From: Myxococcaceae bacterium JPH2
GTDB lineage: Bacteria; Myxococcota; Myxococcia; Myxococcales; Myxococcaceae
Length of the DNA: 64,000 nt
NCBI GenBank assembly: GCA_016458225.1
Contig: JAEMGR010000005.1
Location: 186,001 to 250,000, forward strand
Direction of reading: 5' to 3'
The position numbers and the translations under genes are program-made. The notes below the pieces were generated by a model, which was not told where the DNA came from, ran no database searches, and was given only the letters and a program-made list of their open reading frames with translations. Positions 1 to 64,000 of this stretch are shown one piece after another (within the stretch, counting starts at the first letter, position 1; each line of letters begins with the position of its first letter).

Positions 1-1
1 G

Positions 2-415
2 CTCATCGCGAAGAACCGCGAGTTTCTCGCCACGGTGGGCGAGCACCTGGAGTTCCTCGGGCTGACGGACAACCTGGAGCGAGGGCTGGCGCTGTTCGAG
101 CGACACCTTGGCTGGGCGCTGGAGCATGCGAGCCGCCGCGACCGCTTCACCTTCTACACCGCGGCCAGCTTCCTGCTGGGGCGCGTGATGTCCGCGGGCC
201 GAGCCACCGCCACGCTGCGGCTGCCACGGGACTTCGAGCTGTATCAATCAGGCGGCGCCTACGAGACGCGGGCGCTGGCGACCTGGGTGGATGCGCAGTC
301 CAAGGACCTCGCGGCCCAGTTCGACGCGCGCAACGGAACGGACCGCTTCGCCCGACTGCGCCAGCGCGCCGAAGCGCTCGGCACCGAAGTCCGTCCGTTC
401 GCCCTCGAAGGCTGA
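2..415 (+). CDS. Hypothetical protein, C-terminal part (gene begins before the window)
   Basis: The frame is open from the first bases of the window and ends with TGA at 413-415, so only the last 137 codons are visible. A GTG at 35 could be an internal start, but the frame continues upstream without a stop, so I read this as a truncated gene. The product looks soluble and mostly helical, with many Leu, Ala, Arg and Glu residues and no signal peptide or membrane segment in the visible part. I recognise no family. It is convergent with the next gene, with a strong hairpin between them. Confidence 0.6.
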   Translation, partial: LIAKNREFLATVGEHLEFLGLTDNLERGLALFERHLGWALEHASRRDRFTFYTAASFLLGRVMSAGRATATLRLPRDFELYQSGGAYETRALATWVDAQSKDLAAQFDARNGTDRFARLRQRAEALGTEVRPFALEG

Positions 416-438
416 CGCCCGATACGCGGTCCACGCCC

Positions 439-464
439 CCCTCGCGCGAAGAGATGCGCGAGGG
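439..464. terminator. Hairpin between convergent genes
   Basis: A perfect 9-bp GC-rich stem (439-447 pairing with 456-464) closes an 8-base loop between two converging genes. There is no clear T-tract, so it is a candidate bidirectional terminator only. Confidence 0.5.
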
Positions 465-481
465 TCTCGCCCCGCCAGGCG

Positions 482-961
482 TCACGCCTCGCTGACGGCC
501 TCGTCCTCCGCCGCATGAATGCGCGCGACGAAGCGCTCGGCCGTCGCGGCATCCACGTGATGGATGCGAGCCATCTCGCGAGCGATGTCTCCGGGGTTGT
601 CGCCCATGCGCAAGTGCATGCGGATGTTGTGCTCGAAGGGCTGGAGCACGCGGAACGCCTCGTCACCGGAGGCAGGAGGACGCGGAGCCTCACGCGGCTT
701 CATCTGCCCCAGCTCGCTCCTCGCGCGGAAGTAGTTCACGAGGTTCGAGAAGAGGAAGTACCACGTCATGAAGAACGAGATGGTTCCCCACCAGCCCAGC
801 GTGACGTTGCGCAGGGTGTGATGGAACAGGGCGCGGTTGAGACAGCTCCGGCACAGCTCTCCCTCAGTCGAATACTCGCGGCGCATGAACAGCATGCCCA
901 CGTTGTGAGAGAGCCGAACGGGGGCCGCCGGTTCGGGGAGCAAGCAGGAGTCGCAACGCAT
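482..961 (-). CDS. Small zinc-ribbon membrane protein, unknown function
   Basis: A 159-residue protein. The N-terminus has two Cys-x-x-Cys pairs (CDSC near residue 4 and CRSC near residue 37), which would form a treble-clef or zinc-ribbon-like site. A hydrophobic, Trp/Phe-rich segment follows at about residues 55-75 and is likely one membrane span, then a charged helical C-terminal half. The ATG at 961 is the first start in frame. It lies 65 bases downstream of tex on the same strand, so cotranscription is possible, although a hairpin sits between them. I know of no characterised homologue, and a role in sensing or membrane scaffolding would be a guess. Confidence 0.7.
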   Translation of the reverse strand: MRCDSCLLPEPAAPVRLSHNVGMLFMRREYSTEGELCRSCLNRALFHHTLRNVTLGWWGTISFFMTWYFLFSNLVNYFRARSELGQMKPREAPRPPASGDEAFRVLQPFEHNIRMHLRMGDNPGDIAREMARIHHVDAATAERFVARIHAAEDEAVSEA

Positions 962-983
962 GTCCGCTCACCATAGCGCAGGA

Positions 984-1008
984 CGCCTCGAAGACCTCCC
1001 CCGAGGCG
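984..1008 (-). terminator. Weak hairpin downstream of tex
   Basis: A 7-bp inverted repeat (984-990 with 1002-1008) lies just past the tex stop codon. It has no U-run, so termination may be partial and the next gene may be read through. Confidence 0.35.
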
Positions 1009-1026
1009 CCCCTCCCCAAGGTCGCA

Positions 1027-3393
1027 TCAGCGCTTCAACTTGGAAAACGGATTGTTGAAGGGCTCCGGCTTCTTCTTGGCCTCGGGATTTCCCCCGGAGG
1101 AACTCGGCGCGGGCCGCCCGGGCCCCGAGGAACTCGGACGCGACGGGGGCGCGCCGCGAGCCACCGGCCGCTCCGTCGTCACGCCCCGCCCCGCGCCATG
1201 AGCCCCGGCCACCGCGGGCTTGCCCGAGGGCCCAGGCGCGCCGCCCTCCTGCACCGCGCGCACGGAGAGCGCCAGCCGCTTGCGAGCCAGGTCCACGGTG
1301 AGGACCTTCACCGTGAGCCGGTCGCCCACCTTCACGACCTCGGACGGGTCCTTCACGAAGCGCGTGGAGATCTGCGACACGTGCACGAGGCCATCCTGGT
1401 GCACGCCCACGTCGACGAAGGCACCAAAGGCGGTGACGTTGGTCACCACGCCCTGGAGCACCATGCCCTCCTTCACGTCCTCCAGCGTGCGCAGGTCATC
1501 GCGCATCACCGGCGCGGTGAAGTCACCGCGAGGGTCCCGGCTCGGCTTCTCCAGTTCGGCGAGGATGTCCTGGAGCGTCGGCGCGCCCAGGTCCGCGCTC
1601 AGGTAGCGCTTGAGGTCCACCTGACGCACGAGCCCCGCGTTGCCCACGAGCGCGGCCACGTCCACGCCCAGGTCCTTCGCCATGCGCTCCACCACCGGAT
1701 AGCGCTCCGGATGCACGGCGCTCGAATCCAGGGGCTCGGGGCCGCGCACGCGCAGGAAGCCCGCGGCCTGCTCGAACGTCTTCGGCCCCATGCCGCTCAC
1801 CTTGAGCAGCTCGCGGCGCGTGGTGAAGCGGCCCTTCGCCGCCCGGTGCGCCACCAGCTTCTTGGCCAGCGACGGACCCACGCCGGACACGTGCTCCAGC
1901 AACTGCGGCGACGCGGTGTTCACGTCCACGCCCACCGCGTTCACGCACGAGTCCACCACCTCGCCCAGCTTCTTCTTCAAGAGGCCCTGGTCCACGTCGT
2001 GCTGGTACTGGCCCACCCCGATGCTCTTCGGGTCAATCTTCACCAGCTCGGCCAGCGGGTCCTGGAGCCGACGCCCGATGGACACCGCGCCGCGCAGCGA
2101 CACGTCCAGCTCCGGGAACTCCTCACGCGCCACCTCGGAGGCCGAGTAGATGGACGCGCCCTGCTCGCTCACCGACACCACGGGGACCTGCGAGCCCATG
2201 GCCTTGAGCGTGTCGCGCACGAAGCCCTCCGCCTCGCGACTGCCGGTGCCGTTGCCCACCGCGATGAGCTCCGGCCGATGCTTCTGCACCACCGCCGCCA
2301 GCACCTTCGCGGCCCGCGCGCGCTCATCCGCCGAGCGCTCGCTGTAGAGCGTGGCCACTTCCGCGACGCCGCCCGTGTTGTCCAGCATCACCAGCTTGAT
2401 GCCAGTGCGCAGGCCCGGGTCCAACGCGAGCACCGCGCGAGCCCCCGCTGGCGCGGTCAGCAGCAGGTGTCGCAGGTTGTCCCCGAACACACCGATGGCG
2501 CCCTTGTCCGCGCGGGCCTTCAGCTCCGCGCGCAGCTCGGACTCCAGCGAGGGGCCCATGAGCCGCTCCCACCCGTCCTCCACCGCCGCGCGCAGCTCGT
2601 CCGCGAAGAGCGACTGGGGCCGGGTCACCACGCGCCCGGCCAGGAGGCCCTTCACCTCATCATCCGGCAGAGAGAGCTTCACCTTGAGCACGCCCTCCTC
2701 CTCGCCTCGCAGGAGCGCCAGCACGCGGTGCGAGGGGGCCTGGGACAGCGGCTCCTCATGGCCGTAGTAGTTCTCGAACTTGGTCGTCTCGCCCTTCTTC
2801 GCGGCCACCACGTCCGAGCACAGCGTGCCCTTGCGAGCGCACACCTCGCGGGCCTCGCGTCGCAGGACCGCGTCCTCGGTGACGCGCTCGGCGCAGATGT
2901 CGCGCGCGCCCGCCAGCGCCGCCGCCAGGTCCTCCACGCCCTTGCCCGCATCCACGAACGGACGCACGCGCGAGTCCCGGTCCTCGCCTCGCCGGCCCTC
3001 CTGCTTCCACAACAGGTCCGCGAGCGGCTCCAGGCCCTTCTCACGCGCGATGGCCGCCCGCGTGCGCCGCTTGGGCTTGTAGGGCAGGTACAGGTCCTCC
3101 AGCTCGGTGCGCGTGCGCGCCTGCTGCAGCGCCCGGGTCAGCTCGGGCGTCAGCTTCCCCTGCTCCTCGATGGTCCGCAGGATGGTGTCGCGCCGCGAGT
3201 CCAGCTCCGCGCGCTCCGAGGCCCGATCCAGCACGGTCTGGATCTGCACCTCGTCCAGCCCACCGGTGGCCTCCTTGCGGTAGCGCGCGATGAACGGAAC
3301 GGTGGCCCCATCGGCGCTCAGCGCGAGGGTGCGGTCAACCTGCTCGGGCGCGATGCCCAGCTCTCGGGACAGCTCTGCGGCGTAGGGATGCAT
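1027..3393 (-). CDS. tex: Tex family transcription accessory / RNA-binding protein
   Basis: The 788-residue product has the full Tex architecture: an N-terminal helical HTH-like region, a YqgF/RNase H-like domain (motif LDPGLRTG near the middle), tandem helix-hairpin-helix segments (GVGPSLAKK), and a C-terminal S1 RNA-binding domain (FGAFVDVG) followed by a basic Pro/Gly/Ser-rich tail. The family binds nucleic acid and affects transcript handling and stress phenotypes in several bacteria. The frame is open further upstream, but the ATG at 3393 begins the conserved sequence MHPYAAELSRELG and gives the usual family length, so I place the start there. The low-complexity tail is common in GC-rich genomes. 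Confidence 0.95.
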   Translation of the reverse strand: MHPYAAELSRELGIAPEQVDRTLALSADGATVPFIARYRKEATGGLDEVQIQTVLDRASERAELDSRRDTILRTIEEQGKLTPELTRALQQARTRTELEDLYLPYKPKRRTRAAIAREKGLEPLADLLWKQEGRRGEDRDSRVRPFVDAGKGVEDLAAALAGARDICAERVTEDAVLRREAREVCARKGTLCSDVVAAKKGETTKFENYYGHEEPLSQAPSHRVLALLRGEEEGVLKVKLSLPDDEVKGLLAGRVVTRPQSLFADELRAAVEDGWERLMGPSLESELRAELKARADKGAIGVFGDNLRHLLLTAPAGARAVLALDPGLRTGIKLVMLDNTGGVAEVATLYSERSADERARAAKVLAAVVQKHRPELIAVGNGTGSREAEGFVRDTLKAMGSQVPVVSVSEQGASIYSASEVAREEFPELDVSLRGAVSIGRRLQDPLAELVKIDPKSIGVGQYQHDVDQGLLKKKLGEVVDSCVNAVGVDVNTASPQLLEHVSGVGPSLAKKLVAHRAAKGRFTTRRELLKVSGMGPKTFEQAAGFLRVRGPEPLDSSAVHPERYPVVERMAKDLGVDVAALVGNAGLVRQVDLKRYLSADLGAPTLQDILAELEKPSRDPRGDFTAPVMRDDLRTLEDVKEGMVLQGVVTNVTAFGAFVDVGVHQDGLVHVSQISTRFVKDPSEVVKVGDRLTVKVLTVDLARKRLALSVRAVQEGGAPGPSGKPAVAGAHGAGRGVTTERPVARGAPPSRPSSSGPGRPAPSSSGGNPEAKKKPEPFNNPFSKLKR

Positions 3394-3473
3394 GGCGTCG
3401 CGTTCTATACCCCGGGCCTCCCACACCGCCCAGAGACCCGTCGTTCCGCGCGCCCGCCAGCCAACGCCCCGCC

Positions 3474-4010
3474 TCAGCGCGCGGGGACACCCCGCCACTC
3501 GGCGCGCAAGAGTCCCCACTGTTGCTGATCGAACCGCTCGCCACCGTGCACCACGTGGCCGCGCAGCGTGCCCTCGTGGGTGAACCCCAGCTTGCGCGCC
3601 ACGGCCTGCGAGGCCGCGTTGTGCGCGAGCGTGACCAACCCGACGCGCTGCAGGAAGGGCAGCGTGAACAGCTGCTCCAGCATCAACCCCACCGCGCGCG
3701 TGCAGACGCCCTGTCCCTGGTACGCCTCGGAGATCATGTACCCGATGACCACCCGGCCATGGGTCCGGGACAGCTCGCGCGCGGACAAGGTGCCGGCCAG
3801 CGTCCCCTCCACCTCCACCATCCAGCGAAAGCTCTTCGCCTGAGGCTGCGTCACGTCACAGCTCGCCTCCGCGAGCCGCTTGAGGAGCGACTCGCGCGAG
3901 TCCTCGTCGGACGAGACGAAGCGCCGCGAGGTGGGCTCGTCGCGCAGGGCCAACCAGAAGTCCAGGTGCTCCGGGAGCGCCCGGGTCAGGCGGATGTTGG
4001 CAGGGGGCAT
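3474..4010 (-). CDS. GNAT acetyltransferase, RimJ/RimL type
   Basis: A 178-residue GNAT-fold protein. The acetyl-CoA-binding motif A is visible as GYMISEAYQGQGVCTRAV, and the later HNAASQAVARKLGF segment is typical of RimJ/RimL-like enzymes, which acetylate protein N-termini or small amines. I chose the ATG at 4010 because the conserved N-terminal strand (IRLTRALPEHLDFW) starts right after it; a longer frame upstream has no family match. The gene lies 80 bases upstream of tex on the same strand. The substrate cannot be told from sequence. Confidence 0.88.
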   Translation of the reverse strand: MPPANIRLTRALPEHLDFWLALRDEPTSRRFVSSDEDSRESLLKRLAEASCDVTQPQAKSFRWMVEVEGTLAGTLSARELSRTHGRVVIGYMISEAYQGQGVCTRAVGLMLEQLFTLPFLQRVGLVTLAHNAASQAVARKLGFTHEGTLRGHVVHGGERFDQQQWGLLRAEWRGVPAR

Positions 4011-4123
4011 GACGTCTCCACGAAATAGACCCGCGCGTGCGAGCGAGGGCCGCGCCGGGAGGCATCCTGCCACCTGCCCACGCGGCCCTCACGTTCACTC
4101 GGCCCGAGAGGGCGAGCGCCGCC

Positions 4124-6256
4124 TCAGAGGGCCTGGATGTCGCCGGCCTTCACGCGGAACGTCTTGCTGAAGGCCTTCGTGGCGAGCTCCTCCGCGGACC
4201 GCTTGGAGTAGTCCTTGCCCACCTCGGAGCCCGGGATGAGATGGAACGTGGCGAGCGCCTCGTCGGCCTTCACCTCCAGCACCACGAAGCCGTTGGCGTC
4301 GCCCTCGGCGAAGCGGAGGTTGGGGTTGGCGCTCTGGAGCGTCTTCTCCATCTCCGTGATGACGTACCGGTACACGGACGAGCCCTCGCTGTAGCCCGCG
4401 GCCATGACCGCCAGGCCCGCCAGCCCCTTGATGGAGCTGGAGGTGATGGCCGGCGTCGTCAACGTGGGGACGCCCTCCTCCACCGACGCGAACGAGGCGT
4501 GGATGTCGCCGGAGATGAACAGCGCGTTGTTGACGTTCTGCTTGAGCCCGCTGAGCAGCATCTTCTTCTTGGTGGGGAAGCCGTCCCACTGGTCCGCGCA
4601 GAAGTAGAAGCGCTGGCGCAGCGTCGGGTCCGCCACGTCCGTCTTGTCGCGCAGGTCCCAGATGAGCGACGACAGCGACGTGGAGCTGACGACGATCTTC
4701 CAGGTCTGCGACGCCTCGCGCACCGTCTGCTGGAACCACGTCTCCTGCGCGGTGCCCAGCACGTTCTCGCTGGCGCCCTGAGAGGCCTGGAACTTCACCG
4801 CCGAGTACAGGTCGAACGTGTCCTTCACCACCACGTAGCGCGAGCCCTGGATGTTGAAGAGCGAGCTCTTGCCCATGTGCACGAACGCCACGCCGCGCGG
4901 CTTGCCCGACGGCGACACCATCAGCGCCGAGGCGCCCACCTGCTGCAGCACCTGGTTGGCGTAGAAGAGCGACACGTTGCCCTTCACCCACGTCGCGGCC
5001 TTCTCCGCCGCCGCGTCCCGGCTCAGGCCCGCCTTCTGCGCCTGCGCCACATAGGCCTGCTGGAGCACCGTCTTCTGCTGCGCGTAGCCCGCGTCATCGA
5101 TGTTCACGTACGCGAACGTGTCCGCCTGGAAGGCCTGCTTCACCGGATCCGGCTGCGAGGCCAGCACCGCCGTCAGCATCGCCTGGTCCACCGCCACCGA
5201 GGCCGGGTACGCGTCCTCGGGGATGATGTGGTCCGGGCGGAAGGTGCGGTAGTCGAGCACCATCAGCTTCACGTTCCGGCCGTAGTCGAACGAACGGTAG
5301 ATGTGCGTGTCCGGATAGCGGGGAATGGCGCCCACGTCGATGGCGCCCTCGTTGCCCGTGGACAGGTCCAGCGGGATGTACTCGAAGAAGGCCTGCTCCG
5401 AGTTGCGCTTGCGCGCCTCCGAGTTCTCGTCCGTCTTGCCGTCCTCGTACGTGGCGTGGGAACCCCAGCTGTCGTCGGAGAACTCGTGGTCGTCCCACAC
5501 GATGATGAACGGATAGCGCTCATGCACCGCCTGCAGCTGCTTGTCCGAGCGGAACGTCTTGTACAGGTCCCGGTAGTTGGACACCGAGTTGGCCGCGAGG
5601 AACGCCGTCACCCCGGAGCCCTGCGGCAGCGCGCTGGCCGGATCACTGAAGATGACCGAGCGCCCCGCCCCGGACTGGAACGACTGGTCGCCCGTCGTCT
5701 CGTAGATGTAGTCCCCGAGGAAGACGACGAAGTCCAGGTCCTCGTTGAGCTGCACCAGCCGCTGCCAGGTGTTGTAGTAGCGGCCAATGAAGTCCTGGCA
5801 GCTGGCGAAGGCGAACTTCACCGCCACGTCGTCGCCCGCCGCGGGCGCCGTCTTGGTCCGGCCCGTGTTGGTGGTGTACCGCTTGCCGTCCTTCTCGTAG
5901 GTAAAGCGGTAGTAGTACGTGGTGCGCGCCGACAGGTTCGTCACCTTCACGCTGAGGGTGTTGTCCGTCGCGGCCCGCGCCGTCAGGTCCTTCTTGTCCA
6001 ACACCAGCGCGCTGAAGTCATCGCGCGTGGACACCTCCAGGCGCACCGTCAGGTCCGCGCCCGCGCGATCCGGATCCACCGCGCGCACCCACAGCACCAC
6101 GCTGTCGGGCCGGGGATCTCCCGAGCACAGCGACTGCGGGAAGTAGCGCGTGCCCTGGTCCGTGGGCGTGTCTTCGTCAGAGCAACCAAAGGTCGTGCTC
6201 GCGGCAACTGCGACCACGGCCTGCAGGAACGTTCGGCGTTTGAGGGTGTCGAACAC
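4124..6256 (-). CDS. phoD: PhoD-family alkaline phosphatase/phosphodiesterase, Tat-exported lipoprotein
   Basis: A 710-residue protein of the PhoD metallophosphoesterase family, which hydrolyses phosphate mono- and diesters outside the cytoplasm. The N-terminus has a Tat motif (KRRTFLQ, residues 6-12), a hydrophobic stretch and a lipobox-like TTFGC with Cys25. A PhoD N-terminal beta domain follows, then the catalytic motifs FLGDYIYE, WDDHEFSDD and SGDIHASF for metal binding. I place the start at the GTG at 6256 because CGGAG sits 7 bases upstream; a GTG at 6274 is the alternative. The gene stands alone. I could not find a convincing Pho box upstream. Confidence 0.92.
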   Translation of the reverse strand: MFDTLKRRTFLQAVVAVAASTTFGCSDEDTPTDQGTRYFPQSLCSGDPRPDSVVLWVRAVDPDRAGADLTVRLEVSTRDDFSALVLDKKDLTARAATDNTLSVKVTNLSARTTYYYRFTYEKDGKRYTTNTGRTKTAPAAGDDVAVKFAFASCQDFIGRYYNTWQRLVQLNEDLDFVVFLGDYIYETTGDQSFQSGAGRSVIFSDPASALPQGSGVTAFLAANSVSNYRDLYKTFRSDKQLQAVHERYPFIIVWDDHEFSDDSWGSHATYEDGKTDENSEARKRNSEQAFFEYIPLDLSTGNEGAIDVGAIPRYPDTHIYRSFDYGRNVKLMVLDYRTFRPDHIIPEDAYPASVAVDQAMLTAVLASQPDPVKQAFQADTFAYVNIDDAGYAQQKTVLQQAYVAQAQKAGLSRDAAAEKAATWVKGNVSLFYANQVLQQVGASALMVSPSGKPRGVAFVHMGKSSLFNIQGSRYVVVKDTFDLYSAVKFQASQGASENVLGTAQETWFQQTVREASQTWKIVVSSTSLSSLIWDLRDKTDVADPTLRQRFYFCADQWDGFPTKKKMLLSGLKQNVNNALFISGDIHASFASVEEGVPTLTTPAITSSSIKGLAGLAVMAAGYSEGSSVYRYVITEMEKTLQSANPNLRFAEGDANGFVVLEVKADEALATFHLIPGSEVGKDYSKRSAEELATKAFSKTFRVKAGDIQAL

Positions 6257-6410
6257 GGCAAGGCTCCGCTTCACTTGGGGGTGGGGTGACAGACCGCCGG
6301 AGTCTATGGCCGCCCTCGCTCCCGCAAGAAACAGCGCAGTGCCGTCGCTGTCACTGACTTGACGCGTCAGATACGCGCCGCCGCAGGCCGTGTCCCACGA
6401 GGGGAGCACT

Positions 6411-6448
6411 GAAAGGAAAAGGGCTGTCCATCCGAGGACGGACAGCCC
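6411..6448 (-). terminator. Rho-independent terminator of recA
   Basis: A perfect 9-bp stem (6421-6429 with 6440-6448) lies just past the recA stop. On the minus strand it is followed by TTTTCCTTTC, a recognisable U-rich tail. This is the best intrinsic terminator in the window. Confidence 0.85.
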
Positions 6449-6491
6449 CTGCGCTGCGCTCCCGCGCGCCCGAAGGCGAGCGAGCGCGGTG

Positions 6492-7577
6492 CTACTTCAC
6501 GGCCTTCACGCGGGGCCGCTTCTCTCCGTCAGCGGCGGGCTCCGCGGGCTCGGCCGGCGCGGCGGCGGGACCGCCCTTGCTGATGCCGTACTTCTCCAGC
6601 ACCCGGGCCTCGATCTCACGCTGAATCTCGGGGTGCTCGCGCAGGTAGTCCTTCGCGTTCTCACGCCCCTGCCCGATGCGCTCGCCCTTGAAGGAGAACC
6701 AGCTGCCGCTCTTCTCGATGATGTTGTCGTTCGACGCCAGGTCGATGAGGTCTCCCTCACGCGAGATGCCCGAGCCGTACATGATGTCGAACTCCACTTC
6801 CTTGAAGGGAGGCGCCACCTTGTTCTTCACCACCTTCACGCGGGTGCGGCTGCCCACCACGTTCTCGCCATTCTTGATGGCGCCCACGCGGCGGATGTCC
6901 AGGCGCTGCGACGCGTAGAACTTCAGCGCGTTTCCGCCCGTCGTCGTCTCGGGGTTGCCGAACATCACGCCAATCTTCATGCGGATCTGGTTGATGAAGA
7001 TGACGCACGTCTGGCTCTTGGCGATGGTGCCCGTGAGCTTGCGCAGGGCCTGGCTCATCAGACGGGCCTGCACACCCATGTGCGCATCGCCCATCTCGCC
7101 CTCGAGCTCCGCCTTCGGAACGAGCGCGGCCACCGAGTCCACCACCAGCACGTCGATGGCGCCCGAGCGCACCAGCATCTCGGCGATCTCCAACCCCTGC
7201 TCGCCGGTGTCCGGCTGGCTGAGCAGCAGGTCATCCGTGCGAACGCCCAGCTTGCGCGCGTAGCCCACGTCCAGCGCGTGCTCGGCGTCCACGTAGCCGC
7301 AGATGCCCCCACGCTTCTGGGCCTCGGCGACGATGTGCAGACACAGCGTCGTCTTACCGGAGGACTCCGGGCCGAAGATCTCGACGATGCGGCCCTTGGG
7401 CACGCCGCCCACGCCCAGGGCGATGTCCAGGGAGATAGAACCCGTGGAGACGGCCTGGATGTCGCGCAGCAGCGGCTCGTCCTTGCCCAGCCGCATGATG
7501 GAGCCCTTACCGAACTGCCGCTCCACCGCGGACATCGCCAGCTCGATCGCCTTTTCCTTCTCCTGATTCACAGACAT
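6492..7577 (-). CDS. recA: RecA recombinase
   Basis: A 361-residue RecA with the Walker A motif GPESSGKTT, the loop regions and the conserved core, ending in an Ala/Pro/Glu-rich tail. It forms filaments on single-stranded DNA, drives strand exchange and activates LexA self-cleavage. The ATG at 7577 follows GAAGGGG at good spacing; a longer frame upstream is not conserved. It is monocistronic, with its own terminator and no recX behind it. The upstream region holds both a PafBC-type promoter match and a LexA box. Myxobacteria carry two recA genes, and I cannot say from this window which copy this is. Confidence 0.98.
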
Positions 7578-7621
7578 GTCGTCGCCCCTTCGGCTTGGTA
7601 ACGGCGGGCCACCCCGGCCCA

Positions 7622-7638
7622 CCTGAACGCGCTTTTAG
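7622..7638 (-). promoter_or_regulatory. LexA box upstream of recA
   Basis: The minus strand reads CTAAAAGCGCGTTCAGG. All 17 positions fit the M. xanthus LexA consensus as I recall it (CTRHAMRYBYGTTCAGS). It lies 45 bases before the recA start and about 16 bases downstream of the promoter -10 element proposed here, a sensible position for a repressor. Confidence 0.8.
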
Positions 7639-7653
7639 TTACGCGATGGGTAG

Positions 7654-7676
7654 ACCCTAGTCCACCCCTCTGACAT
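7654..7676 (-). promoter_or_regulatory. Candidate RecA-NDp (PafBC-type) promoter of recA
   Basis: The minus strand reads ATGTCAGAG, then 8 bases, then TAGGGT. The mycobacterial RecA-NDp consensus as I recall it is TTGTCRGTG-N8-TAGGNT. Twelve of the fourteen specified positions match and the spacing is exact. The predicted transcript start is near 7647, giving a leader of about 70 bases that contains the LexA box. No good -35 hexamer is present at the usual distance, as expected for an activator-dependent promoter. Confidence 0.6.
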
Positions 7677-7695
7677 CCGTTCTGCGTCCTGTTCA

Positions 7696-8445
7696 TCAGC
7701 TCTCGCGGTGGGCAAGCAGGACCACGGCCGCCAGCCCCGCCAGGCCGGACACCCCCCCAGCATCCAGTGGAGTCATCAATGACACCACCACGCCCAGGCC
7801 GGACAGGACGACCAGGAGGGACAGCGCCACCCGGTAGAGGACGGACTTGGGGGGCGCCGCGCCCAGCAACACCATGAGGACCAGCGACAATCCGCCCTGG
7901 GCCAGGGCCCACTCGCTGGGCGAGTCCGGGTGGAGCAGCTGGTAGCCAGCCTGGAGCGCCACCCCCAGGCCCAGGAGCAGCAGCGGCAGTCCCATCCGGC
8001 CCAGGCCCTTCCCGCCCCCGCGCTCGGCGCGCAGGTGGGCCAGGTCCTCCGGCCGGACCTCCAGGGCGAAGGGAAACCCGAGCGTCAGGAGCCCCTCCAC
8101 CGCCGCGGCACGACACGTCCGGCCCTGCGCATCCTCGAGGTCGGCCAGCACGCCACCCTCCAACAGCCCGTGGAGAAGGTCCGCCGCCTCCCGCCCCTCC
8201 GCCTGCTTCACCACGTCCCCGATGAGCTGGTTGAGCTGTGAACAGAGCGCGGGCCGCCGAGACGACTCCGCATGTCGGGCCTCTTCCGCCAGCGCCAGCA
8301 CCGCCCTGGGTCCAGTCCCCGCGGGAACCGGCGCCGGCACCTGGGGCGACTCGGGCGGCGTCCAGGGCACGACCTCCGAGGCCACGGCCTCCGAGCCGGT
8401 GACGTCCGAGAACGAGGCCCCGTCCCCACTCTCCCGAGGTGACAT
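7696..8445 (-). CDS. Membrane protein with soluble N-terminal half, unknown function
   Basis: A 249-residue protein. The first ~150 residues are soluble, beginning with a Ser/Pro/Ala-rich linker and continuing as a helical region. The C-terminal 100 residues hold about four hydrophobic segments (starting near GLPLLLLGLG), typical of an integral membrane domain. The ATG at 8445 is the only ATG near the N-terminus but has no clear Shine-Dalgarno; in-frame GTG and TTG codons lie further upstream, so the start is uncertain. It stands upstream of recA on the same strand, but recA has its own promoter region. I recognise no family. Confidence 0.7.
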   Translation of the reverse strand: MSPRESGDGASFSDVTGSEAVASEVVPWTPPESPQVPAPVPAGTGPRAVLALAEEARHAESSRRPALCSQLNQLIGDVVKQAEGREAADLLHGLLEGGVLADLEDAQGRTCRAAAVEGLLTLGFPFALEVRPEDLAHLRAERGGGKGLGRMGLPLLLLGLGVALQAGYQLLHPDSPSEWALAQGGLSLVLMVLLGAAPPKSVLYRVALSLLVVLSGLGVVVSLMTPLDAGGVSGLAGLAAVVLLAHRES

Positions 8446-8588
8446 GGGAGGCCGTATGCGCGAGCCGTCTGGCACGCGGGCACTGTACGCATGCCCCCGG
8501 CAGGGGTTCAAAGCCCACAGCCGCGCCTCGGACGCTCGGATGGCGTCGGAATGGCCGGGGGAGTGGTCGGAGCTTAAACTGATTTACC

Positions 8589-9530
8589 GTGGATTCCAGC
8601 TCCTTCAAGTCCGTGGAGGTGCCCTCGCGTCGGTTTGGCCGCTACGTGCTGCGGGCGCGGCTGGGTGGCGGCGGCATGGCGGAGGTGTTCCTGGCGGACG
8701 CGCAGAACGCCCGGGGTGAGCCCTTCAGCGTGGCGCTCAAGCTGATGCGCAAGAACGTGTCGCCCGAGGCGTTCGCGGACGAAGCGGACCTGATGGGCCT
8801 GTTGCAGCACCCCAACCTGGTGCAGCGCCTGGAGATAGGCGAGGCCTTTGGTCGGCCGTTCATCGCCATGGAGTTCCTGGTGGGAGGCGACCTGGGCGGG
8901 CTGCTGCGCGCGCTCCAGCGCCAGAGCCGCCCCCTGCCCCGGGCCATGGCGGTGCACGTCGCCATCGAGGTGCTGCGCGGGCTGGCCTACTTCCACCTGG
9001 CGCGCACGCGCAGCGGCCGGCCCCTGGAGCTGGTGCACGGCGACATCAACCCCGCCAACGTCTTCTTCTCCGCCGAGGGCGAGGTGAAGCTGGGCGACTT
9101 CGGCGTGGCGAAGGCGCACGGCGTGGAGGCGGTCGGCCCGGCGGACGGCGTCGCCGCGGGCAAGCTGCACTACCTCTCGCCCGAGCAGACGCGCGGCGAG
9201 CGCCTCACGCCCGCCTCGGACGTCTTCGCCGTGGGCATCATGCTCCACGAGCTGATCATCGGCGCCAACCCCTTCCGCCAGCCGGGAGAGAGCGACCCCG
9301 AGACAGTGATGGCCGCCATCCGCGCCGCGCGCTTCACCGCGCCGGACTGGCTGGACAAGCCCATGGCCGCCATCCTCCGCAAGGCGCTCGCGCCGGACCT
9401 CGGCGGTCGCTACCGCTCGGCGGGAGAGCTGGCCGGAGCCCTCTTCACCTGGGCCCTGGACACTGACCAGAGTCCCTCGCGGCTCGACGTGCGCCACTGG
9501 CTCATGGCCGTGCTGGGACTCATCGGCTGA
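8589..9530 (+). CDS. Cytoplasmic Ser/Thr protein kinase (non-RD, kinase domain only)
   Basis: A 313-residue eukaryotic-type kinase with a complete catalytic core: glycine loop LGGGGMAEVF (about 25-34), VALK with Lys51, catalytic HGD with Asp152, NPANV, DFG with Asp170 and the SPEQ segment. The Arg of the HRD motif is Gly, so it is a non-RD kinase, as many myxobacterial Hanks-type kinases are. There is no membrane segment or sensor domain, so its input must come from a partner. The start is GTG at 8589. It is convergent with glmS and has no operon partner, so its substrate is unknown. Confidence 0.92.
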   Translation: MDSSSFKSVEVPSRRFGRYVLRARLGGGGMAEVFLADAQNARGEPFSVALKLMRKNVSPEAFADEADLMGLLQHPNLVQRLEIGEAFGRPFIAMEFLVGGDLGGLLRALQRQSRPLPRAMAVHVAIEVLRGLAYFHLARTRSGRPLELVHGDINPANVFFSAEGEVKLGDFGVAKAHGVEAVGPADGVAAGKLHYLSPEQTRGERLTPASDVFAVGIMLHELIIGANPFRQPGESDPETVMAAIRAARFTAPDWLDKPMAAILRKALAPDLGGRYRSAGELAGALFTWALDTDQSPSRLDVRHWLMAVLGLIG

Positions 9531-9541
9531 AGAACGACGAA

Positions 9542-9572
9542 GCCCGGGCTCCCCACTCGAGGAGACCCGGGC
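9542..9572. terminator. Hairpin between kinase gene and glmS
   Basis: An 11-bp GC-rich stem with one bulge (9542-9552 with 9561-9572) lies between convergent genes. It is a likely bidirectional terminator without a T-run. Confidence 0.55.
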
Positions 9573-9602
9573 CCGGGGACACCGAGGCGACTCGGCGCGC
9601 CG

Positions 9603-11438
<1,836 letters not shown>

Positions 11439-11544
11439 GGTCAGTCCTCTCTCTCACGCCCTTGCCCGCCAGAGCAATCCGCGGGGTTCCCGTTCATCCT
11501 GGGGGCAGTTCAGTGCCTGCCCCCCAAGCAAGAGCCGCGCCGCG

Positions 11545-12978
11545 TCAGCCCGTCTTCGCCGTCGGAGGGGTCTCCCCTCCTGGCTTCGCGGACTTGGACT
11601 GTCGCGCCTTCTTGGCCGCCACCCAGCCTTCCTTCACGACCTGCGGCGCGCGTGACACAGCGAGGCTCCCCGGCGGCACATTTTTCGTCACGGTGGTGCC
11701 CGCCCCCACGTAGGCCCCGTCGCCCACTTTCACCGGCGCGACCAGCTGGCTGTCCGAGCCGATGAACACGCCGTCCCCCAGCTCGGTGAGGTGCTTGTTC
11801 ACGCCGTCATAGTTGCAGGTGATGGTGCCCGCCCCGACGTTGCACCCCGAGCCGATGTTCGCATCGCCCAGGTACGCCAGGTGGTTGGCCTTGGAGCCCC
11901 GCCCGATGCGCGCCTTCTTCGTCTCCACGAAGTTGCCCAGATGCACGTCCTCGGCCAGCTCCGTGCCCGGACGCAGGCGAGCGAACGGGCCGATGATGCA
12001 CCGGCCGCCCACCACCGCCTCCTCGAGCACCGAGTAGGGCTTGAGCGTCGTGCCATCCGCCACCTGGGAAGCCGTCACCACGCAGCCCTGCCCGATGGTG
12101 ACGTCGCGCCCCACCACGGTGCCCGCGGCGAGCGTGACTTGCGGCCCCAGCTCCGTGTCCGGCCCGATGCGCACGCCCTCCTCGATGAACGTCGAGGCGG
12201 GGTCCATCAGCATCACGCCCGCGCGCATGTGCTGCTCGTTGATGCGCTGCTGGAGCACGCGGGCCCGAGCCGCCAGCTCCACGCGGTCGTTGACGCCCGC
12301 GGTCTCGGTGGCATCCACGTCCACGGTGCCCACCGGACCGCGCTTGGCGGCCATCTCCACCAGGTCCGTGAGGTAGTACTCACCCTGTGCGTTCACCGGC
12401 TGGATGTCCGCCAGCGCGGTCCACAGGAAGTCCGCGTCCACCGAGTAGATGCCCGCGTTGCACTCGCGCACCCGCCGCTGCTCCGGGGTGCAGTCCTTGT
12501 GCTCCACGATGCGCGCGACCTTGCCGCCCTCGCGGATGACCCGGCCGTAGCCCGTGGGGTCCTCCAGCGTGGTGGACACCATGGCCAGCACGCCCCCCGC
12601 GCGGTCATGCGCGGCGAGCAGCGCCTCCAGCGTCTCGCGCCGCAACAGCGGCACGTCCCCGTAGAGGATGAGGACGCGGCCGGAGTGGCCCGTCATCGCG
12701 CCCTGCGCCGACTTGACGGCGTCCGCCGTGCCCCGCTGCTCCTTCTGGAGCGCGAAGCGCAGGGGCGCGTCCGGGAAGTGGGCGCGGATGGACTTCTCCA
12801 CCTCGGCCGCCTGATGCCCGACCACCGGCACCACGGGGGACGCCCCCAGGTCCAGGGCACGCTTCAACGGATAAGCACAGAGGGGCAGGCCCAGGATGGG
12901 ATGAAGGACCTTCGCCTTCTCCGACTTCATCCGGGTGCCCTTGCCCGCGCACAACACCACCGCCGCCAGAGCTGTCAT
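11545..12978 (-). CDS. glmU: Bifunctional UDP-GlcNAc pyrophosphorylase / GlcN-1-P acetyltransferase
   Basis: A 477-residue GlmU. The N-terminal uridyltransferase domain starts with [11 protein letters not shown], the nucleotide-binding signature. The C-terminal half is a left-handed beta helix of hexapeptide repeats that carries the acetyltransferase site. It makes UDP-N-acetylglucosamine, the precursor for peptidoglycan and LPS. The ATG at 12978 is the natural start. The last ~20 residues are a polar tail beyond the usual family length. It is upstream of glmS and divergent from ggt. Confidence 0.97.
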
Positions 12979-13443
12979 GCGGCGCAGGATTAGGGACAGC
13001 CGATCACCCCGTCAACCGCGCGCTGGGGGAGGGGAGCGAGTCTTGCCCCCCTCATGTGTCTGCGCGCGAACGGCTACGCTCAGCGCGTTGCACAAGATGG
13101 TGATTCCAAAGCAAGGCCGCAGGAACGTCGTCACCCGTGAAGCCCCGGGAGCTGCCGGAGCCTTCGGCTTTTCCGGTATGGACGGCGTGCTCATGCACTC
13201 CTCCGTTCGCGGCGCATACGGGTGTTATGATGCACCCTCCCAGAGAACACTCCAAGAGGAATAGTGTTGTCCCACTGAAACCATGGTGGGCACCGCACAC
13301 TTCGTACATAGGGAAGGGGCTGAAGTTCCACCGGGGCAACCCATTTCCCGCCCTGAGGGTGGGACTTCCGTTCACCGGGTAACACGCCACCCCGAAATCC
13401 GAGGGTTGGGGCCCGGAATCACCCACCGCCAAGAGGAGGCGAA
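12979..13443. other. 465-base intergenic region between glmU and ggt
   Basis: This divergent region should hold the promoters of glmU (minus) and ggt (plus). A TTATGAT near 13224-13230 could be a plus-strand -10 element, but no matching -35 is evident. A 55-codon frame at 13097-13264 has no ribosome-binding site. From about 13260 to 13400 the GC content falls and several short self-complementary segments appear (for example CCATGG near 13280), so a structured ggt leader is possible. I cannot assign it to a known riboswitch class. Confidence 0.4.
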
Positions 13444-15225
13444 GTGAGGCACGAGCGCGTAGGACGTGGAAGCGGGACCTGGGCGCGGGGACTGGCACTG
13501 GCGGTGGTGCTGGTGTCCGCCGCGGCCTGGGCGGCACGGCCCTATCGCGGAGGCGCGGTGGCCACGGCCTATCCCCCCGCGAGCGCCGCCGCCCTGCAGA
13601 TGCTGGAGCGCGGCGGCAACGCGGTGGACGCGGCGGTGGCGGCGGCCTTCGTGGCGGCCGTGGTGGGGCCCTATCACTCGGGCGTGGGCGGCGGCGGCTT
13701 CGCGCTCGTGCACGACGCCAAGTCCGGCCAGACGCGGGCGCTCGACTTCCGCGAGGTGGCGCCCAAGGGGGCCTCTCGCGACATGTACGTGAAGGACGGG
13801 CGGCTCGTGCCGGGCCTCTCCACGGATGGGGCGCTGAGCGTGGCCGTCCCCGGCGCGGTGGCGGGCTACCTGGAGCTGCTGGCGACGCACGGCAAGCTGA
13901 AGCCCTCCGTGGTGCTCGCGCCCGCCATCCAGCTGGCGCGCGAGGGCTTCTGGGTGACGCCCAAGTACCAGCAGATGGCCACGGGCCGGCTCCAGTGCCT
14001 GCGCAAGGACCCCGAGGCCGCGCGCATCTTCCTCGCGCCCAACGCGAAGGGGGAGCTGGACGTGCCGCCCATCGGCTACCTCGTGAAGCAGCCGGACCTG
14101 GCGCGCACGCTGACGCAGCTGACCAAGACGGGCGCGAAGGCGTTCTACACAGGCCCGGTGGCGCAGGCCCTGGTGAAGACGGTGAAGGACGCGGGCGGCG
14201 TGCTCACGGCGGAGGACCTCGCCGGATATCAGACGCGCCAGGCCACGCCGCTGGAGGGCGCGTACCGAGGCCACCGCGTGCTCACCATGCCGCCGCCCAG
14301 CGCGGGCGGACTGGCCGTGCTCCAGGTGCTGGGAATGATGGAGCAGCTGCGGCCCCAGGGCGTCCCCTACCGAGACGCGGACTCGCTGCACCTCTACGCC
14401 GAGGCCGTGCGCCGCGCGTACGTGGACCGCGCCAAGTACCTGGGTGACCCGGCCTTCGTGGAGGTGCCCCTGGCGCGGCTCGTGTCGCCGGGACACATCG
14501 CGGACCTCGCGGGGAGCATCGACCCGAAGAAGGCCACGCCGAGCGCATCGCTCCTGCCTCCCGTGGCGGGCGCCGCCACCTCCACCCTCCCCTCCCAGGA
14601 CGCCGGCCGCATGACGCCCGAGCCCGAGCGGAAGAACACCACGCACATCTCCATCGTGGACAAGGACGGCAACGCCGTGGCGATGACGACCACCGTCAAC
14701 TACAGCTTCGGCTCGTGCCTGGTGGCCAAGGGCACCGGCGTGCTGCTCAACGACGAGATGGACGACTTCGCCGCTCAGCCCGGCGTGCCCAACGCCTACG
14801 GCCTGGTGACGGGCGAGCCCAACGCCATCCAGCCCGGCAAGGTGCCCCTGTCCTCCATGTCCCCCACGCTGGTGTTCGCCAAGGACGACCCGAAGCGCGT
14901 CCTGCTCGCGGTGGGCAGCCCGGGTGGCTCCACCATCCCCACCACCGTCATCCAGGTCATCGGCAACGTCGTGGACCAGGGCATGGACGTGACGCGCGCG
15001 GTGGCCGCCGGCCGGCTCCATCACCAGTACCTTCCGGACGAGCTGTGGGTGGACAAGTGGGGCGTGGAGCCCGCGACGCTGTCCGCGCTGGAGGCCAAGG
15101 GCCACCGCATCCGCCGCGTGGACGCCTGGGGTGACGCCGAGGCGGTCTACAGCGACCCCCGCACGAACCTGCGCTACCCCGCGAGCGATCCCCGCAACGA
15201 GGGCGCGGCGCTGGGGCAGGATTGA
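13444..15225 (+). CDS. ggt: Gamma-glutamyltransferase (glutathione hydrolase)
   Basis: A 593-residue precursor. An N-terminal signal sequence (ALAVVLVSAAAWAA) predicts export. The family then self-cleaves ahead of the nucleophilic Thr in the NTTHISIVD motif (Thr399), giving large and small subunits. The GSPGGSTIP oxyanion-loop sequence is also present. The enzyme cleaves or transfers the gamma-glutamyl group of glutathione and related compounds in the periplasm or outside. The start is GTG at 13444 after AAGAGGAGG. The TatD-like gene begins 37 bases downstream on the same strand, so the two may be cotranscribed. Confidence 0.95.
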   Translation: MRHERVGRGSGTWARGLALAVVLVSAAAWAARPYRGGAVATAYPPASAAALQMLERGGNAVDAAVAAAFVAAVVGPYHSGVGGGGFALVHDAKSGQTRALDFREVAPKGASRDMYVKDGRLVPGLSTDGALSVAVPGAVAGYLELLATHGKLKPSVVLAPAIQLAREGFWVTPKYQQMATGRLQCLRKDPEAARIFLAPNAKGELDVPPIGYLVKQPDLARTLTQLTKTGAKAFYTGPVAQALVKTVKDAGGVLTAEDLAGYQTRQATPLEGAYRGHRVLTMPPPSAGGLAVLQVLGMMEQLRPQGVPYRDADSLHLYAEAVRRAYVDRAKYLGDPAFVEVPLARLVSPGHIADLAGSIDPKKATPSASLLPPVAGAATSTLPSQDAGRMTPEPERKNTTHISIVDKDGNAVAMTTTVNYSFGSCLVAKGTGVLLNDEMDDFAAQPGVPNAYGLVTGEPNAIQPGKVPLSSMSPTLVFAKDDPKRVLLAVGSPGGSTIPTTVIQVIGNVVDQGMDVTRAVAAGRLHHQYLPDELWVDKWGVEPATLSALEAKGHRIRRVDAWGDAEAVYSDPRTNLRYPASDPRNEGAALGQD

Positions 15226-15262
15226 AGTCCACCCCCGCCCGCGACGCCTGGAGGACGCGCCC

Positions 15263-16045
15263 GTGCCCGAGCCCCTGCCGCTCTTCGATGCGCACCTGCA
15301 CCCCGAGGGCCTGAGCGATCAGGACCTGGAGTCGATGCGCTTCTTCGGCGTGGAGCGGGCGCTCGTCGTGGCCCACCACTTCCCGGAGCCCACGCCCAAG
15401 GCGCTCCGCGAGCACTTCGACCACATCGTCGAGCGGCAGCTCCCCCGACTGGAGCGCCTGGGCATCCGCGCCTACGCGGCGCTCGGCGTCCACCCGCGCT
15501 GCATCCCTCGGCGCGGCCTGTCCGAGGTGCTCGGGCACCTGCCGGATTACTTCCAAGGCGGGCGCGTGGTGGCGCTGGGCGAGACGGGCCTGCACAGCGG
15601 AGGCGAGGAGGAGGAGGAAGCCTTCCTCGAGCAGCTCGCGCTGGCGCGGCGCCTCAAGCTGCGCGTGCTCGTGCACACCCCCACCCAGGACAAGGAGCGC
15701 ACCACGCGCCGCATCCTCACGTTGCTGCGCCAGTCCGGCGTGCTGGCGTCCCGGGTGCTGGTGGACCACGCCAACGCGCGCACCGTGCGCACCATCCTCG
15801 AGGTGGGACACTGGGCGGGCCTGACGCTGCACCCCGATGAGCTTCGCGCCGAGCGCGCGGTGTCCGTCGTGCGGCGGCTGGGCAGCGAGCGTCTGGTGTT
15901 GAACTCCGACGCGGGCGATGGCGCGGGGGACATCCTCGGGCTGGCGCGCGTGGCGAACCTGCTCGCCAAGGCCCGGCTCTCCGAGCGCATCGTCCGCCGT
16001 GTCGCGCGGGAGAACGCCGAGCGCTTCCTCCAAGTCCACGACTGA
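15263..16045 (+). CDS. TatD-family metal-dependent hydrolase
   Basis: A 260-residue TIM-barrel hydrolase. Metal-binding motifs are visible in order: DAHLHPEG near the N-terminus, GETGLHSG with the central Glu, HTPT, DHAN and the terminal NSDAG Asp. TatD-like proteins are often DNases or related phosphoesterases, but this divergent member could act on another substrate. The GTG at 15263 is supported by GGAGG at good spacing; the frame upstream overlaps ggt and is not family-like. It directly follows ggt. Confidence 0.88.
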   Translation: MPEPLPLFDAHLHPEGLSDQDLESMRFFGVERALVVAHHFPEPTPKALREHFDHIVERQLPRLERLGIRAYAALGVHPRCIPRRGLSEVLGHLPDYFQGGRVVALGETGLHSGGEEEEEAFLEQLALARRLKLRVLVHTPTQDKERTTRRILTLLRQSGVLASRVLVDHANARTVRTILEVGHWAGLTLHPDELRAERAVSVVRRLGSERLVLNSDAGDGAGDILGLARVANLLAKARLSERIVRRVARENAERFLQVHD

Positions 16046-16149
16046 CGCGCAGCCCGCCCGCAACCCAAGGAAACGCCCGCTCCGCGTCCCCATAGACGTG
16101 CGGACCGCGCGTCCGCTCCACCACTTCCGGCGCCCCTCGACGAGTCTCC

Positions 16150-18177
16150 ATGCGCTTCACCCTCGCCGCCGTCACGGCCTCCGCGCTCGTGGCCTGCACT
16201 CACGCCCCGACGGCGTCTCTCCCGAGCCCGACGCGGGCCCCCGTCCCGAACGCGGGACGCACGCTCTCCGAGCGCCCGGCCGCCTTCCTGGCGGGCTGCC
16301 AGCAAGACATCCAGCGCGCACGCGCCCTGCTCACGCAGCTCCAACGCCAGCCCACACCGCGCGAGCCGCTCGCCACGCTGACGACGTACGACGACGCGCT
16401 GACCCTGCTCAACGACGCCGTCACGCGCGCGACCATCGGAACCAACGTCCACCCCGACGCGGCCTTTCGAAAGGCCGCCACCGAGTGTGAGCAGCGAGCG
16501 GAGCGGGAACTCACGGACCTGTCGCTCGACCGAAGCATGCATGACGTCCTCGCCTCGCTCGACATGTCGGGACAGGACGAGGGCGCGCGCCGCTGGGTCG
16601 CGCTGCAACTGAAGGACTTCCGCCGCTCGGGCGTGGACCGTGACGAGGACACGCGACAGGCGGTCCGCGTGCTTCAAGCGGCGCTGGTGCGCTGGGGGCA
16701 GGAGTTCGTCCAGCACATCCGCGAGGACACCCGCACGGTGCTGCTGTCGCCCGAGGAGTTGGACGGACTGCCCGAGGACTATGTGCGCGCGCATCCCCCG
16801 GGCCCGGACGGCCGCGTGCGCGTCACCACCGAGTCCGCGGACACCATCCCCGTGCTCACCTATTCGCGCAGCGCCCGAGCACGCGAGGCCGTGTGGCGCG
16901 CGGGCCTCCAGCGCGGCTATCCGACCAACGTGGACACGCTGAAGCGGCTGCTCACCGCGCGCCACGAGCTGGCCACCACGCTGGGCTACCCCCACTGGGC
17001 CGCGTACTCCACCGAGCCGATGATGATGCGCACGCCCGAGGCCGTGGCGGACTTCATCGACCGGCTCGCGGCGTCCACGCAGGAGCAGGCCCGCGCGGAC
17101 GCCGCCGCGCTGCTGGCGGTCAAGCGACTCGACACGCCCGAGGCCACGCGCGTGGACCCATGGGATGAGCGCTACCTGAACGACCAGGTCCGCGCGCGGC
17201 GGTACGACTTCGACTCGCGCACCCTGCTGCCCTACTTCGAGTACACGCGCGTGAAGCAGGGCGTGTTGGAGCTCACCTCGCGACTGTTCGGCCTGTCGTA
17301 CCGCCGCGTGCCAGACGCACCCGTGTGGCACCCAGACGTCGAGGCCTACGACGTGTACGAAGGCACCGAGCGCCTGGGCCGCTTCTACCTGGACATGCGC
17401 GAGCGGCCGGACAAGTACCCGGGCTCGGCGGAGTGGGACATGGCGGCGGGGCGTGCGGGCCGCTCGCTGCCCGAGGCCGTGCTGACCTTCAACTTCGCGC
17501 GGGCTGGCAGCGAGCCCACCTTGCTGCGGCTCGGAGAGGTGAAGGCCTTCCTCCACGAGTTCGGCCACCTCCTCCATCACGTCCTGGGCAATCACTCGCG
17601 CTGGGCCGGCCTCTCCAGCACGTACACCGAACGCGACTTCGTGGAGGCGCCCTCCCAGCTCCTGGAGGAGTGGCTCTGGCGCCCCGAGTCGCTGCGCACG
17701 TTCGCGCGCCACTACCAGACGGGCGAGCCCATCCCCCTCCCGCTCATCGAGCGGATGAACCAGGCCACCGGCTTCGGCAAGGGGCTCTGGGTGCGCACGC
17801 AGCTGTTCTGCACGGCCTTCAGCTTGCGGCTGCATGAGCGAGATCCGCGCGACCTGGACGTCGTCGCCCTGGAGAAGCAGATGCAGGAGAAGTACACGCC
17901 CTTCGCCTACGCCGAGGGGACGTACTTCCACCTGTCCTTCGAGCACCTCGAGGGTTACGGCGCCACCTACTACACGTACCTGTGGTCACTGCTGCTCGCG
18001 AAGGACCTCTTCACGCCCTTCGAGCAGGAGGGGCTGATGAATCCCGCCACCGCGCTGCGTTACCGACGCACCGTGTTGGCGCCCGGCGCGACGCGGGACG
18101 CCGCCGCGCTGCTCCATGACTTCCTGGGGCGCGACGCCAACGACACCGCCTTCTTGCGCTGGCTGGACAACGGCTGA
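16150..18177 (+). CDS. M3-family metallopeptidase, lipoprotein
   Basis: A 675-residue thimet-oligopeptidase-like enzyme. The zinc site HEFGH lies at residues 469-473, and the third ligand is probably the Glu of VEAPSQLLEEW about 27 residues later. The C-terminal YGATYYTY segment is also M3-like. A short signal sequence ends in a lipobox-like ALVAC with Cys16, so unlike cytoplasmic oligopeptidase A this copy should be a membrane-anchored envelope protein that trims short peptides. The ATG at 16150 is the first start in frame. It is monocistronic and ends at a convergent hairpin. Confidence 0.93.
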   Translation: MRFTLAAVTASALVACTHAPTASLPSPTRAPVPNAGRTLSERPAAFLAGCQQDIQRARALLTQLQRQPTPREPLATLTTYDDALTLLNDAVTRATIGTNVHPDAAFRKAATECEQRAERELTDLSLDRSMHDVLASLDMSGQDEGARRWVALQLKDFRRSGVDRDEDTRQAVRVLQAALVRWGQEFVQHIREDTRTVLLSPEELDGLPEDYVRAHPPGPDGRVRVTTESADTIPVLTYSRSARAREAVWRAGLQRGYPTNVDTLKRLLTARHELATTLGYPHWAAYSTEPMMMRTPEAVADFIDRLAASTQEQARADAAALLAVKRLDTPEATRVDPWDERYLNDQVRARRYDFDSRTLLPYFEYTRVKQGVLELTSRLFGLSYRRVPDAPVWHPDVEAYDVYEGTERLGRFYLDMRERPDKYPGSAEWDMAAGRAGRSLPEAVLTFNFARAGSEPTLLRLGEVKAFLHEFGHLLHHVLGNHSRWAGLSSTYTERDFVEAPSQLLEEWLWRPESLRTFARHYQTGEPIPLPLIERMNQATGFGKGLWVRTQLFCTAFSLRLHERDPRDLDVVALEKQMQEKYTPFAYAEGTYFHLSFEHLEGYGATYYTYLWSLLLAKDLFTPFEQEGLMNPATALRYRRTVLAPGATRDAAALLHDFLGRDANDTAFLRWLDNG

Positions 18178-18207
18178 GCACGGGTGCCCGGAGCCTGTAA
18201 AGACGAA

Positions 18208-18235
18208 GGGCTCCCGGCTGTGAAGCGGGGAGCCC
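18208..18235. terminator. Hairpin between convergent genes
   Basis: A perfect 8-bp stem (18208-18215 with 18228-18235) and a 12-base loop separate the M3 peptidase gene from the small gene on the opposite strand. Confidence 0.6.
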
Positions 18236-18289
18236 CGAGTGTTGTGAATTCGTCAAATCACGCCGTCCGAGCGACGCGGAGTGCGCCGC

Positions 18290-18565
18290 TCAGTGCACGA
18301 CGGGTACGAAGGAGCTCTCGGGGTGCAGCGAGATGCCGCGCGCATCCGGATCCAGCCGCACCTGCACGGGAACGCCCTGGTAGCGGTAGTGGGCCAGCGA
18401 GTCCGCCGCCTCGTCGAGCAGACGCTGGAAGCGCTCCTCCAGCTCCACCGCGATGAGCAGCATGGTCTCACCGGCGTCCGCGACTCCGGGCCGATGCACC
18501 TGGCAACGCTGGAAACGCGCCCAGCGACCGTTCTCCATCTTCACCAGCTCGCCGTCGTAAGCCAT
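18290..18565 (-). CDS. Small conserved-looking protein of unknown function (91 aa)
   Basis: A 91-residue soluble protein starting MAYDGELV with a strong GAGAGGAG ribosome-binding site ahead of the ATG at 18565. It has an acidic helical centre (ELEERFQRLLDEAADSL) and no Cys, signal or membrane segment. A good sigma-70-type promoter lies just upstream, and a terminator lies beyond its stop, so it is a self-contained transcription unit. I recognise no domain. Confidence 0.75.
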   Translation of the reverse strand: MAYDGELVKMENGRWARFQRCQVHRPGVADAGETMLLIAVELEERFQRLLDEAADSLAHYRYQGVPVQVRLDPDARGISLHPESSFVPVVH

Positions 18566-18597
18566 GCGTCGCTCCTCTCGGAAAATCCGACCGACCC

Positions 18598-18626
18598 AAC
18601 ATAGGGGGCAATTAACTCGCTGTCAC
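18598..18626 (-). promoter_or_regulatory. Sigma-70-type promoter for the 91-aa gene
   Basis: The minus strand has GTGACA (five of six bases of TTGACA), a 17-base spacer and TATGTT (four of six of TATAAT). The predicted start leaves a leader of about 26 bases before the ATG at 18565. Confidence 0.6.
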
Positions 18627-18920
18627 CCCCTGCCTTGAAAATTCGTGAAAGCGCCCAGAATCTCGTTGGTTAGACGACGCTTCGGGTGAAGTTCGGGGGC
18701 AAGGCCAGCGGTGCGAGCCCAAAACTGTAAATTTGCCGACTGGTCAATGCGGTTAACCTGCCCCGGAGGGCGGGGTCGACCGGCCCCGGACAGCGGCCCG
18801 GGACTTCAGGGCGATCAGCCGGAGGGGGCGCGACTCCAACGCACTGCGGCCGAGCGAGCCGCGAACAGGGGCGGTCATGACGCGTGGCACAAGGCGCCCG
18901 CATCCCTTAAGTTGCGGGGA
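18627..18920. other. Divergent intergenic region upstream of the 76-aa gene
   Basis: Includes an AT-richer stretch at about 18720-18760 with an imperfect inverted repeat (GGTCAA and TTAACC around TGCGG) that could be an operator. No convincing plus-strand promoter, tRNA or riboswitch is visible. Confidence 0.35.
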
Positions 18921-19151
18921 ATGAAGTGGCCCCTGCCATTCCGTAAGGAGCGCGCGACCATCCAGTCCGTGGACGCGAAGGACCATGCCGAGCGACTGCT
19001 CGCGGAGTCCTTGCGCATGCTCGGGCAGGTCTGCGCGAAGGTCGCCGACGCCATCGAGGCCCAGCGGTTGGAGCGCCAGGGCTACGCGCACAACACGTAC
19101 CTGGAGCGGTTGGATCGCCCTCGCCCCGGTGACGAGAAGAAGCCGGAGTAG
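18921..19151 (+). CDS. Small protein of unknown function (76 aa) ahead of the amidohydrolase
   Basis: A 76-residue charged, mostly helical protein. GCGGGGA precedes the ATG at 18921. The frame is open further upstream, but codon content there is unlike coding DNA in the neighbours. It is 13 bases ahead of the amidohydrolase gene on the same strand, so the two probably form an operon. No motif is recognised. Confidence 0.6.
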   Translation: MKWPLPFRKERATIQSVDAKDHAERLLAESLRMLGQVCAKVADAIEAQRLERQGYAHNTYLERLDRPRPGDEKKPE

Positions 19152-19164
19152 TCTTCCGGCGAAG

Positions 19165-20109
19165 ATGTCCCTTCCCCCCGACGTCCCCGAGCCCTGCCTG
19201 GCCCATGCGCCCACGTGGCGCGAGCAAGGCATCGCCATGCCCCTGCCCGCCGTGGACGACGCGGAAGGCGAGCGCCTCCCCACGGGGCTCCCGCGCGTGG
19301 TGGATGCCCACGTGCACCTGTTCCCCGACCGCGTCTTCGAGGCGGTGTGGCGCTGGTTCGACCGGTACGGTTGGCCCATCCGCTACAAGCTGCACACGCC
19401 TCGGGTGCTCTCGTTCCTGCTGGAGCGAGGCGTGAGCCGCGTGGTGGCTCTCCACTACGCGCACAAGCCGGGCATGGCGCGCGCGCTCAACGCCTACGTC
19501 GCGGAGGTGTCACGGGCCGAGCCGCGCGTGGTGGGCCTGGCGACCGTCTTTCCGGGTGAGGAAGGTGCCGGGGAGATTCTGGCGGAGGCCTTCGCGGCGG
19601 GGCTGCGGGGCGTGAAGCTGCACTGCCACGTCCAGGCCTTCGCGCCGGACGCGCCCCAGCTCCACGAGGTGTACGCCGCCTGCGCGCGAGCGGGGCGGCC
19701 GCTCGTCATGCACGCGGGGCGCGAGCCCTCCAGTCCGAGGTACCCGGTCGACCCCCATGCGCTGTGCGCCGCCGAGCGCGTGGAGCGGGTGCTGCGCGAC
19801 CACCCCACGCTCCAGCTCTGCGTGCCGCACCTGGGCGCGGACGAGTTCACGGCCTACGCGCGCCTGCTGGAGCGCTACGACAACCTCTGGCTGGACACGA
19901 CGATGGCGGTGGCCGGCTACTTCCCGGTCCCGCTCCCCCGCGAGGCGCTGACGGTGCGGCCCGAGCGCATCCTGTACGGCACGGACTTCCCCAACCTGCC
20001 CTACGCGTGGGATCGCGAGGTGAAGACGCTGGCCTCCATGGGCTTGAGCGACGCGGTGTTGGAGGGCGTGTTGGGCGCCAATGCCCTGCGGCTTTATGGC
20101 GAAAGCTGA
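19165..20109 (+). CDS. Amidohydrolase-superfamily metal-dependent hydrolase (COG2159-like)
   Basis: A 314-residue TIM-barrel enzyme. DAHVHLFP supplies the first metal His pair; later motifs KLHCHVQ, MHAGREP, HLGADEF and YGTDFPNLPY fit the ACMSD/2-amino-3-carboxymuconate-semialdehyde-decarboxylase-like branch, which performs hydrolysis or decarboxylation with a single metal. The substrate cannot be inferred. I place the start at the ATG at 19165, which is closest to the end of the upstream gene. A clear hairpin follows the stop codon. Confidence 0.88.
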   Translation: MSLPPDVPEPCLAHAPTWREQGIAMPLPAVDDAEGERLPTGLPRVVDAHVHLFPDRVFEAVWRWFDRYGWPIRYKLHTPRVLSFLLERGVSRVVALHYAHKPGMARALNAYVAEVSRAEPRVVGLATVFPGEEGAGEILAEAFAAGLRGVKLHCHVQAFAPDAPQLHEVYAACARAGRPLVMHAGREPSSPRYPVDPHALCAAERVERVLRDHPTLQLCVPHLGADEFTAYARLLERYDNLWLDTTMAVAGYFPVPLPREALTVRPERILYGTDFPNLPYAWDREVKTLASMGLSDAVLEGVLGANALRLYGES

Positions 20110-20158
20110 GCGACGAAGACGCCCGCGGGTGAACGCGACGGGGTGTTGAAAAGTGGCG

Positions 20159-20185
20159 ACGCCCCTTCCGCAATGAAAGGGGCGT
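20159..20185 (+). terminator. Intrinsic terminator after the amidohydrolase gene
   Basis: A perfect 9-bp stem (20159-20167 with 20177-20185) and a 9-base loop are followed by TCCCATCTTC. It is placed correctly to end the upstream operon. Confidence 0.65.
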
Positions 20186-20248
20186 TCCCATCTTCGTGCC
20201 CATAGAATCCGCCGTTCCCGCAGTTGTTGCCCTCCCTGAGGCCCTGCC

Positions 20249-20626
20249 ATGTCTCACATCCTGGTCGTCGATGACGATGCGAGCCACCGCACGCTCATCT
20301 GCGATGCCCTCGAGGAGATGGGCTACCGCACGGAGCAGGCGGGCAATGGCCGCGAGGCGTTGGACCAGCTGGAGGGCGACATGCCGGGCGCGGTGTTGCT
20401 GGACCTGCGCATGCCGGTGATGAGCGGTTGGGGCCTGCTGGACGCGCTGAAGAAGATGCCGCGCGCGCGCGCGCTGCCCATCATCATCATCTCGGGCTAC
20501 GGCTTCGAGTGGGAGGCCGAGCTGGTGGGCGCCGCCGGCTACATCTCCAAGCCCGTGGACCTGGACAAGGTGCGGATGACGGTGCAGCAGATCGTCGGTC
20601 CGCCCGAGATTGCCCTGGTGCACTGA
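20249..20626 (+). CDS. Single-domain response regulator
   Basis: A 125-residue receiver domain with no output domain. The acidic pocket DDD at residues 8-10, phosphoacceptor Asp52 (LLDLRMP), Ser82 and Lys101 (SKP) are all in place, so it should be phosphorylatable. Such stand-alone receivers act through protein contacts, for example in motility or phosphorelays. It lies between two hairpin- or spacer-bounded units and has no adjacent kinase, so its partner is elsewhere. Confidence 0.93.
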   Translation: MSHILVVDDDASHRTLICDALEEMGYRTEQAGNGREALDQLEGDMPGAVLLDLRMPVMSGWGLLDALKKMPRARALPIIIISGYGFEWEAELVGAAGYISKPVDLDKVRMTVQQIVGPPEIALVH

Positions 20627-20689
20627 GCGTCCGTCATCCGGGGGATTGTTCGCCCCACCCAGCCTCGGGTGAGATGGTGGGCACTCTCC

Positions 20690-21511
20690 ATGACGCCCCC
20701 CTCTCCTGCTGACCTGGCCGTCGACGCCCGCGGGCTCGTGAAGCGCTTCGGCGGCTTCACCGCGCTCCAGGGCCTGGACCTCCAGATTCCCCGTGGTGCC
20801 TTCTACGCGTACCTGGGGCCCAACGGCGCCGGCAAGTCCACCTCCATCGCGCTCCTGACCGGCGTGTATGGCCCGGACGCGGGCACCATCCAGATGCTGG
20901 GCATGGACGCCGTTCGCCAGCCCATGGAGGTGAAGCGGCGCGTGGGCGTGGTCCCCGAGGAGCTGAGCCTCTTCGAGCGCCTCACGGGTCGCCAATACCT
21001 CACCTTCTGCGCGCGCATGTACGGCTTGGACGGAGACGAGGCCGCCGCCCGCGCCACCGAGCTGCTGGAGCTGACGGAACTCACGTACAAGGCCGGCTCG
21101 CTGGTGGCCGAGTACTCCAAGGGCATGCGGCGGCGGCTGGCCATCGCGGCGGCGCTCATCCACGCCCCGGAGCTGGTGCTGCTCGATGAGCCCTTCGAGG
21201 GCATCGACGTGCTCGCCGCGGGCGTCATCCGCGAGCTGCTGCGCGAGCTGAGCCGGCGCGGCGTGACGCTGCTGTTGACGACGCACGTGCTGGAGATCGC
21301 CGACCGGCTGGCCACGCACGCCGGAGTCATCCGAGGCGGGCAGATGCTCGACCAGGGGCCGGTGGGCGCACTGCTGGAGCGCCACGGGGCCAGCTCGCTG
21401 GAGGCGGTGTTCGAGAAGCTCATCGCGGTGCCGGCGGCGCGCAACGCGCGGCTGTCTTTCTACGCGGAGGCCCCTGCTCCCGTGGGAGCCCTGCATCGGG
21501 AGTCCGCGTGA
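20690..21511 (+). CDS. ABC transporter ATP-binding protein
   Basis: A 273-residue ABC ATPase: Walker A GPNGAGKST, Q-loop region near VVPEELSLF, signature YSKGMRRRL and Walker B LVLLDEPFEGID. The signature has SKGM in place of LSGGQ, common in ABC-2-type exporters. I chose the ATG at 20690 over a GTG seven codons upstream. Its stop overlaps the GTG start of the permease gene by 4 bases, which means translational coupling. The cargo is unknown. Confidence 0.94.
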   Translation: MTPPSPADLAVDARGLVKRFGGFTALQGLDLQIPRGAFYAYLGPNGAGKSTSIALLTGVYGPDAGTIQMLGMDAVRQPMEVKRRVGVVPEELSLFERLTGRQYLTFCARMYGLDGDEAAARATELLELTELTYKAGSLVAEYSKGMRRRLAIAAALIHAPELVLLDEPFEGIDVLAAGVIRELLRELSRRGVTLLLTTHVLEIADRLATHAGVIRGGQMLDQGPVGALLERHGASSLEAVFEKLIAVPAARNARLSFYAEAPAPVGALHRESA

Positions 21512-23163
21512 ACCGCCCTCCCGTTCCAGGGTTCTTCCAACACCTGCTGCTGCTCTGGGACCTGCGCCTGCGCATCGGGTTGAACCGCGGCCCGGGGCGC
21601 AGCCGGCTCCTGGCCGTGGGCGCGTTCCTCGGGTCCAGCGCGCCGGGCGTGTTCCTGGGGTTGTTCTTCTTCAAGCTGATGCGGCTGGGGCCCATCGCGA
21701 ACAGCAACGTGTGGCCGTACTTCATCCTCAACCTGCTGTGCTTCGTCACGGCGGCGACGTGGGTGACGTGGCCGCTCTTGTCCGCCGGCGTGGATGACCA
21801 TTCCGAACTCAGCCGCTACGCGGCGTTCCCCATCTCACCGTTCCGCCTGCTCATCGCGTCCACCGTTTCGAGCCTCTTCGAGCCGCGCGCGCTCGTGTTC
21901 TACGCGCCCCTCACGGGAGCGGCGTTGGGCTACGCGTCGGTGTACCGGCTGGCGGCGCCCTGGCTCGCGGTGGTGCTGTACGTGCTCTTCGCGCTCTTGT
22001 GCGCGGCGTGGAGCCGCGTGGGCCTCTACGCCGTCATCAACGTGCTGCGCGAGAAGCACAGCGCGGAGATCATGGGCGGCGGACTGGTGGCCTTCCTCGT
22101 GGGCGCGTCGTTCATCCCGCCCATCGACACGTCGTGGCTGACCGCGGTGGGCGAGGCCGGCGTCAGCGCGCTGGACATGACGCTCATCATCAACGCGGCG
22201 GTGGCGCTCGGGCGCGTGCCCCCTGGCTTCTTCGGAGATGGGCTGGGTCAGCTCGCCTGGGGACGCCCCGGCGTGGCGCTCATCGAGGCGGGCGGCCTGC
22301 TCTTCTTCACCGTGCTTGGCATGGCCGTGGCCTACGCGCTGCTCATGCGCTTCCACAAGCAGGCGGGCCGCGCGGGCCCTCAGCTCAAGGAGTCGCAGGA
22401 CCGCGATCCGTTCTCACGCACGCGCACGCGCTACGACACGTTGGTGGCGCGCGAGGTGCTGGACCTGTGGCGCAACCCGCGCGCGCGGCTGCTGGCCTCG
22501 GTGCCGTTCATCCTCGGCATCCTGCTCAAGCTCCTGTCTGGCCGAGACCTCTTCGTGTACCTGCTGGGCCGGAGCGCGGATGCGTGGGTGATGGGCGGCC
22601 TGTGCATCTACGGCGCGGTGGTCATCGCCTCCACGTTCTCGCAGAACACCTTCGCGTATGACGGGCAGGGCTTCGCCGCGTTCCTGGCCGCGCCGCTCGA
22701 GCTCGCGGACGTGCTGCGCGCGAAGAACCGCGTGCAGGGCCTGGCCGCCGTGCTGATGGCGGTGCTGGTGGGCATCTTCTACCGGCTGTACTTCGGGTTC
22801 GGCACGCCGGTGGACTTCCTGTGCGCCATGGGCGCGGTGGTGGCGGTGGTGCCCGTGCTCTTGGCCGCGGGCAACTTCCTGTCGCTGTACTTCCCGGTGA
22901 AGTTCCACGCGAACCTCAAGCGGCGCGACAAGGTCCCGCTCACCGCGTCGATGCTCGGCATCCTCGCGGCGAGCCTCGGCTGCATGCCCTTCGGCTGGGC
23001 GCTGCGGTTGGCGGGCAAGGCGGGCCCCACCTGGCAGTCGTGGGTGATGATCGTGCTGTGCGCCGGCCTCTACGGAATGCTGTACCGCGCGGTGCTTCCC
23101 TGGGCCATGCGCCTGCTCGACCTGCGGAGGGAGATTGTCCTGCGCGCGGTGACCCGAGAGTAG
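21508..23163 (+). CDS. ABC-2-type permease partner
   Basis: A 551-residue polytopic membrane protein with roughly ten to twelve hydrophobic segments and a central charged loop (about 285-310). The start is the GTG at 21508 inside the stop of the ATPase gene, so the two make one exporter. A long two-bundle permease with one ATPase could function as a dimer. Nothing nearby identifies the substrate. The gene is convergent with the VWA gene. Confidence 0.9.
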   Translation: MNRPPVPGFFQHLLLLWDLRLRIGLNRGPGRSRLLAVGAFLGSSAPGVFLGLFFFKLMRLGPIANSNVWPYFILNLLCFVTAATWVTWPLLSAGVDDHSELSRYAAFPISPFRLLIASTVSSLFEPRALVFYAPLTGAALGYASVYRLAAPWLAVVLYVLFALLCAAWSRVGLYAVINVLREKHSAEIMGGGLVAFLVGASFIPPIDTSWLTAVGEAGVSALDMTLIINAAVALGRVPPGFFGDGLGQLAWGRPGVALIEAGGLLFFTVLGMAVAYALLMRFHKQAGRAGPQLKESQDRDPFSRTRTRYDTLVAREVLDLWRNPRARLLASVPFILGILLKLLSGRDLFVYLLGRSADAWVMGGLCIYGAVVIASTFSQNTFAYDGQGFAAFLAAPLELADVLRAKNRVQGLAAVLMAVLVGIFYRLYFGFGTPVDFLCAMGAVVAVVPVLLAAGNFLSLYFPVKFHANLKRRDKVPLTASMLGILAASLGCMPFGWALRLAGKAGPTWQSWVMIVLCAGLYGMLYRAVLPWAMRLLDLRREIVLRAVTRE

Positions 23164-23183
23164 CCACCGCGCACAGGAGACAC

Positions 23184-24410
23184 TCAGTAGGCCACGCCGA
23201 ACTTGCTGGCCTGCTTCTTCACGCTGTCCATGACGTTGGTGTCGAAGGCGTCCTTCTTGGTCGACGCGTTGCGAGTGAGCCACGCGTCGCGGTCAGCAGA
23301 CAGCTTCGCGGCCTTCTCCTCCAGGGTCTTCCGCTCGGCGCCGAGCTGCTTCACCTTCGCGGCCTGGGCCTCCTTCGTCATGCCCTGAAGCTCCATGGGC
23401 ACCTCGTCGTCGCGCAGCGTCGCCAGCTCCGTGGGCTTCTCCACCAGGTCCACCGCGCCTCCCACCGCCACGGGAGCACTGCTCACGGCGGCGGGCGCCG
23501 CGCCTGAACTCGCGCCGCGGGACTTCTTCATGAAGCTGATGCGCTCCGCCGCCGCCTCCGGGGCAAGCTCCTTCATGGCGTCCGCGCGAGCGCGGTTCGC
23601 GACCTGGGCCTCGTGCTTGCCGGCGTACAGCGTCTTGGTGGCCAGCTCGGCGCTCACCTTGGACAACTCCGCGTCATACGGGGTCGCCACGGCCACCATG
23701 CCTCCGGACTGCGCGATGGTGTCGAACGTGCCATCGGTCAGCTTGGCCACGTAGCGCCAGGACTCCTCGGTGGAGGGGTCCTCACCGCAGCGGACGGTGT
23801 TCACCACGATGTGCCGCTCGCGGGCCGCTCCCGCCCACTTCTTGAAGTTCCACGCGTCGTGCCGGTCGGCCGGCGGCGCGTCTCCCACCAGGAAGATGAC
23901 CTTCATCACCTCACGCTGCTGGCTCCACTTCAGGAGCGACACCGCCTCGCCGAGGCCGCGGCCCACGTGCTCGGGAGTGTCGCCGCCGCCATCCGCATCC
24001 AGCTTGCGCAGCTGCGCGAACACCGAGTCGAGGTCATCGGTCAGGTCGAACCGCTTCGTCACATAGGCATCGCCCACGTCGCGGTACGCCACCAGCGCCA
24101 CCTTGAGGCGCGGCGTGGGCTTTCCCTCGGAGATGCGGGACGCGATGGAGAAGATCTTCTGCTTGGCGCCCTCCAGCAGTCCGCCCATCGAGCCCGTCGT
24201 ATCCAGCACGAACGCGACCTCGATTTCAGGCCGAGGTGCCTGGGCCTGCCGGGAGTCCATCTGCGACACCTCGGGCTTCGGCTTCGGGTCCGCGATGGGC
24301 GCGCGCGACTCCGGCGGAGGAGGCGCGGCCTGCGCGAGGAGGGGAACAGCGGACAGGGCGGTGGCGAGCGCGGCCGTCCACGCGGCGCGCGAGAAGGACT
24401 TCAGGTTCAT
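23184..24410 (-). CDS. Secreted von Willebrand factor A domain protein
   Basis: A 408-residue protein with a Sec signal peptide (ending near LLAQAAP), a Pro-rich linker, and a VWA domain from about residue 60 to 250 with an intact metal-ion-dependent adhesion site beginning DTTGSM. The C-terminal ~130 residues are helical and charged, probably a coiled coil (KAAKLSADRDAWL). VWA domains mediate metal-dependent protein contacts. The ATG at 24410 follows CTGGAGAA. It is divergent from a lipoprotein gene 213 bases away. Confidence 0.88.
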   Translation of the reverse strand: MNLKSFSRAAWTAALATALSAVPLLAQAAPPPPESRAPIADPKPKPEVSQMDSRQAQAPRPEIEVAFVLDTTGSMGGLLEGAKQKIFSIASRISEGKPTPRLKVALVAYRDVGDAYVTKRFDLTDDLDSVFAQLRKLDADGGGDTPEHVGRGLGEAVSLLKWSQQREVMKVIFLVGDAPPADRHDAWNFKKWAGAARERHIVVNTVRCGEDPSTEESWRYVAKLTDGTFDTIAQSGGMVAVATPYDAELSKVSAELATKTLYAGKHEAQVANRARADAMKELAPEAAAERISFMKKSRGASSGAAPAAVSSAPVAVGGAVDLVEKPTELATLRDDEVPMELQGMTKEAQAAKVKQLGAERKTLEEKAAKLSADRDAWLTRNASTKKDAFDTNVMDSVKKQASKFGVAY

Positions 24411-24623
24411 GGGGCGTTCTCCAGCAGGCGGGCGCCCGGAAACGGCCCTGCTCGGGCGCCTCCCCCTGGAACGGGCGAGCCCGCCAGAAGGTCTACGCCT
24501 CATGCGAGATACTTTCCGCGCGCCCCCGAGATGTTCCGGGGCGCACGGCCCTGCAACGAGTGCTTGCCGCACCGCGATGCGCGGCCCATGCTGACACCGC
24601 TCCAACCCCCAGGAGGCTCAGCC

Positions 24624-25343
24624 ATGCCGAACCCCTTCCGGCGCCTCGTCGTCCTCACCGCCATGCTCGTCACGGGGATGGGATGCGGTAGCGGACCGTA
24701 CTATCGACTCGACTGGAGTCTGCCCGACACGGTGACGCTCGTGCCCGGTGAGTCCACGACGATTCCCGTGTCTGTGCGGCGCGTGGCCAGCGTGCAAGGC
24801 GAGACGCACATCACGCTCCAGAACGCCCCCGCCGGTGTGACGCTCGCCCCCGACGTCACCATCCCCGAGGGACAGGACTCGGTCTCCGCGACGCCCACGC
24901 TCTCCGTCGCCACGGGCACGGGCGCGAGCCTCCAGAACGTCAGCCAGATGCTGCTCGTGGCCGAGGACCCCGCCAACGACTTCGCCTCGGGCAGCCGCAT
25001 CTACCTGTCCGTGCTGGCCCCGCCCGCGCCGCAGCCGGAGTTCTCGGTCTCGGTGGAGCCGCGACAGGTGGACTTCGCCCCCGGCCAGCGCAAGGAGGTG
25101 ACCATCACCGTCACGCGCGCGGCGGGCTTCACGGGGCCGCTCACCGTGTCGCTCGACACGCCGGTCAAGCGCATCACGTTGGATCCGCTCACCTTCTCAC
25201 CGGACCAGACGAGCGCGACCATTTCCGTGCGCGTGGAGCCCGGCGTCAGCCCCATCCCGGTGCCCACCCGGCTCGTCGTCACCTCCGAGACGGGCGCGAA
25301 GGCCACCACCGGAATGACGTTCAACGTCCGCCAGGTGAACTGA
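24624..25343 (+). CDS. Lipoprotein with two Ig-like/beta domains
   Basis: A 239-residue protein. A signal sequence ends in a lipobox-like VTGMGC. The rest is beta-rich and contains two similar halves, each opening with phrases like VTLVPGESTTIPVSV and VDFAPGQRKEVTITV, typical of Ig-fold or Calx-beta-like domains. AGGAGG at good spacing fixes the ATG at 24624. It is probably a surface or periplasmic adhesion-type domain protein; no ligand can be named. Confidence 0.8.
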   Translation: MPNPFRRLVVLTAMLVTGMGCGSGPYYRLDWSLPDTVTLVPGESTTIPVSVRRVASVQGETHITLQNAPAGVTLAPDVTIPEGQDSVSATPTLSVATGTGASLQNVSQMLLVAEDPANDFASGSRIYLSVLAPPAPQPEFSVSVEPRQVDFAPGQRKEVTITVTRAAGFTGPLTVSLDTPVKRITLDPLTFSPDQTSATISVRVEPGVSPIPVPTRLVVTSETGAKATTGMTFNVRQVN

Positions 25344-25351
25344 CGACGCGA

Positions 25352-25378
25352 GGCCCGTGAGCACTTCGCTCACGGGCC
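25352..25378. terminator. Strong hairpin between convergent genes
   Basis: A perfect 11-bp stem (25352-25362 with 25368-25378) with a 5-base loop lies 9 bases after the lipoprotein stop and 14 before the pirin stop. It serves both strands. Confidence 0.75.
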
Positions 25379-25391
25379 CCGTCGTGTGACC

Positions 25392-26087
25392 TCACGCGAG
25401 GTCGAACAGCAACGCCTCCATGGGCGTCTCGGCGATGAGCGTCAGCGCCTGCTCCTCCGACACCGCCACGCCGTCCCCTTCCTTCACGCGGACGCCGTTG
25501 AACGTCCCCGAGCCACGCGCCACCTGCAGCCAGGCGTGACGGCCCGGCGCGAGCGTGAAGCGGGCCTCCTCACCCTTCCCGAGCAACGTGCCGTAGAGCG
25601 CCACGTCCTGGTGCACCGTCACCGAGCCCTCGCGCCCGTCTGGCGCGGCCAGGAGGCGGAAGCGTCCCTGTCGCTCCTCGGGCGCGAAGCGCTTCTGCTC
25701 ATAGCTGGGCTCCAGCCCCGGACGCTCCGGGAGGATCCAGATCTGCAGCAGGCGCAGGGGCTCGTCGGACGCGTTCTGCTCGCTGTGCCGCACGCCCGTC
25801 CCCGCCGTCATGCGCTGCACCTCGCCCGGACCGATGACACCGTGCGTGCCCATGCTGTCGCGGTGCTCCACCTTGCCGTCGAGCACGTAGGTGATGATCT
25901 CCATGTCCCGGTGCGGATGCGTCCCGAAGCCCCGGCGCGGCGCCACCCAGTCGTCGTTGATGACGCGCAGCGAGCGGAAGCCCATGAAGTTCGGGTCGTG
26001 GTAGTCCGCGAAGGAAAACGTGTGGTGCGTGTCCAACCAGCCATGGTCAGCGTGGCCTCGGGACTCAGCGGTTCGCAGGTAGAGCAT
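25392..26087 (-). CDS. Pirin family protein
   Basis: A 231-residue double-cupin protein. The pirin N-domain metal site is visible: FGTHPHRDMEIITYVLDG and later VEHRDS, with GTGVRHSEQN further on. Bacterial pirins have quercetinase activity or act as regulators; neither can be assigned here. AAGGAG six bases ahead of the ATG at 26087 marks the start. It is divergent from nothing; the next gene upstream (YceI) reads the same way. Confidence 0.95.
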   Translation of the reverse strand: MLYLRTAESRGHADHGWLDTHHTFSFADYHDPNFMGFRSLRVINDDWVAPRRGFGTHPHRDMEIITYVLDGKVEHRDSMGTHGVIGPGEVQRMTAGTGVRHSEQNASDEPLRLLQIWILPERPGLEPSYEQKRFAPEERQGRFRLLAAPDGREGSVTVHQDVALYGTLLGKGEEARFTLAPGRHAWLQVARGSGTFNGVRVKEGDGVAVSEEQALTLIAETPMEALLFDLA

Positions 26088-26167
26088 CTCCAACTCCTTC
26101 TTTCTTGTTGCAACTCAGATGCATGAAGCCGCCGGACGATTCGTGCGGGAGGCGACCCGCCGAGCGC

Positions 26168-26683
26168 TCAAGCCGCCTTGTCGGATGCGGCGGCGTGCGC
26201 GGGCACCGCCTGCACATCCAGGGAGATGTCCACGCGCTCCCCCACGAGCACGCCGCCGGTCTCCATTGCCTGGTTCCAGGTCAGGCCAAACGCCTTGCGG
26301 TCCAGGTGCGTGCTCGCCTGGAAGGCGAAGCGCTCGGTGCCGAAGGGATCCTTCACGCGCCCGAGCAGCTCCGCGTCCAGCACCACCTCGCGCGTGACAT
26401 CCCGAACGGTGAGCTCGCCCACGACGCGATAGCGCGCGGCGCCCGCCGCTTCGACCCGCGTGCTGCGGAAGATGAGCTTGGGGAACGCGGCCACATCGAA
26501 GAAGTCTTGCGAGCGCAGGTGGTTGTCCCGCGCCTCCACGCCCGTGTCGATGCTCGCCGCGTCCAGCTTCACCTCCACCGATGCGCGCGTGAGGTCGTCC
26601 CCGTTCAACACCAGCTTCCCGGCGAAGCGCGTGAAGCGGCCGTGCACCTTGGCCACCACCATGTGCCGCACCGTGAAGCCCAC
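26168..26683 (-). CDS. YceI-family protein, 5' end interrupted
   Basis: The remaining open frame codes for 171 residues of the YceI lipocalin-like fold (GFTVRHMVVAKVHGRF near its start, then NHLRSQDFFD and the DVTREV strand), a family that binds isoprenoid-like molecules. It opens only with a GTG at 26683 that has no ribosome-binding site. The family N-terminal strand (TWQLDTTHTT) lies upstream in the same frame but behind a TAG codon. The protein could be made in shortened form from the GTG, or the gene could be inactive. Members are usually periplasmic, but this copy has no signal peptide, like other cytoplasmic myxobacterial and actinobacterial forms. Confidence 0.75.
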   Translation of the reverse strand: MGFTVRHMVVAKVHGRFTRFAGKLVLNGDDLTRASVEVKLDAASIDTGVEARDNHLRSQDFFDVAAFPKLIFRSTRVEAAGAARYRVVGELTVRDVTREVVLDAELLGRVKDPFGTERFAFQASTHLDRKAFGLTWNQAMETGGVLVGERVDISLDVQAVPAHAAASDKAA

Positions 26684-26725
26684 CGTCGTGTGTGTCGTGT
26701 CGAGCTGCCAGGTCTAGATGGCCAT
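26684..26725 (-). other. Apparent original start of the YceI gene with in-frame TAG
   Basis: An ATG at 26725 is preceded by GAGGAGGGCCC, a near-perfect ribosome-binding site. Its first codons are ATG GCC ATC TAG, then codons for TWQLDTTHTT leading without a break into the YceI frame. The TAG occupies 26714-26716. Confidence 0.7.
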
Positions 26726-26956
26726 GGGCCCTCCTCGGATTCCGTGTTCGCGACTGAGCCCCCAGAGCAACCGCCGGGCCATGCGTAACCTGCTGGAATC
26801 ACGTCACCGCAGGATGAGGCCCGGTCGAATTCATCTCATTTCGATAGCATTCCCCTGTCGTTTGGAGAGAGGTCGGGCGATAGGCCCGTCGCTCGCTCTC
26901 GGGCGTCAGCCGGGCGGTACCGGCGGCGTCGGCGCGGCGCTACGTTGAGGAGAGCC

Positions 26957-27334
26957 ATGAACATCGACCCAACCAGACGGCAGGCCGCGCGCGCGGCGCT
27001 CGCGCTCGACGACGAGGCGCTGCTGAAGGCCTGCGAGGTGGACTACTTCATCGCCTCGGGCCCGGGCGGGCAGCACCGCAACACCACGGCCAGCGGCGTG
27101 CGGCTCACGCACGCGCCCACGGAACTCTCCGTCACCGCCACCGAGCGGCGTAGCCAATCGCAGAACAAGGACACCGCCGTGCGACGCCTGCGCGAGGGCC
27201 TCCAGGCGCTCACCTTCGTGCCCAAGGTCCGCAAGGCCACCCGACCCACCGCGGGCTCCAAACGACGCCGGCTGGATGCCAAGCGTCGCACCTCGGAGAA
27301 GAAATCCGCACGAGGTGGAAAGGACGGATGGTGA
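26957..27334 (+). CDS. Release-factor-like GGQ protein (ribosome rescue or stalled peptidyl-tRNA hydrolase)
   Basis: A 125-residue protein with the peptide-release GGQ motif (Gly37-Gly38-Gln39, in SGPGGQHRNT) and a strongly basic C-terminal tail rich in Lys and Arg. It lacks the codon-recognition domain of RF1/RF2. This is the layout of ArfB/ICT1-like rescue factors, whose basic tail enters the empty mRNA channel of stalled ribosomes; related short 'RF-like' proteins are less characterised. GAGGAG precedes the ATG at 26957. Confidence 0.85.
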   Translation: MNIDPTRRQAARAALALDDEALLKACEVDYFIASGPGGQHRNTTASGVRLTHAPTELSVTATERRSQSQNKDTAVRRLREGLQALTFVPKVRKATRPTAGSKRRRLDAKRRTSEKKSARGGKDGW

Positions 27335-27342
27335 GGCGCGGA

Positions 27343-27363
27343 CACGCGGATTCACTCCGCGTG
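27343..27363 (+). terminator. Hairpin after the release-factor-like gene
   Basis: A perfect 8-bp stem (27343-27350 with 27356-27363) and a 5-base loop begin 9 bases after the stop. No U-tract is present. Confidence 0.5.
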
Positions 27364-27465
27364 ACGACCCGTCGCAGCAAGGGTTCGTAAACTTTGCGAC
27401 CCCGCAGAGATTGCGTACCGCACCCGCTTGCGCGCCCTCCGCGCGAGCTGTCGCGCCCGCGAAGA

Positions 27466-27483
27466 ATGACAAGGGTTTGTCAT
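27466..27483. promoter_or_regulatory. Inverted repeat upstream of the pilus operon
   Basis: A perfect 7-bp inverted repeat, ATGACAA and TTGTCAT around GGGT, lies 44 bases upstream of the first pilus-operon gene. It is a candidate operator or leader hairpin. No sigma-54 -24/-12 element is apparent nearby. Confidence 0.4.
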
Positions 27484-27526
27484 CACGGCGCGCAGGGCAC
27501 GGTGCGTGCAGCCTTGGGCGCCACCC

Positions 27527-27910
27527 ATGGCCCCCCTCCATTCCGTCTCCTCTCCTTGCACGCTCCGTCACGCGCACGCGCGGTCGGTGTCGCCGCGAGC
27601 GTGGCGCTGGGCTCCGCTCTGCCTGGCCCTGCTGGCTCCTCTCGCGTGGGCAGAACCCACTGAGTTCACCCAGGCCGCCGCGACGGCAGAGGTCGCCTCC
27701 GGAACGGTCCGCGTGCAGAAGGACCACGACGTGGCCCTCACGGTGCGCGGCGCCGAGCGCGTGCAGGTCAGCGCGCCGGAGACCGCACAGGCCGGCATCA
27801 CCGAGCCGGATCAAATCGGCATCAACGGCCTGAGCCCGGGCACGACGACGGTGCTCGTGTGGCGCAAGGGAGTGCGTCCGCTGCGGATGACCGTCGAGGT
27901 GACGCGGTGA
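27527..27910 (+). CDS. Secreted protein with pilus/secretin N-terminal domain
   Basis: A 127-residue protein with a long, Arg-rich signal region ending near LAPLAWAEP and one small beta domain resembling the N-terminal domain of T2SS/T3SS secretin-type and Flp pilus proteins (core GTVRVQKDHDVALTV ... TTVLVWRKG). Such domains mediate assembly contacts in the periplasm. Its stop codon overlaps the GTG of the next gene by 4 bases, which places it first in the minor-pilin operon. The ATG at 27527 is preferred, but the start is not certain. Confidence 0.75.
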   Translation: MAPLHSVSSPCTLRHAHARSVSPRAWRWAPLCLALLAPLAWAEPTEFTQAAATAEVASGTVRVQKDHDVALTVRGAERVQVSAPETAQAGITEPDQIGINGLSPGTTTVLVWRKGVRPLRMTVEVTR

Positions 27911-28611
27911 GGGCTGCGGACACTCGCGGCATGACGCTGCTGGAGATGGTCATCGTCGTCGCCATCATCGCGGTGCTGGCCGCGGGCTCCTACGCCACGG
28001 TCGAGGGGATGGGCGCGCGCAGCGGTCCCACGCGCGCCTCCAACGACCTGACCAGCGCGCTCTCCGACGCACGCGCCCGAGCCGTGGCGCGCACCGAGGA
28101 TGTCTGGGTCATCATCTATCCGGACATTGATCCGCAGGGCACGAGCGGCGCGGGCTCCGGGGCCTGGTTCATGGTGGAGGACCGGCAGATGACCTTCGGC
28201 TCCGCCACCGCCGCGCCGGGCGAGCTGCGCTTCTCCAGCTTCCTTCCGCCCAACACCATCCAGCCCGCCGTGAGTCAGGGCCGGCTGGTGGAGGCCAACT
28301 ATCTGGACAAGTACACGCGTCGCAGCGCGCGGTTCGGCGTCGCGGGCGGCCTCGCGTTCGACGGCATCTTCGCCTCGCTCCCCGCTTCGCCGTGCAGCTT
28401 CTGCAGCGGCTCGCCTCGTCGAGGCGCCATCGTCTTCCGGCCCGATGGCTCGGCGCGCTTCGTGGATGGAGCAGGCGCCGCCGTCGCGCCCACCGGCACG
28501 GGCGCCGCGGGCCGGGCGGCCTCGCTGGGCATCGTCGCCGCGGATAGCTCGAGCGAGTTCCTCTTCGCCATCTCCGGCCCGGTTGGATTCATCGAAACGA
28601 GGTACCGCTGA
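27907..28611 (+). CDS. Type IV prepilin-like minor pilin (FimU/GspH type)
   Basis: A 234-residue prepilin. The leader is short and ends in Gly before MTLLEMVIVVAIIAVL, with the conserved Glu at mature position 5, so it is a substrate for prepilin peptidase PilD. The globular part has a Cys pair (PCSFC). Order and length fit FimU of the minor-pilin set that primes type IV pilus assembly. Translation starts at the GTG at 27907 inside the upstream stop, and its own stop overlaps the next ATG. Confidence 0.88.
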   Translation: MRAADTRGMTLLEMVIVVAIIAVLAAGSYATVEGMGARSGPTRASNDLTSALSDARARAVARTEDVWVIIYPDIDPQGTSGAGSGAWFMVEDRQMTFGSATAAPGELRFSSFLPPNTIQPAVSQGRLVEANYLDKYTRRSARFGVAGGLAFDGIFASLPASPCSFCSGSPRRGAIVFRPDGSARFVDGAGAAVAPTGTGAAGRAASLGIVAADSSSEFLFAISGPVGFIETRYR

Positions 28612-29165
28612 TGAAACCCGCGTCCTCCTTCCTCCGACGCTCGACGGCCCGCCGCGGCGTCACCCTCATCGAGGGACTGGCGGCCTCCGCCATCCTCGCG
28701 CTGGGAATCTCCGGCGTGTTCGGCGGGCTCGTGCTCGCCAGCCAGCAGAACACGAGCGCGGGGCGTCTCTCGCAAGCCAGCGCCGTGGCCCAGCAGGTCC
28801 GCGCCGGGCTGCAGACCCAGGGCCGGGCCCGACTGCTCGCCAGCACCGGGCCGCTGCATTCGTCGCGATGCAGCGCGGTCGCCGCCGTGCGTGAACTCGC
28901 GGATGGCCTCGACACACTCGCGGGCGCCTGTGTCATCGACCTGGACGCCTTCGAGGACGCCGCGCCCGTGGTGAGTGACCTCGTCCCCAGCTACGCCCCG
29001 GAGGAGCGTGAACTCTACCGGCGGGTGCTCGTGTGGACCCCGGCGACGGAGATCGACACGGTGGCCGTGGTGGTGTCGTTCCGTGGCGGTGGCTCGCGGC
29101 GCTTCGTGAAGCAGTTCGTGGCCCTCTACAACCCAGCGGTGAACGGCGCGGGGGTGGAGCTGTGA
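28611..29165 (+). CDS. PilV-like minor pilin
   Basis: A 184-residue prepilin with the leader ...RRG followed by VTLIEGLAASAILALGISG, the class III signal with Glu at position 5 after cleavage. Two Cys in the globular domain could pair. Start and stop overlap its neighbours (TGATG at the 5' end, GTGA at the 3' end), so it is translated as part of a coupled chain. By position and size it corresponds to PilV. Confidence 0.88.
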   Translation: MKPASSFLRRSTARRGVTLIEGLAASAILALGISGVFGGLVLASQQNTSAGRLSQASAVAQQVRAGLQTQGRARLLASTGPLHSSRCSAVAAVRELADGLDTLAGACVIDLDAFEDAAPVVSDLVPSYAPEERELYRRVLVWTPATEIDTVAVVVSFRGGGSRRFVKQFVALYNPAVNGAGVEL

Positions 29166-30325
29166 GCCGGACCTCTCGTCGCGCGGGCTTCACGCTCGTC
29201 GAAATCCTCGTGGGCATCACGGTCAGCTCGGTGGTGCTGCTCGCGGTGGCCGCCACCGTCATCGCGGTCAACAACGTCTTCAATGGCCACAGCGTCTCCA
29301 AGCAAGCGGTGGAGAACGGGCGCGTGGCCATGGACTACGTCGAGCGCACGGTGCGACTCGCGGGCTACGGGTTGGATCCGTCGCTCGCGTTCGACTTCAG
29401 CACCGCGACCATTCCCGGCGCGACCAAGGACAACTACACCGAGGCGCCGGCGGGGCCAGTCCCCTGGGGTACCTTCGTCACGGACGACCTGGCCTTCCGC
29501 TACCGGGATCCGTCGTACCTGCGCCGCGGACGCCTGGGCAGCGGTGGCCCGCCCTTCACCCTCACGCTGGACGCGGCCACGCACTTCGATGAGTCGTTCC
29601 GCGCGGGTCAGGCGTTGATGCTGGCCTGCCCGGGCGGCGCGATGAACTTCCTGGCCCGCCTGGACGCGGACGTGGCCGCGACCGCCAACACCGCCACGTT
29701 GACCGCGGCCATCGCGGGGCAGACGCCGCCCGCGTGCCTTGGGTCATCGGGCGGTGAGGCCCCCTTCGTCATGCTCGTGCACGAGCGGCGCCTGCGCATC
29801 CTCCCCTTCGGCGGCAGGCCCTACCTCGTCGTGCAGCACGGCTGGCAGGCGGATGCGGACTCGGATCCGCTCGCCGTGGACGTGGAGTCCTTCCAGGTCA
29901 GCTACGTCATGAACCGTCCGCCTTCGGACTCGACGTGCTGCGCCGCGCAGCCGGCACCGGATGCCACCGGCAACTGGGTGTTCGGCGATGCAACGGGCGC
30001 CGATGCGCTGCCTCGTCCCACCGACTCGGCGCCCACGTACGACACGCCCTACGACAGCGCGACGCGCTTCAACGGCAACCCCGCCAACATCCGCGCCATT
30101 CGCGTGGGCCTGACCGTGCGCTCGTCGCGACTGATGCCCACGCGAACGCTGAGCGCGGCACGCCTGCTGGGCAATTCGCCCGCGGCGGGCGTGCCGGATT
30201 CGTACTTCCGCACCACGCTCGAGTCTTCCGTACGAGTGCCCAACATGACCTCGCGCGCCTTCTTCATCCCCGCGCTCCGCAACTCCGAAAACCCCCAGGA
30301 CCGCAAAAACCTCTGGGGAGGATGA
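29162..30325 (+). CDS. PilW-like minor pilin
   Basis: A 387-residue prepilin, long for the class as PilW proteins are. The cleavage site is RRAG before FTLVEILVGITVSSVVLLAV. The large C-terminal domain contains a Cys pair (TCC) and Asp/Gly/Pro-rich loops. The GTG at 29162 overlaps the stop of the preceding gene. It should be a tip-complex subunit that links minor pilins to PilY1. Confidence 0.9.
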   Translation: MSRTSRRAGFTLVEILVGITVSSVVLLAVAATVIAVNNVFNGHSVSKQAVENGRVAMDYVERTVRLAGYGLDPSLAFDFSTATIPGATKDNYTEAPAGPVPWGTFVTDDLAFRYRDPSYLRRGRLGSGGPPFTLTLDAATHFDESFRAGQALMLACPGGAMNFLARLDADVAATANTATLTAAIAGQTPPACLGSSGGEAPFVMLVHERRLRILPFGGRPYLVVQHGWQADADSDPLAVDVESFQVSYVMNRPPSDSTCCAAQPAPDATGNWVFGDATGADALPRPTDSAPTYDTPYDSATRFNGNPANIRAIRVGLTVRSSRLMPTRTLSAARLLGNSPAAGVPDSYFRTTLESSVRVPNMTSRAFFIPALRNSENPQDRKNLWGG

Positions 30326-30330
30326 TGGCC

Positions 30331-30828
30331 ATGCACCGACGACTTTCCTCCCGCCGGGGCAGCGCCCTGGCCTTCACCCTCATCGCCATCGCCGTGCTGC
30401 TGCTGCTCGTCGTGGGCGCCATCGCCTTCACGGGCCGCAACCAGTCCGCCGCCATGGCCAAGGCCCGAGGCGACCGCACGAGCGCATGCTCGGAGACAGC
30501 GCGGCGCTATCTGCTGTCGCGGCTGCGCGTCTTCGGCTCGCCCATCCCCATCACGGAGCTCAAGCTGGAGCAGGTGCTCCCAGATGACGCGACGGCCTCG
30601 GAGCGCAGCACACTGCGCACCGGTCACATTGGAGCCGTGGGCAGCATCGCCACGGCCACGGACATCCCCTCGGGCACTGTCAGCAGCTCCTCCACCCAGG
30701 TCAGCGACGCAGCCAATACGCTGCGCGCGGGCCCGCTCGGCGGCGCCTACTACCGCGTGGTCGTCATGTGCGACGAGCCCGGCGGACGTCAGGCCGAGAC
30801 TGAGTTCCTCTTCCGATTCGGGCTGTAA
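30331..30828 (+). CDS. PilX-like pilus assembly protein
   Basis: A 165-residue protein with an N-terminal hydrophobic helix (GSALAFTLIAIAVLLLLVVGAIA). The leader GS-A lacks the usual F/M-T-L-x-E signature, as PilX proteins often do, so peptidase processing is uncertain. Three in-frame ATGs (30322, 30325, 30331) lie close together; GGGGAGG fits the third best. The gene overlaps or abuts pilW and precedes pilY1 by 27 bases. Confidence 0.82.
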   Translation: MHRRLSSRRGSALAFTLIAIAVLLLLVVGAIAFTGRNQSAAMAKARGDRTSACSETARRYLLSRLRVFGSPIPITELKLEQVLPDDATASERSTLRTGHIGAVGSIATATDIPSGTVSSSSTQVSDAANTLRAGPLGGAYYRVVVMCDEPGGRQAETEFLFRFGL

Positions 30829-30855
30829 CCCCCTTCGCCTTCCACCGGAGCCACC

Positions 30856-33800
30856 ATGAAGGTTCTCCTGTCTGCCCTCTCGGCGCTGGCGGTCATCCTG
30901 CTCGCGCCCCCCGCGCACGCGCTCGACCCCGCGGCGTGCACCCTCCAGTCCACGTCTCGCCTGGACGGCCTGCTCAACCCCGCGCGAGGAAGCGATGAAC
31001 GCTTCTTCACCGCGCCCAGCGGCCCGCCCAACATCCTCATCATCCTGGACACGTCCGGCTCGATGGCTCAGTGGCCCATCGCCTGGAAGAACGACGACAC
31101 GTACACGTACAACAAGTCGTCCGGAGGCACCGACCCCGGCTGCCGCCAGGAGAACATCAACGCGCTCAACTACGACGCGAGCGTGACGTATCCACGCATG
31201 TGGACGGCGCTGAACACCAAGACGTCCAACTGGTTCGAGCCCACCAGCTTCTACCGCTTCGACGGCACTGGCAGCGCGGGGCAGGTCAGCTTCGGGATGA
31301 ACAACAATCCCATGCGCTTCGACCTGCCGCCCACCGGCACGACCATCAACACCAACATCGACTCGGCGTGCAACGATGTCACGGGCAACACCGCCAGCGC
31401 GCTGTCCGCGTGCCGCGCGTGCCTCCAGACGCGCGGGTACTTCCAGTACAAGACGGACCGCCGCCTGGCCACGGGCAACTTCCTCAACTTCTACTCGCCG
31501 CGCGGCCACTCGGCCGTCAACGTCATCTCCCAGGTCATCAACGATTCGCCCAACGCGCGCTTCGGCATCATGACCTTCTCCGCCGGCAGCGGCGCCACGG
31601 GCACGGTGAAGTGGTCGGGCTGGGACGTGGTGCGCTTCGCGCCCTTCGGTCCGTCGTGCACGGACTCCACCAGTCTGGTGGCGCGCACGTCCTACCGGGG
31701 CAACCTGCTCACCAAGATGAACGCGGGCCTGCGGTTCAACACCGCCACGCCGCTCACGCAGGTGCTCTGGGGCGCCAGCTACTACATGCGCTCCAGCGCA
31801 AGCGGCACGGATCCGTTCCCGGGCTGGTTCTCGAGCTACCCGGCGGACACGGGCTTCAATGACTCGAGCCCCGCGGGACAGTCCTCCATCTGCTTCACGT
31901 GCGGCTTCAACTCCATCATCCTCCTGACGGACGGCGAGCCCAACGAGCCGAGCGACGACTCCGCGCAGCCCCCCTCGACCATCCGCGACCTGGATGTGCC
32001 GTGCGTGAACTGCTCGGCGGCGGCCCAGGGCGACAAGAGCGGCGGCGACAAGAGCCACATCCACCGCATCGCCAAGTGGATGGCCACCCACGACATGCGC
32101 CCAGAGCTGGACGGCGTGCAGCCCGTCGCCACGTACACCGTCGGCTTCGCGCTGACGAACACGCAGGCCCTCAACCTGCTGCGCACTACGGCGCAGGCCG
32201 GCACCGGCAAGTTCTACGCGGCCACCAACTCCAGCCAGCTCAAGACGGCGCTCCAGTCCATCGTCGATGACGTGCAGAGCCGCAACATCTCGTTCGCCTC
32301 CGCCGCCATCTCGTCCTTCCAGACGGGAAACTCCACGCTCAGCGCCCTGATGCCGCGTCTGGCCCCGGGCCAGTCCAACGCCGCGTGGAAGGGCGACCTC
32401 TGGCGCTTCAACCAGTTCAACGAGTTCGTGCAGGACGTGGATAAGAACGGCGACGGCGACAAGGCGGACATCTTCGTCGTGGACCAGGACAATGACGTCG
32501 TCGTCGAGGACAACAACGGCGCGTTCGTCAAGGACGGCGGCAGCACGCCCGCGCGCCAGTACTGGGAGGCCCGCCGGGGACTGCTGGCGCGCACCACGGA
32601 CTCGCGAAAAATCTACACGGTGACGGACTCGAACCACGACGGCCGCATCACCTCCGACGACGCGGTCATCGAGTTCTCCAAGGCCAACGCGGCCACCCTC
32701 CAGGACTACCTGGGCGTGCTGGGCACGGGCATCTGCCCGAAGCTCCTGGCCGCCTCGCCGCTGGACATCGATGACGGCAGCCTGCTGGGCAGCCTCAAGC
32801 TCAGTCGCGCGGACGCGGCGACCGCGGTGGGCCTCACCGTGCCCTCGGTGATTGATCAGGCGTGGCTCGACTCCCTCTGTGTCCGCACGCTCATCGAGTA
32901 CGTGCGCGGACGAGACCTGGCCGACGAGGACGAGGACAACAACCGCACCGAGCCCCGCATCTCCGTGCTGGGCGACATCTTCCACTCGTCCCCCGTGGTG
33001 GTGGATCCGCCGGTGGACAAGTTCATCTGCGACCTGGGTCTGCACAACCAGTGCGCACGCACGCTCTACAGCCAGCAACTGGGCGTGGTCGCCACGCCGC
33101 TCGAGAACGAGAGCATCTCCCGCTGCGGCAACACGCTCACCGTGGATGCCTACGACGCGTTCCTGAACCGCTACCGCCTGCGCGACAAGCTCGTGCTGGT
33201 GGGCGCCAACGACGGCATGCTGCACGCGTTCCGGGACAGCACGGCCTCGGAGACCTGCGTGAGCGGCCTCCCCATGGTGTCCTATACCCCCAGCACGGGT
33301 GACGAGGTCTGGGCCTTCATTCCCCCCGACCTCCTGTCGCGCCTGCACGAGCTGGCGTCCGGCCACAACTACTACGTGGACGGCGACATCATGGTCCGCG
33401 ACATCTGGGCGGACGGCTCCGGCGGCACGCCGAGCGACAGCAAGAAGCAGTCGAACGAGTTCCACACGCTGGCCATCCTGTCCGAGGGACGCGGCGGCGT
33501 TCACTACCTCGCGCTGGAGCTGACGGCGGACGCGACCAACCAGTTCCAGGCCCCGAAGCTGCGGTGGATGTATCCCCAGCCGGACTCTGCGGAGGCCGCG
33601 CTGTTCGGCAAGACGCTGTTCGCGCTCAGCCCCAAGCCGCCGCCCGTGGGCCCTCTGCTGGTGGCGGGTACCTCATCGGATCCGACCCGCTACGGCACTT
33701 CCGCCCAGGAGCGCTGGATGGTGGCGCTGTCCGGCGGCTGGTCTCCTTCTCAGGAGAAGGGCCGCGGCGTGTACATGGTGGATGCGTGGGAGCCGCAGGT

Positions 33801-35319
33801 GAACGGCCGAGGTGACAACCTCTGGTGGAAGTTCGAGTTCAACCCGAACGCCACCGGCCAGCAGGCCAGCCCGAGCCGTGCGCTCACCGACGGCGTGGTG
33901 GCCCCCGTCGCGCTGGTGGACTTCGGCGCGAAGGGTCGCGTGGAGGCGGACGGCTTCTTCGACACCGCCGTGTTCGGCGACATGCGCGGCCAGCTCTGGG
34001 TGGCGCGCATGTCCACGGTGGGCGTGGTGGACACCACCACGAAGCTCATCGGCAACTGGAGCGCGGCCCGAGCCTTCCAGCAGGACCGCGACGCGACGGG
34101 AGGAGGCGGCGGCAACAGCATCCGAAACGTGTCGCCCTTCTTCTACGTGCCCTCCATCGGCATCCAGGCGGACGAGGGTGTGATGCGCGCGCTCGTGGGC
34201 ACGGGTGACCGCTACTCGCTGCTCGACGCGAACGCGGGCGGCTGCCGCTTCGACAATCCCCAGGCCTGCGCGAAGTACCAGTGCACGCAGGTGGAGACGG
34301 ACTACGCCGTCAACCGCAAGGGACTCAACGTCCTCCACTCGCGGCACCTCTGGCAGTCGGGGGAACTCAACACGGCCGACCTCTCGGTGGGCAGCTCCTC
34401 GCAGCCGGACTGCGGCAACCCGGGCGACACGGTGGTGACGGCCTCGTTCACCAAGGAGCAGGTGCTGGGCTGCCCAGGCGGACCCGCGGGCGGCTACGTG
34501 AACCTGCGCCCGAAGTCCGCTGCCTGCGGCCGCACGCCCGAGGGATTCTTCCGCTGCGAGGTCACCTCGACGTCCGACACGATGTACTCGGACCTGGACC
34601 TCACCATCCCCGGAGCCGCGCTGACGGGCCTGGGCAAGAACCGCTTCTATGGCGTGCGCGTCTACGGCGGTCCCAACCAGACGTTCGAGGAGAACCTCAC
34701 CACGTACTCGGCGGGCGGCCCGCTGACGGCCAGCGCCTTCGACGACCGGCGCCTCACGGACCGGAACAGCGCGAGCCCCACCGCGGGTGACCTGGTGGAC
34801 GTGACGAACACCACGTGCGCGGTGACCGGCGCGTGCACGGGCAGCATGGCGACGCGCTCGGGCGCGGGCTGGTTCCTTGAGTACACCGATGGCCTGTCGC
34901 ACAAGACGGCGGGCGGTGCGTCCACCGTGGCGAGCTGCACGCTGTGGAACTCGCTCTACCCGTCCAACGACAGCGCGGTGTGCAGCAACTCCTCGGCCAA
35001 GAGCCGGTTCTTCCAGGCGGACTTCATCACGGGCGCGCCCAACTGCGCCGCGTCCTTCAAGCAGTCGGGAGGCTACGTGCGCTACCAGGAGCGCTCGGTG
35101 CTGGCGCCGCCTCCGGAGCCCGCCACGGCGGTGATGGTGTCTCCGGGTGGCAAGGTGAAGTACAGCACCGTCCTCCAGGAGCCCGGGAAGAAGCAGGCCA
35201 CCACGGTGGACGTGAGCCAGAGCAGCGACGTGCTCCAGAATATCTACGAGCTGCCGCTGACGCGTGACCAGCACGAGTGCCGCCACGTGGATCCGGCCCG
35301 CTGCGCCGCGGCCCCCTGA
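30856..35319 (+). CDS. pilY1: PilY1-type pilus tip adhesin/assembly protein
   Basis: A 1487-residue secreted protein. A signal peptide ends near APPAHA. An N-terminal VWA-like domain follows with a MIDAS start DTSGSM at residues 65-70. Two EF-hand-like calcium sites follow, DKNGDGDKAD near 530 and DSNHDGRITSDD near 591. The second half is the PilY1 beta-propeller region. Many Cys residues suggest disulphides. PilY1 sits at the type IV pilus tip with the minor pilins, and calcium binding tunes extension and retraction. It is the last gene of the operon and ends at a strong terminator. Myxobacteria usually have several such clusters. Confidence 0.93.
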   Translation: MKVLLSALSALAVILLAPPAHALDPAACTLQSTSRLDGLLNPARGSDERFFTAPSGPPNILIILDTSGSMAQWPIAWKNDDTYTYNKSSGGTDPGCRQENINALNYDASVTYPRMWTALNTKTSNWFEPTSFYRFDGTGSAGQVSFGMNNNPMRFDLPPTGTTINTNIDSACNDVTGNTASALSACRACLQTRGYFQYKTDRRLATGNFLNFYSPRGHSAVNVISQVINDSPNARFGIMTFSAGSGATGTVKWSGWDVVRFAPFGPSCTDSTSLVARTSYRGNLLTKMNAGLRFNTATPLTQVLWGASYYMRSSASGTDPFPGWFSSYPADTGFNDSSPAGQSSICFTCGFNSIILLTDGEPNEPSDDSAQPPSTIRDLDVPCVNCSAAAQGDKSGGDKSHIHRIAKWMATHDMRPELDGVQPVATYTVGFALTNTQALNLLRTTAQAGTGKFYAATNSSQLKTALQSIVDDVQSRNISFASAAISSFQTGNSTLSALMPRLAPGQSNAAWKGDLWRFNQFNEFVQDVDKNGDGDKADIFVVDQDNDVVVEDNNGAFVKDGGSTPARQYWEARRGLLARTTDSRKIYTVTDSNHDGRITSDDAVIEFSKANAATLQDYLGVLGTGICPKLLAASPLDIDDGSLLGSLKLSRADAATAVGLTVPSVIDQAWLDSLCVRTLIEYVRGRDLADEDEDNNRTEPRISVLGDIFHSSPVVVDPPVDKFICDLGLHNQCARTLYSQQLGVVATPLENESISRCGNTLTVDAYDAFLNRYRLRDKLVLVGANDGMLHAFRDSTASETCVSGLPMVSYTPSTGDEVWAFIPPDLLSRLHELASGHNYYVDGDIMVRDIWADGSGGTPSDSKKQSNEFHTLAILSEGRGGVHYLALELTADATNQFQAPKLRWMYPQPDSAEAALFGKTLFALSPKPPPVGPLLVAGTSSDPTRYGTSAQERWMVALSGGWSPSQEKGRGVYMVDAWEPQVNGRGDNLWWKFEFNPNATGQQASPSRALTDGVVAPVALVDFGAKGRVEADGFFDTAVFGDMRGQLWVARMSTVGVVDTTTKLIGNWSAARAFQQDRDATGGGGGNSIRNVSPFFYVPSIGIQADEGVMRALVGTGDRYSLLDANAGGCRFDNPQACAKYQCTQVETDYAVNRKGLNVLHSRHLWQSGELNTADLSVGSSSQPDCGNPGDTVVTASFTKEQVLGCPGGPAGGYVNLRPKSAACGRTPEGFFRCEVTSTSDTMYSDLDLTIPGAALTGLGKNRFYGVRVYGGPNQTFEENLTTYSAGGPLTASAFDDRRLTDRNSASPTAGDLVDVTNTTCAVTGACTGSMATRSGAGWFLEYTDGLSHKTAGGASTVASCTLWNSLYPSNDSAVCSNSSAKSRFFQADFITGAPNCAASFKQSGGYVRYQERSVLAPPPEPATAVMVSPGGKVKYSTVLQEPGKKQATTVDVSQSSDVLQNIYELPLTRDQHECRHVDPARCAAAP

Positions 35320-35349
35320 GACCGCGCTCCGCTCCGATGCAGCATCTCG

Positions 35350-35383
35350 CGGCCCGGTGCGCCCCTCGTGGCGCGCCGGGCCG
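35350..35383 (+). terminator. Terminator of the pilus operon
   Basis: A 14-bp stem (35350-35363 with 35370-35383, one G-T wobble) with a 6-base loop is followed by TGTCGTTTCGTC. It lies 30 bases past the pilY1 stop. Confidence 0.75.
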
Positions 35384-35432
35384 TGTCGTTTCGTCTCCAC
35401 CGCTCCGTGCGCGGGCGCGGCATACTTCGCCC

Positions 35433-35855
35433 ATGCCCACACTCGAAGATGCCATCTCGCTCGCCACGGCGGCGCACCGAGGCCAGCGCGACAAGGCGGG
35501 CCAGCCCTACATCCTCCACCCGCTGCGGGTGATGTTCCGCGTGCACTCGGACCTCGAGCGCACCGTCGCGGTGCTCCACGACGTTGTCGAGGACACGCCC
35601 TACACGCCCGAGAAGCTCCGCGAGCTGGGCTACGGCGAGGACGTGCTCAGCGCGCTGGACTGCCTCACGCGCCGCAAGAGCGAGAGCTACGAGGCCTTCA
35701 TCGAGCGGCTGCGGCCCCACCCGCTCGCCCGTCGCGTGAAGCTCGCGGACCTGGAGGACAACATGGACGTGCGCCGGTTGAGCGCCGTCACCGAGAAGGA
35801 CCTGGAGCGGCTCGCACGCTACCGCGCCGCGTGGTCGCGGCTGCTGGAGACCTGA
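35433..35855 (+). CDS. Small HD-domain phosphohydrolase, MESH1/SpoT-hydrolase-like
   Basis: A 140-residue HD-domain protein. Metal and catalytic candidates are all present: His15, His29 (ILHPLRV), His49-Asp50 (LHDVVEDT with Glu53-Asp54) and Asp106 in VKLADLEDN. This pattern matches the hydrolase half of RelA/SpoT and the small alarmone hydrolase MESH1, without synthetase, TGS or ACT domains. The likely activity is (p)ppGpp or related pyrophosphate hydrolysis, but other nucleotides are possible. The ATG at 35433 starts the conserved helix. It stands between two terminators as a single-gene unit. Confidence 0.82.
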   Translation: MPTLEDAISLATAAHRGQRDKAGQPYILHPLRVMFRVHSDLERTVAVLHDVVEDTPYTPEKLRELGYGEDVLSALDCLTRRKSESYEAFIERLRPHPLARRVKLADLEDNMDVRRLSAVTEKDLERLARYRAAWSRLLET

Positions 35856-35940
35856 CGACCCCTCGTTCGTGCAGGGGCGCGTGAAGTCGCCGCGGCGCCC
35901 CGTGAGCACGTGCAGCGAAGGCGGGCCCTGGAAACGCCAC

Positions 35941-35971
35941 GGCCCGGCGCGCCACGAGGGCACACCGGGCC
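35941..35971. terminator. Imperfect hairpin between convergent genes
   Basis: Arms GGCCCGG (35941-35947) and CCGGGCC (35965-35971) enclose a partly paired 17-base centre, between the HD-domain gene and acnA. Confidence 0.45.
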
Positions 35972-36010
35972 GAGGATGAGACGCCCGGAGGCGTCAGCGC
36001 ACCGCGCGCC

Positions 36011-38743
36011 TTACGCCTTGGCGAGCTGGCGCAGCACGAACTGCAGGATGCCGCCGTGGCGGTAGTAGTCGAGCTCGTTCGGCGTGTCGATGCGGCACAC
36101 GGCGGTGAACTCCTTGGTGCCGTTCGTGCCCGTGGCCTTCACCGTGAGCTTCTTCTGCGGGGCGAGGTTGTCCGCGATGCCGGTGATCTCGAACGTCTCG
36201 CGGCCCGTGAGGCCGAGCGACTGCGCGTCCTGCCCCGCCTCGAACTGGAGCGGGAGCACGCCCATGCCCACGAGGTTGGAGCGGTGGATGCGCTCGAAGC
36301 TCTTGGCGATGACCGCCTTGACGCCCAAGAGCTGCGTGCCCTTGGCGGCCCAGTCACGGCTGGAGCCCGTGCCGTACTCGGCGCCGGCCAGCACCACCAG
36401 CGCCTTGCCATCCGCCTGGTACTTCATGGAGGCGTCGTAGATGCTCATCTGCTCGCCGGTGGGGATGTGGACGGTGACGCCACCCTCCACGCCCGGGACG
36501 AGCAGGTTCTTCAGGCGGATGTTGGCGAAGGTGCCGCGCACCATCACCTCGTGGTTGCCGCGGCGCGCGCCGTAGGAGTTGAAGTCCTTGGGCTCCACGC
36601 CCTCGGCCATCAGGTACTTGGCCGCGGGGCTCGCCTTGGCGATGTTGCCGGCGGGCGAGATGTGGTCCGTCGTCACGGAGTCACCCAGGAGCGCCAGCAC
36701 CTGCGCGCCCTTGATGTCCTGCGTGGCCTTGGGCTCCTTCGGGAGGTTCTCGAAGAAGGGCGGCTTGCGCACATAGGTGGACTTGGGCTCCCACTGGAAC
36801 GTGGAGCCCTTGCTCACCTGGAGCTGCTTCCAGAGCGTGTCGCCCTCCATCGCGTTGGCGTACTGGTGGCGGAACTGCTCGGGCTTCACGGCGGACTTGA
36901 TGGCCGCGCGGATCTCCTCGTCCTTCGGCCAGATGTCCTTGAGGAACACGGGGCGGCCGTTCGGGTCGATGCCCAGGGGCTGCGTGTCCAGGTCCAGCCC
37001 CACCTCACCGGCCAGCGCGTAGGCCACCACCAGCGGCGGGCTGGCCAGGTAGTTCATGCGCACGTGCGGGTTGATGCGGCCCTCGAAGTTGCGATTGCCG
37101 GAGAGCACCGCGGCCACCACGAGGTCGCCCTCGGTGACGGCGTTGGACACCGTCTCGGGCAGCGGGCCCGAGTTGCCGATGCACGTGGTGCAGCCGTAGC
37201 CCACGACGTGGAAGCCCACGCCCTCCAGGTACGGCAGGAGGCCGGCGTCGCGCAGGTACTCGGTCACCACGCGGCTGCCCGGGGCCAGGCTCGTCTTCAC
37301 CCACGGCTTGGGCTTGAGGCCGCGCTCCACGGCGTTCTTCGCCAGGATGCCCGCGGCCACCAGCACGGCCGGGTTGGACGTGTTGGTGCAGGAGGTGATG
37401 GCCGCGATGACCACCGCGCCGTGGCCGAGCTGGTAGCTCTCCCGGCCGTTCTTCACGGTGACCGCCTGGGCCAGCCGCTCCGGCGGCACGGGGGCCGCGG
37501 GGGCCTTGGCCTTGCCGCCGCCCTCGTCGTCCTCGCCCTTGCTCTTGCCCGCGGCCAGCATCTCCACGAGCGACTTCTCGTAGCCGGCCTTCATGTCCTT
37601 CAGGGGCACGCGGTCCTGCGGACGCTTGGGGCCCGCGAGGCTGGGCACGATGGAGGCCAGGTCCAGCTCCAGCGTGTCGCTGAAGAGGGGGTCCTGCGCG
37701 TCATCCTTGCGCCACAGGCCCTGCTCCTTGGCGTAGGACTCGGTGAGGGCGACCACGTCATCCGGGCGGCCGGTGAAGCGCAGGTAGTTGAGGCTCTCCT
37801 CGTCCACCGGGAAGAAGCCGATGGTGGCGCCGTACTCGGGCGCCATGTTCGCGATGGTCGCGCGGTCCGGCAGCGTCAGGCTCTTGAGCCCCGGGCCGAA
37901 GAACTCCACGAACTTGCCCACCACGCCCTTCTTGCGAAGCATCTGCGTGACGGTGAGCACCAGGTCCGTGGCGGTGGCGCCGGCGGGCAGCTGGCCGGTG
38001 AGCTTGAAGCCCACGACCTGCGGAATCAGCATGGTGATGGGCTGACCGAGCAGCGCGGCCTCGGCCTCGATGCCGCCCACGCCCCAGCCGACCACGCCCA
38101 GGCCGTTGATCATCGTGGTGTGGCTGTCCGTGCCCACCAGCGTGTCCGGGTACACCGTGGTGCCCTGACGGAACGTCACCTGGGCCAGGTACTCGAGGTT
38201 GACCTGGTGGCAGATGCCGATGTCCGGCGGAACGACGCCAAAGCCCTTGAACGCGCTCTGGCCCCAGCGCAGGAACGCATAGCGCTCGCGGTTGCGCTCG
38301 AACTCCAGCTCCGCGTTCTCCTTGAAGGCCGCCGTGGTGGCGAAGGAGTCGATCTGCACCGAGTGGTCGATGACCAGGTCGGCCGGGTTGCGCGGGTTGA
38401 TCTTCGCGGGGTCACCGCCCATGGAGGCGAGCGCCTCGCGCATGGCGGCCATGTCCACGACGGCGGGCACGCCCGTGAAGTCCTGCAGGAGCACGCGCGC
38501 GGGGTGGAAGGAGATCTCCACGTCGGGCTGCGCCTTGGGGTCCCACGCGAGCATCTTCTCGATGTGCTCGCGCTTGACCACGCGCCCATCCTCGTTGCGC
38601 AGCAGGTTCTCCAGCAGCACCTTCAGGGAGAACGGCAGCCGGTTCACCGAGGGGTTCGCCTTGGCCAGCTTGGCCAGGCTGAAGAAGTCGTAAGTGGCCG
38701 CGCCCACCTTGAGCTGGGCCTTCGTGCCGAAGCTATCCGTCAT
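36011..38743 (-). CDS. acnA: Aconitate hydratase A
   Basis: A 910-residue AcnA/IRP-type aconitase of the TCA cycle. The three [4Fe-4S] ligands are in place: Cys452 (SCTNTSNP), Cys518 and Cys521 ([10 protein letters not shown]), with the same 66- and 3-residue spacings as in E. coli AcnA. The C-terminal swivel domain contains [11 protein letters not shown] start at the ATG at 38743 (MTDSFGTK), where conservation begins and AAGGAAC provides a ribosome-binding site. A short insertion rich in Lys, Glu and Pro (near [15 protein letters not shown]) is extra compared with the usual length. Confidence 0.97.
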
Positions 38744-38835
38744 GTTCCTTGCCGTCCTTCCGTGCCGGGATGCCGCGACTTCTAGGCCCCTCTCCCCGCT
38801 CTTGCAAAGGGTTCCTGCGAGCCCCGACAGTGAGC

Positions 38836-38848
38836 GGACGGTCCGTCC
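38836..38848. promoter_or_regulatory. Short palindrome upstream of acnA
   Basis: GGACGG-T-CCGTCC is a 6-bp inverted repeat with a one-base centre, 93 bases upstream of the acnA start. It could be an operator; no regulator can be named. Confidence 0.3.
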
Positions 38849-38872
38849 CGGCGAGGACGTCACGAGGACCGC

Positions 38873-38895
38873 GGGCGGGGTGGAATTCCCCGCCC
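38873..38895 (-). terminator. Hairpin downstream of the Cys-rich secreted protein gene
   Basis: A perfect 8-bp stem (38873-38880 with 38888-38895) lies just past the stop at 38912 on the minus strand, with no U-tract. Confidence 0.5.
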
Positions 38896-38911
38896 ACGGC
38901 ACGTCTGGAAA

Positions 38912-39202
38912 TCAGCTCTGGGTGCTCGCCGCGGCAGGGGCGGGCTGCGTGGAAGGCCCCTCGCAGACGAGCGCCTCGTCCGCCTTGACCTCAGCCTTCG
39001 CGGGCGTCGCCTCGGTCACCGGAGCGAAGCTTCCACACTGGCACGGGCCCTTCCGGTTGTTCTCACAGTACGCCACGCTCTGCGTGCCATTCGGGCACTG
39101 GCACGTGAAGACATCCCCATCCATGCAGAACGCGAACGCACTGCCAGCGGGGAGGACCAGCGTCGCAACGGCCAGGAGCCCCTTCATCAGCTTCGTCGAC
39201 AT
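38912..39202 (-). CDS. Small Cys-rich secreted protein
   Basis: A 96-residue protein with a signal peptide (GLLAVATLVLPAGSAFA) and a compact domain with six Cys residues (CMDG, CQCPNG, YCEN, CQCGS), followed by an Ala/Pro/Glu tail with one more Cys. The pattern suggests a disulphide-stabilised extracellular or periplasmic domain. CGAGGTG precedes the ATG at 39202. It is upstream of acnA on the same strand, but a hairpin separates them. No known function. Confidence 0.75.
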   Translation of the reverse strand: MSTKLMKGLLAVATLVLPAGSAFAFCMDGDVFTCQCPNGTQSVAYCENNRKGPCQCGSFAPVTEATPAKAEVKADEALVCEGPSTQPAPAAASTQS

Positions 39203-39313
39203 GGATGCACCTCGAGGAGGACGAGGACCCGGTCATCGGGCCTTCACTCCAAGTATGCGTCCTTCAAAACAATCCGGAAACAACGTTCAGCCTGAATTCA
39301 ATGGAGATACAAT

Positions 39314-40534
39314 TCAGAGCAGCCCGTGAATGAACTGGAGCATGCGCTCCAGCGCCTTGCGCCACAGCGGACGGCGTCGGAAGTCACTCAGGCGGACCTC
39401 GCGGCAGGCCTCGCAGTCGGTGCGGAAGGCGCCTTCCAGCTCCTGGCCCAACCGAGCGTCCGCGAAGACCGCGTTCACCTCGTGGTTGAAGGCGAGGCTC
39501 AACCGCTCCAGGTTGAACGACCCGATGGTGCCCCAGGCCCCGTCCACCACCGCCGTCTTCGCGTGGAGCACGCCGCGCGTCCATTCGAAGATGTGGATGC
39601 CCGCGGACAGGAGCGACTCGTAGAAGGCCCGGGTGGCGTGCTCCAGCAGGGGATGGTCACTGCGCGCGTTGAGCAACAGGCGCACCTCCACGCCCCGCTT
39701 GGCCGCGTCTCGCAGCGCCGAGACCATGCGGCGATCCGGCACGAAGTAGGCCGCGGCGATGAGGACGCTGCGGCGCGCGCGGTGGATGGCGTGCAGATAA
39801 GCGCGGTGGATGCTGCGACGGCTGGAGAGCACCGCCAGGCTCACGTTGCCCGCGCGCGGCGTGGCTCTCCGGCGGCGCCGCCCTCCGGCCCAGCGCTGGA
39901 AGCGGTCCTGGAACATCATGCGCCACGTGGCCAGGAAGCAGCGCTCCAGCTCATGCACCGCGGGCCCTTCGATTCGCAGCACGTCGTCGCGCCACGGAGC
40001 GCACTCGCCCTCGGGCGCCCAGTGCTCCGCGATGTTCACCCCACCGGTGAAGGCCACCTCGCCGTCCACCACGAGGATCTTCCGGTGGTCTCTCGTCAGC
40101 AGGTGGCGCAGGCCCCGCGACAGGCTGAACGGCTTGAACGGGCGGATGTCCACGCCCCGCTGGCGCAGCGACTCGAAGAAGCCGCGCCGACGGGTCCATG
40201 AGCCGACCGCGTCGTAGAGCACCTTCACGTGCACGCCGCGCTCGGCCGCCTCGGTGAGCGCCTGGCCGAACAGCTCCCCCACCGCATCGGCCATGAACAT
40301 GTACGTCTCCAGCCGCACGTACCGGCGCGCGCGGCGGATGGCCGCGAGCATCGCCGGATACGCCTCCACCCCGTCACGCAGGAGCTGACACGCGTTGCCA
40401 CCGAGAATGGAGTGGCCGCGAGGCAGATAGTGCCGGGCCAAGAGCCGACTGGAGACGCCCGGGCTCCACTCCGGACGGGGCGTGTCGACGTCCACCGCCG
40501 GGGCTGTCTCGTGCCGCACCTCCAGCTCGCGCAT
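39314..40534 (-). CDS. Phospholipase D superfamily protein, cardiolipin synthase-like
   Basis: A 406-residue protein with two HxK(x)4D motifs: His150/Lys152/Asp157 (DHRKILVVDG) and His324/Lys326/Asp331 (LHAKTAVVDG). The arrangement and the preceding segments (LETYMFMADAVG) fit ClsB-type cardiolipin synthases, which join phosphatidylglycerol with another lipid without N-terminal membrane helices. Other PLD transferases or nucleases are less likely. The ATG at 40534 is used. The FHA gene lies 96 bases upstream on the same strand. Confidence 0.9.
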   Translation of the reverse strand: MRELEVRHETAPAVDVDTPRPEWSPGVSSRLLARHYLPRGHSILGGNACQLLRDGVEAYPAMLAAIRRARRYVRLETYMFMADAVGELFGQALTEAAERGVHVKVLYDAVGSWTRRRGFFESLRQRGVDIRPFKPFSLSRGLRHLLTRDHRKILVVDGEVAFTGGVNIAEHWAPEGECAPWRDDVLRIEGPAVHELERCFLATWRMMFQDRFQRWAGGRRRRRATPRAGNVSLAVLSSRRSIHRAYLHAIHRARRSVLIAAAYFVPDRRMVSALRDAAKRGVEVRLLLNARSDHPLLEHATRAFYESLLSAGIHIFEWTRGVLHAKTAVVDGAWGTIGSFNLERLSLAFNHEVNAVFADARLGQELEGAFRTDCEACREVRLSDFRRRPLWRKALERMLQFIHGLL

Positions 40535-40630
40535 GGTGCGGCAACGGTGCGGACGACGCGACGGCGCGGCAACTGCGCGACCGTCGCTTCAGCGACCCGA
40601 GGCCCGTTGCGCTGTCTCGAACCGGACGGA

Positions 40631-42211
40631 CTACAGCCCGTACTCGATGCGCTTGTTCTCCGCGCGGGTGGCGCAGGGCTGGTCGTACTCGGGGAAGTAC
40701 TCCTTCATGTGGTCCAGCGTGGAGGCGGCGGCCTTGTAGTTGCCCTGGTTGTAGTAGCCCTCCACCTCCAGCAGCAGCTTGGAGCAGGTGCGGTCCAGCT
40801 CCTGCTGCGCCGCCTTCATGCGCTCCTGCGCCTCGAAGTAGAGGTCGGGCTTCGGATCCGGGTGGGCCTCCAGCATCAGCCACGCCTCGCGGAAGGACTT
40901 CCACGCCTCGTAGCGGTTGCGCGCGCCGATGTCCGGCGTGTCGAAGTTCTTGCGCCCGCGCTTGTACGAGTCCGAGGCCGCCTGCACGAGCTGCGCGGGC
41001 GGGAGCTCCGGCAGCAGCGCCTTCTCCACCCAGACGTTCCAGATGCGCCAGGTGTCCTCGCCAGGAGGGTTCTTCGTGTTGTCGAAGATGATGCGGTTGG
41101 GCTCGCCCTTCTTGAGCTGCTGCGGCGGAATCATCAGCTCCAGCGAGCGGTCCATGCTGCCCAGCGTGTCCGGGAGCACCTTGCCCACGTCCACGCCGTT
41201 GACGCTCACCACGACCTCGTCCTTGGAGATGTTCTGGGACTGGTAGTGGAGGATGACGACCGCGCGCGTCGCGGCGGTGTACTCCCACTCGAACACCTTC
41301 ATGTCCGGGCGGTTCCACGTCACGTCAGGCCCCAGGCCGAACGAGTCGCCGATGGGCTGCTGGCTCAGGCGCACGGGCTCCTCGCCCTTGGCCTGCTTGT
41401 CGCCATTGCCGCCAAGCACCAGCCAGTACGCCACGCCGAACAGCGCGAGCACCACAGCCACGCCACCGCCCATGATGGACGTGCGGACCGTCGAACTCGC
41501 CTCCGCCCAGAACAGGCGGAGGTTGGCGACGAGGCCCGGCGACTCACGACGGATGCGCGCGCGATCCGCCGCGGACAGCCCGCCGCCCTTCGCCGCGGGC
41601 GCCGCCCGAGCCACCGCCGCCGGACCCGCGGGCCGACGCGTCGCCGGAGGACCCGAGGGGGCCGCCTTCGCCAACGCGGCACGGCTCCCACTTCCGCTTC
41701 CACCCGACTGGGACGGAGGCGAGCGGGAAGGCCGCACGGCGGCCAGGTCCATGCGCGTGGACTGCTCGCGGATGCTCGACAGCTCCTGCTCCTCGGCCCC
41801 CGCGGGCGCGAGCGCCGAACCGCCCTTGTTGCGCTTCTGCTTCAGGGAGTCGACGGAGACGATGCGCGTGCTGTTCGACTCGTCCTGGGCGGGGACCTCT
41901 TCCTCGCCCGTCGTGGAGTCCTGCGCCAGCGCGAAGACGAACGTCACCGGCCCCAGCGTCAGCGTGTCGCCGTCCGCGAGCGGGTGCTGCGTCGCCTGCG
42001 AACCGTTGACGACGGTGCCGTTCGAGCTGCCCGCGTCCTCCACGATGTAGCCATCTCCCTCGAGGAAGATGCGACAGTGGCGGCGGGACACACCCGGGTC
42101 GTAGAGCACGACATCGCACTCTGAAGTGCGACCGATGAGCACGGAGTCCTGATCGAAGACGAACTCCTTGCCAGCATCTTTTCCCTCGGAGATCGTCAGC
42201 TGGAAGGCCAT
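40631..42211 (-). CDS. FHA-domain membrane protein in the pafBC-like operon
   Basis: A 526-residue protein. Residues 1-95 form a forkhead-associated domain with the phosphothreonine-binding signature (LIGRTSECDVVL, SRRHCRIF, SSNGTVVNG). A Ser/Pro/Ala-rich linker, one hydrophobic span (VAVVLALFGVAYWLVLGG, about 270-290) and a C-terminal domain with a TPR-like helical region (EAWKSFREAWLMLEA) follow. It starts 24 bases after the WYL gene upstream on the same strand, so it is likely the third gene of that operon. FHA proteins read Ser/Thr kinase signals; no kinase is adjacent. Confidence 0.88.
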   Translation of the reverse strand: MAFQLTISEGKDAGKEFVFDQDSVLIGRTSECDVVLYDPGVSRRHCRIFLEGDGYIVEDAGSSNGTVVNGSQATQHPLADGDTLTLGPVTFVFALAQDSTTGEEEVPAQDESNSTRIVSVDSLKQKRNKGGSALAPAGAEEQELSSIREQSTRMDLAAVRPSRSPPSQSGGSGSGSRAALAKAAPSGPPATRRPAGPAAVARAAPAAKGGGLSAADRARIRRESPGLVANLRLFWAEASSTVRTSIMGGGVAVVLALFGVAYWLVLGGNGDKQAKGEEPVRLSQQPIGDSFGLGPDVTWNRPDMKVFEWEYTAATRAVVILHYQSQNISKDEVVVSVNGVDVGKVLPDTLGSMDRSLELMIPPQQLKKGEPNRIIFDNTKNPPGEDTWRIWNVWVEKALLPELPPAQLVQAASDSYKRGRKNFDTPDIGARNRYEAWKSFREAWLMLEAHPDPKPDLYFEAQERMKAAQQELDRTCSKLLLEVEGYYNQGNYKAAASTLDHMKEYFPEYDQPCATRAENKRIEYGL

Positions 42212-42235
42212 GAGCTTTCAATAAGCCTAGCGAAT

Positions 42236-43162
42236 TTAGCCAAGAGAGGCACGTGCCGCGCGGGCAACAGCGGCTCGGGCGGCCAGAGGCTCCATCACCT
42301 CCGCCTCACCGCCGAAGGACAACACCCACTGCGTGAGCCAGCGCTCGCTGTCTCCGGCGACCATCACCTCCACGCCCCCATCCGAGAGCGGGCGAGCATC
42401 CCGGCCGAACCGCTCCTTCACGTACGGAGCGGCGATGGGCGAGAAGCGCACCCGCACGGACGCCTCGGTGCGGCTGCGGGCGGGGTTGGGGACGTCCGCC
42501 CGGGCATTGGGGGGCGGCTCGAACGCCGTGTCCGTGACGGCCAGGGCCTCCATGCGGTCCAGCCGGAACAGGCGCGCGTCCTGGCGCGTGTGGCAGAAGC
42601 CCTGGAGGTACCACTGCCCGCGGTGGCTGAGCAGCTCGTAGGGTCGCACCTGGCGCGGCTCCGACGGGCGTCCCGGGCTGGCGTAGTCGAACGTCACCTC
42701 GCGCCGCTCCAGGATGGCCCGCGTGAGGGGCCCGAGCGCCTCGGGGGCCTCGGCGGAGGCGTCAATCTTCCGGTACATGCCGCGGAAGCGCTCCAGCGCG
42801 GCGGGCGGGATGATGCCCTCCAGCTTCTGGAGGGCACTGCGCAGCGCGTCCCCGGTGGCCGGGCGGAGCAGCTCCGCCGAAGCAGCCAGGGCCGCGGCCT
42901 CACCCGCGGTCAGCCGGGGCGGCGCGAAGAGGCGCTGGTCGAGGTCCACGTAGACACGGTCGTTGTCCACGTAGATGTCGATGTAGTCGTCGGGGTTGAA
43001 GGGCGGCCGGCCCACGCACGTGAGCAGGTCCAGCTCCTCGAGCAGGTCCTCGCGGCTCACGTTGAGGGCGCGGGCGAGCGCCTCCACCGTCACGCCGGGG
43101 TGCTTGGACACATACGGGACGAGGAACAAGAGGCGGCGCAGCCGCTCGTGGACGTTGCTCAT
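42236..43162 (-). CDS. pafC: WYL-domain regulator, PafC-like
   Basis: A 308-residue HTH-WYL protein. The N-terminal winged helix (LRRLLFLVPYVSKHPGVTVEALARALNV is its start) and the following DLLTCVGRPPFNPDDYIDIY closely follow the pattern of mycobacterial PafC. The WYL domain then appears with RQVRPYELLSHRGQWYLQGFC and FRLDRMEAL, and a C-terminal WCX region. PafB and PafC together activate DNA-damage genes in actinobacteria in response to single-stranded DNA. The ATG overlaps the stop of the PafB-like gene by 4 bases. Assignment rests on recalled homology and gene order. Confidence 0.85.
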   Translation of the reverse strand: MSNVHERLRRLLFLVPYVSKHPGVTVEALARALNVSREDLLEELDLLTCVGRPPFNPDDYIDIYVDNDRVYVDLDQRLFAPPRLTAGEAAALAASAELLRPATGDALRSALQKLEGIIPPAALERFRGMYRKIDASAEAPEALGPLTRAILERREVTFDYASPGRPSEPRQVRPYELLSHRGQWYLQGFCHTRQDARLFRLDRMEALAVTDTAFEPPPNARADVPNPARSRTEASVRVRFSPIAAPYVKERFGRDARPLSDGGVEVMVAGDSERWLTQWVLSFGGEAEVMEPLAARAAVARAARASLG

Positions 43163-44184
43163 GCGCTCACCTTGTCCCCGACCTCGGGGGCGTGCTTCTC
43201 CACAATCCGCGTGGCCATGTCGCGCAGCCGCGACCGAGCCCCTTCGGGTGACTCCACCCGGCAGTCGGCCCCGAGCGAGAGGCAGAAGCGGATGAGGCCG
43301 TCCAGATAGGTGACGGGCAGGCGCGCCCGCACGACGCCATCCTCAGCGGGCTCGAGCACGGCGCCGGGGAACAGCCCCGCCGCGCGAGACGCCAGCGCGC
43401 CGGACAGCCGCAGCACGACCTCCTCCATCGCGTGGATGCGGTGCTGCCACGGGAAGTACGCCACGTGCGCGTCGAGCGAGAAATCCGCCGGCACCTCGAA
43501 GTCCGCCGTGCGCGGCTTGGCGGTGTTCACCTTCAGCTCGCGGATGCGGTGGACCTGGAAGGCGCGCAGACCGCCGCGCAGGTGGCAGTGTCCCACGAGC
43601 GTCCAGACGCCACGGCGCAGCGCGAGCCCATACGGGTCCACGCGGCGTTCGGTGACGCTCGGATGCTTGGGGCTCGCGTAGACGAGCTGGACCCACTTGT
43701 GCGTGGCGCAGGCGTCCCAGAGCTGCTCCAGGCGGGCGGAGACTTCCTTCTCCTGGCCCTCCTGGACCGCGCCCAGCTCCATGCGCACGCGCGGGGTGGG
43801 CAGCGACTCGCCGGCGAAGAAGCCAATCTTGCGCAGCGCGTGCGCCAGGTCGTCGCGACCGGGGAAGGCTCCAGAGGCCAGCGCGGCAGAACCCGCCGCG
43901 TAGAGGACGGCCAGCTCCTCCTTGGAGAGGTCCGCCTCGGGCAGGTAGTAGGCGTCGCGGTCGACGATGTAGCCGTCGCGCCGCTCGTCGTCTCCTTGGA
44001 CGTAGGTCAGCGGGAAGCCCAGCTCGACAAGTTCCGCCTTGTCGCGCTCGAACTTTCGCTCGGCCGCGTCATCGGAGCCGCCGTAGTCGGACGGGAAATG
44101 CTCCCGAAGCTCGGCCCACGAGGTGGGTTCACGGGCGTCGAGCAGCAGGGCCACGAGGTCGAGGATGCGTTCCGTGCGGTCCAT
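43159..44184 (-). CDS. pafB: WYL-domain regulator, PafB-like
   Basis: A 341-residue HTH-WYL-WCX protein. The segment FERDKAELVELGFPL followed by GYIVDRDAYYLPEADLS matches the mycobacterial PafB pattern (FERDKNELRDLGIPL, GYRINRDAYAL, as I recall it). The WYL domain contains RRVDPYGLALRRGVWTLVGHC and FQVHRIREL. The ATG at 44184 begins a natural helix; the frame is open upstream without family match. It is the first gene of a PafB-PafC-FHA operon, with the same B-then-C order as in actinobacteria. Confidence 0.85.
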   Translation of the reverse strand: MDRTERILDLVALLLDAREPTSWAELREHFPSDYGGSDDAAERKFERDKAELVELGFPLTYVQGDDERRDGYIVDRDAYYLPEADLSKEELAVLYAAGSAALASGAFPGRDDLAHALRKIGFFAGESLPTPRVRMELGAVQEGQEKEVSARLEQLWDACATHKWVQLVYASPKHPSVTERRVDPYGLALRRGVWTLVGHCHLRGGLRAFQVHRIRELKVNTAKPRTADFEVPADFSLDAHVAYFPWQHRIHAMEEVVLRLSGALASRAAGLFPGAVLEPAEDGVVRARLPVTYLDGLIRFCLSLGADCRVESPEGARSRLRDMATRIVEKHAPEVGDKVSA

Positions 44185-44512
44185 TCGAGAAGACCGGCGA
44201 CGATGACGGACAGGACCCGGGAGATCAAGGGACCCGCGAGTAGCCGGGCGTGAGGACGTGGAAAAACCTGGGGCGCGGGTTTGCACGGGGCGATCCGTAG
44301 CCCCCAATACCTGAACAAGCAAGCAGGTAACGCAAGGTGCGAGCCCGTTCGTTCGGCAAGCATCGGACGACCTTGGACGTGGGGCTCGCGATCGGCCTGC
44401 GACTGGGATATTCCTAGGCCGTATACGATTTGAGAAGCGCCAGGAGGCAGGCGCACACTGGCTGCCCGCCGCGAGGCCGACGCGACGGACAGTTGCTTCC
44501 CGAGGGACCACC
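44185..44512. other. 328-base divergent intergenic region
   Basis: Separates the PafB-like gene (minus) from a secreted-protein gene (plus). GTATACGATTT near 44418-44428 is a plausible plus-strand -10 region but lacks a good -35. A short inverted repeat, ACCTG and CAGGT, sits near 44311-44330. I found no RecA-NDp-type motif or LexA box in it. Confidence 0.35.
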
Positions 44513-44983
44513 GTGAATCACACCCCCCTCCTCCTGAAGTGGGCCGCCGGCCTGGTGCTGGTGGTGCTTGCCTTCGTCGGCACGCCCGCGCTCGCTCGCA
44601 ACGAGCCCCTCTATTTCGCTCTCGAGGTCCGGCGGGACGGTCGGCTCATCGCGCAGCCGAAGTTGCTGGGCGAGTCCGGCCGCATCCTCCGTGCCGAGCG
44701 CCGCATCCCGGGCGCGCTCGTCCCCGATTACAGCCTGGTACTGACACCCAAGGGGGAGGGAAATTCCTTCCGCTTGGAGCTGGACCTCACACTGCCGGAG
44801 GCCCACGGGCACTCCGAGCTGGCCCTGCTGCACGGCCAGGAGCGCAAGCTTCAGCTCGGCCGGGTACCGGGCGAGCTGGAAGTCTCCCTGCTGCTCATGA
44901 AGGTGGACTCGCCTGAGTTCCGCGCGCTCATGGACCTCGGCGAGGACAACGGCACGGTCACCTCCGCCTCCTGCTCCATGTAG
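44513..44983 (+). CDS. Secreted protein of unknown function
   Basis: A 156-residue protein with a signal peptide (AAGLVLVVLAFVGTPALA) and one beta-rich domain with alternating charged strands (FALEVRRDGRLIAQPKLLGE). GAGGG precedes the GTG at 44513. The closing region ends in Cys near the C-terminus. It is convergent with proB. Its fold may be one of the small periplasmic beta domains common in myxobacteria, but I cannot name a family. Confidence 0.75.
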   Translation: MNHTPLLLKWAAGLVLVVLAFVGTPALARNEPLYFALEVRRDGRLIAQPKLLGESGRILRAERRIPGALVPDYSLVLTPKGEGNSFRLELDLTLPEAHGHSELALLHGQERKLQLGRVPGELEVSLLLMKVDSPEFRALMDLGEDNGTVTSASCSM

Positions 44984-45007
44984 GAGGGACCCCTGCGGCC
45001 ATCCGGC

Positions 45008-46135
45008 CTAGAGCACCGCCAGGTCATCGCGGTGCACCGCCTCATCCAGGTAGCGGTAGCCCAGCACCCCTTCGATGTCCGAGCTGTGGCGGCCCGCGAT
45101 GCGGCGAAGCTCGTTGGCGTCGTAGGCGCTGAGCCCCCGCGCGAAGGCGTGACCCGTCCCGTCCACGAGGTCCACGGGGTCCCCTCTTCCGAAGTCGCCG
45201 TCCACGCCCCGCACGCCGCTTGGCAGCAGGCTGCGCTTGTGGTGGACGATGGCCTCGCGCGCGCCTGCATCCACCTGGATGCGCCCTCGGGGACGGAGCG
45301 CGTGGGCAATCCAGGCGGTGCGCGCGCTGCGGCGTCCGCCAGACGGCTCGAAGAGCGTGCCCACGGGCTCGCCTTCCAACACGGCCCTCAGCCGGCCGGG
45401 CACCGCGCCCGAGGTGATGACGCACGGGATGCCCAACTCGGCGACCTGCCCCGCCGCGCGCACCTTGGTCATCATCCCGCCTGTTCCGACGCCGCTGGAG
45501 GTGCCACCGGCCAGCGCGAGCACGTCGGGCGTCACGGCCTCCACGGACTCCATCAGGCGCGCGGTGTCATCACGACGGGGATCCGCGGTGAACAGGCCCT
45601 CCACGTCCGACAGCAGGACCAGGGCATCCGCCTCCACCACGCCCGCCACCAGACCGGCCAGGGTGTCGTTGTCGCCGAACTTCAGCTCGTCCACCGACAC
45701 GGTGTCGTTCTCGTTGATGACGGGCACCACGCCCGCGCCCAGCAGCCGCTCCAGCGTGTGCTTCACGTTGAGGTAGCGGCGGCGCTCCTGCACGTCCTCG
45801 TGGGTGAGGAGGACCTGGGCCACGGCCCGTCCCTCGCGACCGAACGTCTCCTCGTAGGCCTGCATCAAGCGGCTCTGCCCCACCGCCGCGCACGCCTGCT
45901 TGCCAGGGATGTCCTTGGGGCGGGAGGGCAGCGCCAGCCGCTCGACGCCCAAGGCGATGGCGCCGCTGGACACCACCACCAGCTCGCGGCCTTGCGCGGC
46001 CCAGAGCAGGTCGTGCCCCAGGGCCTCGAAGTGTTCACGGTTGAACCGGCCCGTCGTGGACGTCAGGGCATTGGTTCCAATCTTCACCACCACGCGACGA
46101 GCCCCACGCAGGGCCTTGCGTCCGGATACGCTCAC
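45008..46135 (-). CDS. proB: Glutamate 5-kinase
   Basis: A 375-residue ProB: the amino-acid kinase domain starts RRVVVKIGTNAL and continues through SSGAIALG, NENDTVSVDELKFGDND and GTGGMMTKVRAA; a C-terminal PUA domain is present, so it is the long form. It phosphorylates glutamate for proline synthesis and is usually feedback-inhibited by proline. The start is a GTG at 46135 without a strong ribosome-binding site. proA is not adjacent. It is divergent from hflX. Confidence 0.96.
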   Translation of the reverse strand: MSVSGRKALRGARRVVVKIGTNALTSTTGRFNREHFEALGHDLLWAAQGRELVVVSSGAIALGVERLALPSRPKDIPGKQACAAVGQSRLMQAYEETFGREGRAVAQVLLTHEDVQERRRYLNVKHTLERLLGAGVVPVINENDTVSVDELKFGDNDTLAGLVAGVVEADALVLLSDVEGLFTADPRRDDTARLMESVEAVTPDVLALAGGTSSGVGTGGMMTKVRAAGQVAELGIPCVITSGAVPGRLRAVLEGEPVGTLFEPSGGRRSARTAWIAHALRPRGRIQVDAGAREAIVHHKRSLLPSGVRGVDGDFGRGDPVDLVDGTGHAFARGLSAYDANELRRIAGRHSSDIEGVLGYRYLDEAVHRDDLAVL

Positions 46136-46183
46136 GTCGAGCAGCGTAGGACGGAAACGGAAAGGACGCGCGCGTCCCGTGTG

Positions 46184-46206
46184 TTGTCAGGGGTCACGGG
46201 TATTCC
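46184..46206 (+). promoter_or_regulatory. Weak candidate RecA-NDp-like element upstream of hflX
   Basis: TTGTCAGGG, then 8 bases, then TATTCC. The first block matches eight of nine positions of TTGTCRGTG, but the -10 part keeps only TA. Position fits a promoter with an 87-base leader for hflX. By itself this match could occur by chance. Confidence 0.3.
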
Positions 46207-46299
46207 GGAGGGGTTCCGTCATGAAACCCACCGGGCGCCGGTCCATCGGAAGTTCCGGAAGGGGCTCGGGCCACTCGCCCCGGCCAGGAGAGCGAACGT

Positions 46300-47952
<1,653 letters not shown>

Positions 47953-47978
47953 GGGTGGGCGGGTTGCGAGCGGAGGAG

Positions 47979-48001
47979 GGCTCCCCTAGAGTCGGGGAGC
48001 C
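47979..48001 (+). terminator. Hairpin at the hflX/next-gene junction, overlapping a start region
   Basis: A perfect 8-bp stem (47979-47986 with 47994-48001) ends directly before the GTG start at 48002. The 3' arm contains GGGGAG, the only candidate ribosome-binding site. It may terminate hflX transcripts or hide the start of the next gene. Confidence 0.5.
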
Positions 48002-48463
48002 GTGTCCAATCCGCTCAGCCTGCTCGTCCCGCTGCTGACGCTTCAGATTGAAGGGCTGCCGGGACAGGACCCGGGACCGCAGTACGTGAAGCCGGTCTCG
48101 TCCCTGTCCCCGAAGTACTTCGAGTTCCTGGAGCAGAACAGCCACATCATCTACCCCGCCATCGCGGTGCTGACGCTCGTCATCATCGCCGCCGGCATCC
48201 TCCAGGCGTGGAGAACGCAGGACCTGGACGGCCTCCAGAAGAACCAGTTCAAGAAGGCCATCGTCAACGAGCTGCGGCGCAACATCAGCGGCCTGCCCGG
48301 CGACGTGCTGGCCAAGGCGGTCGGACTGGATCGCCTGAAGACGAACCGCCTGCTGGAGCAGATGCAGCAGGAGGGCATGGTGCTGAGCCACACCAACTCC
48401 CAGCGGCTCACCGTGTGGCGCGTGCGTGGCGCGGCGCCCGACGCGAACGTGCGCCGGGCCTGA
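48002..48463 (+). CDS. Membrane-anchored winged-helix-like protein
   Basis: A 153-residue protein. The N-terminus is short and amphipathic, then one membrane span at about residues 50-68 (IIYPAIAVLTLVIIAAGIL). The C-terminal 75 residues look like a winged helix (KAVGLDRLKTNRLLEQMQQEGMVLSH). This is a layout for a one-component membrane regulator, but DNA binding is not shown. The GTG at 48002 directly follows a hairpin. It is convergent with gpsA. Confidence 0.75.
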   Translation: MSNPLSLLVPLLTLQIEGLPGQDPGPQYVKPVSSLSPKYFEFLEQNSHIIYPAIAVLTLVIIAAGILQAWRTQDLDGLQKNQFKKAIVNELRRNISGLPGDVLAKAVGLDRLKTNRLLEQMQQEGMVLSHTNSQRLTVWRVRGAAPDANVRRA

Positions 48464-48482
48464 AGGTCCGCGCCCTCCCCGC

Positions 48483-49490
48483 TCAGACGCCCGCCAGCTC
48501 CGACTTCGGCTGGCGCGTCATCAGGTCCACCACGGCCGTGCGGGCGTTCTTGTCCTCGTAGGCAATCAAGTACACCTGATGGCAGATGGGCAGCTCCACG
48601 CCCGTCTTCACCGACAGGTCGCGCGCGCTCTTGGCCGTCTTCACGCCCTCGGCCACTTCCTTCATCTGCGAGAGGATGTCCGGGAGCTTGCGGCCCTTGC
48701 CCAGCTCCATGCCCACGTGACGGTTGCGGCTGAGCTCACCGGTGCAGGTAAGCACCAGGTCGCCCATGCCCGACAGGCCCGAGAGCGTCAGCGGGTTGGC
48801 GCCCTTGCGCACCGCGAGGCGGGTGATCTCCGCCAGCCCGCGCGTGATGATGGCCGCGCGCGCGTTGTGGCCCATGCCCAGGCCGTCCGCCATGCCCGCC
48901 GCGATGGCGATCACGTTCTTCAGCGCGCCGCCGTACTGCACGCCCACCACGTCGTTGGACGTGTACGAGCGGAACGTCTCGGTCTGCAGGGCCTTCTGAC
49001 AGCGCAGCGCCACCTTGTCCCAGTGCGACGCGATGGTCACCACCGTGGGCATGCGGCGCGCCAGCTCCTTGGCGAAGCTGGGGCCCGAGAGCACCGCGAG
49101 GTACGGGTGGAACTCCTCGGGCAGACAGTCCTCGAGCAGCTCCGTCATGGTGAGGAGCGACTCGTTCTCGATGCCCTTGGACACCGTGATGATGGGCACG
49201 TGGCGCGGCAGGAACGCCTTGGCGCGCGCCATCACCTCGCGCGTGGCGTGGCTGGGCGTGGCCAGGACCACCAGCTCCGAGCCCGTCAGCGCCTCCTCGA
49301 GGTTCGTCGTGGCGTGCACGCGCTCGGAGATGGGGATGCCTGGGAGGTAGGTGGCGTTCTCGTGCCGGGTGTTGATGGCCTCGACGGTGGCCGGCTCGCG
49401 CCCCCAGAGCTGGACGCGCTCGCAGTTGACCGCGAGGACGTTCGCGAGCGCCGTACCGAATGAGCCAGAGCCAATCACACTGCCGCGCAT
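48483..49490 (-). CDS. gpsA: Glycerol-3-phosphate dehydrogenase [NAD(P)+]
   Basis: A 335-residue GpsA. The NAD(P)-binding loop GSGSFGTALA is at the N-terminus, and the catalytic Lys lies in ALKNVIAIAAG. It reduces dihydroxyacetone phosphate to sn-glycerol-3-phosphate for phospholipid synthesis in the cytoplasm. The ATG at 49490 is the natural start. An upstream secreted-protein gene on the same strand ends 31 bases earlier, so cotranscription is likely. Confidence 0.97.
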   Translation of the reverse strand: MRGSVIGSGSFGTALANVLAVNCERVQLWGREPATVEAINTRHENATYLPGIPISERVHATTNLEEALTGSELVVLATPSHATREVMARAKAFLPRHVPIITVSKGIENESLLTMTELLEDCLPEEFHPYLAVLSGPSFAKELARRMPTVVTIASHWDKVALRCQKALQTETFRSYTSNDVVGVQYGGALKNVIAIAAGMADGLGMGHNARAAIITRGLAEITRLAVRKGANPLTLSGLSGMGDLVLTCTGELSRNRHVGMELGKGRKLPDILSQMKEVAEGVKTAKSARDLSVKTGVELPICHQVYLIAYEDKNARTAVVDLMTRQPKSELAGV

Positions 49491-49521
49491 GGATGACCTC
49501 TTGTCGTGGAGAAAGCGGGCC

Positions 49522-50448
49522 TCACCAGAGGGCCGAGACCACGCCGACGGATATCGCCGGCATGAACGAGGCGCTGCCCTCCGCGCGGCTGTGGAAGTCG
49601 CCGCCGAAGGACAACACGTAGGAAGTTCTCGCGGTGATGGGCGACTCGAAGCCCGCGCGCGCGAGGAAGGTGCCCGTCGTCGTCGACGCGGGGGGCAGGC
49701 CTCCCAAAGGCGTGCGCTGGACGGGCTCGGTGTCCCAGGCGAGCTGGTAGCGCAGGTCCAGGAACAACCGCTTCGCGCGCGGCGACTGTCCCTGCCATGA
49801 CGCCACCACGCCGGACTGGAGGTTCCAGTTGCGGCGCCCGCTCAGGTAGCGCGCGCCTCGCTCCTCCGTCTCGGCCGGGCGGAGGAACAGCGCGCGGCCG
49901 CCCTCCACCACGAACCCCAGCGCCGCGCGACCGTTGTCCACGCCATCCAGCAGCGTGAGGCGCGCGCCCACCCGGCCCTCGTTCATCATTCCGTAGAGGC
50001 TGTCCAACCCCAGCGCCACGTCGAGCCGGGGGAGCACGCCCACCACCGCGCGCAGGGACAAGAGCGGAAAGCCGACCATCAGCCCCACCACGACCCGCCC
50101 CGAGCCCGAGGAGCGGGCGCCGAGGAGTCCCAGCCGATTGGGCTCCAGCGGCGGGCTGGGCGGGAGCGCCTCCTCCACGGGGGGCGTCTTCGGCGCGGGA
50201 ACGACGAAGGTCGATGGAGGTGGCCCCTCGGGTGCGGCGAGTGGGGGCGCCTCCGTGGCGTGCGCCTCGGGGAGCGGCGAGACCGGTCCGGGATACGCCT
50301 GCCACGACTCGGCATCGGGGACGGCGCTGGGCCCGGGTGACTCCGCGGGAGCGCGGCTTCCCGATGGGCTCGGCGGCGCGGGCGTCTGCGCGCGCACGAG
50401 CGTTCCGAGGAGGAGAGCCGGCAGGAGGAGGAGTCGGGGGGCACGCAT
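49522..50448 (-). CDS. Probable outer-membrane beta-barrel-like protein
   Basis: A 308-residue protein with a signal peptide (LLLLPALLLGTLVRAQ), a Pro-rich linker of about 90 residues, and a C-terminal ~190-residue domain with alternating amphipathic strands (RVVVGLMVGFPLLSLRAVVG, and a terminal VGVVSALW). The last residue is an aromatic Trp, consistent with a BAM-recognised barrel, although penultimate residues are not a textbook signal. It precedes gpsA on the same strand. No known family. Confidence 0.65.
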   Translation of the reverse strand: MRAPRLLLLPALLLGTLVRAQTPAPPSPSGSRAPAESPGPSAVPDAESWQAYPGPVSPLPEAHATEAPPLAAPEGPPPSTFVVPAPKTPPVEEALPPSPPLEPNRLGLLGARSSGSGRVVVGLMVGFPLLSLRAVVGVLPRLDVALGLDSLYGMMNEGRVGARLTLLDGVDNGRAALGFVVEGGRALFLRPAETEERGARYLSGRRNWNLQSGVVASWQGQSPRAKRLFLDLRYQLAWDTEPVQRTPLGGLPPASTTTGTFLARAGFESPITARTSYVLSFGGDFHSRAEGSASFMPAISVGVVSALW

Positions 50449-50637
50449 GGGAACGCGGCCGGCAGCTTAGTCCACGGCGCACCAGGGAAACGAGGGTGGC
50501 TCGCCCGTTGGCCGGCCGGCCATGCGTCGCCCTCCGCAAAACCGCCACGGGCCCCCACCAATGGGTGGCCACGCGGCGCCCTCCCCGGTCTACCATCCGC
50601 GCCCGCGTTCGGTGCGTAACCGAGGAGAGACGACGGG

Positions 50638-51690
50638 ATGAGGGTTGGACGGGGCGCACTGTTGTTCGCGTTGGCGCTCGGCGCGTGCAAGCCGCGCGCG
50701 GTCACGGAGCCGGACGCCGGTGCGACCTCGGTGCCTGGCCGTCCCGCCACCGTGACGATGCCTGGCTGCGAGACCCTGTTCCCAGCCGACGTGCGCGAGC
50801 TGACCCTCAACGGCTTCACCGTGAAGGAGTCGCGCGCGTGTCCGACGTGCGGCCCGGTGTGCACCTTCCGCTCGGCGGCGGAGCCCGAGACCACGGTGTC
50901 CATCGTCTATGACTGCCAGGAGCACTACGCCACCGCGGACGTGCATGCGCTGCTTGAGCCCACGCTGAACGCGGGAGGCATCGAAGTGCCCGCCCTGGGA
51001 CGCGCCGCGGCTCGCCGCAACCCGGTGCAAGGCATGACGCAGGTGGTGGCCTGGGACGATGACTCGCCCTGCGCCGTGGTCGTCACGTGGCTCGGAGGAG
51101 ACACGGAGCGGGCGCTCGACGTGACTCGGCTCGCGCTTCAAGTCCATTCGGATCCTGGGCACGCCGCGCATCCAGGGCCTGCGTCAGAGGACGGCGCGCT
51201 CACGGACGCGGGTGACAGCGCGCTCCCCGGCGCACCGAGCGCGACGGGCTCTCGCGAGGACACGCTCCTGCCCTCCGACCTTCCGACTCCGTCCAGCGCC
51301 AACTCGCCGACGGTGCCGGCACAGCGTCCGAGCACGCCCGGCACAGCGTCTCCCGCGGTGCGCCCGAATCCCGTTGGCGCGGGCTCCCCTGCGACGCCCG
51401 TGGTGCCTTCGCGCGGTGCGACCGTGCCCACCGGAGGACGTCCGCCCTCTTCGGAGGCGGGGACGGCGCTCGGCGCTCCGAGCGGCGTGACGACACCGCG
51501 CCCGGAGACACGGCCTGCGCGCCCAACGGAGAAGTCCGCGCATGACGCGGGCACTTCGCCTTCTCCTGCTCACAGCTTGAGCGCGCACGACGCGGGCACG
51601 CTTCCCCACGCCCAAGCGGCCCCCGCGAACGTCGCGCCCCGTCTGGCTGACGATGCGGGAACGCCTGCGCCCGTTGGCGCTCACGAGTAG
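50638..51690 (+). CDS. Lipoprotein with Pro/Thr/Ser-rich tail
   Basis: A 350-residue protein. The signal ends in a lipobox LGAC at residue 17. A folded domain of about 140 residues follows with Cys residues in CETLFP, CPTCGPVC and DCQEHY, consistent with disulphides. The last 180 residues are low-complexity, rich in Pro, Thr, Ser, Ala and Gly with repeats of HDAGT-like units, and are probably unstructured. GAGGAGAG precedes the ATG at 50638. A run of stem-loops follows its stop. Confidence 0.75.
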   Translation: MRVGRGALLFALALGACKPRAVTEPDAGATSVPGRPATVTMPGCETLFPADVRELTLNGFTVKESRACPTCGPVCTFRSAAEPETTVSIVYDCQEHYATADVHALLEPTLNAGGIEVPALGRAAARRNPVQGMTQVVAWDDDSPCAVVVTWLGGDTERALDVTRLALQVHSDPGHAAHPGPASEDGALTDAGDSALPGAPSATGSREDTLLPSDLPTPSSANSPTVPAQRPSTPGTASPAVRPNPVGAGSPATPVVPSRGATVPTGGRPPSSEAGTALGAPSGVTTPRPETRPARPTEKSAHDAGTSPSPAHSLSAHDAGTLPHAQAAPANVAPRLADDAGTPAPVGAHE

Positions 51691-51742
51691 TCGCGGCGAA
51701 ACGGCCTCGCCTCGCGGGACTGGGGCCCAATCCCTTTCGTGG

Positions 51743-51895
51743 CCATGTTGCTCGCGAGACAACATGGGTTCTTCGAGGGGTTGCCCTCGCGGCAACACGC
51801 CGTGCCCGTCCATCTCTCTGCCCTAGAGGGAGAAGCCACCGTGCCGTGATTCGGCACGCGCCCTGCTTTGGGCCCCGTCACGGCTCGATGAGCCG
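51743..51895 (+). other. Cluster of four stem-loops between two secreted-protein genes
   Basis: Four perfect small hairpins occur within about 150 bases: 51743-51767 (8 bp), 51780-51796 (6 bp), 51841-51857 (6 bp) and 51881-51895 (6 bp). The last ends 21 bases before the next start at 51917, so part of the structure could be the leader of that gene; the first two may end the previous transcript. Confidence 0.45.
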
Positions 51896-51916
51896 CGGAC
51901 CCAAACAGGACGACAC

Positions 51917-54109
51917 ATGCATACGACCCTCGCCTCTCTCTTGAAGGCACGACCGCACCGCGTCTGGTGGGCGGGCGCCTCCGTGATGGCCCTGCTCCAC
52001 GGCAGCACCGCGCTGGCCGAGACGTGCCCCACCCCCACGGTGGCCCTCTGCCAGCAGATGGACTTCCTGCAGAGTTCCTGCGGGCAGCAAAGCCAGACGA
52101 AGTGCGGCGATATCCTCTCCGCGGAGTGGAAGAAGAAGCTCTCGACCTTCCCCAAGCGCTCGTCCCAGCTCCCTGCCTCCATGGGCGGACAGGTCGTCAC
52201 CACCAGCTACCTGGCGCGCGACCCGTCCAAGGATCAGCTCTCCGGCCTCGAGGACACCTTCGCGGGCACCGTCCTCAAGAACCAGCAACTGTATCGCAAG
52301 CAGTTCAAGAACCTCGACGAGGGAGACAAGCTCCAGCAGGAACTGCTGAGCAAGTGGAGTGGGAACGGCGAGGCCGTCACCTCGTGCCAGGAATACGTCG
52401 ACGAGAAGTACAACGACTACAGCCGCTTCGAGGCACGCGCGGGCCAGTTCGGCACGGACTACCTCGCCGTGTTCAACGCGGCCAATGCCGCGGAAGGCGG
52501 CATCGCGGACCGCAAGCTGTATGACCGGTCCGGCAACACGCTCGCGCCCATCTGGTCGACGCAGCGGCTGGAGAAGAACGCGTACTACCTGTTCGCCCCC
52601 GGGCCCTACCCCGACGGGACCACGGCGTATGTCTTTAGCGACAGCCTCTTGAAGCAGGTCAACCCCAAGGGCCGCACGTGGTTCGTCGCCACGGACAAGT
52701 GGCACCAGACCCTGGCCGCGTCGCTCGCCAACTACCACGTGGACGAGCTGAACAACCTCCAGGCACAGCAAGAGGACTTCGCCGCGCTGCTCGACCGCCG
52801 AGCCCAGGCGTGGAGCTTCTACCAGGCTGAGCTGGCTCGCATGAAGGCCGCGGATGTGGACCCCAAGGAGCTCAACCAGGTCACCGCCAAGAGCCTGTAT
52901 GAGATGGACGCCGCCATCGAGCGCAGCCTCGAGAGTGGCGCCAAGCAGGGCTGCCTCAATCTCGCGGCCAACACGAAGTGCGATTGGTCTCCGCGCCGCT
53001 ACAAGAAGATGCTCGACGCGGCGATGTTCCCGCGCCGGCAGGCGGACTACCAGCGCTGCCTGACGCTCACGGCCAATGACTTCGGGCCCGACAGCTTCGT
53101 GCGCAACTCGGACAAGCTGGGCATCGAGGGCCTGAAGGGCGACCACACCCTCAACGTGGCCCTCCTGGATGAGTACCTCACCCGCTACGCCGGTCAGCTC
53201 GTGGGCAACATCACGCCGGTCGACCCCTCCACCGGCCTGCGCCGCGCCGGGGCCGAGCGCAGCGGCAACAGCCTCCTGGGCAACGACACCTTCGGGCTCG
53301 CGTATGACTATGCCGGAGGCTGGGGCCTGGACTTCGGCGCCGCGCCCCTGGGCATCAACACGGGAGGAGCCCGGCTGTGTGACGCGAACCTGCGACTGTA
53401 TGGGCGCTTCAGCGCGAACGCCGTCGTCTTCGGAGGCCGCGCCGAGGTCATCAACGCGAGCGCCCTGGGCGAGACCGAGACCGCGAGCGTGCACCTGCAG
53501 GCCAACCTGCGCGTGCTGGGCATGGACATCGCGCCCTTCCCGTACGATCAGCACTTCCCCGCGCGCTTCAACGTCTCGGCGAGCCCGTCGCGCGCTGGCA
53601 CCATCTTCTCGGCCAGCGGCACGTTCGTGGTCGTCTTCATCCCCGTCACGGTGACGGCGGGCCTCAACGGCGCCGTGGGCCTGCAGCTCGGCCTCAATGG
53701 TGGCGTCGCGCGCGACTGCGTCAACGACACCGTGGGCGTGGACCTCAATGGCAACGTCACGCCGTTCGCCCGGCTGGATGCGATTGCCTCCGTGACCGTG
53801 GGCCTGCCGGGTATCGCCACGGCGGGCGTCATGGGCACCCTCAACCTGGTGCGCGCGGACATCCCGCTCACGGGTCAGCTGGGCCTCTACGTCACGTCGC
53901 CGAGCCACCCGACATTCCCGTCCATGCTCGTGCTGCACACGGGCACGTCGCTGGGTCTGAACCTGGAGGCGCTGTCTGGCCGGGTCGTCGTCTTCGCCAC
54001 GCTCGGCCCTCAGTACGGTGAGCTCGAGCTGGCCTCGTGGGCGGGCCTCGCCTACCACACGACGCTGTTCAACGACTCGTTCGAGACGCCGCTGGCCTCG
54101 CTCCGCTAG
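51917..54109 (+). CDS. Large secreted protein with helical N-half and beta-rich C-half, unknown
   Basis: A 730-residue protein with a signal peptide (long basic n-region, cleavage after STALA). Residues ~35-380 are charged and mainly helical with a few Cys residues; residues ~430-700 are Gly/Val/Thr-rich beta strands, several amphipathic (VFGGRAEVINASALG, VTAGLNGAVGLQLGLNGG). The second half looks like an extended lipid- or surface-binding sheet. It is the first of four secreted-protein genes in a row. No family is recognised. Confidence 0.78.
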   Translation: MHTTLASLLKARPHRVWWAGASVMALLHGSTALAETCPTPTVALCQQMDFLQSSCGQQSQTKCGDILSAEWKKKLSTFPKRSSQLPASMGGQVVTTSYLARDPSKDQLSGLEDTFAGTVLKNQQLYRKQFKNLDEGDKLQQELLSKWSGNGEAVTSCQEYVDEKYNDYSRFEARAGQFGTDYLAVFNAANAAEGGIADRKLYDRSGNTLAPIWSTQRLEKNAYYLFAPGPYPDGTTAYVFSDSLLKQVNPKGRTWFVATDKWHQTLAASLANYHVDELNNLQAQQEDFAALLDRRAQAWSFYQAELARMKAADVDPKELNQVTAKSLYEMDAAIERSLESGAKQGCLNLAANTKCDWSPRRYKKMLDAAMFPRRQADYQRCLTLTANDFGPDSFVRNSDKLGIEGLKGDHTLNVALLDEYLTRYAGQLVGNITPVDPSTGLRRAGAERSGNSLLGNDTFGLAYDYAGGWGLDFGAAPLGINTGGARLCDANLRLYGRFSANAVVFGGRAEVINASALGETETASVHLQANLRVLGMDIAPFPYDQHFPARFNVSASPSRAGTIFSASGTFVVVFIPVTVTAGLNGAVGLQLGLNGGVARDCVNDTVGVDLNGNVTPFARLDAIASVTVGLPGIATAGVMGTLNLVRADIPLTGQLGLYVTSPSHPTFPSMLVLHTGTSLGLNLEALSGRVVVFATLGPQYGELELASWAGLAYHTTLFNDSFETPLASLR

Positions 54110-54134
54110 CGGCAGCTCCGCAGTCGCAGTCCCT

Positions 54135-54166
54135 GGCCCCGGAGCGCTCCCTCGCGCTCCGGGGCC
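54135..54166 (+). terminator. Very stable hairpin between genes one and two of the secreted cluster
   Basis: A perfect 13-bp GC stem (54135-54147 with 54154-54166) and a 6-base loop, 25 bases after the stop. It has no U-run; it may stabilise the upstream message or reduce downstream expression. Confidence 0.6.
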
Positions 54167-54197
54167 CCTGCCCCACCGCCTCGCCCGAGGACCTTCC

Positions 54198-56105
54198 ATG
54201 CTCCGCAATTCCTCTCTCGTCGCCCTCGTGGCGGCCACCCTCCTGTTCGCCCTGGGGATCGTCTTCCTCCCGCGCCTCGGCCTGGATTCCGCTCGCGCGC
54301 CGACAGGCTTCGCGGTGAAGCCAGACTGGGTCCCCGGCACGCGCTACGCCTATGCGTTGCACTGGCAGAGCCTCCAGCGCGTCCCGAGCCTGCTGCCGCA
54401 GGGCCAGGGGACGCCCTCGCTTTTGGAGGCCCAGCTGCGGCTCTCCGGCACGCTCGTGCTGCGGGCGCTCGAACGGAATGACGACGGGTTCGTCCTCGGC
54501 GCCGCGCTCGAGGACGTGGCGGAGCACGCGCTGGAGTTCCAGGGCCAGGATGTCTTGCCTGACGAAGCCTCCGTCACCGCGGCCTTCCGTGGACACGAGG
54601 CGTGGGTGGAGCTGAGCCCGCGGGGCACGCTCCGCGCCATTCGCTTCGCGCCGGATGCGCCGGAGCTCTTCAAGCAATCGCTCCAATGGCTCATCACCGA
54701 GACGTTCCCCTCGCTCCCCGCCACCGAGGTCCAGGCGCGCGCCGGGGCTTGGGACTCGGCCGAGGCCACGGCCCTGGGCCACGTGCCCGCGCACTACGCG
54801 ATGGAGCCGGACGCGTCGCTGACGCTGCGTCGCACGCGGGGCCTCTACACGCAGCTCCACAGCGCGCCTGCCGGTGTGCCGCCGCACACGGTGACGTCCG
54901 AAGCCCGCTTCACCTTCGCGCCCGAAGGACACCTGACCGACGTCATCCATCAAGAGACGGTGCGCGCCGAGGCGGAGGACGGCCTGGACACGCGCGAGCT
55001 CTTCCAACTCCACCTGCGCGCGGTGACGCGCTTCGAGTCCACCGGGAAGTTGGACCTCGCGTCGCGCTCCGAGGTGCGCCAGCCCGGCGCGATGTACACG
55101 TCCACGGACGCCGAAGAAAAGCTGCTGACCCAGCGCGCGGACGGGCTGACCTTCGACACGCTGCTCAACGACCTGTTCACCCACGGCAACGCGGGCGAGA
55201 TGCCCGAGAACGGCCGCTGGCTGTGGCGCGCCACGGGCCTGCTGATGCTCCATCCCGAGCGATGCAAGGAATTGGCGGTCTACTTCCAGGACCCGGGCAC
55301 CGAGCCCTCGGGGCAAGCGCTGGTGCTCGACCTGCTCGTGGGCGCGGGCCACGCCGAGGCCCAGGCCCAGCTGCGTCGCCTCGTCGATGACCCCGCCGCG
55401 CGCCGCACGCCACAAGCGCATGGACTGCTCTTCCAACGCCTGGGGCTCGTGGCGCACCCGACTCCCGAGACGGCGGACTTCGTCGCCCAGCACCTCGCCA
55501 CGGCCATCACGCAGAACGACACGGACCTGCGCGATGCCAGCGCCCACTCGCTCGGCGCGGTGGTGGGACACCTGAGCGTGGACGCGGATCCGACCGTGGT
55601 GGCGCGCTACAACCAGGTGCTGACCGAGGGGCTCGCCAGCGCGCGAGCTCCCGACGCGCAGCGCACGTACCTCCGAGCGTTGGGCAACGCGGGCCTCGCC
55701 GAGAACATCGCGCGCGTGCTGCCCTTCGCCGACGCGGCCGACCCGGGCGTGCGCGAGGCCACCGCCACCGCCTTGCGCAAGACGCCCAGCCCCGACGCCA
55801 CCGCCACGCTCCTCCACCTGGCGCGCGCGCCCGAGCAGCGCGTCCAGGCCGCGGCGCTCGACTCGCTGCGGGAGCATCCGCTCGATGCGGCCTCGCTCAC
55901 GATGCTGCGCGACGTCGTCGTGGGCGGCACGCTGCGCCCCGGCTCCGAGTCGCTCGTGGCGAACCTGCTGGAGCGTCGGCTCGATGGCGGCCCCGTCGTC
56001 GTCCAGGCCCTCCAGGCCCTGTCCCTGCGCGCTCGCGAGGACCCTGTCCTGCGCGCTCGCGTGCTCCAGCTCCTCGCGCGAGCGGCCCTGGTGGCCTCGC
56101 GCTGA
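54198..56105 (+). CDS. Secreted protein with vitellogenin-like N-sheet and HEAT-like superhelix
   Basis: A 635-residue protein with an N-terminal hydrophobic signal or anchor (LVALVAATLLFALGIVFL). Residues ~40-280 are beta-rich and open with WVPGTRYAYALHW, like the start of lipovitellin N-sheets, with a later GTLRAIRFAPDAPELFKQSL segment. From ~310 to the end the protein is a run of helical pairs (LLNDLF, LVLDLLVGAGHAEAQAQL, DLRDASAHSLGAVVGHL, RVQAAALDSL) like HEAT or lipovitellin superhelix repeats. The family in animals carries lipids. Homology is my inference from pattern only. GAGGA precedes the ATG at 54198. Confidence 0.72.
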   Translation: MLRNSSLVALVAATLLFALGIVFLPRLGLDSARAPTGFAVKPDWVPGTRYAYALHWQSLQRVPSLLPQGQGTPSLLEAQLRLSGTLVLRALERNDDGFVLGAALEDVAEHALEFQGQDVLPDEASVTAAFRGHEAWVELSPRGTLRAIRFAPDAPELFKQSLQWLITETFPSLPATEVQARAGAWDSAEATALGHVPAHYAMEPDASLTLRRTRGLYTQLHSAPAGVPPHTVTSEARFTFAPEGHLTDVIHQETVRAEAEDGLDTRELFQLHLRAVTRFESTGKLDLASRSEVRQPGAMYTSTDAEEKLLTQRADGLTFDTLLNDLFTHGNAGEMPENGRWLWRATGLLMLHPERCKELAVYFQDPGTEPSGQALVLDLLVGAGHAEAQAQLRRLVDDPAARRTPQAHGLLFQRLGLVAHPTPETADFVAQHLATAITQNDTDLRDASAHSLGAVVGHLSVDADPTVVARYNQVLTEGLASARAPDAQRTYLRALGNAGLAENIARVLPFADAADPGVREATATALRKTPSPDATATLLHLARAPEQRVQAAALDSLREHPLDAASLTMLRDVVVGGTLRPGSESLVANLLERRLDGGPVVVQALQALSLRAREDPVLRARVLQLLARAALVASR

Positions 56106-56142
56106 GTCCGCAGTCCCACTCCCGCCTCACGACGGACCTCGC

Positions 56143-57921
56143 ATGAAACCTCAACCACTCTCGCTTCTCCCTGGCCTGTTGCTCTCGGCGTTGGTGCTCT
56201 CGAGCACCGCGCTGGCGGGCCCCGCCGATGACTTCGTCCGTGGCGCCAGCCTGCGCGTCAACCACGCCACGGTGACCTTTGACGGCCACGCGTACAGCGC
56301 GACGGACTATGTGATTGCCAAGAACTCCGGCTCGCTCAACCTCGTGCTGAGGGCGCAGGACTTCGGCTTCGCGTCCGACCTCGTGGTCCACATGACGGGC
56401 TCGCGCTCCGGCAACACCGTGACGTGGGACTTCGACGACTGGCTGCCCACGCCCTATGACCTGGGCGGCTTCTACTCCTTACGGCGCGTCTACGGTCACC
56501 TCGTGGCGAACGTGGAGCTGGTGTACGGCACGGACTCGCCCGCCTGTGGCGGCACCGCGCTGTGCCCCTACAACGTGCGGCTGCGGCTCGGCGCGGGGAC
56601 GTGGCTGCGCGTGGCGGGGAGCGGACCGTTCTGGCACCCCAACTTCGACGAGGCCATCTCCGTCTCCACCTTCACCGCGTTCGGTGGGCTGCCGCGTCCT
56701 CGCCTGTCCTGGCTCAACCTGCAGCGCCCCGCGCGCTATTGCGTGGGCAGCGCGCCCACGTACTTCGCCGGCGAAGTGACGCTCAGCACGCCAGCGCCCA
56801 CGGGCGGAGCCTGGGTGGACTTCACCAGCAGCTACGGCGCAGGGATCTCCGTCGCGGGCCTGTACCTGGCCCAGGGCCAGACGTATGGCCGCTTCGACGT
56901 GCGCGTGGCACCGGGGTTCGAGGGGACCGCGCGGCTGACCGCTTCGTCCGGTGGCGCGGTGGCCTCCGAGCTGGTGGAGATGAAGCAGAGCCCCTTCTGC
57001 TTCAAGTCCGTCGACTGGCTGAACATCAAGGCCGTGCTGTGTGAGAAGTGCCTGCTCGTGCGCGCCGTCAACGCGCGCGGCGACGTGCTGGGCCAGCAGG
57101 GCGGCTCGGATGTCGTGGTGACCGCGCAGGGGACGACGCTCAACCTCGCCAAGCTCATGGGCGCGGAGCACGTGGATGGCTCGCGGCTCAATGTCTGGGG
57201 CCAGGTGACGGGCACGGCCCTCATCAACGGCACGGCGCAGTCGTTCCTGTTCGACACCACGAACCTGAAGGCGAAGCCCACCGTGCTGAAGGCGGGCGCG
57301 GCGCTCGGACTCAATGACGTGGGCACCGTGGTGGGTTCGCAGACCGATGGCAAGACGACGCGCGCCTTCCTCTTCGATGGGCAAGAGGTGCGGTCCTTGC
57401 CGCTCCAAGCCGAATGGAGCACCGCGGTCGCGGTGAACAACCGCGGCGTCGTGGCGGGCAGCTATGACAGTGGCAAGGGGCACCGCGCGTTCCGCGCGTT
57501 CCTCGACACGGCCGAGGACCTGGGCGACCTGGGTGGCGGCGAGAGCGAGGCGCGCGCCCTCAACGAGCAGGGCGTGGTGGTGGGCACCGCGAAGACCGAG
57601 AAGGGCACGTGGACCGCCTTCCTCTCGCGTCCCAAGGAGGGCCTCAAGGACCTGGGCTCGCTGGAGAAGCTCCCGTTCAGCGTGGCCACCGCCATCAACT
57701 CAGCAGGCTGGGTGGTGGGCATGGCTCACGACGGCAAGCCCGACGGCACGCGCCGCGCGTTCCTCTACACCCCGGCCGAGGGCCTCATCGACCTCACCTC
57801 GCGCGTCTCACCCGAAGCGAAGCTGACCGTGCTGGAAGCGCTCGACATCGATGACTCCGGACAGGTCCTCGTCCGTGCCCAGCGCGATGGCAAAGACGGC
57901 TTCTACCTGCTCGCGCCCTGA
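56143..57921 (+). CDS. Secreted protein with C-terminal HAF repeats
   Basis: A 592-residue protein with a signal peptide (LLSALVLSSTALA). Residues ~25-300 are beta domains with two Cys pairs. From ~310 on, HAF-type beta repeats appear: units such as ALGLNDVGTVVGS, AVAVNNRGVVAGS, ARALNEQGVVVGT and ATAINSAGWVVGM, each followed by an AFLF/AFLY strand. These repeats usually form a propeller-like extracellular domain. The segment KAVLCEKCLLVRAVN links the halves. The ATG at 56143 is 38 bases past the upstream stop, so the gene is probably in the same operon. Confidence 0.82.
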   Translation: MKPQPLSLLPGLLLSALVLSSTALAGPADDFVRGASLRVNHATVTFDGHAYSATDYVIAKNSGSLNLVLRAQDFGFASDLVVHMTGSRSGNTVTWDFDDWLPTPYDLGGFYSLRRVYGHLVANVELVYGTDSPACGGTALCPYNVRLRLGAGTWLRVAGSGPFWHPNFDEAISVSTFTAFGGLPRPRLSWLNLQRPARYCVGSAPTYFAGEVTLSTPAPTGGAWVDFTSSYGAGISVAGLYLAQGQTYGRFDVRVAPGFEGTARLTASSGGAVASELVEMKQSPFCFKSVDWLNIKAVLCEKCLLVRAVNARGDVLGQQGGSDVVVTAQGTTLNLAKLMGAEHVDGSRLNVWGQVTGTALINGTAQSFLFDTTNLKAKPTVLKAGAALGLNDVGTVVGSQTDGKTTRAFLFDGQEVRSLPLQAEWSTAVAVNNRGVVAGSYDSGKGHRAFRAFLDTAEDLGDLGGGESEARALNEQGVVVGTAKTEKGTWTAFLSRPKEGLKDLGSLEKLPFSVATAINSAGWVVGMAHDGKPDGTRRAFLYTPAEGLIDLTSRVSPEAKLTVLEALDIDDSGQVLVRAQRDGKDGFYLLAP

Positions 57922-57942
57922 CTCCTTCCCGGTACTCCTCCC

Positions 57943-58644
57943 ATGAAGAACTCTCTTCTGAACTGCATTCTCTTGATGGCCGCCAGCGCGGTGATCGCCT
58001 CGGGCTGCAACGGCTGTGGCGGTGGTCCCACCTGTGACAACTCCCGCATCGCGCAGCAGGGCGGATGCTGCCGCACCGACAGCGCCACGCCCTGCGATGG
58101 CTCGCTCACCTGCAACAATGGCGCGTGCACGCCCTGCGGCGCCGCGGGGCAGCAGTGCTGCAACACCGGGGTGACGGAGACGTGCGCAGCGGGCCTGAGC
58201 TGCGAACTCCAGTCGAGCGGCCTGCACACCTGCAATGACTGCGGTGGACTGAACGAGCGCTGCTGCCAGGGCAATCGCTGTGAGAACACCTTCACGTGCA
58301 ACACGGACACGAACCGCTGCATCAGCGCGGCCTCGGTCCATTGCACCGGTGGCGCCAACCACTACGTGATTGGGGTGAGGGACAGTCAGCTCTGTGGCCA
58401 GAGCACCCTGGACATCAACGCCGACACGCCCGAGCAGGCGCTGGAGTGCGCGCGCACCATGCCCCTCCCGCCAGGCGGCTCGCTTGTCCCCGCCCCGGCC
58501 GTCCTCCAGACGTTCCAGATGTGCTTGTCCACCACGACCATGGGCGTGCAGCGGCGCAACATCCGCGCGTTCAGTGACTACGACGCTCGCCAGTGCGCCT
58601 TGAACACCTGCGAGAACTGCACGGACGCCCGCTTCGACTGCTGA
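57943..58644 (+). CDS. Cys-rich lipoprotein
   Basis: A 233-residue protein. The signal ends in a lipobox ASGC near residue 22. The following ~110 residues contain more than 25 Cys residues, in repeats with adjacent Cys pairs (GGCC, QQCC, ERCC) and CxxC spacings, typical of knotted disulphide domains in myxobacterial surface proteins. The last 100 residues form a more ordinary domain with four Cys. It starts 21 bases after the HAF-repeat gene and ends the four-gene cluster. Confidence 0.8.
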   Translation: MKNSLLNCILLMAASAVIASGCNGCGGGPTCDNSRIAQQGGCCRTDSATPCDGSLTCNNGACTPCGAAGQQCCNTGVTETCAAGLSCELQSSGLHTCNDCGGLNERCCQGNRCENTFTCNTDTNRCISAASVHCTGGANHYVIGVRDSQLCGQSTLDINADTPEQALECARTMPLPPGGSLVPAPAVLQTFQMCLSTTTMGVQRRNIRAFSDYDARQCALNTCENCTDARFDC

Positions 58645-58676
58645 AGCGCCCTTCCCGCCCCACGGCCCCGCCGGAA

Positions 58677-58698
58677 TCCTGACAGCCTGATGTCAGGA
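58677..58698 (+). terminator. Inverted repeat after the Cys-rich lipoprotein gene
   Basis: A perfect 8-bp repeat (TCCTGACA and TGTCAGGA around six bases). It may end the secreted cluster or act as an operator for the following glycosylase gene, which starts 63 bases later. Confidence 0.45.
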
Positions 58699-58761
58699 AC
58701 AAGGGGATACGGATATGTCTCCGTCGCTCGCGGTGGTGAGCGACGGGGACTGGGAACGGGA

Positions 58762-59946
58762 ATGGTGAAGCGGAACTCCGGAGTGATGGGCCCCCGCGCG
58801 CTCAATCGCGCGCTGCTCGCTCGGCAGATGCTGTTGCGGCGTGCGCGGCGCCCGGCGCTGGAGGCCATCGAGCACCTGGTGGGCATGCAGGCCCAGGCGC
58901 CCAATCCGCCCTACGTGGGGTTGTGGACGCGGCTGGAGGGCTTCGCTCACGACGAGCTGTCTCAGCTCGTCCTCGCGCGGCAGGTGGTGCGCACCGTGAT
59001 GATGCGCAGCACCATCCACCTGGTCTCCTCGCGGGACTGCCTGACGCTGCGCCCCGTGCTCCAAGGCTTCCTGGAGCGCGCCATGCTCGCGAGCCGCCAC
59101 GGCAAGGGCATCGCGGGCATCGACCCCGCCGCGCTCACGGCGGCCGGTCGCGCGCTCATCGAAGAGCGCCCGCTCACACTCGCGGAGCAGGGCGCGAAGC
59201 TGGCGGAGCGCTGGCCGGGCCGCGACCCCACGGCGCTCGCGCAGGCCATCCGCACCTGGGTGCCCTCCGTCCAGGTGCCACCGCGCGGACTCTGGGGCGG
59301 CAGCGGACAGGCCCAGGTCACCTCCGTCGAGGCGTGGCTGGGACAGCCCCTGGGCACCGACACCGCGCCGGATTCCTTGGTGCTGCGCTACCTGGCCGCG
59401 TTCGGGCCCGCCACCGTCAAGGATGTGCAGCTCTGGTCCGGGTTGACGCGGCTGCGCGAAGTCATCGAGCGGCTCAAGCCCCAGCTTCGCGTTTTTCATG
59501 ACGAGCACGGCGACGAGCTGCTCGACCTCCCCAACGCACCTCGCCCCGACGCGGACGCTCCCGCCCCGGTGCGCTTCATCGCCGAGTTCGACAACCTGAC
59601 GCTCTCCCACGAGGACCGCTCGCGGATCATCTCCACGGAGGACCGCTCGCGCATCGCGACCCTCAACGGCATCGTGCCCGGACTCATCCTGGTGGATGGC
59701 TTCGTCGAGGGGACCTGGAAGCTGGAGCGCCAGCGCACCGCCGCCACGCTGCACATCCTGCCGTTCCGTCCCTTGGCCGCCTCGGACCGGACGGCCCTCG
59801 CCGACGAGGGCGCGAAGCTGCTCGCGTTCCTCGCCGGGGATACTCCGTCTCAGGACGTGCGGTTCGGCGCGGAGAAGCGCTCCGCGCCGGCCCAGCCTAA
59901 AGCGTCTGCAGGTACTCCACGAGGTCGTCCAGCTCGGCGGGCTTGA
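58762..59946 (+). CDS. Winged-helix DNA glycosylase, AlkZ-like (HTH_42 family)
   Basis: A 394-residue member of the AlkZ/YcaQ family, three winged helices that cleave alkylated bases and unhook interstrand crosslinks. The active-site motif reads QAQ within HLVGMQAQAP, matching the Gln-x-Gln of AlkZ and not the Gln-x-Asp of E. coli YcaQ. Conserved MMRSTIHLVS and FDNLTLSHEDRSRI segments are also present. The latter is partly duplicated: EDRSRI appears twice, nine residues apart. The start is ambiguous; the ATG at 58762 is used, with others at 58690 and 58786. Its last 50 bases overlap the cytochrome gene on the other strand. Confidence 0.87.
   Translation: MVKRNSGVMGPRALNRALLARQMLLRRARRPALEAIEHLVGMQAQAPNPPYVGLWTRLEGFAHDELSQLVLARQVVRTVMMRSTIHLVSSRDCLTLRPVLQGFLERAMLASRHGKGIAGIDPAALTAAGRALIEERPLTLAEQGAKLAERWPGRDPTALAQAIRTWVPSVQVPPRGLWGGSGQAQVTSVEAWLGQPLGTDTAPDSLVLRYLAAFGPATVKDVQLWSGLTRLREVIERLKPQLRVFHDEHGDELLDLPNAPRPDADAPAPVRFIAEFDNLTLSHEDRSRIISTEDRSRIATLNGIVPGLILVDGFVEGTWKLERQRTAATLHILPFRPLAASDRTALADEGAKLLAFLAGDTPSQDVRFGAEKRSAPAQPKASAGTPRGRPARRA
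59611..59655 (+). repeat. 27-base in-frame tandem repeat inside the glycosylase gene
   Basis: GAGGACCGCTCGCG occurs at 59611 and again at 59638, period 27 bases (nine codons). The second copy continues CATC where the first has GATC. The result is an EDRSRI unit twice in the protein. Confidence 0.8.
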
Positions 59947-61933
59947 GGTCCGCCGTCAGGCCGTGCGCGTTGCTCGTGCGGCCCTGCTCCAGACGCGCGC
60001 GGAGCGTGCCCGCGCTGCCGTCGTGCAGGTACGGCGCCGTGCGCGCCAGCCCCAACAGCGAGGGCGTGTTGAGTCCGGCGCTGATGACCTTCGCGTCATC
60101 GTGCACGAGCCCCACCATCACGAACGTGCCCACGTTGGCGTTCTTGTTGTTGGTCAAGGTGGCGCCCTCGTGACACGTGTTGCAGCCCGCCTTGACGAAC
60201 ACCTGGGCCCCGCGCTCCTGCGCCGCGCTGGGCGTCGCGTGCTTGTAGGGATTGTCCGCCGCGGGAATCGTGTCGATGAAGCCGCCGAGCTGAGACACCA
60301 GCGTGGCGTCCAGCGAGGTGCCGCCCATGCGCTGCCGCACGGTGGCGTTCATGAACTCGCGCAGCGTGGGGAACTCGCCGCTCCAGTGGAACGGGCTGGT
60401 GGACGTGGTCATGCGGCCGGCGAGGCTCGGTGTCTGTCGCGGCCCATCCGGGAAGCCCCACACGTGGCCGTCCTCGCGCCCCTCCAGGTGACACGAACCA
60501 CACGACACGCTCACCGAGGGGCTCGTCATGCGCGAGTCCAACGCGGAGAAGAAGAGGCGACGTCCCGCGACCACCTCCGGCGCCAGCAGCTCGCCCGCGA
60601 GCGCCAACCGAGGGCCCTCCTCGCGCACGTTGGCGTCGTGGTCCGAGCCATCGCTCACGAGCGTGCTGAGCGTGTGGTCAAAGGCGTTGTAGACGTAGGC
60701 CCGCTTGCCATCCCGGGTGATGGCGATGCCCGTGGGCCCCGAACCCACCGGGAGCAACTGCCGCACCGAGCTGTTCGAACTCTCCGACAGGTCGTCGCCG
60801 GTCCGCCGGTTCGTGGGGAGGATGGCGACGTTGTCCGTCTCGCGGTTCACCAGGAACAGCCACGAGCCCGAGGGGTCCACCACCGCGGCCACGGGGCCCT
60901 GGATGGGATTGGCGAACTGCGGGGACGTCACCATCGTCGGAGGGAAGTCCGGCGTCTCGCCCGCCGGCGGGCCGCAGCGGTTCAGCTCATCCACCACGGG
61001 ATGGGCGTCATCCGACTCGAAGGTGATGAGGCCCGGGGTGACGACGCCGCCGCCCGAGGGATTGCACGGCGTGCCGCCGCCATACAGCGAGTCACCGCCC
61101 TGATTGGGCGTGGGCGGGGACGACGTCAGCGGATCCGCGCGCGCCCAGAGCATCGGGGCGAAGAGGCGTCGCCCATCCGGCGTCGCGACCACCTCGGCCA
61201 TGCCGCGCGCGCGGAAGGAGTGGATGCCGTTCGCCTGCCCGATGGGCGGCGGACTGTCCGCGGCCGTCTTCGAGCCGTCTTCGGAGAAGCCCGCGCGGAC
61301 CTGGTTGGCGCGCACCAGCAGGTCCGTCCCCTCGCGCGTCATGCGGGGGCGATCCGCGTCCGACAGGTCCACGGTCACCACGTCGCCCCGACGGAACAGC
61401 GAGAGCACCGCGCGCCGGCCCTCGTCCAGGAGCGCGATGCCGCGCGGCTCCTCGCCCACCGGCAGCTCCCAGCGTGGCGTGAGCGAGCGCGTGTCGATGG
61501 CGGTGAGCGTGCCGTGCGCGGTGGAGTCCAGCGCGGTGCTGTTCACCACGTAGAGCGTGTCGCCGTCCGGAGACACCGAGAGGCCCGTGGGCTCCACGGA
61601 CACCGGGATGCGCGCCGCCTCCGTCCACTCGCCTCGGCGGACGACGGAGACGCTGCGCTCGGCGCGGTTGGAGACGTAGACCGTGTCATCCGGCCCCACC
61701 ACCACGCGCTCGGGTCGGAGGCCGACCTTCACCTCGCCCACCTTCTCGCGGCGCGCGGCGTCCACCACGGCGAGGATGCCGTTGTCCGCGTCCACCACGT
61801 AGACGAGCGAGTCATCTCGACTGAGCGCCACGGAGCCAGAGGCATTGCTCCACGTGGCCTCCACCCGCCGCTCCCCACATCCCGCCAGTCCCAGCACCGC
61901 CACCATTGCCGCGGTCCGCAGCTGACGCTTCAT
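59897..61933 (-). CDS. Diheme cytochrome lipoprotein with beta-propeller
   Basis: A 678-residue lipoprotein (lipobox LAGCGER). The N-terminal ~420 residues are YVTN/YncE-like propeller repeats (LVYVVDADNG, TVYVSNRAERSV, TLYVVNSTALD). The C-terminal part has two heme c sites, CGSCH at 478 and CNTCH at 584, related to di-heme peroxidase (MauG/CcpA) modules. It should be a periplasmic or surface electron-transfer or peroxidase-like protein. AAGGAG seven bases ahead fixes the ATG at 61933. No cytochrome maturation genes are nearby. It is divergent from a sensor kinase. Confidence 0.9.
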   Translation of the reverse strand: MKRQLRTAAMVAVLGLAGCGERRVEATWSNASGSVALSRDDSLVYVVDADNGILAVVDAARREKVGEVKVGLRPERVVVGPDDTVYVSNRAERSVSVVRRGEWTEAARIPVSVEPTGLSVSPDGDTLYVVNSTALDSTAHGTLTAIDTRSLTPRWELPVGEEPRGIALLDEGRRAVLSLFRRGDVVTVDLSDADRPRMTREGTDLLVRANQVRAGFSEDGSKTAADSPPPIGQANGIHSFRARGMAEVVATPDGRRLFAPMLWARADPLTSSPPTPNQGGDSLYGGGTPCNPSGGGVVTPGLITFESDDAHPVVDELNRCGPPAGETPDFPPTMVTSPQFANPIQGPVAAVVDPSGSWLFLVNRETDNVAILPTNRRTGDDLSESSNSSVRQLLPVGSGPTGIAITRDGKRAYVYNAFDHTLSTLVSDGSDHDANVREEGPRLALAGELLAPEVVAGRRLFFSALDSRMTSPSVSVSCGSCHLEGREDGHVWGFPDGPRQTPSLAGRMTTSTSPFHWSGEFPTLREFMNATVRQRMGGTSLDATLVSQLGGFIDTIPAADNPYKHATPSAAQERGAQVFVKAGCNTCHEGATLTNNKNANVGTFVMVGLVHDDAKVISAGLNTPSLLGLARTAPYLHDGSAGTLRARLEQGRTSNAHGLTADLKPAELDDLVEYLQTL

Positions 61934-62181
61934 GTGTCGCTCCTTCGCGGCCTCGCGCGGCGCGGGAATGCCCCTTCCGCCCAGCGCATGGCTGCTGTCC
62001 TGCCGAGGAGAGGCGGCCGGCCCTGGTCGCTCACCCTCCCGAGGCCCCCCATGCTCGCCCATCCCGGCTCCGAAAGTCGATTCCTTCCACACCGAGCGTC
62101 CGGGTGGCGGACAGTGCCACGCGCCCGCTGGGTGAAACGTCGCGAGCATGGGACGTTCGGGCCGTGTAAAGGTGGGGAGTC

Positions 62182-63714
62182 GTGTCCCGCCAAGCGCCCG
62201 TCATCCTCAGCTTCCGGCGCACCTTCGCGCTGCTGCTCCTGCTGGTCGTCCTACCGTCCGCGGGCCTCTCCGGCTTCGGCGTGGTGGCCATCATCAACGA
62301 GCGCGCCGCCGTGGAGAAACGCCTGGAGGCCGCCTGGCGCGGCACCCTGGAGACGCTCTCCCAGGAGCTGCCGCTCGCCATGGACTCCGGACGCCTGGAG
62401 GAGCTGGGCGGCGGCATCTTGCGCTTCGCGCTCCCCAACGGAGAAGTCCTCTCCGACCCCGACAGCACCTTCCACGTGGTGGATGGCAAGGTGAGCACCC
62501 TGGACCCGCAGCTCGCCGAGTCCCTGGTCACCCTGGTGCCAGAGGTGGGCGCGCTGCCCACCCGTCCCACGGTCTTCTCGCTGTCGGCCGGAGGCCGGGC
62601 GGTGCTGCTGGCCGCCGAGCGCGATGGCAACGGGGCGCGCGGCGTGCGGCTGTCCGGGCGAGCCGTGGAGGAGCTGCTGTCGGACAAGGCGGACCGGCGG
62701 GTGAGCAACTCAGAGCCCGTGCGCTTCGCGCTGCTCCCGGTGCCACGCGACGGGGGCGAGGGCGGGTTGGTGAACCGGCTCATGTCCGAGGTGGCGCAGG
62801 CGCGGCAGAACGCGCTGGGGCCGCCGGTGCTCGCCGAGCGGGTGCTGCCCTCGCCGCTCCAGGACTTCCGCCTGGTGGTGCTGCCCACGGGCGAGGACCC
62901 GGTGGCGCGCGCCTCCACGCGCAACCGCGCGGTGTATGGCGTGCTCTTGGGCCTGTTCTATCTGACGCTCACCTTCGGCGTCGTCTACACGGCGCGGGTG
63001 CTGTACCGGGAGGCCCGGCTGTCGCGCATGAAGACGGACTTCGTGTCGCTGGTGAGCCACGAGCTGCGCACGCCGCTCACATCCATTCGGATGTTCATCG
63101 AGACGCTCGCCCTGGGACGCTTGAAGGACCCCACGCAGACGCAGGAAGTGTTGAACCTGCTCACGCAAGAGACCGAGCGCCTGTCCAATCTCATCGAGCG
63201 GGTGCTCGACTGGGCGCGCATCGAGAGCGGGCGCAAGGTGTACCAGCGCGAGCCTCGGCCAGTGTCCGAGGCGATGGACATGGCGCTGCAGGCATTTCGC
63301 GCGCAGCGGCTGGAGGGCGGCATGGACCTGCGCGTGGATGCGCCGGCGTCCCTGCCCCGCGTGGAGATGGACCGCGACGCGGTGGCGGGCGCGCTGCTCA
63401 ACCTGCTGCAGAATGCGTACAAGTACAGCGGTCCGACGGACCGGCGCATCCGGCTCACCGTGCACCAGAGCCGCAAGTGGGTGGAGCTGTCCGTGGAGGA
63501 CAATGGCGTGGGAATCGCTTCCAAGGAGCGCCGCCGCATCTTCGAGCGCTTCTACCGGGTGGATAACCTGCTGACGCGAAAGACCGAGGGCAGTGGCCTG
63601 GGCCTGGCCATCTCCAAGCGCATCGTCGAGGCACACGGCGGCCGCATCACCGTGCGCAGCGAGGTGGGCAAGGGCAGCCGCTTCACCATCCACCTGCCGG
63701 TGAGCAAGGCATGA
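62182..63714 (+). CDS. Membrane sensor histidine kinase
   Basis: A 510-residue HK: a first membrane helix near residues 14-35 ([21 protein letters not shown]), a periplasmic domain of about 210 residues, a second helix near 255-275, then the DHp domain with His293 in [10 protein letters not shown] and a HATPase with N-box [11 protein letters not shown]1 DNGVG, and [10 protein letters not shown]. There is no obvious HAMP sequence. The start is GTG at 62182 after GGGGAG. Its stop overlaps the ATG of the response-regulator gene by 4 bases, so they form one two-component system. Signal unknown. Confidence 0.94.
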
Positions 63715-64000
63715 GCGAGGAGAAGACACAGCGCATCCTGGTGGTGGAGGACGACCTGTCCATCCTCACCGGCCTGTCCATGAACCTGCGCTTCGAGGGC
63801 TACGAGGTCCTCCAGGCGCAGGACGGGCGCACGGGCCTGGCTCGCGCGCTGGACGAGGCGCCGGACCTGATGGTGTTGGACCTGATGTTGCCGGAGCTCA
63901 ACGGCTACGAGGTCATCCGCGAGCTGCGCCAGCGAGGCAGGGACACGCCCGTGGTGGTGCTGTCCGCGCGGAGCATGGAGACGGACAAGATTCTCGGGCT
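63711..64000 (+). CDS. Response regulator, receiver domain (gene runs off the window)
   Basis: The first 96 residues of a response regulator: acidic pocket EDD at 13-15, phosphoacceptor Asp57 in MVLDLMLPE, and the switch Ser in VVLSARS. The output domain lies beyond 64000, so the class (probably OmpR-like) cannot be shown. The ATG at 63711 overlaps the kinase stop, which marks it as the cognate regulator. Confidence 0.92.

Follow-up and report, generated by a model that had tools for sequence, protein, structure and literature searches.

What is the function of four consecutive genes for exported proteins in Myxococcaceae bacterium JPH2? The genes, here called A, B, C and D, lie within a 64,000-nucleotide stretch (the window; contig JAEMGR010000005.1, positions 186,001 to 250,000) of a 9.0 Mb genome. 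A first-pass annotation had proposed that their products form one surface or extracellular assembly, possibly for handling lipid or anchoring to a matrix, and our literature search, whose coverage was incomplete, found no description of a system of such composition.

Gene layout and signals

The cluster comprises four plus-strand genes separated by gaps of 88, 37 and 21 bases, which reproduces the coordinates and spacing first annotated. The longest open reading frames of B and C start within the preceding gene, at 54018 and 55885, respectively; we used later starts because they agree with those of the homologues. The four frames have a GC3 of 0.88-0.92 and are divided as follows.

51917-54109, plus strand: gene A, 730 aa, exported, with an N-terminal helical part and a C-terminal beta-sheet domain
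52034-53206, plus strand: predicted helical part of A, residues 40-430, with conserved Cys and a CDWSPxR motif (model DSSP and family alignment)
53216-54106, plus strand: predicted beta domain of A, residues 434-730, with long antiparallel strands; candidate half of a lipid cavity (model, Foldseek and VIA)
54110-54197, plus strand: A-B intergenic stretch, containing a 13-bp GC hairpin at 54135-54166 without a T run
54198-56105, plus strand: gene B, 635 aa, with an N-terminal hydrophobic helix, then a predicted beta barrel like that of the large lipid transfer proteins (LLTPs) and a HEAT superhelix
54315-55097, plus strand: beta barrel of B, residues 40-300, whose predicted fold resembles the N-terminal barrel of apoB, MTP and lipovitellin
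55101-56102, plus strand: HEAT-repeat alpha superhelix of B, residues 302-635, containing the Vitellogenin_N match
56143-57921, plus strand: gene C, 592 aa, an exported HAF-repeat protein, with repeats at about 373-551
57943-58644, plus strand: gene D, 233 aa, a Cys-rich lipoprotein of no known family

The N-termini, judged by eye and with a simple script, bear out the earlier claim that all four proteins carry export signals. Those of A and C are signal-peptide-like, D has the lipobox ASGC, with invariant Cys across nine homologues, and B has a hydrophobic helix at residues 6-22 without an obvious cleavage site, which reads more like an uncleaved membrane anchor. The vitellogenin-like HEAT protein and the HAF-repeat protein named by the same annotation were recovered as well: in Pfam and NCBIfam, B matches Vitellogenin_N (28 bits, cut-off 24) and is above the cut-off for HEAT_2, and C matches DUF3466 (32.7, cut-off 25.1) as well as the HAF repeat TIGR02913 (64.6 bits, cut-off 22.65), as do four of six C relatives. 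D matches no Pfam or NCBIfam family.

The hairpin between A and B has a fold z-score of -3.35, with an equally good fold in 1 of 200 shuffled sequences, and is also found in a close sister species, whose B is 93% identical at the protein level. Such a hairpin could control how much A is made relative to B, through partial termination or mRNA processing. A scan of positions 51600-58900 returned neither promoters nor terminators, and is uninformative for a genome this rich in GC.

Linkage of A with B across Myxococcota, and the C-D module

We now turn to the company that these genes keep in other genomes. A search of 98 related genomes found A in 27 and B in 24, and the two were repeatedly adjacent. 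When family profiles were applied to 195 Myxococcota genomes, A was matched in 75, and a B gene was located within about 3 kb (3.1 kb) of 134 of the 139 A genes, where the A genes are merged match fragments and the B set includes 15 genes found by reading loci. The co-occurrence that the first-pass annotation had proposed to check consequently holds for A and B. A precedes B in 99 of these pairs, with a median gap of 79 bases between the matched parts, B precedes A in 27, and the two lie on opposite strands in 8; co-localisation that persists through such rearrangement argues for a joint function, and not only for inheritance within one operon. Five A genes have no nearby B (G004:C627, G077:C353, G134:C880, G184:C1 and G193:C553), and the matches in G134:C880 and G193:C553 reach a contig end. 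Seen from the other side, 31 of the 150 B matches listed have no A listed nearby, several of these being an extra B copy by dnaA. The number of genomes with a B-profile match (177 of 195) was not used as a distribution, since it is inflated by HEAT repeats. A plasmid search found no relatives of A.

The genome of the window itself contains three A-B pairs, namely the one in the window, one on G000:C23 and one on G000:C6 (23103-26451; 7083-10473 in locus L211), the last with a short A on the strand opposite to B. Across 32 A-B pairs, the tree distances of the two proteins correlate with r = 0.90, a value reached in 0 of 2000 label permutations; much of this correlation reflects shared ancestry. 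A second test, which controls for species by exchanging partners between the paralogues of each of seven genomes, placed the true pairing second of 384 arrangements. Shorter A relatives (about 400-450 aa) retain mainly the beta domain and still adjoin B, so it seems to be the beta domain that goes with B. A natural A-B fusion was also considered as proof of contact, and was dropped when none appeared in the long frames examined around several B matches. Both the gene structure in the window and the A-B linkage across the phylum are direct observations, and the pairing is well supported.

Two further arrangements were seen around the pair. In several Myxococcus genomes, with gene names assigned by eye from sequence, an A-B pair lies between the rnpA side and dnaA, and a second B without its own A lies across dnaA, so that these genes flank it (L114 3787-11688, L135 8570-16471 and L137 9294-17185). 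In Myxococcus, a gene for a trypsin-like secreted protease, recognised by eye from its GTLIDDDLVLTAGHC motif, is found just upstream of A (L103 4087-5760, L104 4787-6106, L105 14334-15653 and L106 5004-6395); it is absent from that place in the window.

Genes C and D behave differently from A and B. We examined 31 named loci. They were chosen by an A-family query, and some are paralogous pairs from one and the same genome; their counts are therefore not estimates of frequency. A-B is present in all 31. The order A-B-C-D recurs in 11, which is more than chance: in Citreicoccus inhibens, in seven records labelled Myxococcus (M. llanfairpwll..., M. qinghaiensis, sp. CA023, M. eversor, M. dinghuensis, M. 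vastator and M. xanthus AM003), in one labelled Comamonas, in a Myxococcaceae MAG and in an Archangium MAG. The other 20, including those of Corallococcus, have A-B without C-D. Every C match that includes the N-terminal part of the protein has D next to it (10 of 10); there are 12 D matches in all, of which two, both weak (E 4e-5), do not lie beside C. Of the ten C-D pairs, seven lie by A-B, two are located elsewhere (L122 and L128) and one starts at a contig edge (L129).

These data bear on the idea that all four genes encode one surface or matrix assembly, in which A and B are merely structural parts. The recurring order in Citreicoccus, Myxococcus and Archangium-type genomes, the short gaps and the export of C and D all speak for such an assembly, but the 20 loci that carry A-B without C-D, together with the two genomes where C-D lies away from A-B, make it distinctly improbable. 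The annotated four-gene assembly therefore holds in part only: C-D is a separable module, distinct from A-B.

Two observations accompany these loci. The myxobacterial cluster is also present in the records BNCN01000008.1 and BNCN01000009.1 (L154 and L164), whose title, 'Comamonas sp. KCTC 72670', looks wrong. In another genus, a gene for a different Cys-rich lipoprotein recalls D in its position, sharing a 4-base overlap with the end of B (L118 5358-8929).

Predicted folds of B and A

The predicted model of B has a mean pLDDT of 85.4 and a pTM of 0.56. In a Foldseek search of the PDB, its first 11 matches are all LLTPs, led by MTP (5.7e-15) and lipovitellin (5.9e-13) and followed by apoB-100 and honeybee vitellogenin. 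By VIA, the model aligns to lipovitellin 1lsh over 526 residues (Z 17.7, 11.4 Å, model 43-618) and to MTP over 505 residues (Z 16.1, 10.9 Å, model 40-615 on MTP 24-614), and residues 40-300 align to the apoB barrel 9bd8_A over 233 residues (Z 17.8, 4.5 Å). The sequence of the family points the same way, mostly through its HEAT region: a B-family profile finds lipovitellin 1lsh among PDB sequences at 6.6e-13, over profile positions 150-534, and MTP at 4.4e-5, and Vitellogenin_N is matched at E<=0.01 in 22 of 31 B homologues.

HEAT repeats, however, match many unrelated proteins, and B might instead be a generic HEAT scaffold joined to an unrelated barrel by convergence, in which case A-B would be an exported complex with a non-lipid function. 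Unrelated HEAT folds, such as alphaRep and the importins, reach VIA Z-scores of 16-19 on the helical half of B, artificial HEAT proteins outscore lipovitellin and MTP in the profile search, and the barrel by itself has no sequence match to LLTPs. One of 14 control genomes also has a Vitellogenin_N match above the cut-off, so that a single match would mean little by itself. Since unrelated HEAT proteins do equally well on the helical half, what points to LLTPs is the barrel and the order of barrel and superhelix. Among the VIA matches listed, only LLTP chains span the barrel together with the helical half, with the order kept (families missing from these lists are not counted as excluded). The Z-score of 17.8 for the barrel, the independent return of LLTPs by A (described below) and the Vitellogenin_N matches in the window's own genome, which are three only and fall on the three B genes that adjoin an A gene, likewise count against convergence, which we regard as unlikely. 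We therefore assign the predicted fold of B with good confidence; that its domain layout equals that of an LLTP over the first two thirds is, as a model, well supported. The B chain stops after the helical domain, and a sheet-rich protein is encoded separately, by A.

A belongs to no Pfam or NCBIfam family and has no PDB sequence relative, and by these searches it is a new sequence family. We rejected a sequence link between A and the lipid-domain families of LLTPs, as none of the searches gave a significant match: Pfam at E-values up to 10, PF09172 and PF19444 (each above cut-off in 0 of 96 genomes, the former also without a significant match in an earlier search of three genomes), and PDB sequences with the beta domain by itself. 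The A' gene gave a sub-threshold PF09172 match in each of two sister genomes (E 0.54 and 0.99), which we treat as a single event. A strict script finds a lipobox in 2 of 32 A relatives.

The structural model of A (pLDDT 75.6, pTM 0.59; mostly 52-86 in the beta region) predicts a helical part and 15 long antiparallel strands at residues 442-728. Foldseek ranks three MTP chains, lipovitellin and vitellogenin as its top five, with E-values from 2.0e-6 to 8.4e-4; the next is a membrane-attack-complex protein at 1.4e-2, and outer-membrane barrels appear only at about 0.04 and above. The TM-scores to LLTPs are low, at 0.11-0.18, and hence there is no single rigid superposition. VIA gives a tie, with FhuA (Z 8.7, 6.8 Å, 152 residues) and the autotransporter BrkA (Z 8.0, 3.5 Å, 127 residues) slightly above apoB (Z 7.9, 21.9 Å, 198 residues, model 447-725 on 634-1017) and MTP (Z 7.8, 9.3 Å, 234 residues, model 118-724 on MTP 546-877), and with many porins at Z 6-7.

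The C-terminal domain of A could accordingly be an outer-membrane beta barrel or a surface beta domain, with B as its periplasmic scaffold or chaperone and with no lipid carried. The FhuA, BrkA and porin scores, the long alternating strands and the aromatic last residue of some homologues speak for this reading. But that residue is found in only 7 of 32 A members, Foldseek places LLTPs some four orders of magnitude ahead, the alignment to MTP covers more residues, and a barrel leaves unexplained why the constant partner B has the N-terminal plan of an LLTP. We consider this reading quite unlikely. The fold class of A, and its C-terminal sheets as the lipid-binding half, are held with medium confidence on the strength of the model. 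A and B were folded and searched separately, and both models match MTP, lipovitellin and vitellogenin, which lends weight to the lipid handling that the first-pass annotation had raised as a possibility.

A putative two-subunit lipid carrier and comparable systems

We propose, with a probability of about 0.6, that A and B form a two-subunit, envelope-located lipid carrier resembling MTP and vitellogenin. The N-terminal helix of B would be held in the inner membrane, with its barrel and HEAT superhelix facing the periplasm and corresponding to the half that serves as scaffold in MTP, vitellogenin and apoB. A would be exported separately, and its long-stranded C-terminal sheets would replace the LLTP lipid-binding domain, sitting in the cradle of the B superhelix and enclosing a hydrophobic cavity. 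Membrane or neutral lipid would enter this cavity and be handed on, whether to another carrier, to the cell surface or to the outer membrane. The C-D module would be an accessory exported pair, joined to the A-B carrier in some lineages and perhaps tying it to the cell surface, a role suggested by their linkage. From the folds and the gene linkage we infer the physical A-B complex, its location, its lipid cargo and transfer, the direction of transfer and the role of C-D.

A stronger version is tentative, and we lean against it: A-B may be a genuine prokaryotic LLTP, with B as the scaffold and A as the lipid cavity, present as several paralogues per genome and moving envelope lipid, from which the animal LLTPs descend or with which they share an origin. 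The LLTPs are regarded as a family that arose in animals. If the proposal is true, bacteria possess, in two pieces, a counterpart of a lipid machine known from animals. Such a split bacterial LLTP would provide the family with an outgroup. It would also allow the building and filling of the cavity to be studied in a tractable two-part system, and would add a new route of lipid movement in predatory, lipid-storing and membrane-exchanging bacteria.

One of the closest known systems is the large subunit of microsomal triglyceride transfer protein (MTP). A review (PMC3337244) divides MTP into a barrel (22-297), a helical domain (298-603) and, at 604-894, a C-terminal beta domain that holds the lipid binding and transfer activity. 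The VIA mappings of our two proteins onto it are complementary, with B on 24-614 and A on 546-877; the model of B matches the barrel and helical domains, and A aligns to the lipid-binding sheets and to the last part of the helical domain. In animals, however, MTP is one polypeptide, whereas two genes are found here, and A has no detectable sequence similarity to the MTP lipid domain. B likewise shares the predicted barrel-plus-superhelix plan of vitellogenin/lipovitellin and apolipoprotein B-100, and its profile finds 1lsh by sequence. In contrast to those proteins, there is no single large chain here, PF09172 is not reached, and A has an extra helical part with conserved Cys. C resembles the HAF-repeat exported proteins (TIGR02913, DUF3466), being well over their cut-offs, but differs in its additional N-terminal region and its linkage to D. 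We do not file A-B as a member of the LLTP family, because the sheets are not in the same chain and A has no match to the lipid-domain families; it plausibly works like one.
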